A stretch of 64,000 nt of DNA from Lucinisca nassula (taxonomy: Eukaryota > Mollusca > Bivalvia > Lucinida > Lucinidae), in the NCBI GenBank assembly GCA_963580285.1, contig CAUZLF010000241.1, positions 203,307 to 267,306 of the forward strand, given 5' to 3'. Positions 1 through 64,000 of the stretch are shown here, one piece after another. How positions within the stretch are numbered: the stretch's first letter is position 1; each line of letters begins with the position of its first letter. The position numbers and the translations under genes are program-made. The notes beneath the pieces are model-generated. The model did not search any database and was not told the DNA's origin. It saw nothing but the letters and a program-made list of their open reading frames with translations.

Positions 1-760
1 ATATGGTCTGTCTATCTGTCCGTCCGTAACCCGTAAGTGAAAATTGGTGATAGTGACTTAACCGCTTGGAATATTTAAACAATTTTTGGCATACTGATAA
101 ATATCAATGAGATCTTATCAATGAACTTGCGAAATATCACATTCCATTTAGTACAGCCTCGCCGAGGCGAAAAATGTGAAAATTTTCGAACTGCTTCTCC
201 TCGGAAATCGTTGGGCCGATTGAAGTCAAATTTCATATGGAGCCTCTACGGGATGGGGGAAACCAAAATTTCCACATCGGGTCCAGGTCACATGACCAAA
301 ATGGCCGCCAAGCAATATTTGGTAAAAACCCTTCAAAAATAGTCTTCTCCAGAACCACTGTGCAGATTTCCACGAAACTTGATAAATAGCATCTGGAACG
401 TAGGCCCATCATAACTTGCTAAAATGGTGACCCTGGGTTGACCTTGACCTTCTTTGTGCCTAGGTCAAACTTTGACACATATGCTTTTGTGTTGGATTTT
501 ATCCTGCAAACGATTCAGAATACAGTACTAAAGTATAAGATATATTTTTGCTCCTTACGATAAGGCGCATTTATTGGGGGAACCGTTTTATGTCCAGGTC
601 ACATGACCAAAATGGCCGCCATACCCATATATGGTAACACTCATAAAGCTAAAAGCATCCGGCGGGTCGTGCACTTCAGCTGAAGCACTGGTTTGCATTA
701 GCGATCAGTTTTTTAGTTTAAGTGTTCCCTCTGGTGTGATTGTGAGACAATCGCACCAAA
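1..760. repeat. Pearl-like (Helentron-type) repeat, partial
   Basis: A TCCG-type microsatellite lies near the left edge (about 15-30). A segment of about 30 bp containing 'CATGACCAAAATGGCCGCC' occurs twice, near 290 and 598, implying a repeat unit of about 306 bp. A short hairpin-like end, 'GTGCACTTCAGCTGAAGCAC', lies near 670-690. Microsatellite, tandem units and terminal hairpin together resemble non-autonomous bivalve pearl elements. The left end is outside the window. The open frame at 121-342 is a shadow of the repeat. Confidence 0.5.
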
Positions 761-945
761 AACCCTTCTGAAATATCAAGGAATGCAGAGCATTATATGC
801 TCACTTTCAGTAGACGTCTATTTTAGCAATAATAAAATAGCTGAATATAGGTATCTTTCAGTACAAATGGTAGATTTAGTGATTTCAAGATCTACAATCT
901 AAGAATTGCAAAAGGTGTAAGTTGGTTTCTCTGACACACGTTGGA

Positions 946-1525
946 AAATAGAAGTGGAGGCAATGATCAGGAATCGATACAATCAACCCACATCTCCCAT
1001 CAGAGACACCAAAGGGAAAGACATACAAACATGAAACAACAGACCCTAATGGAAACACCAACAGCGGAAAGCCAAAAGGACAGTTACTTTCCCACAAAAT
1101 GGCCAATAGGCTATCCAAAATACAATAAAACAAGCGACACAAACACCCAAAGACATACCATAACAAAAATAAACCGCGACAGAAGAACCGCCCTGGAACG
1201 GTAAGCGGAAACGAACTCCACCGGGAGCCCAAACCGACCCCACGCGGCAACAATCGTCGCCCTTACTTCCGTCGCGATTTAGACAAACAATTTGTTCAGT
1301 ACGCATGAAGGCCTCCTAACTCATCAGTGCAACATCTCCGTGAACGAAAATAACCAAACAACCACAGAGATGAAACAACGGTGAGGACTCGACAGCAAAA
1401 AACCACTGAAATGATGGAGCAAAAGAAAATCAACAGTTAGACTCCGATGGGCCAGACCAGAGACAGAGCATCAGGCACCAACCAACATTACCTGGAATTA
1501 GATCTCTCTAATTCTCAATAAGCCT
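946..1525 (-). mobile_element. Naiad-type pLTR / 3' tail of fragment F1
   Basis: This follows directly after the TAA that ends the F1 coding remnant and is shared with the tails at 2908-3430, 5559-6294, 15955-16190, 17426-17573 and 52950-54531. Key shared stretches on the minus strand are GGTCGGGCCCATCGGAGTC near the start, ATGTTGCACTGATGAG in the middle, and GTTAATTGTATCGATTCCTG near the end. Penelope-like elements carry long terminal repeats (pLTRs), and I infer this role from its position and its occurrence without coding sequence elsewhere. Open frames here do not code. Confidence 0.7.
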
Positions 1526-2907
1526 TTACGTTGGAACCGTCATGGAATCTGAGGCATGACCCACCGGCGTGCAATTAAAGAGGGAAGCAAAGTTGTCAAC
1601 CGTGATTGGGTTAACTACCATGCATGCAGTCTGTCGTATAACATTTATGTTGTACCCAAGAGATTTAAGTCCAATATTGAATTTTGAAATTAAATCAGAA
1701 TGACGTCTATTAAATTTTGAAAAGGCTTTGCGTAGTTTATGGTACCGATAACCCTGATTAAGGAGTTTAGCCGTTAATAATTTATTACGAGTGTTGAAGT
1801 CAGTAACATGACTACACACTCTAGCAAATCGAATTAATTGCGAAATATAAACGCCATAGGATGGCGCACGAGGAACATCACCATCCAAAAAAGGAAAATT
1901 TACAATATCAAAATCAAAATTATCGCGTTTATCATAATTTTTGCACGAAACAAACCCATCTACAAAAGAAAGATGTAAATCCAAAAACGGGGCCTCGGTA
2001 TCAGAAGAATTTGCTTTATTTAACTGAAGTTCTGGGTGTAAATCTGACTGATCAAACCATCGAAATAAGTATTATCGATATTTAATAAATCATCCAAATA
2101 TCTAGAAGTGGAGCTAAAAGCTTCAATGATTTCAGGCTGGTTTTCAGCAGAAAGGGACGTCATAAAGTCTCTTTCATTACAAAACAAAAACAGATCAATT
2201 AGTAGCAATCGGAATACCCACAACTTGTCAAAATAACTTAGTACCAGTGAGAGCTTCACACACTCTCTGACATGACCATTAAGTATAATTTCTGTGCTCT
2301 TCAGAAGTGAAAAAAAGCATTTCTTACATTACATGCAAGATAGAGGGAGTCTTCCCTATGAAATGTCCATTCAAATAAATCATTAAGTTTTTCTTTTATA
2401 AGATTATGAGGAAGTGTAGTGTAAAGGGTGGACAAATTATAAGTAGACAGACTTGAAGCACGAAAACGCCTGGATTTCAATTTATTCAAAACTTCATTAG
2501 AATTTTTTATAGACCAAAACAGATTTCTACCTGATCTTTCGAAGACTTTGTCGCAATATTTTATCACATGATTTTTGATGGCAGTAAAACTTGAAGTTAA
2601 TAATTTGGAGAGTTCAGTGGTGGCACAAGAGCTTGAATTTGCAATAAACCGTGCTTTGTATGGTCTTTTATGAACTTTAGGCAACCAATATAACGTAGGA
2701 AGCTTGTCTTGGCCTTCTGTAACACAGACAGCAAACTTGGTGACTGAATGACAAATGTGGTCATCAACTAAAGCCCTCTCTACAGCTAAAGGCTGAAGTT
2801 CATAGGCCTTAGTACCACCAAGTTCTTGCTGAAGAGTGTTAACATAATGAAGCCGTCAACGACCACATTGTTAGCGGCCTTATCAGCTGGAGTCAAAACA
2901 AACTTCG
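1526..2907 (-). pseudogene. Naiad-type Penelope-like element F1, C-terminal/RT part
   Basis: This is a decayed reverse-transcriptase remnant. On the minus strand, 2684-2301 encodes an RT N-terminal region (KVHKRPYKARFIANSSS, then STYNLSTLYTTLPHN, matching motif A). The frame then breaks, the catalytic-core stretch is deleted or shifted (2020-2259), and 1984-1526 encodes the C-terminal end (NFPFLDGDVPRAPSYGVYISQ) with a TAA stop. Relative to the better copy F2 there are several frameshifts, a shortened palm region missing the GIPMG motif, and a deletion of about 40 codons near the C-terminus. A 4-bp deletion near 2873 disrupts the frame next to a TGA that F2 also has. The upstream part continues at 3431, beyond an inserted pLTR. 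Confidence 0.75.
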
Positions 2908-3430
2908 GTCTCTGGTCGGGCCCATCGGAGTCTAACTGTTGGTTTTCTTTTGCTCCAGCATTTCAGTGGTTTCTTGCTGTCGAGTCCTCACCGTTGTCTC
3001 ACCTCTGTGGTTCTTTGATTTTTTGTGTTCACGAAGATGTTGCACTGATGAGTTAGGAGGCCTTCATGCGGAGTGTATTTGTCTAAATCGCGACGGAAGT
3101 AAGGGCGAGGATTGTGGCCACGTAAAATCGATTTAAGACCCCCCCCGCCTCCCCAGTGGAAATCTTTCCACTGACCGTTCCAAGGCGGTTCTTCTGTGAT
3201 GGTTTATTTATGGTGTTGTTTGTTACTGACTGTGTGTATCACTTGTGTCTTTTTATTTTGGATGGCCATATGGCCATTTTGTGGGAAAGTAACTGTCCTT
3301 ATGGCCTTTCTTTGTTTAGGTTTCCATTTTGTTCTGGTCGTTTAATGTTTGTGTTTCTTTCCCTTTGGTGTCTTTGATGGGTGGAGTAAGTTAATTGTAT
3401 CGATTCCTGATCTTTGTTTTACTTCTACTT
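2908..3430 (+). mobile_element. Naiad-type pLTR inserted in inverted orientation inside F1
   Basis: In F2 the coding sequence AAACAAACTTC runs directly into TTATGAAATTC (about 7845-7860). In F1 those two points are separated by this 0.5-kb block, which matches the element's own tail on the opposite strand. It begins partway into the tail (GGTCTCTGGTCGGGCCC) and ends at the usual terminus (GTTTTACTTCTAC). It is therefore a 5'-truncated solo tail nested in F1. The open frames at 2826-3377 on the plus strand are shadows. Confidence 0.75.
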
Positions 3431-4435
3431 TCCTATGAAATTCTTAGATACCTAGTTTAAGGTGACGTAAGGACGTGTTAGGTTCAGGAGGTAATAAGTT
3501 CGTATTTTGCGAATAAAAAGAAATGCGTTTGTTCACTAATTTCAGAATGCTAAGTTTCCATTCCTTAAGAGCTTTATGCTCAACATACTCTCGTTTACAC
3601 CATCGATTACCAAATTCATTCAAGGCTGCAGCGATTTCATCTCTACATTTATTGAAATCAATTTTAGAAGGAAATCGATATTTCGGTCCTTTACATATTA
3701 TATTACGTATCCTAGAATCAGGGATATTTTTTAAATTGCCAGTAATAATATGATCAGCAGCAGGATAGCAATATACTGAATCTTTACAATCACATGTATC
3801 AGGTGTGTTAGTGTCAATATCAAGATCAGAAACAAGTTTATTGAAATTAAAAATGATAGATCCAACAGGTTTATTGTATTTATGACAAATTATGGGTGTT
3901 TCAGTATTTTGAAAATAAGCAGGAATGGATGAAATAACCGAATTTTCCGGAAGATACTAGGTAAATCTATAAAATCCAAACCCTTATTAATGAAGGATAT
4001 TTTGATGTAATGAGATTTGTGATTAATTTCAGAATCGATGAAAGGACGAAGAGCATGCTGAGTATAACCTCTAGTTAAAAGAGCAGCGTCGTATATAACT
4101 GATTAGAACAATCTTAGAATTTATTCGCCACGGTATCCAGAATCCGTAATACAGAAAAGGGTAATGAACTTAGAAAAGCTAGCATTGCGGGGCGTCCATG
4201 ATTCAATAATATTTTGGACAGTCACTTCAGTCTGGTATTGTTTCTTTTAAAAGCACGTAATGTACGTTTATAATTACCATTTTTTCTGGTGCCGTGCGAT
4301 CTAGTTTTACGCTTTCGGCTGTCCAGAAGCGAGAACATATCAAAGTCGGGCATTTTTGATAAATTACCCTCATGATAAATGTTGTCATTAAAGCCAATGG
4401 AAAATGTGTCTGTAATAAGGGGGTCTTTCAAGGTA
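3431..4435 (-). pseudogene. Naiad-type element F1, upstream part
   Basis: This continues F1 beyond the nested tail. On the minus strand the order is FNDNIYHEGN (about 4390), FSLLDSRKRKTRSHGTRKNG, NNTRLK, an in-frame TGA at 4222-4224, then the same frame with ILLNHGR and later conserved blocks (TRGYTQH, FINKG, FNFNKL, CDCK, KIDF). Extra stops and frameshifts follow, for example a TAA where F2 has TAC in the ANKFYD block. The 5' end is lost near 4435, so the GIY-YIG nuclease core is missing. The TGA is shared with F2. Confidence 0.7.
4222..4224 (-). other. In-frame TGA, possible selenocysteine codon, F1
   Basis: The TGA lies between NNTRLK and LS-ILLNHGR and is identical in place to the TGA at 8638-8640 in F2. 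The surrounding frame is open on both sides. See the finding on UGA recoding. Confidence 0.5.
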
Positions 4436-5558
4436 TAGGAAATTTGCATTGGTTTCTGCCCACGCTTGGATTTTGATGAAATTATGCACAATAATTGCCT
4501 TGGGTATAACCATTATAATTACGATGCATTCACTTTTAAATTTTATTTCCGTAGTAAATTTATTACATATTTTATGAAGTCTCTATCACAACAGAGAGTA
4601 CTCTCATATAAACTTGTCTACAGTATTCAGAGTTTCATATATCTAATACTGCTATGTTTTATGAATTAAAGCCATAATTAGTGAGTTAGTTGATACTATG
4701 AATGACTCCATATGTCTTTTAATAGTGGCTGGGCATTCAGTTTTCTTTGATGGTGTCCCCATATTTCAGCTCCTATTTTTGTATTCATCAAAATTTTATA
4801 TGCATTTTTACCATGTTCCATTTTTTGTCAAGACACCATTTCAGTATAAAAACTACCCACATATCTTAGGAACATGTTGATGAATTTTGATGGAAATTGA
4901 GGACCGGTAACATTGTGTTTTAACAGACTGAATACTGATAGTCCTGATTCAGCAAAATGTGAAATAATATGATTACCATGTTTTGGTCATGCTGTTTAAT
5001 ATTACTTTACTATTGCTTTCAATTTGGATGGCTATAGTATAGTATGGTTTGTGTAAGTAGTTCATAGCATAATTATAAGTATTATTTCAAAACATCCATT
5101 TCGGTAAATTTACCCCCTATGGAACAAACTTTTTTGTCTACAGAACTATACCGCAAAGGTTTTGATGACAAACGTCATCAAACGCACCCATGTAATCATG
5201 TGCACAGTTTTCTTTCTGTCTTTCTTGTCTAATTTGGTAATCGTGCTAAGGTGTATTTAGATTTAACATTCAAATCAACAACAAACCAGTCACTTTAGAT
5301 GTTGCTTCAGATTTTGTGAGATTTGTTATCCGACTCGAGATAAATGACTCTCAAGTCAAACTGTTGTTTGTTTATTTAACACTAACTATCCATTTAAAAA
5401 GAAAGGTTTACTCTAGGGAAAATCAATAACACTTGAGATTACTTTTCCTGGACATTAAGTTTTCAGAATTTGTATCTGCATAGGCACTAGCCAATCTATT
5501 TTTTTTTTGTATAGCCCCTATGAACGAAATCAAACGGCTTCCTGAATCTGTATTCTAA
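4436..5558. other. Unassigned AT-rich DNA
   Basis: I see no coding signal, RNA gene or recognised repeat here. Short open frames at 4466-4880 have no recognisable domains. Confidence 0.4.
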
Positions 5559-6294
5559 GTAGAAGTAAAACAAAGATCAGGAATTGATACAATTAACTTA
5601 CTCCACCCATAAAAGACACCAAAGGAAAAGAAATACAACATTAAGCGACCAGACCATAATGGAAACCTAAACAAAGGAAGGCCATAAGGACAGTTACTTT
5701 CCCACAAAATGGCCATATGGCCATCCAAAACCAAAAGACACAAGTGATACACACAGTAAGTAACAAACAACAACATAAATAAATCGCCATAGAAGAGCCG
5801 CCTTGGAACGGTCAGTGGAAGATTTCCACTGGGGGGCTTAAATCGATTTTACGTAGAAGCCTCCGTGGTGCAGTGGTTACGCTACTCGCCTTGTAAACCA
5901 GGGATCGCAGGATCGATCCCGGGCTTCTCCAGACTTTCGGATGAGTCTTTAAACCGAGGTCCCGTCTCCGTATGACCTTAGCTGTTGGTGGGACGTAAAA
6001 CTAAATCTCACTCACTCGATTTTACGTGGCCACAATCCTCGCCCTTACTTCCGTCGCGATTTAGACAAATAATTTGTTCAGTCCGCATGAAGGCCTCCTA
6101 ACTCATCAGTGCAACATCTCCGTGAACACAAAAATCAAAGAACCACAGAGGTGAGACAACGGTGAGGACTCGACAGCAAGAAACCACTGAAATGCTGGAG
6201 CAAAAGAAAACCAACAGTTAGACTCCGATGAGCCCGACCAGAGACAGAGCATCAGGCACCAACCAACATTATCTCTCTAATTTTCAATAAGCCT
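5559..6294 (-). mobile_element. Naiad-type pLTR / 3' tail of fragment F2
   Basis: This is the tail following the TAA at 6295-6297 on the minus strand, colinear with 946-1525. It is interrupted by a tRNA-derived SINE at 5855-6016, flanked by the duplicated target CGATTTTACGT. Removing the SINE restores the usual tail sequence ...CGATTTTACGTGGCC. Confidence 0.72.
5855..6016 (+). mobile_element. tRNA-derived SINE, family C (tRNA-Thr-like)
   Basis: The head reads as a tRNA: it begins GCCTCCGTGGTGCAGTGG (A box TGGTGCAGTGG), the anticodon region is CTTGTAA (TGT, Thr-like), and GGATCGATCCC acts as the B box. A body of about 80 bp follows, ending GGTGGGACGTAAAAC and a (CTCA)n tail. The 11-bp target duplication CGATTTTACGT at 5844-5854 and 6017-6027 marks retroposition. 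Confidence 0.85.
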
Positions 6295-7795
6295 TTACGT
6301 TGGAACCGTCATAGAATCTGAGGCCTGACCCACCGGCGTGCAATTAAAGAGGGAAGCAAAGTTGCCAACCGTGATTGGGTTAACTACCATGCATGCAGTC
6401 TGTCGTATAATATCCATGTTGTACCCAATCTTTTTATATCGAAGAATGATTTTACGAAATTGGGTGCTGAAGTCATTGCGGTTATATATTTTTCTGAATT
6501 TATATACTAAGTCACCATAAAATTCGGGTTCCGATAGACCTTGTTGCAGAAGAGATTTAAGTCCAATATTGAATTTTGAAATTAAATCAGAATGGCGTCT
6601 ATAAAATTTTGAAAAGGCTTTGCGCAGTTTATGGTACCGATAACCCTGATTAAGGAGTTTAGCCGTTAATAATTTATTACGAGTGTTGAAGTCAGTAACA
6701 TGACTACACACTCTAGCAAATCGAATTAATTGCGAAATATAAACGCCATAGGATGGCGCACGAGGAACATCACCATCAAAAAAAGGAAAATTTACAATCT
6801 CAAAATCAAAGTCATCGCGTTTATCATAAATTTTGCACGAAACAAATCCATCTACAATAGATAGATGTAAATTCAAAAAACGGGGCCTCGGTATCAGAAG
6901 AATTTGCTTTATTTAACTGAAGTTCTAGGGGGTAAATCTGACTGATCAAACCATCAAAATAGGTATTATCAATATTTAATAAATCATCTAAATATCTAGA
7001 AGTAGAGCTAAAAGCTTCAATAATTTCAGATTGGTTATCAATGGAAAGCGACAAAATGAAGTCTCTTTCATAACAATACAAGAACAGATCAGCCACAAGA
7101 GGTGCGCAATTAGTACCCATCGGAATACCCACAATTTGTCTAAATAACTTAGTACCGAATCTAATATAAATATTGTCAAGTAGAAAGGTGAGTGCATCAC
7201 ACACTTTCTGACATGACCAAAGTGTATAATTCTTATGCTCTTTAGAAGTGAAAAATGCATTTCTGACATTACATGCAAGATAAAGAGAATCTTCTCTGTG
7301 AAAAGCCCATTCAATTAAATCATTAAGCTTTTCTTTTATAAGATTATGAGGAAGTGTAGTGTAAAGAGTGGAAAAATCGTAGATAGACAGACTAGAAGCA
7401 CGAAAATGTCTAGATTTCAATTTATTTAAAACCTCATTCGATTTTTTTATAGACCAAACCAGATTTCTTCCTGATCTTTCAAAGACTTTATCACAATATT
7501 TAATTACATGCGTTTTAATAGCAGTAAGACAGGAAGTTAATAATTTAGAAAGTTCAGTGGTAGTGCAAGAGCTAGAATTTGCAATAAACCGTGCTTTGTA
7601 AGGTTTTTTATGAAGTTTTGGTAACCAGTATAGCGTAGGAAGCTTGTCTTGGCCTTCGTTAACACACACAGCACACTTGGTGGCTGAAAGACAAACATGT
7701 TTATCTACTATAGCTCTCTCTTCAGCTAAAGGCTGAAGTTCATAGGCCTTAGTACCACCAAGCTCCTGCTTAAGCGTGTTAACATAGTGGAGCCG

Positions 7796-7798
7796 TCA
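7796..7798 (-). other. In-frame TGA, possible selenocysteine codon, F2
   Basis: It follows ADKAANNVVVV and precedes RLHYVNTLKQEL in the same frame, which continues through the RT. From what I recall of related invertebrate PLE proteins, Cys occupies this position (VVVV-C-RLHY). F1 keeps the TGACGG string here, next to a 4-bp deletion. Confidence 0.55.
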
Positions 7799-8637
7799 CA
7801 CAACGACGACGTTGTTAGCGGCCTTGTCTGCAGGGGCCAAAACAAACTTCTTATGAAATTCTTGAATACCTAGTTTAAGATGACGTAAAGACGTCTTGGG
7901 CTTAGGAGGTAATAAGTTAGTATTTTGAGAATAGAAAGAAATGCGTTTATTCACTAGTTTTAAAATGCTAAGTTTCCAGTCCTTAAGGGCTTTATGCTCA
8001 ACATACTCTCGCTTACACCATCGATTACCGAATTCATTCAAGGAAGCAGCGATTATATTCTACATTTACTGAAATCAATTTTAGAAGGAAACCGATATTT
8101 CGGTCCTTTAGAAATTATATTCCTTATCCTAGAATCAGGAATAATTTTCAAATTGCCAGTAATTACATGACCAGCAGCAGGATAGCAATACTTTGAGTTT
8201 TTGCAATCACATGAATCAGGAGTATTAGTATCAATATCAAGATCTGAAACAAGTTTATTAAAATTAAAAATGATAGATCTAACAGGTTTGTTATATTTAT
8301 AGCAAATTATAGGTGTTTCAGTATTTTGAAAATAAGCAGGAATGGAAGAAAGCACCGATCTCTCACGGAAGATACTGGGCAAATCTATAAAATCCATACC
8401 CTTATTAATGAAGGATACTTTGAAGAAATGGCGTTTATGATTAATTTCAGAATCAATGTAATGACGGAGAGTATGCTGAGTATAGCCTCTAGTTAAGAGA
8501 GCCGCATCATATAACTGATGAGAACGATCGTAGAATTTATTCGCCTCGGTGTCCTGAAGACGTAAAACAGAAACGGGTAATGAACTTAAAAATGAAAGCA
8601 TAGAGTGGCGTCCATGATTTAATAATATAATTGACAG

Positions 8638-8640
8638 TCA
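8638..8640 (-). other. In-frame TGA, possible selenocysteine codon, F2
   Basis: It lies between NNTRLK and LSIILLNHGRH with no frame change; the open frame ending here and the one starting at 8601 are in register. F1 has TGA at the same place (4222-4224). Confidence 0.55.
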
Positions 8641-9024
8641 CTTCAGTCTAGTATTGTTTCGTTTAAACGCACGTGATTTACGTTTAAAGTTACCATTTTT
8701 CCTGGTGCCGTGAGATCTAGTTCTGCGTTTTCGACATTCCAGGAGTGAGAAAATATCAAAGTCCGGCATTCTGGAAATATTACCCTCATGATAAATGTTG
8801 TCATTAAATCCCAGTGGAAAAGGGGTCCGTAAAAATTTAATCCATTTCAGTTCAGCTTCATGTCTTTTGATTATTTTGAATCTAGATGTAGAATTTGCAT
8901 CGTAATCAAGTTTTTCCACTGGTTGTATAACAATGTTATTTACAGAATGACCTGTACGTCGAAAGTGACGGTACAAGAAAGTGTCAGTTTTAAAGCCATT
9001 TGAATTTGCTTTTAGAATTCCCAT

Positions 9025-10744
9025 GGTTGTACATTTGTCAGTATTCCAAAACTTATGTGATTATGATTGTGTTGTCTATATATTTGTATAGGTCTTTCAC
9101 TTCATTTTCCTATCTCAGCAGTTGTTGCAGTAATTACAAAGCACATTATGTAAGACATCAAGAAGCATTTAAACTGTTGATAATAATTATTCAATCTGTG
9201 AGTAGTTATCGAATTACTCATAGGATCTTAAATTATTTTCAGTAAATACATTGTGATGCTTTTTTTCTGTCCAAACACTGCAATGCTCTTTCTAAGCTGA
9301 GAGCTACATTGCACAGAAATGTAGTGGTAATTATTAATGAACAAAAAGCAAGCAAGAACAGTGCTTAAAAAACAGTGAACTTGCATTCAGCAGAAACATT
9401 CAAGAAGTGGTTGAAAAGTTTACAACCAGAAAAAAAAATACTAAAACCTCGCTTCCGACAAATTAACCACTATATTGACAAAGTTAATAGAAAAAATAAG
9501 ACACTAAAGAAACGTCAACAATTACAATACCAATGCAGAAAAGAGACATATTTATGCATGTGTACTATAAAGAAGGAAACTGTTTCTCTCCCTGTCTAAT
9601 AGCAAAATTTCTCTAGGTCATGGAACAGCTTTGTTTGCACCAAATATTCTGCGCCTCATGCATCAATGATATATTTTGCAACAGAAACTCAATATCAGTG
9701 ACAGTTCGATTTTTGGAAATACTAACCAATAATTACTGAAACTTTTTGGTAGGATAATAATCCAGCGTTCATAAAGACAGAGTATATCTAAGGCTTAATC
9801 TGGGCATGGATTTATCAACAGAACTATTTTTACTAGTAACAACAAACCACTGACCATTGCGTCCTTGCATACCATCTTGGTATGAAATGAAAATAATGAA
9901 TCTCCTTGCCTTACACCTATTTGCGTAGCATGACTTATGCAAAGTTATTAAATAAAGTTGCACATGTTCACAATAATTTTGCTGCTAATAAAAAAGCAAT
10001 ATATGTTGTTAAGCCTAATTTTCTGATTAGAAAACCTTTTGATTTAGTGTGTTACTATCTACTATTTTGGACAGATCATAGTGTATAAATGAAAGGTAAA
10101 TATCAGAAATTCATGATATTTTAATAGTTTCTAAGCTAGATCAGCTCAATATGTATTTATTTTGATTTGTATAATCTCATTTTATTACGTAAGTGTTACG
10201 AATTGCCATTTTATAAGGTTCTTGGATGATTTCAATAAAATAGTAAATTTTGCAGAAACGACTTACATCCATTAAAGTTGTAAAACTACAGTGTTACCGG
10301 TGTCGGATTGTCATGAAATTTTGCATAGCTAAAGAAGACACATATGGCAAGTTGTTCTAGCAAAATGAAAATTTGACAAAGACTAGAAGATATTTATCTT
10401 AGGGATTGAATTTTGATAATTATAAAATTTTAATTAAAAATGAGATTTTTGATAATTATTTTATCAGAAAATGTAAACTTTAATCAATGCAAAAGGTTTT
10501 TTAGGATCAAAGGAATGCCTATGGAGTTCTGCATTCAATCCAGTTCACAGATCTTGAAACTAAATAAAACATAAGCTTTAAGATGCACTTATTGAGAGAC
10601 AGACACCAGCTCATGGAGGGAGTCACTTAGAGTGGCCTCCTGAGTCCTACTTTGATTTATATAATTTATTAAATACTTTTTATAAGTTGTATATGCTGAG
10701 TTATTAATATACAAAGTTTAAAGAAAAAACATGCATGGGCACAG
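9025..10744. other. Unassigned AT-rich DNA
   Basis: I recognise no gene or repeat. A 74-codon lysine-rich frame at 9375-9599 has no recognisable domain, and I do not call it a gene. Confidence 0.4.
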
Positions 10745-11065
10745 ATGAAAGACCCCCTTTAACCCATTTTAATTCAGTTTCATGCTGTTTAACAATTTTA
10801 AACCTGGCTGGATAATTTAAATCATAATATTTTTTCCACTGGCTGTATAGAATTATCTTTAATAGAATGGCCTGTACGTCTGAAATGACGGTACAAGACA
10901 GTGTCAGTTTTTAGGCTTACTATTTCTACGATAGTGTTCGTTAAATCGTGTTTTTAACATGCGATTTGTTTGCCCGACATACTGCATTTTACAATTTGCA
11001 GTATGTCAGGTTATCACATATATCAAATCCGTAGACTTACATGTCAAATCGGACATGTAAACTAC
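10745..11065 (-). pseudogene. Naiad-type fragment F3 with GIY-YIG nuclease core
   Basis: Minus-strand translation gives LIYVIT, then TGA, then HTANCKMQYVGQT and LKTRFNEHYRR. After a frameshift it continues with DTVLYRHFRRTGHS, QPVEK and HETELKW. QYVGQT with a downstream Arg in LKTRF is the YIG half of a GIY-YIG nuclease, and LIY sits where GIY is expected. The Cys and the TGA between them fit the zinc-finger-like Cys pair seen in PLE nucleases. F3 overlaps F2 in element coordinates (both have YRHFRRTGHS), so it is a separate copy. It retains the nuclease core that F1 and F2 have lost. Confidence 0.72.
11006..11008 (-). other. In-frame TGA at a Cys-like position in GIY-YIG core, F3
   Basis: VIT-TGA-HTANCKMQYVG: the TGA lies four residues before a Cys, between the GIY-like and YIG-like motifs, where a metal-binding Cys is expected. 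This is a third possible selenocysteine site for the family. Confidence 0.45.
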
Positions 11066-11788
11066 AAAAAAACCTCTACCGTTTACAGATAAGTTTGTAG
11101 TGTATTAATGACTGAAAATAGTTCGAGAAATTATCAACCAGCGTTAAAGTCGTAAATCAGTGAATGCAGAGGATTATATATATTCGTGCCACTTTGAGCA
11201 GACGTCTTTTCTTAACCAGAGGTTTGAATCATGAAAACTAGCGCTTGAAAGAAAGGTTTTGCCGGTTTTCCATGTTGTTAAAAATAGCTGCGCATTGAGC
11301 TACTTCCTGAATCTAGAACAGTTATTATTATTATTACCACACAGTGTACAAAGGTTCACAAAGTACAAATAACTATATAGGTGAAGCAGTAGCTAAGTAC
11401 AGGACATTTAGTAATCCAGCAGAAGTTTCACTGAACCTGGATTTGCGGTGTATACAAAATATTTTGATATATTTTGAAAGCTGAGATCTTCTACAGTAAG
11501 AATCCGCTTGCTGCCATCTTGTCACCCTTGGGCATTTCCAAGAAATTAAGATGGCGTCCAAGATGGTCGACAGAATAGAAAAATTCAAACAATGTACTTA
11601 ATACACTGGTTGCCCATCTGTTAGAACTGCAAATCTACATAAGACATCAAATATTTTTTTTTATTTTAGGCCATTTAAGATATTTTCCGCTGAGTGTTTT
11701 ATATTTTATCGTTCCGTGGTGTTATGTACGTTACAAAATATTAAAACCCCCACAAAATCTTCATTCTCACCTTCATTTGTTATGCTTC
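11066..11788. other. Unassigned DNA
   Basis: I see no recognisable gene or repeat apart from short simple-sequence stretches such as TTATTATTATTA near 11320. Confidence 0.35.
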
Positions 11789-11799
11789 TCAATGGACAT

Positions 11800-12070
11800 T
11801 TCGGCCCCCGCCCATCGGGGCTTGAAGAAATAGATGGGCTGCATAATGCTTCCACGCAGAGCTGAAACCGACCCGCACACGAGCAATGGTATACCACTTA
11901 GAGGATCTAAGCCTGCTCAGGCAAACCCTATAGGTTTCATTGGGCGACAGGGCTTGAAATGTCATTTCATCTCAACGGCGGGTAAAAGTCCCACAAAATA
12001 GGATGCAGCGTCTCCAAAATGACCTTTACAGTGTTGACGGGGACGTTAAACCTCAAATCAAACAAACAAA
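11800..12070 (+). mobile_element. SINE-like retroposon, family A
   Basis: It starts GGCCCCCGCCCATCGGGG, contains a B-box-like GTGCGAGTCGG in better copies, and ends GACGTTAAACCTCAAATC with a CAAA-rich tail. The 11-bp target duplication TCAATGGACAT lies at 11789-11799 and 12071-12081. This copy has lost about 30 bp (the stretch around GCGGTGCGAGTCGG). Confidence 0.82.
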
Positions 12071-12081
12071 TCAATGGACAT

Positions 12082-12707
12082 GTTTGTGTAACTATTATAT
12101 GTATTAAAAGACACACATTTAACCTATTTAAAACTGCAATGTATTAAAGTTCTATGTTTAAAGTTTTGTGAGTTATGCTATATTTAACATAGTAACCCCT
12201 TTTCAGGAATATGTACAGAAAAGGGCAAAACTAATGTTAATCCAAAGGTAGATATTGTCCGCAACCTTTTCAAATTTGTTAAATATTTATAGTCCATTTA
12301 ATGTTCCTGTTTCATGTGTTGAAATGCTTACTGAAATGCTGATTTTGGGCTTGACGATTTCAATTTAACAAAAATAACGCATAAAACAAATGAATCAGCA
12401 CGGTCATGTTTTTGTTGTCGGTGTTTACATAATGCATTTCGGTAAATTAAATGTTAATTTTCCAACAGAAGACTCATTTAAATAGAAATTGGTGTGTAGA
12501 CCTTAACAGCTAAACTCTTTTTGCTGAAAAAGTATTTAAACCTCATTTTACCACAGTATTCATTGTAGTCAATTGTGTTTCGTTACTTCTTTCATAACAT
12601 GAATTAAACTTTCACCTGCTTAGAGAATTCTAATTTTGTGTTGAAAAAAAGTATGATGATACATTTCAGATTTAAAAAGACGTCTTTTCAAATGGCATGT
12701 TTCAATG
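12082..12707. other. Unassigned AT-rich DNA
   Basis: I recognise no coding sequence or repeat here. Confidence 0.35.
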
Positions 12708-12970
12708 CATCACGAAAACACGCCTATATAATTTTGATACCCTTGAACCCCTATTTTATACAGGGGAAATCCTTAGTTTTCTTATTTCTGCTCTAAACTA
12801 TAGATTGTGGCTACTCTTAAGAACCGCCTCAATGAGGCGGCTCTAACGAGTACCCACAATCTATATTTTGAGCAGAAACAAGAAAAATATCAAAATGTTT
12901 CATCTTCAAATTTTCCTTTTTTCGGCGGAAAAGATTACAATGCATTGGTAGAGGCTTGTTTTCGAAATGG
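12708..12970. mobile_element. Family B palindromic MITE
   Basis: Ends are CATCACGAAAACACGCCTAT and AGGCTTGTTTTCGAAATG, an inverted terminal pair. The centre carries the family hairpin around AACCGCCTCAATGAGGCGG, flanked by inverted TTATTTCTGCTC / GAGCAGAAACAAGA. No coding capacity. Confidence 0.8.
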
Positions 12971-13100
12971 TCAGCCCTAAGTCTTCTCAAATATATTAAT
13001 AAATAAGACTTGGATTGCTTTCTATACATGTTCAGAGAAATTCTAATATTGCGTTGGAAACTGACATAAAATCATATGCTGATAACTGTATCATCTGTAT

Positions 13101-13372
13101 TCCATTACGGAAACACGCCTATACAAATACATTGTAAACTTTACCACGGAAAATTTTAAGATGAAAAATTGTGATATTTTTCTTATTTCTGCTCAAAATA
13201 TAGATTGTGGGTACTCGTTGGAACCGCCTCATCGGTTGTAACGAGTCCCCACTATCTTTATTTTAGAGCAGAAATAAGAAAAATAAGATTTACCCCTGTA
13301 AACCCCAGTTTTACTATATTAAAGTGGGGTTCAGGGGGATCAAAATTACATAGGCGTGTTTTCGTGATGAAA
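13101..13372. mobile_element. Family B palindromic MITE
   Basis: Opposite orientation to the copy at 12708, only 130 bp away. Ends are CATTACGGAAACACGCCTAT and TAGGCGTGTTTTCGTGATG, with central AACCGCCTCATCGGTTGTAA partly eroded. Confidence 0.8.
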
Positions 13373-13479
13373 TCTCATTTGAACTTATCCGCATTATACA
13401 CAAGTTTGATATAAATTATATAAAACTTTGAGTAACAAATTTGCCAGTAGAAATTTACTCACATAGAAGGATAAAGTTT

Positions 13480-15255
13480 GTAGACCACAATAAAAAATAG
13501 CCATCGGAAGAGATGGCAAATCCCCCGACCAAAAGCCAATATGGCCTTCAGAAGATTGTTCACCAATAGAAAGTGCACCAGAATTAAACCCGCAATATAT
13601 CACAAAAGTATTGCAGTTATGGCCATCACAAGATTATCCTGTCAGGGGAGATGACTAAAAAACCAGGGCACTCAGAAATGTGGTTCTTGCGCATGACATG
13701 CCCGCTTAAGCTCATGTATTTCTGTACAAAGTACCATCAATATGTCTCAAAAGGTATTGGAGATATGGTGATCACAAGCTGGCCATACAGTTATATTGGA
13801 AGGGTAGATAACTCAAATACCACAGCACCAACAGTTGTGGTTCTTGCACATGACATCCCTTCTGTACCTTTTATACAATTGTGCCAAGTTCCTTCAATAT
13901 ATCTCAAAGGGTGTTGGAGTTATGGCCATCACAAGGTTATATTGCCAGGGGAGATAACTAAAAAACCAGAGCACCCAGAGTTGTAATTCTTGAGCATGAC
14001 ACACCTGCTTCACCTCATGTACATCTGCATCAAGTACCACCAATATGTCTCAAAGGGTATTGGAGGTATGATGATCACAAGGTTGTCATACTGTTATATT
14101 GGAAGGGGAGATAACTCAAATATCATAGCACCCAGAGTTGTGGTTCTTAGACATGAAGCGCCATCTCAAAGTTGTATACAATTGTGCCAAGTACCACCAA
14201 TATATCTCAAAGGGTATTGGAGTTATGGCCATCAAAAGGTTATATTGTCAGGGGAGATAATTAAAAATCCAGGGCACCCGGAGTTGGGGTTCTTGCAAGT
14301 GACACACATGCTTAACCTCATGTACAACTGTACCAAGTATCATCAATATATCTCAAAGAGTGTTGGAGATGTGGCCATCACTAGGTAGTGATTCCATATT
14401 ATTGGAAGGGGAGATAACTAAAAAACCATGGCACCCAGAGTCGTGGTTCTTGTGCATGACACATCGTCTCGGCCTTGTGAACAACTGTGCCAGGTATCAT
14501 CAATATATCTTAAAGGATATTGGAATTATGGCCATCACAAGGTTCTCACACTATTTTATTGGAAGGGGAGATAACTCCAAAACCATGGCAACCAGAGTTG
14601 TGGTTCTTGTGCATGACACGCTGTCTCAGCCTTGGGAACAACTGTGCCAGGTACCATCAATATATCTCAAAGGGTATTGGAGTTATGGCCATCACAAAGT
14701 AGTCATTCTATTTTATTAAAGGGGGAGATAACTAAAAAAGTATGGCACTCAGAGTTCTGGTTCTTGCGCGTGACACACCGCCCCAGCCTTGTGAACAATT
14801 GTGCCAAGAACCATCAAAGAATCTCAAAGGGTATAGGAGTTATGGCCATCACAAGGTTGTCACTCTATTTTATTGGAAGGGGAGATAACTCCAAACCATG
14901 GCAACCAAAGTTGTCGTTCTTGTGCATGACACGCCATCTCAGCCGTGTGAACAACTGTGCCAGGTACCATCAATATATCTCAAAGGGTATTGGAGTTATT
15001 GCCATCACAAAGTAGTCATTCTATTTTATTAAAAGGGGATATAACTAAAAAGTATGGCATCCAGAGTTCTGGTTCTTGGGCATGGCCCGCCGTCTCGGCC
15101 TTGTGAACAATTGTGCCAAGAACCATCAATGAATCTCAAAGGGTATAGGAGTATGGCCATCACAAGGTTGCGTCTACGGACGGACGGACGGACAGACGGA
15201 CGGACGCCAGGCTGATCGCTATATCCCCCGAACCTATTCGGTCGGGGGATAAAAA
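13480..15255 (+). mobile_element. Pearl-type (Helentron-like) non-autonomous element, copy 1
   Basis: A 5' block (GAAGAGATGGCAAATCCCCC) is followed by about ten tandem units of about 155 bp, each with the motif GTGGTTCTTGNGCATGACA and a block like ATATCTCAAAGGGTATTGGAG. An (ACGG)n microsatellite lies at about 15174-15206, and a terminal hairpin at about 15218-15250 pairs ATATCCCCCGA with TCGGGGGATA. This order matches oyster pearl elements, interpreted in the literature as non-autonomous Helentrons. The unit length is not a multiple of three, and the open frames across it do not code. Confidence 0.75.
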
Positions 15256-15693
15256 GCACTACATCATTTTTAATTTTATATTTTTAATGCGAACTGCTAG
15301 TTTGAATATTTACAGACCGCTTAAGCATGTTTCAAAGAAATGTTATTATGTTTCTGATTTACATACAATGCATAAAGCGTTACGAAACACACAAATAATA
15401 TGCTCATCCATATAGTGTCAGTTTCAAATATACATATACTTATTGTACATAATTCAAGATTCTTGCTGTACTTAATAGTGTGTTTAAATAGAATGGAGCG
15501 ATATGATCTTACCATAACGAAACCACGTCCCTATCTTTTTCATTGAAATTTAACAAGGTTTGTTATGTTTGATGCTGCACTGGAACTGAGGAAAAGGGTT
15601 TAACTTTTAAAAACTTCGGAGATGAAGTACTACCCACCGCCACAAGGCAGTCGTTCTATTGTGAAAAACGCCTGTAAGGGAATCTTTATTCAT

Positions 15694-15941
15694 CAGGGGC
15701 CAGTTGTTCAAAACTAACGACGTCGTTAGTTAACATATCGTTAAAACTTTGATCATTTAATATGGCAAATATGCTGAAATTTTTGCTGAAAAAATGTGAG
15801 CAGCTTTTGCGGACGCAAAAGCTGCTCACATTTTTTCAGCAAAAATACCAAAATTTAAGATATTGTACTTGCTAGAAGAGTTAACAATATGACAACTAAC
15901 GAGCTCGTTAAGCTACTGATGCTTTGAACAACTGGCCCCAG
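15694..15941. mobile_element. Hairpin MITE with CAGGGGCCAGTTGTTC termini
   Basis: Terminal inverted repeats are CAGGGGCCAGTTGTTCAAA (left) and its near-perfect complement at 15923-15941. Inside is a perfect 30-bp-arm hairpin at 15781-15844 with a 4-nt loop GGAC, and outer inverted blocks around AACGACGTCGTTAGTTAAC. CAGGGG termini are hAT-like, but I could not find an 8-bp target duplication. Confidence 0.75.
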
Positions 15942-15954
15942 GCCTGTAGCGATT

Positions 15955-16190
15955 TATTTATGTTGTTGTTTGTTACTTGCTGTGTGTATCACTTGTTCTT
16001 TTAATTTTGGATGGCCGTGTGGCCATTTTGTGGGAAAGTAACTGTCCTTATGGCCTTCCTTTGTTTAGGTTTCCATTATGGTCTGGTCGCTTAATGTTTG
16101 TGTTTCTTTCCCTTTGGTGTCTTTTATGGGTGATGTTAGTTAATTGTATCAATTCCTGATCTTTGTTTTACTTCTACTCTGTAGACCGAC
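15955..16190 (+). mobile_element. Naiad-type pLTR fragment
   Basis: Colinear with 3205-3430: TGTGTGTATCACTTG, GGGAAAGTAACTGTCC and GTTAATTGTATCAATTCCTG, ending GTTTTACTTCTACT. Only the distal third of the tail is present. Confidence 0.7.
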
Positions 16191-16299
16191 ACAAATACTT
16201 ATAGCCCAAAGGATATTGGAAATAATGGTTTAACCTTGTCCGCTCTGGAGCTTGTTTGAGATGTTTTCGCAAAACATTACAAAAAACTAAATCCTGTTA

Positions 16300-16894
<595 letters not shown>

Positions 16895-16982
16895 AGAATC
16901 ACAAACAGCTCATCAACCAGCTCCCTCTTCTCCACAAGAGGCGTTTAAGGTCCAACAGGCATAACAATGAAAATTAAATAAA

Positions 16983-17252
16983 TCATCACGAAAACAAGCC
17001 TATATAATTTTGATCCCCTTGAACCCCACTTTTAAATAGAAATACTTGGGTTTCCGGGGGTATACCTTATTTTTCTTATTTCTGCTCTAAAATATAGATT
17101 GTAGGTACTCGTTAGAACCGCCTCCATGAGGCGTTTCTAACGAGTGCCCACAATCTATATTTGGAGCTGAAATAAGAAATATATTACAATTTTTCAGTCA
17201 TTTTTTCGGGGATAAAGGTGGCAATGTATCTGTATAGGCGTGTTTGCATAAT
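16983..17252. mobile_element. Family B palindromic MITE
   Basis: Ends are ATCACGAAAACAAGCCTATA and TATAGGCGTGTTTGCATAATG. The central hairpin is AACCGCCTCCATGAGGCGTT, with inverted TTATTTCTGCTC arms. Confidence 0.82.
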
Positions 17253-17364
17253 GAATAATACACCAATAAGCCCATACAACAAGAAGAGCCCCTTTGAAAA
17301 TCCGACAAAGCTACATTTAAATTAAACAGCATTAGAACCATCGCCTTAGGAAGGGACAGTAGCG

Positions 17365-17795
17365 CATCATGAAAGCATGTCCATATAATTGTGAGCCCAA
17401 TAAACCCCAATTTTATATAGTAAATCTGGGTAACTGTCCTTTTGGCTTTCCGCTATTGATGTTTCCATAAGGGACTGTTGTTTCATGTTTGTGTTGCTTT
17501 CCCCTTGGTGTCTCTGATGGGAGCTGTTGGTTAATTGTATTGATTTCTGATCATTGCCTTCACTACTATTTTACAGGGGTAAACCTACTTTTTCTTATCT
17601 TGCTATAAAATAAAGAATGTGGGTACTCGTTAGAAACACCTCATCGATATATGTGTACTCGTTAGAAACAACCTGGTTCTATATTTTAGAGCAGAAATAA
17701 GAAAAATATCATAATTTTTCATCTTAAAAATTTTCGTTCGTCGGCGTTTAAGTTAATAATTTATTTGTATTGGCGTTTTTTTTTTTCGTAATAGA
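17365..17795. mobile_element. Family B MITE split by a Naiad-type tail fragment
   Basis: The left part (CATCATGAAAGCATGTCCATATAA to AAATCTGGG) and the right part (TTACAGGGGTAAACCTAC to GTATTGGCGTTTT) are the two halves of one B element separated by 17426-17573. The central hairpin is badly eroded. Confidence 0.65.
17426..17573 (+). mobile_element. Naiad-type pLTR fragment inside a B MITE
   Basis: It contains TAACTGTCCTTTTGGCTTTCC, then CTTGGTGTCTCTGATGGGAG and ATTGATTTCTGATCATTGCC, matching the end of the tails at 54390-54530. It is 5'-truncated, as expected for retroposition. Confidence 0.65.
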
Positions 17796-17939
17796 CACCA
17801 CTGGGGAGATTAAATCGATTTTATGGATCCAACCTTAACTCTAGTAGGTTTTAGTATTTACAACATGATTTTATCTCTTTATATTATGACCTCTGATCAT
17901 ATACTTCAAGGGATATCCATGCATATAAATATATATTAT

Positions 17940-18168
17940 TTAGGCTTATGTTGGTTAGTACCTCATCGAGGCGGTTCTAACGAGTATCCACAATCTAAAT
18001 TTAAGAGCAGAAATAAGAAAAATTTCACAATTTTTCATCATAAAATTTTCATTTTTTCGGCGAGCAGAAATAAGAAAAATAAAGTATACCCCCGGAAACC
18101 CCAGTTTTACTATATAAAATTGGGATTTAAGGGGGTCAAAATTATATTAGGCATGTTTTGGTGATGTA
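17940..18168. mobile_element. Rearranged family B copy
   Basis: It starts mid-element (CCTCATCGAGGCGGTTCTAAC) and runs to TTTCGGCG. It then jumps, at GCGAGCAGAAATAAG, into a second half-copy in which AGAAATAAGAAAAATAAAG leads to AACCCCAGTTTTACTATAT and ends GGCATGTTTTGGTGATG. Two half-elements appear joined. Confidence 0.6.
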
Positions 18169-18240
18169 AGTGTACAGGATACTGTAAGAGATTATAATTG
18201 TCCTGTGTTGAATTATTTGATATTGGAACTGAACGATTTT

Positions 18241-18716
18241 AGCAACTCTGAATCACCATGTCGCCTTGATGTTTAGCAACTCTGAATCACCATGTCGCCT
18301 TGATGTTTAGCAACTCTGAATCACCATGTCGCCTTGATGTTTAGCAACTCTGAATCACCATGTCTCCTTGATGTTTAGCAACTCTGAATCACCATGTCGC
18401 CTTGATGTTTAGCAACTCTGAATCACCATGTCGCCTTGATGTTTAGCAACTCTGAATCACCATGTCGCCTTGATGTTTAGCAACTCTGAATCACCATGTC
18501 GCCTTGATGTTTAGCAACTCTGAATCACCATGTCGCCTTGATGTTTAGCAACTCTGAATCACCATGTCGCCTTGATGTTTAGCAACTCTGAATCACCATG
18601 TCGCCTTGATGTTTAGCAACTCTGAATCACCATGTCGCCTTGATGTTTAGCAACTCTGAATCACCATGTCGCCTTGATGTTTAGCAACTCTGAATCACCA
18701 TGTCGCCTTGATGGTC
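18241..18716 (+). repeat. Minisatellite, 34-bp unit, 14 copies
   Basis: The unit begins AGCAACTCTGAATCACCATG and continues with TCGCCTTGATGTTT. Copies are almost identical; I noticed one C/G variant (GTCTCCTT near 18361). The unit is not a multiple of three, so no repeat protein is implied. Near-identity suggests recent homogenisation. Confidence 0.95.
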
Positions 18717-18795
18717 CCATCAATTTTCAGCTTAATCAGACTAACACTTTGAAGAATTTCAAGACTGTACCATAACAGCCATCTTGGATATCGAA

Positions 18796-19102
18796 TTTGT
18801 TTGTTTGATTTGAGGTTTAACGTCCCCGTCAACACTGTAAAGGTCATTTTGGAGACGTTGCTTCCAATTTCGTGGGACTTTTACCCGACATTGAGATGAA
18901 ATGACATCTCAAGCCCTGTTGCCCAATGAAACCAATAGGGTTTATTAGCATGGACGGTCCGCCTCGCACCGCGGTTCCTGGACAGGCTTAGATTCTCTAA
19001 GCGGTTTACCAGTACTAGTGTGCGGGCCGGATTCAGCTCTGCGTGGAAGCATCATGCAGCCAATATATTTCTTCAAGCCCCTATGGGCGGGGGCTCCTTG
19101 GA
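18796..19102 (-). mobile_element. SINE-like retroposon, family A
   Basis: A full-length antisense copy from TTTGATTTGAGGTTTAACG to TATGGGCGGGGGC, running into the assembly gap, so no target duplication can be tested. Confidence 0.8.
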
Positions 19103-19125
19103 NNNNNNNNNNNNNNNNNNNNNNN
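19103..19125. other. Assembly gap (23 N)
   Basis: A run of undetermined bases at the end of a SINE copy. Sequence on the two sides may not be truly adjacent. Confidence 1.
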
Positions 19126-19369
19126 CTGGTGGGTGACTCAGCATATCCAAACCTAACTAAAAAGGAGCACTATACATAATGGGAGAAAGAATCAGAATCA
19201 ACAACATGACAAACATTAAACTGAAGGGACAAACGTAACACTATAAATGAACAACCAAAAAGGGAGAAGAATCGGGATAATCAACGTAACAACATATATG
19301 ATTAGGAAAAAAACAAACAAAAAAAAACAGAACCACCAACACAAAACATGAAGGAACCACAGCAAAAGA

Positions 19370-19520
19370 AACCGACTTGAAACGGTCAGTAAAATACTGT
19401 TGGGTTAGGTCTCAAAGGGAAATAAATGCAAACATAAACAACTTTACCAAATGAAAACGCCACAAGCGGAAGGCCAAAACAATGGCCACAAAAATTCCCA
19501 TAAAATGGCCAAACGGCTTT
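19370..19520 (-). mobile_element. Diverged Naiad-type tail fragment
   Basis: Antisense matches to the tail include GAAACGGTCAGTAAAATACTG, AAGCGGAAGGCCAAAAC and CATAAAATGGCCAAACGGC. It is weak but colinear with about 1040-1210. Confidence 0.45.
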
Positions 19521-19525
19521 CCAAA

Positions 19526-19803
19526 CATCACGGAAACACGCCTATACAATTTTGACCCCATTGAACCCCACTTTTATATAGTAAAACTGGGGTTTCCGGG
19601 GGTATACCTTATTTTTCTTATTTCTGCTCGAATATATAGATTAGGGGTACTCGTTAGAACCGCCTCGATGAGGCGGTTCTAACGAGTGCCCACAATCTAT
19701 ATTTGGAGCAGAAATAAGAAAAATATCGCAATTTTTCATCATAAAATTTTCATTTTTTCGGCGATAAAGGTGGCAATGTATTTGTATAGGCGTGTTTTCG
19801 ACA
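19526..19803. mobile_element. Family B palindromic MITE
   Basis: Well preserved: CATCACGGAAACACGCCTAT, the sub-palindrome CCCCACTTTTATATAGTAAAACTGGGG, the central perfect GAACCGCCTCGATGAGGCGGTTC, and TATAGGCGTGTTTTCG at the end. Confidence 0.85.
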
Positions 19804-19984
19804 AAAAGATCAAAGCAATACATACATGCAAAGACGAACTATAACAATAATAAACCACAACAGTCTTCGAACGGTCAGTATAAAGTTTAAACGGTCAATA
19901 AGAAGTTTGAAATGAAAAAAAAAGTGTTCCTACCCAACTTTCGTACGTCGGTCTTAGCACATTAGTACGTAAGCATTGTTTTGT

Positions 19985-20352
19985 ACAGAAATAAAATGAG
20001 GATCTTACATGCATTATTGAATTTATTAAACGAGTTGAGAAAAAGGGATAAAATGCGAGGCTTTGTCGAGAATTGTATCTATTTTCTTCAATTAGTTAAA
20101 TAAATTCAATAATACATAAGCACGAATGCAAGATTCTATTCAATGACATTTTAAAACGCATTTAATTCACGATTGTTTAACAAAAATGTCAATATTCCGC
20201 AATCAGTAAACGCGACGTCGTTAAGGACGCCGTACATGTAAAGTTACGGGGCGTATCTTAACTAAATTGCATATTTAATCCACTAGTGGGTTATCGAATT
20301 TATTACATGTACATGGCGTTATTACATTCTCAGAAGCGGCATCATATGATTT
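19985..20352. repeat. Interspersed repeat G, copy 1
   Basis: Colinear with 39388-39757: GAGGATCTTACATG, TTATTGAATTTATTAAACGAG, AAACGCGACGTCGTTAAGG, ATCCACTAGTGG and CATGGCGTTATTACA are shared. The first 150 bp form an imperfect fold-back (ATTATTGAATTTATT against AAATTCAATAATACAT). Confidence 0.7.
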
Positions 20353-20539
20353 AAGTCAAAAGTGTAGGCTCAGCTCACTTTAGGTTGCTATGCCTAAACT
20401 GGGTATGAGCTAATGACTGGTTTGGGAGTTGCTCTCTCCGCCCATGTGTTTTCTTAAATCTCCCCCCCCCCCTCCCAAACTTCCCCTAACTTCCCAACCC
20501 CATTTTTTCGCTGAAATATAATGGCGCCTTTTACGGAAT

Positions 20540-21100
20540 TATGTCCCCCCACCGGAGGGGAGGGGGACATATTGTTTTTGGTGCGGATCCCGTTTGAGTC
20601 GGCGTCGGTGTAGCCTGTTTGAAGCATTATATCTCCTGAACCGATGGATGGATTTTGACCAAACTTGCATAGACACATCACTAGGATAAGGGAAAACAGT
20701 CATTAGGTCATTGTGACCTTGGCCTCATTTTCAAGGTCACAGCGACACACAAACAGTCATCATTGACGTTAAAGATATAGCTCTGTCCATTAACGAATTG
20801 ATTAATTTTAAACAAACTTGTTACAATATATCATTACAACAAATTTGATTAGATTTTGGTGACCTTGATCTCATTTCCAAGGTCAAAGCGACCCAAGAAC
20901 AGTCATTTTTGGGCCAAAAATGGATTGTGTGCACTCTATCTCATTAACGAATTGATTAAATCTAATCAAACTTGGTACAATATATCATTACAACAAACCG
21001 CAGATTTGTTTAGATTTTGGTGACCTTGACCTTATTTCCAAGGTCACAGCGACCCAAAAAGTCATTTTTGGGCCAAAAACGTCTTGTCTGCACTCTATAT
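20540..21100. repeat. Pearl-like element: about three units of about 170 bp
   Basis: Recurring blocks are CATTAACGAATTGATTAA, ACAATATATCATTACAAC, TTTTGGTGACCTTGA and CCAAGGTCACAGCGACC. The left part has a GGGGGACATATTG head next to a C-rich tract (about 20461). This resembles the tandem-core pearl-type repeats but is a different family from those at 13.5 and 33.5 kb. Confidence 0.55.
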
Positions 21101-21517
21101 AATAATAATAATCATAATAATGTCTTTATTTTTCGAGGATAACATATTTAGTATAAAACTAATCTCACATATGGTCCTCGCTAGAACAAAGCAAAATATT
21201 ATATACAATTTATACAATAAAATGAGATCTAATAAAATCGCAGTAGTTTGTACAGGAAGTCCAAAATATCTGAACAGACTATGTGAACATAAAATGTTTA
21301 AAATTATATGTGCCATACTTAGAATAACTAGCTGGTATATCATCTAAAACTAAATTTGTTAAAGAGTTAAAATTGACCAGCGCTAAATAAAATCTACTAC
21401 ATAACCTACTGATGACTCAGATCCGCCTGCGCAACCGCACAGTTTGATTAGAGACTTCACCGTTCACGTGTAGAGTGTGGGTGATTCAGTCTAGCAAAAG
21501 GCGTAGAATCTGGCCAG

Positions 21518-21712
21518 ACATTACGAATACACGCCGATACAAAGTTGTAAACTTTACCGGCGAAAAAACGAAAATTTCAAGATGAAAGTACCCACAACAT
21601 AAATTTTAGAGCAGAAATAAGAAAATTAAGGTTTACCCCTGTAAACCCCCGTTTTACTGTATAAAAAGGGGTTCAAGGGGATCATAATTATAAAGGCGTG
21701 TTTTCCTGATGG
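21518..21712. mobile_element. Family B MITE, centre deleted
   Basis: Ends are CATTACGAATACACGCCGATAC and AAAGGCGTGTTTTCCTGATG. The central hairpin is missing, leaving about 195 bp. Confidence 0.7.
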
Positions 21713-21784
21713 AATCTAGCTAGAAGCTTGGCGCACAGACTTATCTGGTCATATATTACTTCTTGTAGTGACGCAATTTTCAAA

Positions 21785-22012
21785 CCTAACTGGGGTTTCC
21801 GGGGGTATACCTTATTTTTCTTATTTCTGCTCTAAAATATAGATTGTGGGCACTCGTTAGAACCGCGTCGATGAGGCGGTTCTAACGAGTGCTCACAATC
21901 TATATTTGAGCAGAAATAAGAAAAATATCACAATTTTTCATCATAAAATTTTCATTTTTTTCGGCGATAAAGGTGGCAATGTATTTGCATAGGCGGGTTT
22001 GCGTAATGGTTG
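21785..22012. mobile_element. Family B MITE, left-truncated
   Basis: It begins at AACTGGGGTTTCCGGGGG, has the central GAACCGCGTCGATGAGGCGGTTC, and ends ATAGGCGGGTTTGCGTAATGG. Confidence 0.75.
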
Positions 22013-22109
22013 TAACGGAGGAGCAAAACGCAGACCTTTGTCCCAAATCTTCACTGACAAGTAGTAAACAACTCCGTGACAGAAATCATCCGGGACCTAG
22101 TGCATAAAC

Positions 22110-22385
22110 ATTATACGCAAACACGCCTATACAAATACATTACCACCTTTATCGCCGAAAAAATCTTATGATGAAAAAATTGTTATTTCTGCTCAAAGTA
22201 TAGATTGTGGGTACTCGTTAGCACCGCCTCATCGAGGCGGTGCTAACGAGTACCCACAATCTATATTTAAGAGCAGAAAAACAAAAAAGTAGGTATACCC
22301 CTGCAAATCCCAGTTTTACTATATAAAAGAGGGGTGGGGGGGGGGTTGAGTGGGTCAAAATTATATAGGCGTGTTTCCGTGATGT
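22110..22385. mobile_element. Family B palindromic MITE
   Basis: Reverse orientation: TTATACGCAAACACGCCTAT to TATAGGCGTGTTTCCGTGATG. The centre is a perfect AGCACCGCCTCATCGAGGCGGTGCT. It abuts the Harbinger-like fossil. Confidence 0.82.
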
Positions 22386-23320
22386 AAAGCAGGCGTAGTT
22401 TGCGCTAGCGTAAGCTATGAAAGTAGGCATAACTAAGTCCAGCGTACGACTGTCTTAAAATCAGAGTGCATAAAGATGGCGTTAAAAAAGAACTTAGTTG
22501 CGACTGGAGTAAGATCGGCGTAAGTCCGGCGTATAGCCACAATAGTACGACGTATCATGTATATCATGGTCGAAATGTATACACCCGATACACACGCCTC
22601 AGGTGTTGTACGAAAGAAATTTATGTACACCTTTCTGCTGTGCATGCTCTGGGAAAATGTCTGCAAGAAAAAATAATTTTGAAGAAAATGAAATTTTGAG
22701 ACTGCTGGCCCTCTATAAGGAAAATGCTGAGATTTTTAACTAAAAATTTAGTAATGTGTCCACACCCAAATTGAAAACGAACAAATGGCAGGCAATACAA
22801 TGCGCAGTAAATTCTACTGGAAATTGAACACAGCGATGCATAAGTCCTTTGAGAGCCAAATAAACCCGTCTCATAGTCCTGCATGCAGCTGATTTATCAA
22901 TATCAATAACGTCACTAAATGCATTCTGGAAACAGCCGTTCGCCAAATATCTCAATGAATTTCGGCTGAAATCGCCCTCTTATTCCAAGACAGAACGGAA
23001 CTCGCACTGTGTAGTGAGGTAATCTAAGTCGCTTATAAAGCTAGATATCATTGCAAATATCCAAAGGAGTTGATCTGTCTCTAAATACCCGTACTCTCCT
23101 TAAACTATACTGTAAATTCTCATCGCTCCTCCCTTTGTACACAGAATACTGCAAAATAATCACGATACGCTAAAGTTCTACCTAGTAGACGTGACTGAGT
23201 TGACGACTATGTTTGCGACACGCCTCATTTATGCACACCGCGTAAATTTCTGAGACAATCTTACGACGGGCGTGCGCCTGACGTAGACTTACGTCTGGTT
23301 TATGCACTCGGTCTCAGAAA
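22386..23320 (-). pseudogene. Harbinger-like transposase fossil
   Basis: Minus-strand 22955-22740 reads SLRYLANGCFQNAFSDVIDI, DKSAACRTMRRV, then ALKGL and VQFP. This resembles the helix-turn-helix region of PIF/Harbinger (HARBI1-type) transposases (ALRYLATGSFQ..., S-x-S-x-V-S-R). A TAA interrupts the frame upstream, and the catalytic DDE part is not recognisable. The outer 100-150 bp on each side are loosely inverted (GACTGTCTTAAAATCA with GTGCATAAA at the left; the complement at the right), suggesting long degraded termini. I base the call on one conserved block. Confidence 0.45.
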
Positions 23321-23329
23321 AACAAGTCC

Positions 23330-23568
23330 GTGTAATATCCCCCTAAACCTCTATTATATAAAGAAAAGTGAGGTTTACGGAGGTATTCATTAATTTCCTA
23401 ATTTTCGCTCAAAATATAAAGCCGCCTCACTGAAGCGGTTATAACGAGCACACACAATCAATATTTAAACCTGAAATAAGAAAAATATCAAACATTATCT
23501 GAAAAATGTTTGTTCAAAAGAAAAGAAGGAAGATATTTTAGCACAAGGGTGTGTTATCGTAATGGAAC
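23330..23568. mobile_element. Diverged family B copy
   Basis: It keeps the order CCCCCTAAACCTC, GAGGTTTACGGAGG, GCCGCCTCACTGAAGCGG, AATAAGAAAAATATC and GGTGTGTTATCGTAATGG, with many substitutions. Confidence 0.6.
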
Positions 23569-24117
23569 GCCGTCGTAGACACCACTTAATATTTACATTT
23601 CCAGTGTAAAGCCTATAGTTTATCAACGGCCTTTGAGCGTTCAACGTTAAGGCATGGGAAGACTATTCCATGCTTTAGGGGAAGCAGGTTTCGCATTTTT
23701 TTCACGGGATTTTAAAATTATAAATAAGTTTTTTGATAATGCCAGTATTTAGAAGTCGTGGCCAAGTGGTTAGTATGATGCAGTACGAATCTCAGTTAAA
23801 CTATATCTCCCAATGTAAAATCCGAACTGAAGGCGACTTATCTAAAACACGGACTAACCTAAAATGAAAAGTGCAGTCACGTCTCACTGCGTTATGAAAG
23901 ACTATAATGTAAACCTACAGAAAACATTGTATTTCATACATGAACGAATCGAGTCACATGATTTTCAGTGACGTCAGTCTAAACCATTGTTCTCTACGGC
24001 CGTTGGTGACGTCAACGCTCTTCCGCTCGTTGTAGAAAAAAAGCGTGTAAATAATTTTCAGCTTTAAAAGTTTACCCTATAAGCATTTTTGCTCAGTAAT
24101 GATGGGCATAGATTGTA
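23569..24117. other. Unassigned DNA
   Basis: Nothing recognised. A GTGGCCAAGTGGTTAG string near 23760 resembles a tRNA A box, but no matching B box follows. Confidence 0.35.
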
Positions 24118-24683
24118 ATATAAAATAGCCATCAGAAGAGATGGCAAATCCCCCGACCAAAGGCCAATATGGCCTTCAGATTGATCACAAATAGAAAGTG
24201 CACCAGAATTCAAATACACTAGTAAGCCCACAGTATAGTTTGGTTTATTGAGACTATCTTCGCCTAATACTGAGGATCGCTTCTCAACATGATGAAGATC
24301 CAATATTTCCAATGCACAAAGTACAGGTATACTGAGTTGGTGTTCTTGCATATGAAATGCCTTTTCAAACTTGTAAATACAATTGTGGCAAGTATCAGCA
24401 ATATATCTCAAAGGTATTGGAGTAATGGCCATCACAATATTATACTGTCAGGGGAAATAAAAAACAACAACATGGCACTTAGAATTGTTGTTCTTGCCCA
24501 TGAAACGCCTGCTTTACCTCATGAATATCTGTAGCAAGTACGATCAATATGTCTCAAAGGATATGGGAGACATAGTGATCACAAGCTGGTCATACAGTTA
24601 TACTGGAAGGGAATATAACTAATATACCACAGCACCAAGAGTTGTGGTTCTTGTGCATGACATGCGTTCTATACCTTGTATAC
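24118..24683 (+). mobile_element. Pearl-type element, copy 2, left part
   Basis: It has the same 5' block as the element at 13480 (CAGAAGAGATGGCAAATCC) and then 155-bp units. It stops at CCTTGTATAC, where a 2556-bp insertion begins, and resumes at 27240. Across the break the phase matches copy 1 near 13870. Confidence 0.75.
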
Positions 24684-25390
24684 TGTTACGAGATGGAATA
24701 GGAAACCTCTCTGGTGCTTATGCACATCTAAATTATTTTAGTAGATATATGGTAGGGCGGTGCGAGTGAAATATTTTAGGTGAAATATGGTAGGCAAATG
24801 TGGTGCTCCATGAACAAGTCATGCACATATCATACGATGTATGCATGAGTGGTTTATGGAGATCTGTTTTTACAATACAGGGGGCCGCTATAAGGCTGAG
24901 TTCTATAAAATTTGCCTAAAAATCGCCAACCGCCAAATTGTGCCATATATGATTTTCATTCCCGTCACGTGTTGTGTGGGTGTTCGTTTTGACAGGAGTC
25001 ATGGCATTGATTTATAGGGTCGTTTCATCAATTTTTCCTATGGGAAATATACTATTTGAACGCAAATCCATTATCTACTCGATTTTTGCTATCTAGCTTC
25101 ATTTGTGGCCGGTATCTCCACCTCGCCACGATTTAAGCAAGGTAATATGAGTAGGCATGATTTTCTGATAGTATTCATAGATATATAAACCCTGAGAAAA
25201 ACGAACACTTTAGCAGCAGGTCAAGTTGTAACGTGTACCTACAACATTGTGTCGGGAAATAGAAAGTATATTGAAAGGTATGTTAAATCTATGTTTAGTA
25301 TTATTTTTGTATGAACATGCTTGTAGGTTTTGGAGGGGTTTACTTCTAGTTTACCCAACTTTCTGAAGCCTATTCTGAATTCACTGTTGA

Positions 25391-25545
25391 GGCCTGTAGT
25401 GATTAGGCTACTAGCTTTGCCAGCTGGACGTCGCAGGATTGATCCCAGGCTTCTCCAGTAGTAGAATGAGTCTTTCTAAGTGAGGTCCTGTCTCATTCTG
25501 ACCCTAGATGTTGGTGAGACGTAAAGTTTGGACACCCGCTCATTC
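25391..25545 (+). mobile_element. Diverged family C SINE
   Basis: It aligns to the C consensus: GCCTGTAGTGATTAGGCTAC, GATTGATCCCAGGCTTCTCCAG, GAATGAGTCTTT, GAGGTCCTGTCTC and GTTGGTGAGACGTAAAG. More decayed than the copies at 5855, 54532 and 58736. Confidence 0.7.
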
Positions 25546-26780
25546 TAGATTCATTTAGGCTTTTAGACCCCTTTTGTAGAATGTAATTAATAAACGCCGG
25601 GTCACTTGTTTGACCCATGACTTTTGTCTAGCTGTGGTTAGAAAACCGTGGTTCCGTCCCAATATGATATTAGGTGTAGAGGGGACGTAAACTTAAGACG
25701 GGTTTAACCATATCTTCATCATCAGGGCAAACTCTTACAAGAGCCTGTCGGGTTATCCGTGATGATGAACCGTAATGGATTTTATTTTACAAGCGTGTTC
25801 ATTTTGAGTAGAAATAATTTTGTTCAAGAAGAATTATAAGTTCATTTTGTAATGATGCCGTTTTTGTCTGATAACTCAGTTTGTGCATGTATGTACATAT
25901 AAAGAACGTGGTGATGGTAAGTGTGAGTATTTGGTCGCCACACGTCATAACGGCCTGAGCGGCGGGGATGACGTCAGCTGCGTCATCGGCGTCGCGAGGA
26001 CGGTTGTGGCGGGGTGCCTACCAAATACAGAGAAAATTTACGGCAAACAGTGTTGGCCCTTATGAGACACTAACAAATGTTGTGGATTATAGATGAAAAT
26101 CTTTTGTTTGTAGTTTCTATCTGTTATTAATGTAATGAATTTGTGAATAGCTATATTTGTGAGCCGTGTCGCGGAGAAGGATATGAAATCGAGATTGTTA
26201 TGTTTCCTGTAATTGGCGGCTGACCTGGTAGCGCAAAGGCGTGGTCTGTTCAATTGCCTCTTACCTGTGATAATGTAGTGAGCACAAATTTGATGATAAT
26301 TATGCTCAGTAGTAGTGAGCATTAATTGATTTCTGTAGTGCTCAGTAAGGAAACATCAACTTTGAGTATTATTGTGTCAAGCGCTGGGTGCTGATAATTT
26401 GATGCACAGTCAAGTTGAGTTCTGCTGTACGGTTATTTGTCGCATGCACTAATCAGCCTGTATGTCTGGTCGGCGCATGCGCAATAACGGTATATGCATG
26501 AACATATTCTTACTTCTCCGGGAGGGGGATCATGATATAGCATGTATGTTTTGTGACTCGTGTCTTAGTCCAGTTATCGTAATTTGCAGGCACAACAATG
26601 TGTGGTGACCTGCTGCTCCCTGCTTCATAGCAGCAGGTACCGGTACGACGCTGGGGGTTAGGGTCCAGCAAGGGCGGACAGACCGCCATAATCAGCGCAT
26701 ACCAGAATCAGAATCATTGTGAACAAATGTGAGACCATCCAAATGGAAGAGGTCAACTAAATAACCTGCAGGTGATTCGG

Positions 26781-26840
26781 ACGATCGCTAAACCTGTGAT
26801 CGGCAAACCTGTGATCGCTAAACCTGTGATCGGCAACAAT
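26781..26840. repeat. Short tandem repeat AACCTGTGATCGNNA (about 4 copies)
   Basis: AACCTGTGATCG recurs at 14-16 bp spacing (GCTA and GGCA variants). It lies inside the LTR-like block; spacing like this could serve as a factor-binding array, but that is a guess. Confidence 0.6.
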
Positions 26841-27239
26841 GTCGATAGACTAGTTTGCACTAGTTCGCGAGAGGAAGTTTCCCGCGAGAGGGGGATTCAC
26901 CCTAAGTTATAAACTGGCCAGCCGCGTCTTGGGTTGTTTCTTTTTTTGTTTTTGTTGTTGTTTTGGTTGTTTGCTTCTGTAGGTATTCACGTCACCCGTT
27001 CCGAGCACAGACCATTGTTTTGCCTTCGGAGCGGACGTCGTGAGTTGGCTACAGAAGCAACAATTTGTGATGTTTTGTGTTAGTAAGTGTTAAATGTAGA
27101 TACTGTAAATAATTCATGTCATTCATCTAATATCTTTCTTGTGCCTTACCCCACAGCTGCCCGTACACCTGTCAGAGACCACGCTCGGTTGTCTTGTCAG
27201 CATGGGGGTTTGCGGGACGCCGTAAACCCACATGTAACA

Positions 27240-28250
27240 TATACAATTGTGTCAAATTCCTTCAATATATCCCAAAGGGTATTGGAGTTATGGCCATCAC
27301 AAGGTTATATTGTCAGGGGAGATAACTAAAAAACCAGGGCACCAAAAGTTGTAATTCTAGCGCATGACACACCTGCCTTACCTCATGTACATTTGCAACA
27401 AGCACAATCAATATGTCTCAAAGAGTATCGGAGGTATAGTGATCAAAAGGTGGTCATACTGTTATATTGGAAGGGGAGATAACTCAAATACCATAGCGCC
27501 AAGAGTTTTGTCTCTTAGGAATCACACGCCGTCTCAACCTTGTATATATTTGTGCCAAGTACCATCAATATATCTCAAAGGGTATTGGAGTTATGGCAAT
27601 CACAGGGTTATATTGTCAGGGGAGATAATTAAAAAAAAACAGGGACCCAGAGTCATGGTTCTTTTACATAACACCACTGCTTAACCTCATGATTACGCCA
27701 TCATTTGAAGGGAAGATAACAAAAAAAAAAAAAAAAAAAAAAAAAACATAGCACCCAGAGTTGTGGTTCTTGCGCATGACACGTAGTCTCAGCCTTGTGA
27801 TCAACTGTGACAGGTACCATCAATATATCTCAAAGGATATTGGAGTTTTGGACATCACAAGGTAGTCACCCTATTGTATTGGAAGGGGAGTTAACTGAAA
27901 AACCATGGCAACCAGACTTGTGGTTCTTGCGCATGACACGCCGTCTCAGCCATGTGAACAATTGTGTCAGGTACCATCAATATATCTCAAAGGGTATTGG
28001 AGTTATGGCCATCACAAGGTAAGGTAGTCATTCTATTTTATTAAAAGGGGATATAACTAAAAACTATGTCAGCCAGAGTTCTGGTTCTTTAACATGACAC
28101 GCCGTCTCAGCCTTTTGAAAAACTGTGCCAAGAACCATCAATGAAACTCAAAGATTATTGTAATTATGGCCATCACAAGGTTGCCTTTACGGACGGACGG
28201 ACACCAGGCTGATGGCTATATCCCCCGAAGCTATTCGGTCGGGGGTGAAA
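27240..28250 (+). mobile_element. Pearl-type element, copy 2, right part
   Basis: It resumes at TATACAATTGTGTC after the insertion, with about six 155-bp units, an A-run (27719-27746), an (ACGG)3 tract near 28190 and the terminal hairpin ATATCCCCCGAAGC/GGTCGGGGGTG (28219-28250). With 24118-24683 it makes one element of about 1.6 kb. Confidence 0.75.
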
Positions 28251-28267
28251 AAATAAACTTAATTTTT

Positions 28268-28386
28268 CTGCTTTTCATGAAAGTATGAACGACAGCGGGG
28301 TCGCTAGCAAAGTTTACATGGACCCATTTCGGGATTCATTTACTTTGCACGCGACCCACTTCGTTCATACTTTCATGAAAAGCAGA
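28268..28386. repeat. Inverted repeat (hairpin MITE-like)
   Basis: Arms are CTGCTTTTCATGAAAGTATGAAC at the left and its exact complement at the right (about 24 bp), with a further inverted GGGTCGC/GCGACCC inside. Confidence 0.75.
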
Positions 28387-28429
28387 AATATAACATTCAT
28401 TTCTTAAATATACCGATAAAACTGGGGTT

Positions 28430-28505
28430 TCTTTCCCTTTGGTGCCTCTGATGGGAGTTGTGGGTTAATTGTATAGATTCCTGATCATTGCCTCACTTCT
28501 ATTTG
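28430..28505 (+). mobile_element. Naiad-type pLTR end fragment
   Basis: TTTCTTTCCCTTTGGTGCC, GGGTTAATTGTATAGATTCC and TGCCTCACTTCTATTTG match the distal end of the tails. A degraded B-like stretch (GAGCCGCCTGAGTGAGATGG) follows to about 28600. Confidence 0.55.
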
Positions 28506-28767
28506 TATAAGGGTATACATAATTCTCTTATCTTCATTTCGGAACATATTTTTTGGTAGAGCCGCCTGAGTGAGATGGTCCTTATGAATTATTGGAAGTT
28601 GCCATTGGAAAAAATATCAATTTTGGAGCCGAATGATCTCTTACCGAAATGGTTTCCTAATGGCGTTGTCCTTTCACTTTTCTAGTTCACTTATGTTTCG
28701 AACATAGATTTTATGTCAGTTTTCTGAGCATCATATGGGCCCCGTTGAGCTATTTTGGTACTTATCG

Positions 28768-28850
28768 CCTATGCGAGCAGCGAAGGTTCAGGCGAGCCTG
28801 CGCATCCGCGCAGTCTCGCCAGAACCTTCGCTGCTCGCTCATACAAGCAG
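28768..28850. repeat. Strong inverted repeat, about 25-bp arms
   Basis: GCGAGCAGCGAAGGTTC(A)GGCGAG pairs with CTCGCC(A)GAACCTTCGCTGCTCGC around a GC-rich loop of about 30 bp that itself folds (GCGCATCCGCGC). Confidence 0.8.
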
Positions 28851-28974
28851 TGAGTCAAGAGGAACCTTCAGACAGAAAGCCATATCCCTGGCCCCTCTGA
28901 ATTGCTGGGCATGCGCAGTTAAAATTTGTCATGACGGAATGCTCGAAGACACACATTCGCTTGCCGGGGCTCAT

Positions 28975-29365
28975 ATATATATATATATATATAGAAATTG
29001 GTCATGATATGGGGTGGTCGTGTCTAAACCGAGATAAGTGGCGCAAAATTTTAACCGAGATATGAGGCATATATACTATATATATATAAAGCCCCACATT
29101 GCAATTTATATATGTCGCCCCACAAACATAATGTTCACGAAAATGTAAATCCTTCGATTTATGTGTTTTGTTTAGTTCCATTACGCAAGCCAGATATCGT
29201 TGATCTCTATATCTATACATTTTTTACCTAGTTAAGTGGTAGAAAATGTTAACCCAGATATGAGGCATATATATATTAAACATATATAGAGCCCCACAAT
29301 ACCAACCCAGATATGAGGCATGTATATATTATACATATATAAAGCCCCACAATACCCTCTATATA
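28975..29365. repeat. AT-rich repeat cluster with GAGATATGAGGCATATA blocks
   Basis: AACCNAGATATGAGGCAT followed by TATATATAAAGCCCCACA recurs at about 29050, 29250 and 29303, with CGCCCCACAAACAT after the first and last. A related copy is at 48150-48200. Confidence 0.65.
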
Positions 29366-29928
29366 TGTCGCCCCACAAACATTACGTTCATGAAAAATAC
29401 AAAAAATCCTTGTTTTTATTCGTCTTCTCTAGTGCCATACATCCGCGAATTTCGTAAACGTGTATGCCTCTATGTTACGTGGTTCGGAGTAAAGCCTCAG
29501 TCTCACCGCTACGTAGTGAGGGTTATGCTTTACTACATGTACATTGATTTTGCGCCGTTTTGTAGGGAAGCGATACCAAGCAATAACTACAAAAAAAAAA
29601 AAAAAAAAAACCTGAAACGTAATAAAACGTAGAATAAAACGTAGCAAATATATTAAGGCGTAGGAAACCGATTGTTATGCGTATTATCGCGCTATACTGC
29701 TTTTTACGTTTTTATACGTATTGACGTTTTAGTGCGTTTCTTTTCGTACGGGTTTTTGCAAGGTATACGCTACGCTAAGAATTTTAAAGCAAACGCAGTT
29801 GGGTCACATATTTAGCCATATACATGATAACCGTGTGCACTTCGCTCGAAATAGCAATTTTGTGGGAAAGTTACTGTCCTGTTGGCTATCCGCTAGATTT
29901 CATGATCAATCTTACCGAAAGAATGTTG

Positions 29929-30006
29929 CCGACCCCAGCAGGTATCGAACCCGCGTCCTCCTGATCAGCAGTCAGACGTGCGTACGACTGAGCTATAGAG
30001 GCCGGC
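29929..30006 (-). repeat. tRNA-like sequence (tRNA pseudogene or SINE head)
   Basis: The minus strand starts GGCCTCTATAGCTCAGTCGT (A box TAGCTCAGTCG), has a CTGA/TCAG anticodon stem with a 7-nt loop giving anticodon GCT, and a B box GGTTCGATACC. The acceptor ends do not pair cleanly (GGCCTC against GGGTCGG), so I do not call it a functional tRNA. It abuts a family A SINE. Confidence 0.55.
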
Positions 30007-30033
30007 GAATACTTTTGTATCACAAAAATTAAT

Positions 30034-30336
30034 CCTGCCCGCGCCCATCAGGCCTGACGAAATAGATGGGCTGCATGATGCTTCAAAGCAGAGCTGAAAC
30101 CGACCCGTAAACGAGTATTGGTAAGCGGCTTAGATAATCTAAGCCTGCCCAGGCAATGCGGTGCGAGTCGGACCGTCCATTCTTAGACACATTATGGGTT
30201 TCATTGGGTGGCACGGCTTGAGATGTAATTTCATCTCAATGTCGGGTAAAAGTCCCACAAAATTGGACGCAAGGTCTCCAAAATGACCTTTACAGTGTTG
30301 ACGGGGACGTTAAACCTCAGATCAAACAAACAAAAT
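30034..30336 (+). mobile_element. SINE-like retroposon, family A
   Basis: Full length: CGCCCATCAGGCCTGACGAAATAG through GGTGCGAGTCGGACCG to GACGTTAAACCTCAG and a CAAA tail. No clear target duplication. Confidence 0.8.
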
Positions 30337-30523
30337 CTCAACAATTAAATTCAATTTTTGGTCAATTGTTTGTCAAACGACCCGAAGTTATAATGGGTAT
30401 TAGGTTTTCTTTGCTAAAGTCCACGTGGTTTTAACAAATTTATAGGAAAATAGCCGCGTTGAGGTCAGAGTATTGCGTCAGAGTGTTATCTATAGAATTT
30501 GGACTGGAATCAAGCGTTGTGTT

Positions 30524-30595
30524 TGGCAAACAGTGTAGACACAGATCAGACGCCGTTGAACGCGATGTCTGATCATGGTCTACCGTGTTTGCTTA
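30524..30595. repeat. Family F hairpin
   Basis: GGCAAACAGTGTAGAC...GATCAGACG pairs with a complementary arm GATGTCTGATCATGGTCTAC about 10 nt away. The preceding 170 bp (30360-30520) also matches the sequence before the F copy at 55797, so the family is longer than its hairpin. Confidence 0.7.
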
Positions 30596-30654
30596 CGTAC
30601 GCGATATCGTATCAGGGTCTATACAAATATCTTACAATGCAGGTCTGTAAAAGT

Positions 30655-30700
30655 TAGTGTTGACGGGGACGTTAAACTTTAAATCAAACAAGTAAAACTG
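30655..30700 (+). mobile_element. Family A 3' end fragment
   Basis: TGTTGACGGGGACGTTAAAC and ATCAAACAAGTAAAAC only, a severely 5'-truncated retroposed copy. Confidence 0.65.
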
Positions 30701-30789
30701 TAAAAGTTAAGCGAAATGTCAACAGTTTACTTACAGTTCAGGATCATTTTCCTACCTAGACTCAGATACAAGTGCTTCAGTGCTTTGAT

Positions 30790-30862
30790 TTATAAAAGCT
30801 TGATATTTTTCATTATTTCGGCTGCAAATGTAGATTGCGGGTGCTCGTTAGAATCATCCGCA
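30790..30862. mobile_element. Family B fragment
   Basis: ATTATTTCGGCTGCAAATGTAG then GGGTGCTCGTTAGAATC, matching the left centre of B. Confidence 0.5.
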
Positions 30863-31184
30863 ATGGTTCAGTGGTAGATTTTTACGAATGTAGGAAAAAA
30901 AGTCACAGGGGGAAAAAGTTTGGGAAAAACAGTCACGGAAAAACAAGTCACAAAATTTGTTTGAATAATGTTTTCATTAGTGTTATGTGAGCAGCTTACT
31001 GAAAAGCATGATTCAAAATTAAGTGTTGACAACGACGAACAACTACAGGCAACGGAGTATTCCATCCTTGTTGATCCCTTAGAGTCTTCACATTTCTGTA
31101 TTACGCCCGTGCCACTGCTAAAATGTCATCTTTCATGTCAGATATAACATAAGTTAGATGGAAACTTTTGACAGTCTTTGTTAT

Positions 31185-31282
31185 TTTAGCCTAAATATAG
31201 ACTATGGGTCGTTGTTAGGACAGCCTCAATGGGGTGGTTCAATCTATGTTTTTGAACCGAAAATAAGGCATATAATGACTGT
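31185..31282. mobile_element. Family B fragment
   Basis: CTATGGGTCGTTGTTAGGACAG, CCTCAATGGGGTGG and CAATCTATGTTTTTGAACCG match the centre of B. Confidence 0.5.
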
Positions 31283-31403
31283 TATGTGTTATATGAGGTT
31301 CTTATTGATAAGTTCGAATCCAGAATATTGGCAATGACTAACGAGGACTGACCACGGAGTTTCCCAGCTTTTAAGACACTTAAGAGTCTTTACATTACAA
31401 TTA

Positions 31404-31682
31404 CATAACGAAAACAGGCCTATATAATTTTGACCCCCCCTTGAACCCCACTTTTATATAGTAAAACTGGGGTTTACAGGGGTAAACCTTATTTTTCTTA
31501 TTCCTGCTCTATAGATTGTGGTACTCGTTAGAACCGCCTCGATGAGGCGGTGCTAACGTGTGCCCACAATCTATATTTTGAGCAGAAATAAGAAAAATAT
31601 CAAAATTTTTCATCTTGAACTTTTTATTTTTTTCGGCGATAAAGGTGGCAATGTATTTGTATAGGCGTGTTTGCGTAATGAT
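31404..31682. mobile_element. Family B palindromic MITE
   Basis: Full length: CATAACGAAAACAGGCCTATA to TATAGGCGTGTTTGCGTAATG, with the centre GAACCGCCTCGATGAGGCGGTGC. Confidence 0.82.
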
Positions 31683-31734
31683 ACGCCCGTGAGATTAAAC
31701 TTAGCTAGAAGTAGCATTTTTCGGATGAACGCAT

Positions 31735-31910
31735 TTTTTCTTATTTCTGTCACAAATATACATCGTGGGTGCTGAATCGAACCGGCTCAGTTAGATGCTT
31801 CTAACAGGTACCCACAATCTATATTTATAAGCAAAAATGAGGACTGTAATGGATAATCCGTAAACCCCATTTATATATATATAGGTTTGGGTTTACCGGG
31901 GTATACGCAA
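31735..31910. mobile_element. Diverged family B copy
   Basis: CTTATTTCTGTCACAAATATAC, GAACCGGCTCAGTTAGATGC, ACCCACAATCTATATTTATAAGC, then AACCCC...GGGTTTACCGGGGTATACG. The order suggests an internal rearrangement. Confidence 0.5.
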
Positions 31911-32384
31911 CAAATTAGTAGACAGGACCAATATTCACACCTTTGAGCAAGTTATATAAACACTGAACTAATTGACAATAACCAACCATCTTTAACATGG
32001 CATCAGAAAAATTGATTAATGTACAGTTTTTTTATTAGTGGATTTTTTTTCTATATTTTTTATTTGTGAATTTTTTTCCGTGATTTTTTTTCCTACCTCA
32101 TATTAACTTGCCTGTGCATCGAATAACCTTGTAAAATGATCTTATTTTAATCAAACATTATTTGCGAAATTAAATTTTCTTTTGTAGTTTTATATATTTA
32201 TTATTTTCATTTTTTTTTTTTTTGTATTTATTTTTATGTATTTGGAGACAGTATAAAAGAGTCCTGGCAATGCATTTTCTACACTTATTACATCCAGCAA
32301 AGACACATATCAGCCTAAACATCTGGGTTGTCTGATCGGAGTCCTCACTAGGTGCACGAAGAAACAATGGGTCCTACTAAGCAT
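31911..32384. other. Unassigned T/A-rich DNA
   Basis: Long poly-T tracts near 32030-32090 and 32210-32225 and no gene. TTTTTTTCCGTGATTTTTTTTCC is partly repeated near 36600, so both may belong to one low-copy repeat. Confidence 0.35.
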
Positions 32385-32560
32385 GCCCAAGGAAATTTGT
32401 GTGAGTCAGACCGTCCAGTGCATGTTAGCCTTTTGGTTTCATTTGGCGGCAGGGCTTGAGCTTTGTCGGGTAAAAGTCCTACAACATTGAAAGGAACGTC
32501 TCCAAAATGACCCTTTTAGAGTTCACGGGGACGTTCAATCTCAATTCAGTAAAAGAAAAA
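32385..32560 (+). mobile_element. Family A SINE, 5'-truncated
   Basis: From GCCCAAGGAAATTTGTGTGAG through GGCGGCAGGGCTTGAG to GTTCACGGGGACGTTCAATC. Missing about 120 bp of head. Confidence 0.65.
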
Positions 32561-32765
32561 ATAAACAAAATAAAAAAAAAAAACTACCCATAAGGCGCAT
32601 CGCGAATGTAGACCTTGCTGTGTTCAGGCTGATTAGTGATGATTATCGTCGATAAAGCAGGTGTCAGTTTCGTAATCGTGTGTATAACGAGCGTTGCTGA
32701 GGTTTTGACACTCTACCGCAAACGTGTCATGCTATAATTCTTTCCTATCAATCGACCTTTTGTGT

Positions 32766-32815
32766 ATTTTGAGTTTTACGTCCCATCAACAGCTAAGGTC
32801 ATACGGAGACAAGAC
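32766..32815 (-). mobile_element. Family C SINE 3' fragment
   Basis: GAGTTTTACGTCCCATCAAC and AGCTAAGGTCATACGGAGAC are the complement of the C body and end. Confidence 0.6.
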
Positions 32816-33420
32816 TATCCGAACGTCTCGAACACGCGACGCAGACAATGACCTTTGTACTAAGGCATTAAACTGTATATAACAATGCAAAATGCTTCTT
32901 GTTTTTTTTGTTGTTGTTTTTTTTTCGTTTTTTTTTTCTTAAACCTGATGCATTTGTTTTGGCTAAAGCATTTATCCAAAGCAAATACATGAGTGAGCAC
33001 ACACATTCAATGATGTTTTAACTTTCATTCTGTTCTTACTGATTTTGTTTTATTGTTTTAATTTTCTTGTCTTCTTTTCTGGTTTTAATCCTCGTAAATA
33101 TCGGACAGGAAATGTCCCTTCTTGTGTCGGGGTTGGCGATGCTGTTCGGAAAGGAAGGCACTGGAAAAGGCTAATGGAAATAAAGTCACAGATAAAACTT
33201 AAAAAAAGTCACAAATAGAAAAAATAGAAATCATCCATTTTCAAAATATATAATGAGTAAATAAAAGTAACGTCAACACCTGCAAACCCGACATTTCCCG
33301 GTGTCAAACCCTTTGGCCTAAAGATACCAAGGAAACCTGAATTGGAAAGTGTTGCCTATTTATCACTGTTTATTCACTCTGCTGCATCTTCTTACAAACT
33401 TTTTTAAAAATACTTTTTTT
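32816..33420. other. Unassigned DNA
   Basis: T-rich with no recognised gene; simple T tracts near 32900-32940. Confidence 0.3.
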
Positions 33421-33460
33421 TGGCAAACAGTAAACAGTGTAGACCCAGATCAGATTGCTT
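33421..33460. repeat. Half of a family F hairpin
   Basis: GGCAAACAGTAAACAGTGTAG and ACCCAGATCAGATTG; the second arm is absent. Confidence 0.5.
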
Positions 33461-33479
33461 CACGAAGAGGAGCAAAATA

Positions 33480-35632
33480 TGAAACAAGAGGGCCATGATG
33501 GCCCTGGATCGCTCACCTGATCCATAGGGTATCAAGTGGGACCCTGGGAGAGCCATTATTGGCCCAGGCTATAATATGAAATCGGGTCAAAGGGCTAGGA
33601 GGAGATGTTGTTTAAAGGTATTTTTATTTTTAGCTCTGGTGGCCATTTTGTTCAGCGGAGCGGAACCATTTTAGCAATTTCGGTAGAGGGTCATCCAAGA
33701 AACATTTCAGTGAAATTATTTTGAAATCGGGCCAAAGGGCTAGGAGGAGATGTCATTTAAAGGTTTTTCTATTTTTAGCTCTGGCGGCCATTTTGTTCAG
33801 CAGAGCGGAACCATTTTAGCAATTTCGGTAAAGGGTCATCCAAGGAACATTTCAGTGAAATAATTTTGAAATCGGGCCAAAGGGCTAGGAGTAGATGTCG
33901 TTTAAAGGTTTTTCTATTTTTAGCTCTGGCGGCCATTTTTTTCAGCGGAGCGGAACCATTTTAGCAATTTTGGTAGAGGGTCATCCAAGGAACATTTCTG
34001 TGAAATTATTTTGAAATCGGGCCAAAGGGCTAGGAGATGATGTCGTTTAAAGGTTTTTCTATTTTTAGCTCTTGCGGCCATTTTGTTCAGCGGAGCGGAA
34101 CCATTTTAGCAATTTCGGTAGAGTTTCATCCAAGAAACATTTCAGTGAAATTATTTTGAAATCGGGCCAAAGGGCTAGGAGGAGATGTCGTTTAAAGGTT
34201 TTTCTATTTTTAGCTCTTGCGGCCATTTTGTTCAGCGGAGCCGAACCATTTTAGCAATTTCGGTAGAGGGTCATCCAAGACACATTTCAGTGAAATTATT
34301 TTGAAATCGGGCCAAAGGGCAAGGAGGAGATGTCTTTTAAAGGTTTTTCTATTTTTAGCTCTGGTGGCCATTTTTTTCAGCAGAGGGGAACCATTTTAGC
34401 AATGTTGGTAGAGGGTCATCCAAGGAACATTTCTGTGAAATTATTTTGAAATCGGGCCAAAGGGCTAGGAGGAGGAGATGTTGTTTAAAGGTTTTTCTAT
34501 TTTTAGCTCTTGCGGCCATTTTGTTCAGCGGAGCCGAACCATTTTAGCAATTTCGGTAGAGGGTCATCCAAGACACATTTCAGTGAAATTATTTTGAAAT
34601 CGGGCCAAAGGGCTAGGAGGAGATGTCTTTTAAAGGTTTTTCTATTTTTAGCTCTGGTGGCCATTTTTTTCAGCAGAGGGGAACCATTTTAGCAATGTTG
34701 GTAGAGGGTCATCCAAGGAACATTTCTGTGAAATTATTTTGAAATCGGGCCAAAGGGCTAGGAGGAGATGTTGTTTAAAGGTTTTTCTATTTTTAGCTTT
34801 GGCGGCCATTTTGTTCAGCGGAGCGGAACCAATTTAGCAATTTTGGTAAAGGGTCATCCAAGGAAAATTTCTGTGAAATATTTTGAAATCGGGCCAAAGG
34901 GCTAGGAGGAGATGTCGTTTAAAGGTTTTTCTATTTTTAGCTCTGGCGGCCATTTTTTCCAGCGGAGCGGAACCATTTTAGCAATTTCGGTAGAGGGTCA
35001 TCCAAGAAACATTTCAGTGAAATTATTTTGAAATCGGGCCAAAGGGCTAGGAAGAGATGTCGTTTAAAGGTTTTTCTATTTTTAGCTCTGGCGGCCATTT
35101 TGTTCAGCGCAGCGGAACCATTTTAGCAATTTCTGTAGAGGGTCATCCAAGGAACATTTCAGTGAAATTATTTTGAAATCGGGCCAAAGGGCCAGGAGGA
35201 GATGTCGTTTAAAGGTTTTTCTATTTTTAGCTCTGGCGGCCATTTTTTCCAGCGGAGCGGAACCATTTTAGCAATTTTGGTAGAGGGTCATCCAAGGAAC
35301 ATTTCTGTGAAATTATTTTGAAATCGGGCCAAAGGGCTAGGAGGAGATGTCGTTTAAAGGTTTTTCTATTTTTAGCTCTGGCGGCCATTTTGTTCTGCGG
35401 AGCAGAACCATTTTAGCAATTTTGGTAGAGGGTCACCCAAGGAACATTTCTATGAAAGTATTTTGAAATCCATTCACTGGTTTAGGAGGAGATGTCATTT
35501 AAGTGAATTGTTGACGACGCACGACGCACGACGCACGACGCACAGACGCACGACGCACGACGCACGACGGACGCCGGACAAAGGGCGATCACAATAGCTC
35601 ACCTTGAGCACTTCGTGCTCAGGTGAGCTAAA
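33480..35632 (+). mobile_element. Pearl-type element with 13 units of 145 bp
   Basis: Head AACAAGAGGGCCATGATGGCC with GATCGCTCACCTG. About 13 near-identical 145-bp units follow (33560-35500), recognised by GCTCTGGCGGCCATTTTGTT, CGGGCCAAAGGGCTAGGAGG and GGGTCATCCAAGGAACATTTC. Then comes a (GACGCAC)n microsatellite at 35513-35575 and a terminal hairpin TAGCTCACCTTGAGCAC/GTGCTCAGGTGAGCTA (35594-35629). One unit carries an extra 3 bp (near 34473). The 60-codon frames repeated inside are shadows, since 145 is not divisible by three. Confidence 0.85.
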
Positions 35633-35659
35633 AATACGAACACCCCCTGTAAGCCCTAC

Positions 35660-36465
35660 TTTTTATGCCCCCGCCTTTCGAAAAATGGTGGAAGGGCATA
35701 TAGCATTGCCACTGTCCGTCAGTCCGTTCGTCCGTCCGAAACTTAAAAAGGCGAAGTTGGTTGGTTGATTTGTGGTTTAACGTCCCCGTCAACACTGTAA
35801 AGGTCATTTTGGAGACGTTGCTTCCGATTTTGTGGGACTTTTACCCGACATTGAGATGAAATTGCATCTCAAGACCTGTCGCCCAATGAAACGAATAGGG
35901 TTTATTAGCATGGACGGTCCGCATCGCACCGCGCTTCCTGGACAGGCTTAGATCCTCTAAGCGGTTAACCAGTAGTAGTGTGCGGGCCGAATTCAGCTCT
36001 GCGTGGAAGCATCATGCATCCAATAGATTTCTTCAAGCCCCTATGGGCGGGGGCCGGCTTAAACGAAGTCAATAACTTATTTTGGGATGGATTTTGAAAT
36101 TACTTTGTAGAATTGGTAATTATTATGAGACGATGTGTCACGTGCAAGACCCAGGTCAGTACCGCCAAGGTCAAGGACATACTTAGAGGTCAAAGTTCCA
36201 AAAAGGGTCCGAAACTTAAACGCAGTCAATAACTTTCTTATTCTGGATGGATTTTGAAATTACTTGGCAGAAATGTTGGGCATCATGAGACAATCTGTCT
36301 GACACAAAACCAAGGTCCTTACCGCCAAGGTCAATGTCATACTTAGAGGTCAAATGTGAAAAAAGGGTCCAAAACTTAAACACCGTCAATAACTTTCTAT
36401 GGATTAATACGAACATAGGCATATTTTCACGCGGGGGCATCCGTGTCCTTTGGACGCATTTCTAG
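35660..36465 (-). mobile_element. Second pearl-like element (GGGGGCAT ends), holding a SINE A
   Basis: Ends are ATGCCCCCGCCTTTCG (left) and CGCGGGGGCATCCGTG (right). A (TCCG)n tract lies near 35718-35738, and two to three units of about 170 bp contain AACTTAAACNNAGTCAATAAC, GGATGGATTTTGAAATTACTT and CCGCCAAGGTCAA. A SINE A (about 35757-36056) splits the first unit. Confidence 0.65.
35757..36056 (-). mobile_element. SINE-like retroposon, family A
   Basis: Full length antisense: TGATTTGTGGTTTAACGTCC to ATGGGCGGGGGCC. It is nested in the pearl-like element; the flanks (CTTAAAAAGGCGAAG, CTTAAACGAAG) suggest an imperfect target duplication. Confidence 0.78.
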
Positions 36466-37037
36466 TCTCTTCATAAAATGGGGGTTAGAGGGGTGTTCAT
36501 TGCTCGGACTTGTTAACATTATGAATGGTTGTGATTATCACCAACAATTCTAAGAAAAACAAGATAAAAACCATTTCTGTGACTTTTCTTCCATTATTTA
36601 TTTCCTACCCAAACCTGTGACTTTTTTCCGTTACTTTTTTTCTTGTGCCTTTCGCTCCTTTATTCCTTCCTGCTGCATAATAAACGTAGATTGTCGCTGC
36701 ATATACATGAGCTGTGAAAAGCGGGATTTTCAAATTACAACATGACGGTTCATCATCATCGTCGTCCTCGTGGCCGTGATGATGGTCGTCGTCATCATCA
36801 TAATGCTATATGACAACATTAAACAAAAAGCAGTCTCACTTAAATCCATGTTTCAGATATATCAGGAACAGATTACCTCAGAACTATAACGCAGCCAGAA
36901 TTGTTGCTCTTGTTCACACTTGATTTGTAATGTTTATCCAGTTCACGTACTGAACCCCTCACAAACCAACTTTATGTAGGCAAAGTGAGTTTTGCAATGT
37001 TATATATTTTATTCATGCTGCTGTCACACATACATCC
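36466..37037. other. Unassigned DNA with a CAT/GTC-rich patch
   Basis: No gene recognised. At 36750-36803 a CATCATCATCGTCG / GTCGTCGTCATCATC trinucleotide patch forms an imperfect inverted pair. Confidence 0.35.
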
Positions 37038-37262
37038 GAGTCAACACTAGTTAGGTCATTTTGGAGACGTTGTTTCCGATTCTGTGGAACTTTTTAACAT
37101 CCCAAAGAAACCGCAGGGGTTTAAGGCTCGGTCAGATTCGCACCAATATGTCTGGGCAGGCTTTAACCTTCTACGCGGTTTACGAAAACTCGAATGTTCA
37201 GTCGGTTTCAGCTCTGAGCAGTCCAGTCTTAATCTATTTCTTCCAGCTCCAATGGGTGGGGT
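37038..37262 (-). mobile_element. Diverged family A SINE
   Basis: GTCAACACTAGTTAGGTCATTTT, AAACCGCAGGGGTTTAAGGC, TCGCACCAATATGTCTGGGC and TTCAGCTCTGAGC. The middle (ACATTGAGATG...) is deleted. Older than most A copies. Confidence 0.65.
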
Positions 37263-37546
37263 GAGGACACATGAGATACTATGTTTTGAGCAGAAATAAG
37301 AACGAAGTATGTTAACGTAGTGCGAGTATCGCAGGCGACGATATTTTGACACAGACGTTTAAACTACGAGGGTAGGCTGAAAAGTTCTGAGCCTGACCAA
37401 GAAGCAGGCATCGAACAGCCATGAAATTTTGTATTCATTAAATCCAAACCTTTATTACTTGATTTGACTCAAATGAGTTCAAGTTTACCTGCAATAACGT
37501 AGAAATTCTAGACCTTGAAAATTGATACTAGCACGTTTTTGAGGAA

Positions 37547-38907
37547 ATGGACAAAATCTGGCATCGTGGTGTCATCAAGTACCTCCATAAAAATGGGTTA
37601 GCTCCTAAGGGCATTCATGCCGATATGGTTGCTACATTAGGGGATGATGCTCCTTCGTATGCAACCGTGAAAAGGTGGGCAGCAAATTTTAAGATGGCAA
37701 AGACAGCCTTGAAGATGATGACTGGTGTGGACGACCCACAACGGCAACAACTGAGGAAACCATCAGCCAAGTGCACAGGGCCGTGATGGATGACAGGCGT
37801 TTAACTGTGAATCAGTTAGCTAACATTGTTGGCATCTCCCGTGAACGAGTAGAGAACATTCTACACAGTTTGTTTGTTTGATATGAGGTTTAACGTCCCC
37901 ATCAACACTGTAAAGGTCATTTTGGAGACGTTGCTTCTAATTTTGTGGGACTTTTACCCGACATTGACATGAAATGACATCTCAAGCCCTGTCGCCCAAT
38001 GAAACCAATAGGGTTTATTAGCATGGACGGTCCGCCTCGCACCGCAGTTCCTGGACAGGCTTAGATCCTCTAAGCGGTTTACCACTACTAGTGTGCGAGC
38101 CAGATTCAGCTCTGCGTGGAAGCATCGTGCAGCCCATATATTTCTTCAAGCCCCTATGGGCGGGGGCCGATTCTACACAGTGAATTAGGAATGTCGAAGG
38201 TTTCCGCCAGATGGGTGCCACGGCTTTTGACGCCTGACCAAAAGTTGACCAGACTGAACCTGTCACAAGCGAACTTGGCTATTTTTGAAGCAGACCAAGA
38301 TGGTTTTCTTGACCGTTTTGTCACTCAGGATGAGTGTTGGATTCATCACTTTGAGCCACAGACCAAAAGACAATCCATGCAATGGAAGCACCCTGGCTCA
38401 CCCCCTCCAAGGAAGGCAAAGGTCGTCTCCTCTGCAGGGAAGGTGATGGCATAAGTGTTCTTGGATGCCAAGGGCATAATATTCATAGATTACTTTCAAA
38501 AGGGCAGAACAATTAATGGGGAGTATTATGCAGATCTGCTAAAACAATTGCGAAAAGCAATTAAGGCTAAACGACCCGGAAAATTGACATAAGGGGTCTT
38601 GTTCCACCAGGACAATGCGCCTGCTCATAAATCGGTTGTCGCAATGGCTGCTGCGCATGCCTGTGGCTTCACACTTGTCGATCACCCTCCGTATTCACCT
38701 GATCTAGCTCCATCAGATTATTTCCCGTTTCCAAACATGAAAAAGCACTTGGCTTGGCAGCATTATCGGTCAGGCGAGGAGGTGATAGCTTCTGTGGAGG
38801 AGTTTTTCAGGGACCAAGATGAGACCTTCTATACCACTGGGATTCAAGGACTCCAGCATCGCTGGAGGAAGTGTGTGGACAGGAAGGGAGACTATGTTGA
38901 AAAATAA
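37547..38907 (+). pseudogene. Mariner transposase, DD34D, broken
   Basis: The N-terminal DNA-binding region starts MDKIWHRGVIKYLHKNG. After the break come QLANIVGISRERVENIL, then TQDECWIHHFEP (first Asp), FHQDNAPAH (second Asp) and PPYSPDLAPSDY (third Asp). I count 34 residues between the last two Asp, the mariner signature. Damage: a 1-bp deletion near 37711, the SINE insertion at 37869-38169, and two in-frame TAA codons (near 38452 and 38590). The end VDRKGDYVEK-TAA is intact. No active protein can be made from this copy. The low number of lesions suggests fairly recent activity. Confidence 0.92.
37869..38169 (-). mobile_element. SINE-like retroposon, family A, inside mariner
   Basis: A 301-bp antisense copy with a perfect 11-bp target duplication ATTCTACACAG at 37858-37868 and 38170-38180. 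Removing it and one duplicate restores the transposase frame across ENILH-SELG, which gives the element's exact ends independently of alignment. Confidence 0.92.
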
Positions 38908-39387
38908 GGCACTTTCAGCATGGACAAACCATTAGATCTTGGTCAGGCTCATAACTTTTCAGCCTACCCTCGTATCAAGTACCAAATCCGTGTAATAACT
39001 TCTCTTGTAGACCCCACTTCCATGAAAACTAGGTCTCACACAGATGCATTTTTTTCATTATTTAATTCGATAACACAAACGTATGTTAAAAAGAGGATAT
39101 TACACGAATTGTCATTTCATATGAAATTTATAAACGAGCCTTTGGCGAGTTTCATACATTTCATATAAAATGACCGCTCATGTAAGGTTCTTTTTATCAT
39201 ATGGACACTTTAAATTGGATTTCATCGCCCTTAAATTTGACAAAAAAATCCACATAAATGCATGGCTGACATGGACGTCGTCTTGGCGTTACCGCTAAAG
39301 CGTTACCGCTAAAGTGTTGTTTCACGTGTGGTCATACGATTTTTATTACACGACGTTATCCACTGCTTAACAACTTCGTCATAGGAT

Positions 39388-39757
39388 AAAAAGAGGATCT
39401 TACATGAATGTTCATGTATTATTGAATTTATTAAATGAATTGAGAAAGGGGATAAAATGCGAGGCTTGCCGAGCATTTATCCCTTCTCCTCAACGAGTTT
39501 AAAGAATTCAGTAATACATGAGCACGAATGCACGCTTCTATTTATCATATGCCATTTAAAACGCATTTTATTCACGATTGTTTTACAAAGATATGAATAT
39601 TCCGCTATTAGTAAACGCGACGTCGTTAAGGACGTCGTACATGCAACGTAACGGGGCTCATCTTACTAATTTGCATATTTACTGGTAATCCACTAGTGGA
39701 TTACGGAATTTATTACATGGCGTTATTACACTCTTAGACGCGACGTCATATGATAAA
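39388..39757. repeat. Interspersed repeat G, copy 2
   Basis: Colinear with 19985-20352. The first half folds back: TGTATTATTGAATTTATT against AAGAATTCAGTAATACATG. A half-copy (AAAAAGAGGATATTACACG) lies at about 39088. Confidence 0.7.
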
Positions 39758-39792
39758 TACAGATCATTCATTCTCCTATTCGAAATATAGAA

Positions 39793-39888
39793 TTTATAAA
39801 CCTCTGGGGGTAAACCAATCCGATAAAGAAACGAGTGCGAAGCACGAGTTTCTTTACCGGATTGTTTTACCTCCAGAGGTTTAAACAT
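39793..39888. repeat. Long hairpin, about 40-bp arms
   Basis: AACCTCTGGGGGTAAACCAATCC and TAAAGAAAC on the left pair with GTTTCTTTACCGGATTG and TTACCTCCAGAGGTT on the right, around the loop GAGTGCGAAGCAC. Very few mismatches. Confidence 0.8.
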
Positions 39889-40125
39889 CCCATATTTAAA
39901 ACAGGAAAAATGAATAATATGTCTTTTACATGCACTTCCATAGACTTTTAGGACTGTTTGGATCTTGAATTTTGGATCTGAATTCCCGTTCAATTGACTG
40001 TTTACAGCTCAGGTTAACGGAACGGTTCAATCAGCATAGTGTTACAGAAGCTGGGAGGTAAAAAACTGGATGGGCGCCATTATGAAAGCGCTTTATACAG
40101 TTTTGAACCAAAAAAGAAGAAACAA

Positions 40126-40402
40126 AGTCCACGCCCATCGGGATTTGAAGAAATAGATTGGCTGCATGATGCTTCCACGCAGAGCTAAAACCAATCCGCC
40201 TAGGAGTACTGCCCGGGCAAAGTGCTGCGAGTGTCGGACCGTCCATGCTTGTAAACCCTATTAGTTTTATAGGGCGGCAGGGCTTGAGATGTCATTTCAT
40301 CTCAATGTCGGGAAAAAGTCCCAAAAAATTTGAAGCAACGTCTCATAAATGACCTTTTAAGTGTTGACGGAGACGTTAAACCTCCAACCAAACAAATAAA
40401 AA
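40126..40402 (+). mobile_element. SINE-like retroposon, family A
   Basis: CACGCCCATCGGGATTTGAAG to GACGTTAAACCTCCAACC with an A-rich tail. It has lost about 25 bp in the GGATCTAAGCC region. Confidence 0.75.
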
Positions 40403-40899
40403 GGGGGTTTAGTAATACAACAAATTAATTGTGAGATCAAACAACCCATTCAATGACCATATCCCTGTTTTCTTTTTTGCAGCGTTGCATCCGACTCAAG
40501 CGCCACGTATTATGAACGTATGTTGATATCGTTTCAGACGTCATTGCAATGACGCAATGAATAACGTCGACGGGACTGAAACTTTCCCGCGTTTGTATAT
40601 ACCGATTTCACCGCAAAAGCGGTATCTTGTATCTTTCATATAAAGTAGTTCCAGCTAAAGGGCTCAGAGGAAATATTTCTGCTTAGCAAAGTTAAGTCAT
40701 CATGGTAGAAATCATAGTATAGGGCCAATCTCTCTGTTATGCACGTAATATACTGATTTATCATTATTTGGCGTTGCGTTTAAGAATGCAAGGTACCTAA
40801 AAGTTTCCAAGACTCTTTCTAGACTGTCTGTGCCTTACCTGGTCGCAAACTGCAACAACAGGTTTTCACAAGGGTTTTCTTTATTAATTATGTTAACTA
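40403..40899. other. Unassigned DNA
   Basis: Nothing recognised. Confidence 0.3.
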
Positions 40900-41085
40900 G
40901 TCCGTGAAATGAATACCCTCTAAACCCCACTTTATGTGGAGAAAACGGGGCTTTACAGGGGTATACACTATCTTGCTTATTTCTGCTCCAAGACATAGGT
41001 TGTGGGTATTCGTTACAATCGCCTCAATGAGGCGGGACTAACGAGCATCACAACCTGTGTTCTGAGTATAATTAAGGCGTAACTA
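40900..41085. mobile_element. Diverged family B copy
   Basis: AACCCCACTTTATGTGGAG, GGGGCTTTACAGGGGTATAC, AATCGCCTCAATGAGGCGGG, then CAACCTGTGTTCTGAG. The right part is missing. It belongs to the CAAGACATAGGTTGTGGG subgroup, with 44440 and 48412. Confidence 0.65.
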
Positions 41086-42024
41086 TACCACATGTAGTGA
41101 CAAAGAGGCCTTTCTGATATTTAATCTTCATCAGTTCATCAGTGTGTCTCAGCCCCAAAGTTCTGAAACCGAAACCGATATTGGACAAGACCCGGCAAAC
41201 ACAGCACCCCCCCCCCCCCACACACACACCCTTTGAGCACACACCGACCAACGTACCTCATGAGACAGGTCAACTGGAGGCATCATGCAAGAGACGCCTA
41301 CCCTAGGACATATAGGCGTCCCCCACCGAGCCAACATCAGCAAACATGGCCCACACTCCACGAAGTCCGGGGCATCAGGAAGGAGAGGTCCAAAGTAGCG
41401 AGACTTGCAAAAAACAGATATAACAAAAAGTGGCAACCAAATCCGTTAAGATACATGTCTCACCTGACAAGTCTTAGTTTTAGAAAAATTAGAATTTTAT
41501 TCAGCAAAAAGAAATAAAAGTATAACAATAATATAGTTATTTAAATCAGTATTTGAGTTCTGAAGTCAGCACCGCATTCAATCTCAGCACTAAGGAACTG
41601 ATACAGAGCTGATGATACCATCGGGGACGAACGAATCATCCACCAGCAGAGATACCGACCCGCTGGTTGCAATTAAGGCGTAATAAGAAACATATAACAA
41701 ATAAAGTAGCCTTTTTAGAGGAATGAAAGAATGCACTAGCTCACACGTGTACATTATCGTAATGGATCGACTGCGCTTTCTTGAAGTCTTCAACTTCTGC
41801 AAAAAGGTTTGATCACATGATAATGAATACCTTGTTTGGTTTGGTTTGGAATGCATTCGAGGCTGCCAGTTTATCCAGTGTTGAAGTTTTATTTAGAAAT
41901 AAAGGTAATGGTAGATTTGTAAACACTCGTACAGTAACACCAAACCAAATTGCATCTTTTTCTATAGCATGTGTTCAACAACCGATCAGTCTCATACGGA
42001 ACCCTGGAAGGGACAAGCAATTTA
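41086..42024. other. Unassigned DNA
   Basis: A C-run at about 41207-41219 precedes a (CA)n patch. No gene or known repeat is apparent; short open frames have no recognisable domain. Confidence 0.3.
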
Positions 42025-42615
42025 TTTAATATGTTGTGTGCACACGATATAATCTTGTTTGCACAACATAGATCTTGTGTGGACAACATAAAATATTATG
42101 CACACAACTTATTATCTTGTTCGCACAAGATATTATCTTGTAATCACACGTTATTATCTTGTTCGCCTATTATCTTGTTTTCACAACATAGATCTTGTGC
42201 AAAAAACATAATATCTTGTGCGTTCAAGAAATTATCTTGTTCGCACAACTTAATATCTTGTGTGGACAACATACTATCGCACAAGATATTATCTTGTGCT
42301 CACAAGTTATTAAATTGTTCGCATATTATCTTGTTTGCACAACATAGATCTTGTGCAGACAACATAATATCTCGTGCGTACAAGATATTGTCTTGTTCGC
42401 ACAACTTAGTTAGCACAATTTAATCAGGCGCATAAGATACTATGTTGTCCGCACAAGATCTATGTTGTGTAAACAAGATAATATACTGTGCGAACAAGAT
42501 AGTATATTGTGCGCACATGATATTTAGTTGTGCGAATAACATATTATCTTGTGGACACAAGATAATATCTTGTTCGCACAACTTAATATCGTGTTCGCTA
42601 AACATAAAAAAAGAA
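42025..42615. repeat. ACAAGATA-type degenerate array
   Basis: About 25 variants of a 20-30-bp module built from CACAA(G/C)ATA and TATCTTGT, read in both directions, for example ATAATATCTTGTTCGCACAA. The left two thirds read mainly one way; the right third contains mirrored blocks (ATGTTGTCCGCACAAGATC). A small second cluster is at 56160-56290. Cys-rich open frames here are shadows. Confidence 0.8.
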
Positions 42616-43017
42616 ATACATGTCTCTTCCCAGGTTACGTAGTCTGAGGTACTAGTCCATACATATAATTTGAAACTTAAATGCAATAAAATTTGACAAA
42701 ACAAAATGGAGGAAAATGAGCAATAAGTGTAAGACTTAAGTAGTTGCCCAATATTCGCATCAATATCTAGAAAAAAAAAAATATATATAGCTTGGATCAC
42801 CTTGGCAAAATAGCCTCTAACCCTTATCCTGCGGAAAATGACAACCTCTATCTTGAAAACAGTGCATTATCCAAATCAGATGGCTTTCGAAGTTGCCATC
42901 TGATCAAGATCTCCAGGTACCCATACAACACATAGCAAAGCCTTTTCGGACTACATGAATGCACTGGCTGATCTGAGCTGCATACACTCAAAAACATTTT
43001 CACATAGCGCAGTCCGA

Positions 43018-43288
43018 AACGTTCCCGTCAACACTATTTAGGTTATTTTGGAGGGGCTGCTTCCTATTTTGGGGGTCTTTTACCAGACATTGTGATGGAA
43101 TTACATCTCAAGCCCTGCCACCCAGTGAAACCTACATGGTTTTTATTGATGGAACAGTCCGACTCACACAACTTTGCCTTAGACCTTCTAAGAGGTTTAC
43201 CAGTACTCATGTGCGGTCGGGTTAAGCTCTGCGTGGAAGCATCATGCAGCCCAATCTATTTCTCGAAGCCCCGATGTGCGGGGACCAA
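43018..43288 (-). mobile_element. Diverged family A SINE
   Basis: GTTCCCGTCAACACTATTTAGG to AAGCCCCGATGTGCGGGG. First of three A copies in under 900 bp. Confidence 0.72.
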
Positions 43289-43441
43289 GTCCGAATACGT
43301 AAAAAAGTGCGGTTTTCGTTAACTAGTATAAATGGCACAAAATATGAAACCAGTGACCCAGCAGACTGCCGTGTTCATTATTTAAAGATCCATGCAAGGC
43401 AAATCCTTGTTGATCCGATTTTGAAAAGAGCAAAGTTCGTT

Positions 43442-43697
43442 TGTGCTGAGATTTTACGTCCCCGTCAACACTATTTAGGTCATTTTGGAGACGTTGCTTC
43501 TGATTGTGAAGGACTTTTACCCGTCAATAGATAAAATGACATCTCAAGCCCTGCCACCAAATGCTACCAAAATGGTTTATATGTAAAGACGGTCCGACTC
43601 CCACCACTTTGTGGTTTACCAGTACGGTGTGTTTGAGCTCGACGTGGAAGCACCGTGCAGCCCAATCTATTTCTCCAAGCCTCGATGGGCGGGGACG
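43442..43697 (-). mobile_element. Diverged family A SINE
   Basis: GAGATTTTACGTCCCCGTC to CCTCGATGGGCGGGGAC. It has lost the stretch corresponding to GCCTGCCCAGGC. Confidence 0.7.
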
Positions 43698-43729
43698 TAA
43701 ATTAGAGTAGAAATAGCAGTGGTAGTTGT

Positions 43730-43756
43730 AGGAGTAGCAGCAGCAGCAGCAGCAGC
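43730..43756. repeat. (CAG)n microsatellite
   Basis: About seven CAG units after GGAGTAG. Confidence 0.9.
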
Positions 43757-43757
43757 C

Positions 43758-43888
43758 CTACCACTCAAAGAAACCGCTGGGGTTTAAAGAGCGGTCTGAC
43801 TCGCACCACTTTTTCTGGGCAGGCTTAGTCGTGAGCCGTTTCTCAGCAGTTTCAGCTCTGCGCGGAAGCAACAGCAGCCGAATCTAAT
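43758..43888 (-). mobile_element. Family A SINE, head half only
   Basis: ACTCAAAGAAACCGCTGGGG, TCGCACCACTTTTTCTGGGC and TTTCAGCTCTGCGCGGAAG. Confidence 0.6.
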
Positions 43889-44439
43889 AAAGAACATGGT
43901 GAACGATACATTGATTTTTATGAGTGCTGACGCAGATCAACATAGAAAACTCGCGTAAAATACATTATAAACCTAACTTTGTTATAGAATAAAGTAGGTC
44001 TCTTGCCAAGAACTGTCCCCCCCCCCCCAAAAAAAAAAAAAAAACAAAAAAAAAAAAAAAAAAAAAAAACTGCACTTCGATATGATAACACCCTTATGAA
44101 ACGTAAATCGGAGTTTACAAATGTTAACTTGTCAAAACCTTTACATAAGGAAGAGTAGAACGTTTGTGGTGTTTTTGCCTTCTTTAAAGGAGAAGTGACG
44201 CCTTAAAGTCCCCATCGAATGAGGGTGACGGTTTTTAAATGCTATTCGCACCATCGTTTAATACACTGAAAAAATGCCTTAATAATAAATTGAAGGTAAG
44301 GCTAATTTGTTTTAATGATATCTTTGTCATATAATTTGGCCATTAAGTAAAGGAACTTAATTCCTTCCAAAATGTTTTGAATACCCAGGTGGGCTAAAAT
44401 AGACGCTGTTTCATTCCTTCCTGGTATATCTGCTTCATC
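43889..44439. other. Unassigned DNA with poly-C/poly-A tract
   Basis: A C-run followed by long A-runs (44019-44069). No gene recognised. Confidence 0.35.
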
Positions 44440-44842
44440 TCTCTAAACACCACATTACATAAGGCAAACTGGGATTTATAGGGGTATTCATTATTTTGCT
44501 TATTTCGGCTCCAGGACATAGGTTGTGGGTACTCGTTATAGCCGCCTCAATGAGGCGGTTCTAGCGAGCACGCACAACCCATGTTTTCGAGTTAAAATAA
44601 GAAAACAAGAGCTGTCACTGTAAGCGACCAATGCCCCCCGCGGGGACAATTTTTATGTCGGTTAAAGTTTTTGTGACGGACAGACAAACAGACAGACAGG
44701 GCAAAAACTATATGCCCCCGAGAATCTCAGTCGTGGGGGGGGGGGGGGTGCAAAAATATCACAAATTTCCCTCAGAAATATTAACATTTTAGAGAAATGA
44801 AAGAGAGCTCTTCTATTTCACACAGATGTGTTATCGTTATGT
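44440..44842. mobile_element. Family B copy split by a pearl-like end fragment
   Basis: The left part has AACTGGGATTTATAGGGG and the centre TAGCCGCCTCAATGAGGCGGTT; the right part runs AAAAATATCACAAATTTC to ATGTGTTATCGTTATG. Between them (44605-44752) lies AAGAGCTGTCACTGTAAGCG, a GACAGACA microsatellite and TATATGCCCCCGAGAATC followed by a long G-run, the end of a different dispersed repeat. Confidence 0.65.
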
Positions 44843-44913
44843 CTGAACAATTAGCAATGTGCATTCCTACAATAATTACACTTTGAGCGGATATGAGTAA
44901 AACTGAATATCGT

Positions 44914-45198
44914 TTGTTAGTTTGATTTGAGGTTTAACGTCCCCGTCAACACTGTATAGGTCATTTTGAAGACGTTACTTCCAATTGTGTGGGATTTCAC
45001 CCGACCGTACGTTGAGATAAAAGACATCTCAAGCCCTGTCGCCCAATGAAGCCAATAGGGTTTATACGCGCTTTGCCTGGGCAGGCTTAGATCATCTAAG
45101 CGGTTTTCCAGTATCAATGTGCAGTCAGTTAACGCTCTGCGTGGAAGCATCATGCAGTCCATCTATTTCTTCAAGTCCGGATGGGCGGGGGTCGAAAT
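44914..45198 (-). mobile_element. SINE-like retroposon, family A
   Basis: Perfect 10-bp target duplication TGAATATCGT at 44904-44913 and 45199-45208. The copy lacks about 30 bp near the B-box-like segment. Confidence 0.85.
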
Positions 45199-45602
45199 TG
45201 AATATCGTGAAAAATAACCAAATAATGCATTTCAACCAATGAAAGTCTTACAGACCCGGTACTCAATTATAAGCATGTTAGTTAAATGACCCTACTGTCC
45301 AGCGGAGGATCACTACTGGTGAGATTAGACCATAGATAATTTGACCAGCCAATGCTAGTGTTAGGAAAAGCAGCAGAAACTCCTAAGGTTGGAGACGATT
45401 TATGATCGGAGAAAAGCAATCGTTAAAAGCCTTTATTGAGTGTGCAAATTGTATGGCCATTGAAATTGATAATGCTTAATTTTCATTGTAAACAATATCT
45501 CAGCAGTTATTGTGTACCCATAAGTTTGGAGTGGTCCATTTCCAATTATAGGGGTTTCAGGTTTTTTTTTGTGTGTAGAAAGTTTAACAAAAATGTAAGT
45601 AC
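45199..45602. other. Unassigned DNA
   Basis: Nothing recognised. Confidence 0.3.
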
Positions 45603-45678
45603 GTTAAGCAAAGAGTGCAGACTGAGATCAGACGCCGCGTTGTGCGGCATCTGATCTGGTTCCACACTGTTTGCAAAT
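45603..45678. repeat. Family F hairpin
   Basis: GCAAAGAGTGCAGACTGAGATCAGACGCCG with the complementary arm CGGCATCTGATCTGGTTCCACACTGTTTGC. Confidence 0.75.
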
Positions 45679-46259
45679 GACCCAAAAAGGACCGCTAGAC
45701 ATACATGCGTTAAAGTTTTATATTTCTTCCAAAATTTCTAGTTTAAGGAGAGTAGTTAAATTGTTGCGGAAAGTGTTCATTTGCTATCCGAAAAGTTCAT
45801 AATAACTGAACAGTCATAGAGTGGTCAAGAATATTCTTACCACTTTTATACCAAGAATGTATATACGGGGGTGTGCATGTTTTTCAGTTTGCAGAAACAT
45901 AAGTAAGGCGATTCTGACAATATCCGAACAGTTCTAAAGGTGATCTTAATGATTAAATTTTGCTACAGAATAGAACAGAATATATTTTATTTGGTACTGT
46001 AGGTCTCCGGACCATGATACAACATATACACACTAACCGACCAAAGAGTTACTTTGTTTACGGAAAAGTGACCCAAAATGAGTTGAAAATGAGATTCGCC
46101 TTAGTTAATTAAGTTCTTTTTTGTGGGAGTAGGGGTGCGTTACGGCCCTTCAAGATTATTTTAAATAACAATAAAAAACAAAAATAACAACAATTTCACC
46201 ACAGGCTATGTTCAGTCTGAGATAGTGGTTCTTGAGAAGTGGACTTGAACATTTGGGTT
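45679..46259. other. Unassigned DNA
   Basis: Nothing recognised. Confidence 0.3.
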
Positions 46260-46352
46260 AGCGCAAATGTTGAGGGATTGTCCAACGGACGAACGAACGG
46301 ACGGAAAACCGGTCTCCTTTGTCGCGCCCTGCCAATAGCAGGTGCTTGAGAA
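46260..46352. repeat. Pearl-like terminal fragment
   Basis: An ACGG/ACGA microsatellite (ACGGACGAACGAACGGACGG) followed by GCCCTGCCAATAGCAGGTGC, a short terminal hairpin. Confidence 0.45.
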
Positions 46353-46404
46353 AAAAAAAAACGAAAGAAAAGTTTAAGTTCAATTTCACAGATTTGCACT
46401 GCCA

Positions 46405-46661
46405 TCACGAACATGCCTATATAATTTTGACCCCCTTAACCAATTTTTGTATATATTAAAACTGAGGTTTACAGGGGTAAATATTCTTTTTCTAATTTCT
46501 TAGATTGTGGATACTCCTTAGAACTGCCTCGTCGATGCGGTTCTAACGAGTACCCACAATCTATGTTTTGAGACGAAATATCGGATTTTTTTTTTATCTG
46601 AAAATGTTCATTTTTGGTGGCTAAACTGTCAATATATTTGAATAGGCGCGTTTTCGTAATG
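46405..46661. mobile_element. Family B palindromic MITE
   Basis: CATCACGAACATGCCTATATAA to AATAGGCGCGTTTTCGTAATG, with the centre GAACTGCCTCGTCGATGCGGTTC. Confidence 0.8.
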
Positions 46662-47211
46662 CTAAGAAGCGTGACATAGTGCTCAGGCACATACAAAGTC
46701 TTACAGTCAGGAGAAGAAACTAATAAATAAAGTCTTTTACACATGCAACCTTGTACAGTGAAGACTGTTCCATTGATGAGTGACGAATAAAGTTTTTTTT
46801 TTGTTTTGTTTTTTTTGTTCATAATAAGTGCAAAGCAGTTTGCTTAAAATTGTACATCTTTAAAATATATTGAAAATAAGAATATTTTTATATGAAATAT
46901 AACAAGATGTGGCATTCCTCCGAATGCACCCTATACGTTATAAGTCAAAATAATAAATAAATCCTTTTGCTTGCAAAACTGCGCGTACCCCTGTTACAAT
47001 GCGTGTCTGTAATTAATCATGGGCGTAGTGCTGATGCATCACAGTTGATTTTATTGCACAGGTACTCAGAATTGACCATTAGTTAATTTTATTGGTCAGC
47101 TAGTTCCGTGCCAAAGCCCCCCACCCAGTGTTTTTTTTCTAACTGACAGTTCCAAGGCGGTTCTTCTTTTTTGTTTTGTTATTATTATGATTATATTGTT
47201 ATTATTATTGT
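46662..47211. other. Unassigned DNA
   Basis: No gene. A short CAGTTCCAAGGCGGTTCTTC (about 47146-47166) is a relic of the Naiad-type tail. Confidence 0.35.
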
Positions 47212-47268
47212 CTGGAGACCCCACGACCCTTGGTTTGTGAGGCCACTACACCACGGTGTCTTCTGAAC
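47212..47268 (-). mobile_element. Family C SINE head fragment
   Basis: Minus strand: GACACCGTGGTGTAGTGGCC and ACAAACCAAGGGTCG, a decayed tRNA-Thr-like head. A B-like scrap (AACCCACAATTTATATGAAAA) follows to 47330. Confidence 0.5.
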
Positions 47269-47345
47269 ACCCTAATCTGTAAACCCACAATTTATATGAA
47301 AAACGGGGTGTCCATATATCACCCCTTATTCTGTCTGATATTTAA

Positions 47346-47636
47346 GCCCCCGCCCATAGGGGCTTGAAGAAATATATGGGCTGCATGATGCTTCCACGCA
47401 GAACTGAATCCGGCCCACACACTAGTACTGGTAAACCGCTTGGAGGATCTAAGCCTGTCCAGGAACCGCGGTGCGAGGCGGACCGTCCATGCTAATAAAC
47501 CCTATTGGTTTCATTGGGCGACAGGGCTTGAGATGTCATTTCATCTCAATGCCGGGTAAAAGTCCCACAAAATTGGAAGCAACGTCTCCAAAATGACCTT
47601 TACAGTGTTGACGGGGACGTTAAACCTCAAATTAAA
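47346..47636 (+). mobile_element. SINE-like retroposon, family A
   Basis: Perfect 15-bp target duplication CTGTCTGATATTTAA at 47331-47345 and 47637-47651. Near-consensus and full length, a good reference copy. Confidence 0.93.
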
Positions 47637-47651
47637 CTGTCTGATATTTAA

Positions 47652-48149
47652 TTGTACGAATTTGAAGTGCTATAAAGACTTAGGTATACACCCCGTATTT
47701 TATATCCTTTGTAAATCCACGAGTTTAGAGAAATTAACGAGCAAAAGTTGTTGGACTGTTATCTAGTCCATCAACAACAACAACGACAATAAAATATGAC
47801 AAGATCGTGAGTTTACAGTTATGATCTGAATAGACCTATACATTATTCTAACATTAAAAATATCCACGGAAAATATTAGGGACGATTGTTTTTTTTTTGT
47901 TTTTTTGTTTTTTTTTTTCATAATTAGTGGATTGCATTAAAGGTGAATGATAGCAAAACTGGAATAAAATTGTTCCTTTTATTATATTTAGCAACTGGTT
48001 CCATCAAACAGGTTGCAAGCTCAAAAATGTCAGTCAGAAATAAAACTCTTCCCATCAAATTAAAAAATGAGGAATGCGTCATCGAATATATACATGTATT
48101 TACAAGATATGAGGTGTCGATATACAACCTAGTTAAGTGGTATTTTCAC
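47652..48149. other. Unassigned DNA
   Basis: T-rich tract near 47889-47922. Two overlapping open frames on opposite strands (47924-48221) show no recognisable domain. Confidence 0.3.
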
Positions 48150-48344
48150 CGAAATATCAGGCGCATATATTGCATATATAAAGCCCCGCAATGTCATTTG
48201 TATATGGCATCCACCGTTTGACACAGCGATTTCTTTGCTATCTCCAAAAATAGTTACATTTCTAACGAAAATGTGTGATATTCTTCTTCTTCTTCTTATA
48301 TTCCAAACATATGTTGTGGTTGCTCGAACGGCGATTATAACGAG

Positions 48345-48908
48345 TTTTTGTTTGTCTGATTTGAGGTTTAACGTCCCCGTCAACACTGTACACGTCATTT
48401 TTGAGACGTTCATCACTTGAACAAGTCCGTGATATAAAGACGCCCCCAACCCCACTTCATATAGAGAAAACGGGGGTTTACGGGGTTAAACATTATTTTC
48501 CTTATTTCTGCTCCAAGACAGGTTGTGGGTACTCGTTAGAACCGGCTCGATGGGGCGGTTCTAGCAAGCACCCAAAACCTATGTTTGGAGTATAAATAAG
48601 AAAAATGTCACAAATTTTCATCAGAAAAAATTGCCTTTTCGAGATTTGAAAATGCAATATAGCACACGGATGTGTTATCGTTTTGTGGGACTTTTACCCG
48701 ACATTGAGATGAAATTACATCTCAAGCCCTGTCGCACAATGAAACCAATAGAGTTTAAAAACATGGACGGTCCGACTCGCACCGCTTTGCCTGGGCAGGC
48801 TTAGATCCTCTAGGCTGTTTACCAGTACTCATGTGCGGCCAGTTTCAGCTCTGCGTGGAAGCATCATGCAGCACATCTATTTCTTCAAGCCCCGATGGGC
48901 GGGGGCAG
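48345..48908 (-). mobile_element. SINE A, middle layer, itself split by a B element
   Basis: Flanked by the perfect 12-bp duplication GATTATAACGAG (48333-48344, 48909-48920). Its two parts are 48345-48411 and 48681-48908. Without the inner 269-bp insert the SINE is about 295 bp, the normal size, missing only about 8 bp (GCTTCCAA) at the junction. Confidence 0.85.
48412..48680. mobile_element. Family B MITE, inner layer
   Basis: CATCACTTGAACAAGTCCGTG, CCCCACTTCATATAGAGAAAA, the centre GAACCGGCTCGATGGGGCGGTTC, AAATAAGAAAAATGTC and GGATGTGTTATCG. It sits wholly inside the SINE A copy. Confidence 0.8.
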
Positions 48909-49317
48909 GATTATAACGAGTATCCACAACTTATGATAAAGAAACATAATGTATATACCTATAAACCCCTTAATTTTCACTACAGAATGAGATATAAAGG
49001 GGTGTCCATTACACGGTCCTGTTATCATGCTGAGCTTTTGGTTCATTAAAACTACAATTTCTACATTTTCTATGTATTTTCTTTAATTCTGTATACACAA
49101 GACCTACGTCGGTGAACATACAGCTACTACAGACTGCTACAACTTATACACTTATACAAAATATATACTGATTACTGATTCTTTTTTTTTTTTTTTTTTC
49201 ATTATTATTATTGGTTCAAAATTTGCCAAAAAACAAAGCCATTTGGTCCCCCATATATCACTTTATCAGTGGCGTTATTTTCTTTGTTTTTGTTTGTTTG
49301 TTTAATATTATTATTGT

Positions 49318-49516
49318 TTTTGTTTTACGGCACTTTCAAGATAATTTAACTTACATCGAGCCGATCGCTACTCAGAGGTGGGCGAAAACCCGAGTTTCAG
49401 GAGAAAAAACTCCACATTACCTTCGGTTGCAGAACTTGGCGTCTAACATGTGACCCGAGCCAGGCTCGAACCACAGCGGTGAGAGTCCTAATGATTAAGA
49501 GTCATTATCCACTGTG
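49318..49516 (-). mobile_element. tRNA-derived SINE, family D
   Basis: Antisense copy: TTTTACGGCACTTTCAAGA, AGGTGGGCGAAAACCCGAG, TTGCAGAACTTGGCGTC, GGCTCGAACCACAGCGG (B box) and TAATGATTAAGAGTC (anticodon arm). Confidence 0.78.
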
Positions 49517-49532
49517 ACGTTATGACAGATGT

Positions 49533-49835
49533 CGGCCCCCGCCCATAGGGGCTTGAAGAAATATATGGGCTGCATGATGCTTCCACGCAGAGCTGAATCG
49601 ATCCGGCCCGCACACTAGTACTGGTAAACCGCTTAGAGGATCTAAGTCTGCCAAGGAACCGCGGTGCGAGGCGGGACCGTCCATGCTAATAAACCCTATT
49701 GGTTTCATTTGGCGACAGGGCTTGAGATGTCATTTCATCTCAATGTCGGGTAAAAGTCCCACACAATTGGAAGCAACGTCTCCAAAATGACCTTTACAGT
49801 GTTGACGGGAACATTAAACCTCAAATCAAACAAAC
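49533..49835 (+). mobile_element. SINE-like retroposon, family A
   Basis: Perfect 16-bp target duplication ACGTTATGACAGATGT at 49517-49532 and 49836-49851, immediately next to the D SINE head. Full length. Confidence 0.93.
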
Positions 49836-50255
49836 GTTATGACAGATGTGTGCCTTGCGTTGAGGTTTACAAGTACATTGGGTAGTTTCATTATATTTTC
49901 GTAAGTATGTCATTTATGTAATAAATGACGCATACAAATTATTGTATATAGAAAGTAAAATCGACATGACAATCTATATCCACCAAACTGATGGTGCAAA
50001 AGAACTTGCATTTACATCTTTGAATACGCCTTCGCCTTAAACCAGAAAGGTGAGGCGTACAAACCGCCACTAAAGATAAAAAAATTCGGTGGCTCTTACA
50101 TAATGAAAAAAAAAAATAAAAAAATAAATAATACACAACAAACTCAGTGAGTAAAATGTAACAAGTATATGGGTGCTCGTTTGAAATATCCATATCCTTA
50201 TCAGGAAAATAAGGTTTTCCTACGTAACCCTCTTTGTATTTAAAGTGGAGTTTAC

Positions 50256-50470
50256 AACGGGCCTCCATGGCCTATTTGTTAAGAGCGCTGACTCTTAATC
50301 ATGAAGTCTCTCACCGCTGTGGTTCGAGCCTACTCGGGTGGAAATGCGAAGTTCTGCAACGGAAGGTCAGGTGGTGTTTCTCCGGGTACTACCGTTTTCA
50401 CCCACTTCTGATTAACAATCAGCTCGAAATAAGTGAAACTATCTTGAACGGGCCGTAAAACCATCGCAAA
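50256..50470 (+). mobile_element. tRNA-derived SINE, family D
   Basis: GGGCCTCCATGGCCTATTTG, GAGCGCTGACTCTTAATCATG, B box GGTTCGAGCC, the body GTTCTGCAACGGAAGGTCAGG and TTTCTCCGGGTAC, and the end CGGGCCGTAAAACC. It is shared with the paralogous segment at 57690. Confidence 0.82.
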
Positions 50471-50877
50471 AAGTGGGGATTACAAGACCGTTCATAACAA
50501 GCGATTCTAACGAATAATAACCATTATACAGGGAATAGCGTGGCTTACAAAGATCTACAGTGTTGACTGTGCTTCTGCTCCGAGTCACAGACTGTGGGTA
50601 AACCAAGTAAACCTCACTTTCAACAGAAAAGATTGTGTTTACCAGGTATTTCCACATTTCTGCTCAAAATAGTAACTGTGGCTGTCAGTTAATTAAACTA
50701 AGACACTAATCACAATTTTTCGCTAGATCTGGGACCAAGTAAATGTAAACTAGGTCCGTGGCTAGATGTGTGTCTTTTTCAGAGCCTTAAAAGGGTAACA
50801 GTGTCTGAAATTAATGATATGCTCGTAACCCTCAGAAACATTAAAACGTCACGACTTTTCGCCTGAAAAATTACATT
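50471..50877. repeat. Duplicated segment (paralogue of 57850-58135)
   Basis: Shared order: CCATTATACAGGGAATA, TTACAAAGATCTACAGT, TACCAGGTATTTCC/TACCAGGGCTTTAT and GTGTCTGAAATTAATGA. No coding sequence. See the segmental duplication finding. Confidence 0.65.
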
Positions 50878-51440
50878 CATCCCAAACAAGCCTATATAAT
50901 GTTGGGCCCCTTAAACCCCACTTTTATGTAGTGTACATTATTTTTCTTATTTGCGCTCAAAACATAGAATATTGGTACTCATTGGAACCGCCTTGGCACG
51001 GCAGTTCTAAAGAGTACCCACAATGTATGTTTTATCACAAATGTGAAAAATATCAGAATTTTGTATTTGGAAATTTTAAGATTTGGTATTAAAATCTCAA
51101 TATATTTGAAGGCCCCCGCCCATCGGGGCTTGAAGAAATAGAAAGGTGCCATGATGCTTCCACGCAGAGCGGAAACCGACCGCACCCGAGTACTGGTAAA
51201 CCGCTTTGACGATCTAAGCCTGCCCAGGCAAAGCGGTGTGAGTCGGTCTGTCCATGCTTATAAACCCTACTGGTTTCATTGGGCGACAGGACTTGAGATA
51301 TCATTTCATCTCAATGTCGGATAAATGGCGCACAAAATTGGAAGCAACGTCTCCAAAATGCCCTATACTGTGTTGACGGGGACGTTAAACCTCAAATCAA
51401 ACAAACAACCAAACAATATATTTGAATAGGCGTGTTTTGA
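50878..51440. mobile_element. Family B copy split by SINE A
   Basis: Left part ACAAGCCTATATAATGTTGG, GAACCGCCTTGGCACGGCAGTTC and AATATATTTGAA; the last few bases, TAGGCGTGTTTT, appear only after the SINE at 51427. Confidence 0.8.
51111..51414 (+). mobile_element. SINE-like retroposon, family A, inside B
   Basis: Perfect 12-bp target duplication AATATATTTGAA at 51099-51110 and 51415-51426. Full length with a CAAACAAACAACCAAAC tail. Confidence 0.93.
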
Positions 51441-51477
51441 AGACAAAAACTTTCATGTGTGTGTGTGTGAATTCGGG

Positions 51478-51745
51478 TTTTACGTCGCTTTCAACAATTT
51501 TTCAGTCATATCACGACGGTGTCTGGTTGCGACAGGGAGCTCAATGCTCACTTTTATAGTGCTGCCTCACTGAAGTATCATGTCCCAGACACATTACATG
51601 ATACCACACCCAGTCACATTATCCTGACACTGGGTCGACCAGTCCTAGCTCTACCCCGTAAATCTGAGTGCCAAGCGAGGAGCAGCTAGTACCATTTTTA
51701 ACGACTTTGGTATGTCGCGGCCCCGGATCGAACCCGACCAAAACT
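51478..51745 (-). mobile_element. SINE-like retroposon, family E
   Basis: Minus strand: head TCGGGTTCGATCCGGGGCC (B box GGTTCGATCC), a body with GACTGGGTGTGGTATCATG and TAGTGCTGCCTC type blocks, and the end TTGAAAGCGACGTAAAACCC. Only the B-box half of the tRNA-like head is present. Single copy in the window. Confidence 0.7.
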
Positions 51746-51754
51746 TTCATCATG

Positions 51755-51960
51755 TTTACAAGTCCATATAATGAGCATTCTTGTAAGCCCACCTTCTATA
51801 GGGAAATGTCTGTTTTAATGAGTACAATGGTTTCCGTCTTAATATTTAGTGCGTGGGGAGTCATTAGAACCGCCTCAACGAGGCGGTACATGTACATGAA
51901 CAAAGGCACACCTAAAGTCTATATCTAGAAAAGAAAAAAAAAGAAAAAAAGAAAGAAAAT
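51755..51960. mobile_element. Diverged family B copy (segment copy 1)
   Basis: TGTTTACAAGTCCATATAATG, GAACCGCCTCAACGAGGCGGT and AGTCTATATCTAGAAAAG. Paralogous to 58185-58440. Confidence 0.6.
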
Positions 51961-52304
51961 GAAACAAACTATTTGAAGAGATATGAAATACAGTATTACA
52001 GTAGTGGTTTGCATCTGTAAATTTGCTTCTATTCAGATTTTATTAGAAATCTGATATTTGTCGGTTATGTAGTTTTCACGCAGCGATAACGTCTCCCAAA
52101 TGGCAATTAAGCCACGTTTACCGTAATCTGACCCCCTTCCAACCTTCAAATGTGTTACATGTATAAATAGTAATGATCTGAGAGTAGCATTCCGAACTTT
52201 GTCCAAAATACCGCAAAATTCGAGAAGAACATGTATGTTTGTGAGACAACAAAAAATATTTATGATAGACTGCATCGTAATTCTACGGTTATTTTTCTTC
52301 AGTC
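51961..52304. repeat. Duplicated segment, non-B part (paralogue of 58390-58670)
   Basis: GCGATAACGTCTCCCAAATGG is shared exactly with 58576-58596. No coding sequence; the target duplicate TTCTTCAGTC ends it. Confidence 0.65.
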
Positions 52305-52613
52305 TGTTTGATTTGTTTTGTTTGATTAGAGGTTTAACGTCTCGGTCAACACTATAAAGGTCATTTTGGAGACGTTGCTCCCCATTTTGTGGGATTTTTA
52401 CCTGAAATTGAGATGAAATGACATCTCAAGCCCTGCCGCCCAATGAAACCAATAGGGTTAATAAGCATGGACGGGCCGATTCGCACCGCTTTGCCTGGGT
52501 AGGCTTAGATCCTCTAAGCGGTTTACCACAACTCGTGTGCTGGTCGGTTTAAGCCCTAGGTTGAAGCATCATGCAGCCCATATACTTGTTCGCGCCCCTA
52601 TGGGCGGGGCCGA
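52305..52613 (-). mobile_element. SINE-like retroposon, family A
   Basis: Perfect 10-bp target duplication TTCTTCAGTC at 52295-52304 and 52614-52623. Absent from the paralogous segment near 58670. Confidence 0.88.
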
Positions 52614-52677
52614 TTCTTCAGTCCAGATTCTCGACGTTTATAAGCATTAGGCTTAAACATTGAGTGCACAACGTGCT

Positions 52678-52722
52678 TCTTCTTCTTCTTCTTCTTCTTC
52701 TTCTTCTTCTTCTTCTTCTTCA
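52678..52722. repeat. (CTT)n microsatellite, segment copy 1
   Basis: About 15 uninterrupted units; the equivalent tract at 58681-58735 is interrupted by T-runs. Confidence 0.92.
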
Positions 52723-52949
52723 CCCGCTTTTGAAGTCAAATTACTAAACGCACTGGATGGTCGATTGTCCCTGCGTTTAGGCTGGAAAAGGGATCCTAAG
52801 CTTGAACCCAATTCGCTGAACCCTTAATTCGATCAGAGGAGATTCTGATGAACCGCCGTATTCGATTGCGACTGATCCCAGCTTTTGTGAGAATAGTTAC
52901 CACCCTGGTCTTACAGTGTTTCTAGCTTAAGGTTTTAGAGAATTTAATT

Positions 52950-53275
52950 TTATGTAATGCTTGTTGGTGCCTGATGCTCTGTCTCTGGTCGGGCCCATCG
53001 GAGTCTAAATGTAGTTTTTCTTTTGCTCCAGCATTTCAGTTTCTTCTTGCTGTTGAGTACTCAACGTTGTTTCATCTCTGTGGTTGTTCTCGGAGATGTT
53101 GCACTGATGCGTTAGGTGGCATTCATGCGGATTGTTAAATCGCATTGCGGGCGCGTAAAATCGATTTAAGGCCCCGCGGTGCGTCTGTTTTGTTCTTATA
53201 CTTCATCGGCATGTGTATGTCGCTGGTGTCATTTTGGTTTTGGATAGCTGATTGCCCTTGTTCACAGCCGGCCAA
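52950..53275 (+). mobile_element. Naiad-type pLTR, 3'-interrupted
   Basis: TTGGTGCCTGATGCTCTGTC, GGTCGGGCCCATCGGAGTC, GAGATGTTGCACTGATG and CGTAAAATCGATTTAAGGCC. No coding part is attached, so this is a solo tail. Confidence 0.72.
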
Positions 53276-54222
53276 CCGGAGTTCGTCCGTTGGTTAATAT
53301 TTCAGTTGTTCTGTGCTGTATTTGACTAATGCTATGGTCACAAAGATCGGCCGGTATCCGGGGATAGGGGGTAATCGTGAGTACACCGCTGGTTTTGGCA
53401 TTTTTTTCTGACATCGGACAACACCGGTCAAAAAAATTGTCACACATAATTTACATAAATGGCACCGTCCGGAGGCCGTGCGGAGGCCGTCCGAAAACCG
53501 CCTCGTAATCGCACGGCATCTGTTTCCAAAGAGAAATCTTTTGGGGGCCGGCGAGGCAATGAATACCGACCGAACATCTAATACTAATCGGCAGATTATC
53601 CTATGATGTCCGAGTGATAACCGGCCTATTCACCGGACATCGTACGAATATCGCCCGAGTATCCTACGGACAACGAACGATGCTTGTACCAGGCCTGGCC
53701 GAATGTCGGGCGATTGGATGGAAACGCGCTATAATGATGTACACGGCGACTGATGGGGGTTTATATATTCCGCCCGATGTCCGGTTCTAGCCGGCCGGTG
53801 ACCGGACGATGTTTGTAACATATCTGGTCCACACCGGTTCAAGCCGATCGGACATCGATGGGTTACTTTCCAATGTGTAAACAGACATCGGCCGGATATC
53901 GGTCCATGTCCGGTCCCACAAATTTCTCCTCTGAGGCTACATACACCGGCCGATTACCCCTCGATTCCCGACCGGATATCGGACGATACTTAAACGATGT
54001 GTGAAGGATATGTGGCCAATTATGAAAATGTACGGGACACCGGAGAAATTTTAACTTCGAGTTAAAACTCTTCGGGAACCTCTCCGATGCTGCCTGAGAG
54101 CCCCGCCACCGGCCGGCCATGTCTGGAGTCCGGCCGGGGACCAGGCCAAAATGGCTAAAATCAATCCGGGTGTACATCCTAAGCCTAATCGGAAGGGATT
54201 GTGACCAAAGCATAAACCATGA
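53276..54222. repeat. CpG-rich block with recurring CCGG/ATCGG motifs
   Basis: Unlike the AT-rich surroundings, this block is dense in CG dinucleotides. Motifs such as GACCGGATATCGGAC, CGGCCGGATATCGG and GATGTCCGGT recur on both strands at irregular spacing. No reading frame with domain content is seen (the minus-strand frame at 53863-54249 is not convincing). It lies between two partial Naiad-type tails. Confidence 0.6.
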
Positions 54223-54224
54223 CA

Positions 54225-54531
54225 GAAGTAAGGGCGAGGATTGCGGCATTTAATCCCCGCAGTGGCATTCTGTTCACTGACCGTTCCCGTGCGGTTCTTC
54301 TGTCGCGGTTTACTTTTTGTTATGGCTTGTCTTTGAGTGTGTGTTTTGCATGCATTTTTTTTTTGTTAGCCAATTGGCTATTTTATGGGAAAGTGACTGT
54401 CCTTTTGGCTTTCCGCTATTGGTGTTTCCATTAGGGTCTAGTTATATCATGTTTTTTGTTGTTGTTTTATTTTTCAAGGGATCTGTGGGTTAATTGCATC
54501 GATTTCTGATCACTGCCTTCACTTCTATTTA
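54225..54531 (+). mobile_element. Naiad-type pLTR, distal part
   Basis: AGAAGTAAGGGCGAGGATTG, CACTGACCGTTCCCGTGCGG, GGGAAAGTGACTGTCC and ATCACTGCCTTCACTTC. It overlaps 52950-53275 in element coordinates, so it is a second partial copy. Confidence 0.7.
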
Positions 54532-54694
54532 ATAAAAGCCTCCGTGGTGCAGTGGTTACGCTACTCGCCTTGTAAACCAGGGATCGCAGGATCCATCCCG
54601 GGCTTCTCCAGACTTTCGAATGAGTGTTTAAAACCGAGTTCCCGTCTCCGTATGACCTTGGCTGTTGGTGGGACGTAAAACTCAAACACTCACT
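54532..54694 (+). mobile_element. tRNA-derived SINE, family C
   Basis: Near-identical to 5855-6016. Perfect 12-bp target duplication CACTTCTATTTA at 54520-54531 and 54695-54706, exactly at the end of a Naiad-type tail. Confidence 0.9.
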
Positions 54695-54706
54695 CACTTC
54701 TATTTA

Positions 54707-54939
54707 TTAATGATTGTTTTGATTGCAGTTAGTACAGTCCTGGTATTTCATTTTGGAATGGTCTAAAAATTAAAATTCAGTTTTTGAAATAGATGACGGT
54801 ATGTCTATGGTTGTTTGAAATCGATGACAATATTCCTACACAGAATATACAATCTTCCGTTTTAAATTATCCGTTTTGATTCCAGTCCATGTTATATCTT
54901 GCCTCTCGGAACAGCAAGAAAGGTATTCCCTACGGGCCT
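54707..54939. other. Unassigned DNA
   Basis: Short stretch with no recognised feature. Confidence 0.3.
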
Positions 54940-55170
54940 CCGTGGCCTAGTGGATAAGAGCGCTGACTCTTAGTCATTAGGTCTCTCACCGCCGTAGGTT
55001 CGAGCCTCGCTCGGGCCACGTGTGAGACACCAAGTTCTGCAACGGAAGGTCAGGTTGTTTTTCTCCGGGTACTCCGGTTTTCGCCCACCTCTGATTAACG
55101 ATCGGCTCGATATGAGTGAAATAATCTTGAAAGGGCCGTAAAACCCAAACCAAAAAAAAAAAAAAAAAAA
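54940..55170 (+). mobile_element. tRNA-derived SINE, family D (best copy)
   Basis: Head GGGCCTCCGTGGCCTAGTGG (A box), CTGACTCTTAGTC anticodon arm (CTT, Lys-like, but with a long extra arm), and B box GGTTCGAGCCT. Body with GCAACGGAAGGTCAGG, CTCCGGGTACTCCGG and CTCTGATTAACGATCGG. End GGGCCGTAAAACCC and a run of 18 A. Intact enough to serve as a reference. Confidence 0.88.
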
Positions 55171-55461
55171 GTAATCCCTTACAACCCTGAAACCCGGTAC
55201 AGATACTTATGCAAACAGTGTAAATCCTGACGTGATGGCTCTGAGCAATTTAATCGGGATATATATTGCGTACCATAAAACGGGCGTACCCATCCAACTT
55301 CATTGATGGAAGAGTGCACTCGTGAATCTCACGGGTGGGCGGATTTGAGGGTAAAGAAATCAAAGCATTGGCAGCACTGTTTGACCGATTGACTCAGAGC
55401 GCTGGTTGTGTAAAATGGCCGTGGACTTGGACTTTTTCGATATACCCTTCGGTTCTTGTTC

Positions 55462-55540
55462 CTAATGCAGACAGTGTAGACCCTGATCAGACGCCACATT
55501 ATGTGACGTCTGATCTGGTCTACACTGTTTGCCAAACCAA
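55462..55540. repeat. Family F hairpin (best copy)
   Basis: CAGACAGTGTAGACCCTGATCAGACG pairs with CGTCTGATCTGGTCTACACTGTTTG around CCACATTATGTGA. The outer sequence (TGATTCCAGTCCAGA) is inverted relative to the F copies at 30500 and 55780. Confidence 0.8.
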
Positions 55541-55629
55541 ACACATGATTCCAGTCCAGATTTTACAGATAACTCTCTTACATGTACGCAACCATCTGAC
55601 GTCATAGTGGAATACATAACACGGCTTGT

Positions 55630-55875
55630 TTTAGGTCGATTGGATTGTCAATCGACCCTAAGTTGCTAAGCCGAAAAGCTTGTCCGTGCTAAAGTACACG
55701 TAGCTATCACAGTCTTGTCGGAATTACTATTTTATCGAAAATATTCGCAGTGAGATCAGAGTGTTGTGTACGATAGTTATATTGGAATCAAAGGTTTGGC
55801 TTGGCAAAAAATGTAGACCAAGACCAGACGCCACAGAACGCGGCATTTGATCAAGATATACACTAATTGCTTAAA
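55630..55875. repeat. Family F element with its long flank
   Basis: The hairpin at 55797-55872 (GGCAAAAAATGTAGACC...GATCAAG) is preceded by about 165 bp colinear with 30360-30520, for example GCTAAAGTNCACGTNG and AGATCAGAGTGTTG. Confidence 0.65.
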
Positions 55876-56159
55876 GCAACATATTTTTAAGGTTAAAATA
55901 AACATTGACCCAAAATTATTATAAGCATAGACCAAGTTACTATTACTGATTTGAAAGAAATCCAATTAACCTATTTATAGACTAAGGTATTACTAATTAA
56001 ATCCATAAGAACACAGAACACATGTTTGTTTTTTCTTTTCAATGTTTAACTGCAGTTCTGTTCCGAAGTTAGCAGACATATGTGCGAGCTTTTACGTCTC
56101 TTACCAGACTGAAATATCATGCGGGTAGAAGTTGTATGGATACTAATGCCTAGAAGGGA
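55876..56159. other. Unassigned DNA
   Basis: Nothing recognised. Confidence 0.3.
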
Positions 56160-56290
56160 CATGCGATGTGCGAACAAGATAATATCTTCTACGCACAACT
56201 TAATATCTCGAGCGCACAAGATCTTGTGCGGACAGCATTATATTTTGTGAACACAACTTATTAGCTTGTTTGTACAAGATAATATCTTTA
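56160..56290. repeat. Small ACAAGATA-type array
   Basis: The same module as 42025-42615: GTGCGAACAAGATAATATC, CGCACAAGATCTTGTGCGG and TTGTACAAGATAATATC. Confidence 0.75.
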
Positions 56291-56904
56291 ATCATGGTCT
56301 TTGGTTCCTCGGGGCTTTTTAAGCAATAAACATTGAAAATCGGTGTTTTCTCGGGGTTTAAGTATGGATTTCTTCGTTCATACGCATTATAGGGTTGAAA
56401 TATCGCTTTATGGTCGAATATCAAAATTGCAATGTGTCCGAATCATTTTGTCCCCTAAAGGGTTTCCTGGGAGGTTCTTCTGTCGTGGTTTATTAAAGTC
56501 AGTATAGTTCGTTTTTGAATAAAAAAAAAATCCTGGTTGATAGTTATATCCCGATTGTGTGCCGCGGTTGATATTCGTATGTGCTAACATTTTTCACCAT
56601 CACCTTCTCATACGCGATCTTCGTAAAATATATTATAAAACAGATATTAATCTACGTATAAAAAGGGAGAAGGCAGTCAACTCTTATTTTTCTTTTTACT
56701 AAAAATATGTGTTTTGAATTGATACGGGATGACTAAAATCAACCCTTACATAACGACGCATGTGAATATAAAATGTGAGGTGAGAAGAATTGGATATTTT
56801 AGCTAAAGTCTTAAAACAGTGAACTACTTTTGCTTTATATCATCCTGAAACGGTGGATCTACAATTTATATAAGATACGGGGTGTTTCAATTTCACCATT
56901 TTTA
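56291..56904. other. Unassigned DNA
   Basis: No gene. A tail-like scrap (GGTTCTTCTGTCGTGGTTTA) lies at about 56474. Confidence 0.3.
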
Positions 56905-57475
56905 TACCCCAATCACAAAGTGGGGAGGGGCATATAGGTTTGCCCTTGTCCGTATTATATACGTACGTACGTCGGTACGTCACATTTTGTAGTAATATTC
57001 CTGCCTCCGCAACTCCTCCTACAGTATTTGATGCAGGGCATTGAAACTTGCAACACTTTTAAGACACATTTGACATGTGCATAAAGGAAACAGGATCCCG
57101 ATCCAGCCCCTTATTTTAGAATTATGTTCCCTTGAAAAACTTAATCATTTTGTAGACTGGGAGGTTAAATAGTAAAGTTCGTGTCTCCGCAACTCCTCCT
57201 ACAGTATTTGATGCAGGGCATTGGAACTTGCAACACAGTTCAGACATGCATTGAACATGTGCATTAAAGAAACAGGATTCTAATCCCCGCATAATTGCTG
57301 AATTATGTCCCCTAGAACGACAATTATTTTGGCCATATCAGGATGTTAAATATATTGTGCTGTTCGTGTCCCCACGACTCCACCTACAGTATTTGATGCA
57401 GGACACTGAAACTTGTAACACAGTTCAGACATGCAATGAACATGTGCATAAAGGAAAGCCTGGGAAGGCTTTGTT
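56905..57475. repeat. Pearl-like element, three units of about 182 bp
   Basis: Hairpin head ATACCCCAATCACAAAGTGGGG with GGGCATATAGG, an ACGTACGT tract near 56960, then units starting CTCCGCAACTCCTCCTACAG at about 57004, 57183 and 57369, each with GTATTTGATGCAGGGCATT and ACATGTGCATAAAGGAAA. Confidence 0.65.
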
Positions 57476-57494
57476 CTTCTAAGTCATGTGATGT

Positions 57495-57560
57495 GTGGGG
57501 TTTATGTCCAAAAACATCTAAGGTCATACGGAGACTGGACCTCGGTTTAAAGTCTCGTAA
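57495..57560 (-). mobile_element. Family C SINE 3' fragment
   Basis: TCTAAGGTCATACGGAGACTG and GACCTCGGTTTAAAG are the complement of the C body. Confidence 0.6.
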
Positions 57561-57689
57561 AATGTTAATGCAAGTTTAGATTGGACGACATGGCATGTTT
57601 GTTTCTTTTTGGATATCAATAGCCTAGACAACACTATCCAGGATCCGAGGTTATAATTTTTTTATCTCACCTGAGCATGAAATTGGTCC

Positions 57690-57850
57690 TGCTCACAAAC
57701 TCTGCGGTTCGAGCCTAACTCGGGTCACGTGAAATGTCAACGGAAGGTCAGGTGGTGTTTCTACGGGTACTTCGGTTTTTGCCCACTTCTGATAAACGAT
57801 GGCTTCGCAATAAATGAAATGTATTGAAAGGGCCATAAAACCAAATCAAA
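57690..57850 (+). mobile_element. Family D SINE, head-truncated (segment copy 2)
   Basis: GCGGTTCGAGCCTAACTCGGG, AACGGAAGGTCAGGTGGTG, TGCCCACTTCTGATAAACG and GAAAGGGCCATAAAACC. It occupies the same place in the duplicated segment as 50256-50470. Confidence 0.75.
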
Positions 57851-58680
57851 CACAAGTGGGATTTATAAGGTCGTTCCCAACTGAGGCGATTCTTACGCGT
57901 ACCTACAACCATTATATAGGGAATATCGGGGTTTACGAAGATCTACAGTATTGCTCGTATTTCTGTCGATAAACCCCATCATGTAGATAAAGTTTGATTT
58001 ACCAGGGCTTTATAAAGGCCTCAAAGGGCAGCAGTGTCTCAAATGGATGAATTATTCGTTACCTTAGACAAATGTGAAAAATATCAGAAAATTTGTATCT
58101 GAAAATTTTTATTTTGCGTGGAAAAATATTTGGACAAGCCTGCTTTCGTTATGGTAGAAAAAAATGAAGCTTTACTTTCCTGAAGAAGCCCAAACCTCTC
58201 ATCGTCTTTACAAGCCCATACGATGAACTATCTTATAAACACCACTTTATATAGGTAAATCTTTCGATAAAATGGGTATCAATAGTATCCGTTTCGTTCT
58301 AAAAACATTGAGCGTGGGTAGTTGTTAGAACCGCCTCATTGGGGCAAACGTCTATATCCAGAAAAGAAAAATAAAACTAAAGCGATTCGTTTGAAGAGAT
58401 ATGAAATGCAACATCATAGCTACGAATGTCGTTATGGATTGCATTGGTATCCAGAACAGATTTCCTTTATACGGATGTGCGATAGAGATTAATGGATTAG
58501 TTGTCTTATACTTAGGTTCTTTTCTGATATCGGTCGGTAGTGCAGTTCTCAGCTACATGTAATGATCAGGTGCAGCGATAACGTCTCCCAAATGGCAATT
58601 ATCCCATCAGTTACCTACAAATAAGTTACAATGACATGATCTGAGATTACCATGAAATCCGAGAAGTGCAAAAATGCTGT
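57851..58680. repeat. Duplicated segment, copy 2 (includes a diverged B at 58185-58440)
   Basis: Paralogous to 50471-50877 and 51755-52304 but lacking the SINE A and SINE E insertions there. The B part has TTTACAAGCCCATACGATG and AGAACCGCCTCATTGGGGC. GAAGAGATATGAAATGCAACA and GATAACGTCTCCCAAATGG confirm colinearity. Confidence 0.65.
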
Positions 58681-58735
58681 GTTTTCTTCTTCTTTTTCTT
58701 TTTTTTTCTTCTTCTTCTTCTTCTTCTTCTTCTGC
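58681..58735. repeat. (CTT)n tract, segment copy 2
   Basis: Interrupted CTT repeat, split from its right remainder (58905-58918) by a SINE C. Confidence 0.85.
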
Positions 58736-58905
58736 TTAGAAGCCTCCGTGGTGCAGTGGTTACGCTACTCGCCTTGTAAACCAGGGATCGCAGGATCGAT
58801 CCCGGGCTTCTCCAGACTTTCGGATGAGTCTTTAAACCGAGGTCCCGTCTCCGTATGGCCTTAGCTGTTGGTGGGACGTAAAACTAAAACTCACTCACTC
58901 ACACT
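58736..58905 (+). mobile_element. tRNA-derived SINE, family C, inside (CTT)n
   Basis: A near-consensus copy, from GAAGCCTCCGTGGTGCAGTG to GGGACGTAAAACTAAAAC and CACTCACTCAC. Flanked on both sides by CTTCTTCTT, so the target duplication cannot be delimited. Confidence 0.88.
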
Positions 58906-59003
58906 CTTCTTCTTCTTCATTTGAAGTCAAATTACTTAACGCACTGGTTGGTCGATTGCCCCCGAGTTTAGCAAGAGCTTGAACCCATTTCGTTGAACCC
59001 TTC

Positions 59004-59004
<1 letters not shown>

Positions 59005-59074
<70 letters not shown>
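59005..59074. repeat. (GA)n microsatellite
   Basis: About 35 AG units. The long Ser-Leu frame on the minus strand (58936-59457) is a shadow of this and the next GA tract. Confidence 0.95.
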
Positions 59075-59078
<4 letters not shown>

Positions 59079-59385
59079 TAAACGAGTGCGTATAAATGGC
59101 CTTGTTTATCCCACTGTATACTGAGTATTGTGAGTACTCAATGAGATGGTTCCAACTTGGCGAGCACCCACAATATATGCTAGGAACAAAAATAAGTATT
59201 ATCCCACTGTATACTGAGTACAAGAGGATATATTTTCTATTTCTACCAATTGTTAATTGTGAGTACTCAGTAAGGCGGCTCATACAAGCAGGTCCAGCAC
59301 CTACAACTTTTGTTAGAGTAAAAGGAAAGTATCTCAATATTTCACCAGAAAAACGTTTTTGAACTATGCAGGATTTGTTATCGTT

Positions 59386-59389
<4 letters not shown>
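59075..59389. other. Unassigned DNA between GA tracts
   Basis: Direct and inverted echoes of CCCACTGTATACTGAGTA (59110, 59203) and GTGAGTACTCA (59130, 59258) look like decayed family B centres. No gene. Confidence 0.35.

Positions 59390-59441
<52 letters not shown>
59390..59441. repeat. (GA)n microsatellite
   Basis: About 26 units, directly after GATTTGTTATCGTTACAAG, a family B end. Confidence 0.95.
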
Positions 59442-59443
<2 letters not shown>

Positions 59444-59454
59444 ATGGGAGAGAA

Positions 59455-59663
59455 CATGTCCGTGTAGTAAGTACCTCTCTAAACACCCCTTCATATAGAG
59501 AAAACTGGGGTATACAAGGATATGCATCATTATGACGCGATTATAACGAGCATATAATCTATGTTTGGAGAAAAAAAAGAAAGAAAAATATCACGCTTTT
59601 TATCAGAAAAGTCACCATTTTCGAGTGATTAAAGAATGCACTACGTCGCACGAATGTATTATC

Positions 59664-59665
<2 letters not shown>
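59455..59665. mobile_element. Diverged family B copy
   Basis: ACACCCCTTCATATAGAGAA, AACTGGGGTATACAAGG, GACGCGATTATAACGAGC and GAATGTATTATCGTAAG, running into the next GA tract. Confidence 0.55.
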
Positions 59666-59666
<1 letters not shown>

Positions 59667-59733
<67 letters not shown>

Positions 59734-59740
59734 AGAGAGA
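59667..59740. repeat. (GA)n microsatellite with G-run
   Basis: About 29 AG units, a G-run and a few more. It again starts right at a B-type end (TTATCGTAAGAG). Confidence 0.95.
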
Positions 59741-60119
59741 GTTTGCTTTATATCCCTTAGTTATGTGTTAGGAATGTCAATACTAGAACTAGAAGCATCA
59801 GCTAAAATGAAAGATGGAATTTACAAGTGAAAATGTTATTTCCCTTCTTTGTTCCAAGCGATGATCTCAACCGTGAGGCGTCACTTTTGCAGATACTAAG
59901 AGCAAAATTACAGAAATGTAACAATTATGTTCAAATGTTGACAAGTTTCAAATCCCCATCAGTTCACCCGACAGTTCTGCGAGTGTTTTGATTATGCGGG
60001 GAATGTGCTCTCCCACCTAAGGTAGGTTGCATTACGCTAATAGTTCGGTCTTCGAGACCGCTTATAGATATATGGGTCTGATAAAAGTGTATATATGTTG
60101 GTCTGGTATAAGTGTACAT

Positions 60120-60506
60120 GTTTTGATTTGTTTGTTTGTTGATTTGAGGTAAAACGTCCCCGTCAACACCGTAAAGGTCATTTTGGAGACATTGCTTCCA
60201 ATTTAGTGGGACTTTTACCGACATTGAAATGAAATGACATTTCAAGCCCTGTCGCCCAATGAAACCAATAGGGTTTATAAGCATGGACGGTCCGACTCGT
60301 ACGCAACGCTTTGCCCGGGCAGGCTTAGACCTCCAAGCGGCGGTTCACCAGTACTCGTGCGCGGGTCGGAATCAGTTCTGCGTGGAAGCATCATGCAGCC
60401 CATATATTTCTTCAAGCTCCGAGGGGCGCGAGGAGGGGGGGGGGGGGGCAGCCCATATATTTCTTCAAGCTCCGAGGGGCGCGAGAAGGGGGGGGGGGGG
60501 GGGGGC
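60120..60506 (-). mobile_element. Family A SINE with duplicated head
   Basis: Perfect 10-bp target duplication AAGTGTACAT at 60110-60119 and 60507-60516. The segment CCCATATATTTCTTCAAGC plus TCCGAGGGGCGCGAG and a G-run is present twice (60396-60448, 60449-60505), so this copy is about 390 bp. Confidence 0.87.
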
Positions 60507-60579
60507 AAGTGTACATTTCAATTTACAATTTAAACTAAGTACAAAGCGAATGTGGATGACATGTCACGCCGACGGCCCA

Positions 60580-61075
60580 TCATGCAGACACGCCTATAAA
60601 ATTTTGATCCCCTTAAACCCCACTTTTATATACTCAAACTGAGTTTACAGTGGTATACATTATTTTACACGGCCCCCGCCCATCGGGGCTTGAAGAGATA
60701 GATGGGCTGCACGATGCTTCCACGCAGAGCTGAAACTGACCCGCACATGAGTACTGGCAAACCGCTTAGAGGATCTAAGCCTGCCCAGGTAAAGTGGTGC
60801 GAGTCGGACCGTCCATGTTTATAAACCCTATTGGTTTCATTGGGCGACAGGGCTTGAGACGTCATTTCATCTAAATGTCGGGTAAAAGTCCCACAAAATT
60901 GGAAGCAACGTCTCCAAAATGACCTATACAGTGTTAACGCGGACGTTAAACCACAAATCAAACAAAACAAACATTATTTTACACATTGTGAGGATTCGCA
61001 GGATTTTATCTGAAACAAAATGGTGGTTAAATTTTGCCAATGTATTTAAATATTAGGCGTGTGTTCGTTGTGTAT
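60580..61075. mobile_element. Family B copy split by SINE A
   Basis: Left part CATGCAGACACGCCTATAAA and AACCCCACTTTTATATACTC; right part GATTTTATCTGAAACAAAATG and ATTAGGCGTGTGTTCGTTGTG. Confidence 0.75.
60671..60970 (+). mobile_element. SINE-like retroposon, family A, inside B
   Basis: Perfect 14-bp target duplication ACATTATTTTACAC at 60657-60670 and 60971-60984. Exactly 300 bp and near consensus; a good type copy. Confidence 0.94.
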
Positions 61076-61182
61076 ATTTTTATAATTCCCCTTAATAGTT
61101 AGTAAAGTTCGAGTGAGCCTGCACATAAATTTTACATTTCGATTAAAAAAAACGTTTACTTCGTTATTTTTATCTATAGCCT

Positions 61183-61305
61183 TGCTTTTACGGTCCTTTC
61201 AAGACTATTTCACTTTTTCTACCCGAATCTTCATCAAAGGTGGGCGAAAACCGGATGCCTGGAGAAAAACAACCTTAACTTCCGATACAGAACTTGCCCC
61301 CCCCC
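61183..61305 (-). mobile_element. Family D SINE 3' part
   Basis: CTTTTACGGTCCTTTCAAGAC, AAGGTGGGCGAAAACCGG and CCGATACAGAACTTGCC on the plus strand are the complement of the D body and end. Confidence 0.7.
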
Positions 61306-61530
61306 CACCTCAACTGCCCCTGTCATGGACTACAATGGTACCGTTCATACCTGTACAACCACCATTGTTAGATTATTCAGACGATCCATTATGTATTTCC
61401 TTATTTCAAATGTGTATCCTCGTTAGAACCGCCTCAGTTTGTACCCACAACCTACGCTTCAGAGCACAAACAAGGAAACTCACAGGCCATATAAAGATTT
61501 AAGTGGTTTTAGAATTGAAGAAAGATAATA

Positions 61531-61916
61531 CAGATGACTAGCGTTATAACGACAGTATTTGTTCCCTATTATTGTGACGTTATAATGAATTTGCCGTTAT
61601 AAAGACCAGTTAGGTGTATATGCTTATAAAAAGGTCTTTTCCACATCGTTACTCCAAGAAACAAATATTATAGACATTTGTTAGAATCGCCTCGATGAGG
61701 CGATTCTAACAAATATCTATAACATTTGTTTCTTGGTGTATTAAATTACAAGAATCTTTCATGACTATGGATTCGATTTGACCGGGTATTTCCAACCCAA
61801 CGGAAGTCCTACTCGGAATAGAGGCTAAACCTAGAGCTAAGAATTCATTCCACTGAAATTGTCGTTATAACGAGTTTTGCCGTTATAACGAATGTCGTTA
61901 TAACGCGGGTCCTCTG
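61531..61916. mobile_element. Pogo/Tigger-like MITE with TA duplication
   Basis: Ends CAGATGACTAGCGTTATAACG and the complement of CAGAGGACCCGCGTTATAACG, with TA at 61529-61530 and 61917-61918. The interior has many GTTATAACG echoes and a central hairpin (about 61640-61740) of arms of about 40 bp around GAATCGCCTCGATGAGGCGATTC. The opposite palindrome arm has the empty site with a single TA. Confidence 0.88.
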
Positions 61917-62011
61917 TAATCAGATATGAAATCGAAATAAACGCTGGGTAAATGTAATTATTTTGAGTAAAATTTAACCCATTTGTACCAGAAACCCCAA
62001 AACGGTTATCC

Positions 62012-62083
62012 TGGCAAACAGTGCAGGCCCAGATCAGACGTCACAGAACGCGGCGTCTGATCAGGGCCTCCGCAGTTTGCATA
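62012..62083. repeat. Family F hairpin (left palindrome arm)
   Basis: GGCAAACAGTGCAGGCCCAGATCAGACG against CGTCTGATCAGGGCCTCCGCAGTTTGC. Confidence 0.78.
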
Positions 62084-62840
62084 AAGTTCAGTCATTTTCA
62101 AAATATTTTTTGAAGAAAACACAACCTGTCACCCCTAAATTTTGAAATGGACTCCTGCTATATATAAGGAGGAAGATTCCATGGGGTACTGAAAGTGGCT
62201 AAAGCAAATAATAATTATGATCGATGTAACGGTCTATTTCCCTGTTCTTGTTTTCATTTTTCGGAGACACTGTAATATTTTGAGGTATGATGACAAGTTC
62301 TGCAACGGATTGGCAAGTATTTTTTTCTCCAAATACTCCGGTTTGCGGCCAAATCCAATTAATGATCAGCTCAAACAAGTCAAATAGTATAAAAATGCCG
62401 AAAATCCAAAACCACCACAAAAGTTGTAAACGCACTGCATAATTACGTTTCGAAGGAGAACATTTTCCAAACTGTTATCTTTTGCTGCGCAATGTGGCCG
62501 TCAGAACAAGAAATCGATACCACCCGCAGCTAAATGAGTTTTGTTGTCGGGTGTTATATATACTACAGGTACGTTTACGAGTTGATATATATTCTTATCT
62601 TGAAGTTAAATACGCTCTTGTGCTAACCGACACAAGGGAGACTACCGTGAAACCCCATATATATATAATCGCTACAAAACCGTGTTGCTAGCCAACAACC
62701 TAGGGAAAGTAAACTCGATGCCCTGAATCCACTGCAGGGCATGAGAAAATGCGGGGTGTTATGAACACCCCGCAATTTTTTCACACCCCACAAAAAAGGT
62801 TTTATATAGAAAAACACCCCGTATCTGGCAACTTTCTTAG

Positions 62841-62959
<119 letters not shown>

Positions 62960-63711
62960 GAAAGTTGCCAGATACGGGGTGTTTTTCTATATAAAACCTT
63001 TTTTGTGGGGTGTGAAAAAATTGCGGGGTGTTCATACCACCCCGCATTTTCTCATGCCCTGCAGTGTATTCAGGGCATCGAGTTTACTTTCCCTAGGTTG
63101 TTGGCTAGCAACACGGTTTTGTAGCGATTATATATATATGGGGTTTCACGGTAGTCTCCCTTGTGTCGGTTAGCACAAGAGCGTATTTAACTTCAAGATA
63201 AGAATATATATCACCTCGTAAACGTACCTGTAGTATATATAACACCCGACAACAAAACTCATTTAGCTGTGGGTGGTATCGATTTCTTGTTCTGACGGCC
63301 ACATTGCTCAGCAAAAGATAACAGTTTGGAAAATGTTCTCCTTCGAAACGTAATTATGCAGTGCGTTTACAACTTTTGTGGTGGTTTTGGATTTTCGGCA
63401 TTTTTATACTATTTGACTTGTTTGAGCTGATCATTAATTGGAGTTGGCCGCAAACCGGAGTATTTGGAGAAAAAAATACTTGCCAATCCGTTGCAGAACT
63501 TGTCATCCTACCTCAAAATATTACAGTGTCTCCGAAAAATGAAAACAAGAACAGGGAAATAGAGCGTTACATCGATCATAATTATTATTTGCTTTAGCCC
63601 CTTTTAGTACCAAGTGGAATCTTCCTCCTTATATATAGCAGGAGTCCATTTCAAAATTTAGGGGTGACAGGTTGTGTTTTCTTCAAAAAATATTTTGAAA
63701 ATGACTGAACT

Positions 63712-63785
63712 TTAAGCAAACTGCGGAGGCCCTGATCAGACGCCGCGTTCTGTGATGTCTGATCTGGGCCTGCACTGTTTGCCAG
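63712..63785. repeat. Family F hairpin (right palindrome arm)
   Basis: The mirrored counterpart of 62012-62083 with a few substitutions (GATGTCTGATCTGGGCC). Confidence 0.78.
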
Positions 63786-64000
63786 GATAACCGTTTTGGG
63801 GTTTCTGGTACAAATGGGTTAAATTTTACTCAAAATAATTACATGTTCCCTGCGTTTATTTCGATTTCATATCTGATTATTATCTTTCTTCAATTCTAAA
63901 ACCACTTAAATCTTTATATGGCCTGTGAGTTTCCTTGTTTGTGCTCTGAAGCGAAGGTTGTGGGTACTAACTGAGGCGGTTCTAACGAGGATACACATTT

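Follow-up and report, generated by a model that had tools for sequence, protein, structure and literature searches.

The 64-kb window, the whole stretch of DNA analysed here, contains copies and fragments of what is best read as a Naiad-type Penelope-like retroelement (PLE; Table 1). F2 comprises the rest of the predicted GIY-YIG region, the CxC linker, the reverse transcriptase (RT) and the C-terminus, and over 2977 bases (8991-6016) it is 98.8% identical to L020, an F2-family copy in the same genome. The two in-frame TGAs attributed to F2 in a preliminary description of this DNA are present on the minus strand, in the contexts NNTRLK-U-LSIILLNHGRH (8640-8638) and ANNVVVV-U-RLHYVNTLK (7798-7796). 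The frame around them, described as continuous, is interrupted by one frameshift near 8053, between the two TGA sites, and by a second near 6880, but homologous coding sequence does flank each TGA on both sides. Because these frameshifts break F2, it is unfit to be judged alone. F1 shares the first TGA (4224-4222) and at the second retains the string TGACGG next to a 4-base deletion, both as previously described; its other stops include TAA where F2 reads TAC and CAA. An inverted piece from the 3' end of the same element splits F1 at about 2906-3430, an arrangement that resembles the complex insertions of PLEs. A search of a phage collection with F2 gave zero matches.

Table 1. Retroelement features in the window, with positions counted from its first base.
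Feature	Position	Strand	Remarks
F2, 5'-truncated ORF of a Naiad-type PLE	6295..8991	-	two frameshifts, about 8053 and 6880
SECIS-like element of F2	6243..6322	-	Rfam SECIS_1 22.3 bits (cut-off 35)
UGA site C of F2 (codon 355, L020 frame)	8638..8640	-	context K-U-L, UGA then C
UGA site D of F2 (codon 636)	7796..7798	-	VVVV-U-RLHY, start of RT
F1, decayed copy of a second Naiad family	1526..4418	-	86% identical to F2
SECIS-like element of F1	1462..1553	-	straddles the stop at 1528-1526; complete helix III; SECIS_1 21.1 bits (cut-off 35)
UGA site C of F1	4222..4224	-	TGA
F3, N-terminal Naiad fragment	10758..11101	-	Cys at site A (11041-11039), UGA at site B (11008-11006)
3' tail fragment, same element type	52903..53134	+	3' half of SECIS present

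The AlphaFold model of the RT (pLDDT 87.3) had telomerase RTs as its 16 best Foldseek hits (best E-value 7.8e-10), a likeness that is expected of PLEs; the Pfam RVT_1 profile matched the same domain with just 14 bits (cut-off 29.6). A CxC linker (CDCKNSKYC, at codon 498) lies between endonuclease and RT. In Pfam searches for the GIY-YIG domain, the relatives P0070 and P0098 scored 25.4 bits (cut-off 22.6) and 21.9 bits, and P0250 itself had no match; in the alignment of this domain R219, E223 and N239 are invariant, and Y153 and G155 nearly so. The domain order of GIY-YIG, CxC and RT is what we take to be the mark of Naiad elements; judged by sequence and structural model, a Naiad-type PLE with a predicted GIY-YIG-type endonuclease region is the best reading of this element.

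The source genome of the window (2.93 Gb) provided 30 F2-family loci, fetched from the best 40 scored of 6289 candidates, and 30 F1-family loci, fetched from the best 40 scored of 5914 candidates. L020 reads through 1135 codons without TAA or TAG, and TGA is its sole internal stop type; after the first Met (codon 62), TGA occurs at codons 194, 205, 355 and 636 (sites A, B, C and D), and a fifth TGA, at codon 5, precedes this Met. The two UGAs claimed initially thus both stand, as sites C and D, but their number does not, since intact copies hold four, with codons 194 and 205 added. TGA had been anticipated at both of the original sites in most genomic copies, and it was found in 54 of 56 aligned stretches at site C (8638 in F2) and in 59 of 60 at site D (7796), counted over both families. 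Within the F2 family, TGA occupies site A in 12/12, site B in 13/13, site C in 25/26 and site D in 30/30 aligned stretches; the miss at site C is a TAA in a stretch of L028 with 72% identity, which was entered as a miss. The F1 family has TGA at site B in 15 of 17 cases (plus one TTA and one TAA), at site C in 29 of 30 (the exception is TGT) and at site D in 29 of 30, where the exception is F1 itself (L039). Its site A (n = 16) reads TGT in 14 copies and TGC in one, with an insertion in the remaining one; therefore one UGA position is Cys in the sister family.

Young copies were found in the same genome with proteins of relatives (P0122, P0005 and P0098) as queries in searches that scored the best candidates, and their stops were taken as tabulated. 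With P0122, the N-terminal matches listed (83 candidates scored) carry three TGAs each, except two with two, and no TAA or TAG. With P0005, all 71 full-length matches have one TGA and no other stop, and in 56 of the 71 the open frame comprises 780 residues; since 780 equals 1135 minus 355, the stop of these matches would lie at site C. With P0098, a Naiad protein with Cys, 38 of the 45 matches are of the selenoprotein type (36 with four TGAs, two with three, and no TAA or TAG), while of the remaining seven one is free of stops, four have stops of mixed type and two have TAA alone. We take the young four-TGA copies as a third, recently active set, because by eye none of its places is among the listed F2- or F1-family loci; these copies presumably have the same SECIS as the F1- and F2-family ends described below. 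Some copies of the four-TGA set (P0122 matches) follow each other on one strand with a spacing of 4151-4163 bases (C3:59979896, 59984059, 59988222 and 59992385). At C3:59979896-59993356 and C10:143989631-143998904 of this genome (G000), four-TGA copies are spaced 4163 and 4151 bases apart, as in head-to-tail arrays.

F1 and F2 are both decayed, and nonsense decay was the first alternative considered: the copies would be dead, and their TGAs inherited from one defective source mobilised in trans. Defective copies do seem to spread; 17 of the 30 F2-family loci have in common a +1 frameshift near codon 942, with a frame ending in FVQNLU, and a defective F2-family lineage carrying it has probably spread in trans. 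Since so many loci share this frameshift, sharing among 98% identical copies proves little alone, and it is the comparison between families that counts. Between-family Ka/Ks (F1-family stretches of more than 91% identity were excluded and treated as F2-like) is 0.215 from the first Met to site A, 0.146 from A to C, 0.159 from C to D and 0.178 from D to codon 960, with Ks of 0.4-0.7 across these segments; in the C-terminal part it is 0.378, at a Ks of merely 0.135. The low ratios, 0.15-0.22 up to codon 960, imply that the coding sequence downstream of every UGA was under selection, and the UGAs were retained in copies whose flanking coding sequence on both sides experienced purifying selection.

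The stop types agree with this, as the preliminary description had argued in stating that random decay gives mixed stops at unshared sites. Shared stop positions after the first Met are exclusively TGA, whereas stops elsewhere are of mixed types: stray stops in the F1 family comprise 68 TAA, 26 TAG and 26 TGA, scattered over 106 positions among 23,535 codons, and in the F2 family 14 (six TAA, six TGA and two TAG) in 28,109 codons, counted with stretches below 400 bases and F2-family stretches below 95% identity left out. By a rough estimate, the chance of nine neutral bases remaining unchanged is 0.005-0.03. Nonsense decay was rejected on the Ka/Ks values and stop-type statistics, and we regard it as very improbable.

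The residues that relatives carry at the UGA sites were taken from proteins P0001-P0128, drawn from capped match tables (120 of 321 matches in one of the protein tables). Among the matches listed, relatives of less than 44% identity have Cys at site A in 21/21, at site B in 21/21 and at site D in 66/67, with one Trp. At 44-65% identity site D is Cys in seven and Trp in eight of the matches listed, and above 65% it is Cys in 19 and Trp in eight; in this last group of listed matches, the sole protein covering both A and B has Trp at both, and six of seven have Trp in place of the first CxC Cys. Trp in these predicted proteins may stem from genuine TGG codons or from gene calling that translated UGA by code 4. 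In P0003, P0010, P0012, P0121, P0122, P0039 and P0042, Trp takes the place of conserved Cys, in some cases also of the first CxC Cys, a hint that other species may have additional Sec sites. The Naiads P0098 and P0070 share the CxC linker and RT with the present family and have Cys at A, B and D, where the present family has UGA; in contrast to the latter, the 44-48% identical P0098 matches in the same genome (n = 5) have no fixed TGA set (one without stop, four with mixed types).

The expectation of Cys in related families is therefore borne out at site D but not at the 8638 site (C). Of the 112 relatives that read through this position (best 120 of 768 matches), 80 have Asp, 16 Asn, five Glu, four Cys and two Val, with two gaps and one each of Trp, Gly and Tyr; three further relatives from the same best 120 end exactly before it, and the tally leaves out five of the 120 proteins that neither read through nor end in the query. 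Asp and Asn together account for 96 of these 112, so site C is no ancestral Cys position, even if a few relatives have Cys. In a model of the N-terminal part (mean pLDDT 67.9; blocks there 85-94), the site lies close to where a helix (residues 292-302) begins. That site C is no ancestral Cys position and separates the endonuclease region from the CxC-RT part would suit a division of labour in which A, B and D encode Sec, and the UGA at site C serves as a regulated stop, freeing the endonuclease part while some ribosomes continue to the RT; yet nothing seen sets C apart from the other UGAs, and Cys does occur there, in the four relatives just mentioned and in one F1-family copy (TGT), so that we consider this arrangement unlikely.

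A SECIS-like element lies at the end of the ORF. In F2 its core consists of AUGA (6312-6309), the terminal UAA (6297-6295) as apical AA, and UGAU (6254-6251); AUGA begins at the last Met codon, the UAA stop supplies the apical AA, and the distance from stop to UGAU is 40 bases in F2 and 52 in F1. The search for a SECIS near the terminal TAA, suggested in the preliminary description, thus did find a candidate, but one that straddles the stop rather than lying simply downstream, and that stays below the Rfam threshold: the SECIS_1 scores at the ends of F1, F2 and L029 (1404-1313, minus strand, 24.1 bits) are 21.1-24.1 bits, all under the cut-off of 35. A scan of the whole 64 kb (E ≤ 10) listed the F2 match as sole SECIS, with an E-value of 9.3; the F1 match was absent. 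Of 39 aligned 3' ends, 36 contain AUGA, UAAA and UGAU together, a count that includes F2 of the window also as L001 and credits L028 with UGAU (it failed only the stricter string CCUGAU); the ends of L026, L030 and L057 are without one or more of the core motifs.

In the minimum-energy folds of both L029 and F1, every part of the type II SECIS layout can be recognised (helix I, quartet region, helix II, AA bulge and long helix III). The F2 fold retains helices I and II, and its helix III is 12 bases shorter than that of F1; among the five pieces folded, the minimum-energy folds of L063 and L054 are without the layout. Folding energies of the five pieces are unremarkable (z from -1.5 to +1.4), and the F2 fold is weaker than that of most shuffles. 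In an alignment of ten rows, 91.7% of 240 cells form standard pairs, which 0 of 500 shuffles equalled, and five pairs are changed on both sides, which 2 of 500 shuffles reached; the structure tested was derived from one of the ten rows, which favours that structure. Since the rows were chosen from 34 distinct sequences, invariance within them is not general. SBP2 would presumably bind the SECIS-like element.

The host machinery for selenocysteine, which the preliminary description had asked about, is present in part. Two host tRNA-Sec genes have the anticodon TCA (80 and 77 bits), and a third match to the tRNA-Sec family is a tRNA-Ser according to ARAGORN. The family search matched in all 14 control genomes, in five of them over the cut-off, and because of these matches it is the anticodon call that carries weight. 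SepSecS has seven matches on C1 of the host genome, and eight host SECIS_1 matches over the cut-off lie elsewhere in the genome. These eight occur in parallel sets on C3, C6 and C7 (G000), as if a selenoprotein block had been triplicated. That the genome or lineage simply reads UGA as Trp would account for predicted proteins of relatives in which several of these sites are Trp; it is at odds with the tRNA-Sec(UCA), with the host SECIS elements over the cut-off, and with L020, where Trp codons are TGG and TGA occurs just five times in 1135 codons. We give this explanation next to no credence.

The base after UGA is C in 80 of 80 aligned F2-family site instances and in 71 of 73 F1-family TGA instances, compared with a C share of 18-19% at first codon positions; at the F1-family site A, a Cys codon, the next base is A in 15/15. 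UGA followed by C is a leaky stop context, and the nearly constant C, the Trp at these sites in several near relatives and the SECIS scores under the Rfam cut-off would all fit ordinary readthrough, in which near-cognate tRNAs read leaky UGA-C stops without selenium. Four successive leaky stops, however, would be expected to yield little full-length product, and such readthrough does not sit well with Cys at three of the sites in distant relatives, the exchange of one site with Cys between families, and the SECIS core motifs at the ORF end next to a host tRNA-Sec; it is accordingly improbable.

The retained TGAs, the Cys residues in relatives, the SECIS-like element and the host machinery support the original suggestion that this Naiad-type family uses selenocysteine, which is the probable amino acid inserted at the UGAs. 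Very probably, this Naiad-type PLE with its single ORF encodes a multi-selenocysteine protein, its four UGAs decoded as Sec by host tRNA-Sec(UCA) through one SECIS that straddles the stop. On this reading the UGAs at codons 194, 205, 355 and 636 would each depend on the tRNA-Sec(UCA) of the host and on a single type-II-like SECIS, which begins within the final codons and in which the terminal UAA serves as apical AA. At 194 and 205, Sec would stand in for conserved Cys of metal-ligand type that precede the GIY-YIG core and probably act as metal ligands; at 636, at a strand end at the start of the RT, it would likewise replace a conserved Cys, and at 355 it would occupy a variable position at the start of a helix. 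It is also conceivable, if doubtful, that ribosomes reaching the end unfold the SECIS over the stop, so that Sec decoding limits itself; that the UGA at codon 355 acts as a gate setting the ratio of free endonuclease to endonuclease-RT; and that transposition depends on selenium.

Naiad PLEs that encode selenoproteins have reportedly been described from clams and spiders, and are said to combine an N-terminal GIY-YIG domain, a CxC linker and an RT with several in-frame UGAs in an animal host. The present element is like these in its predicted domain set, multiple in-frame UGAs and animal host; it has four sites, one of them Cys in a sister family of the same genome, and a SECIS-like element over the stop. 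The kind of phenomenon has thus reportedly been described already for Naiads of clams and spiders, and the present case is well supported; less expected in it are the placement of the SECIS across the stop and the prevalence of residues other than Cys at site C in relatives. A text search of the literature returned no report of a retroelement selenoprotein among the matches listed, which says little about what is in print. According to passages in two reviews, the SECIS of fowlpox virus GPX4 lies inside the ORF (Mix et al., 2007, via PMC6769590 and PMC8310308), and the canarypox counterpart carries Cys, its SECIS surviving as a fossil (via PMC6769590 and PMC8310308). As portrayed in those passages, fowlpox GPX4 resembles the present element in that the SECIS is not confined to the 3' UTR; in this unrelated gene, however, it lies within the ORF, whereas the present one runs from the last codons past the stop.

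Should the UGAs indeed be read as Sec, the reverse transcriptase of a high-copy mobile element would be selenium-dependent, and the element could vie for selenium with the selenoproteins of its host. The exchange of Cys and Sec at one site between families of the same genome offers natural pairs for testing Sec in an endonuclease-RT.

Two other parts of the window contain repeat-like features. At 38092-38907, two ORFs resemble a broken mariner-type transposase, with the strings DNAPAH and HPPYSPDLAPSDY, which we take to be mariner-type transposase motifs. Near-identical ORFs at 62199-62474 and 63322-63597, on opposite strands around TA repeats, suggest a long inverted repeat.
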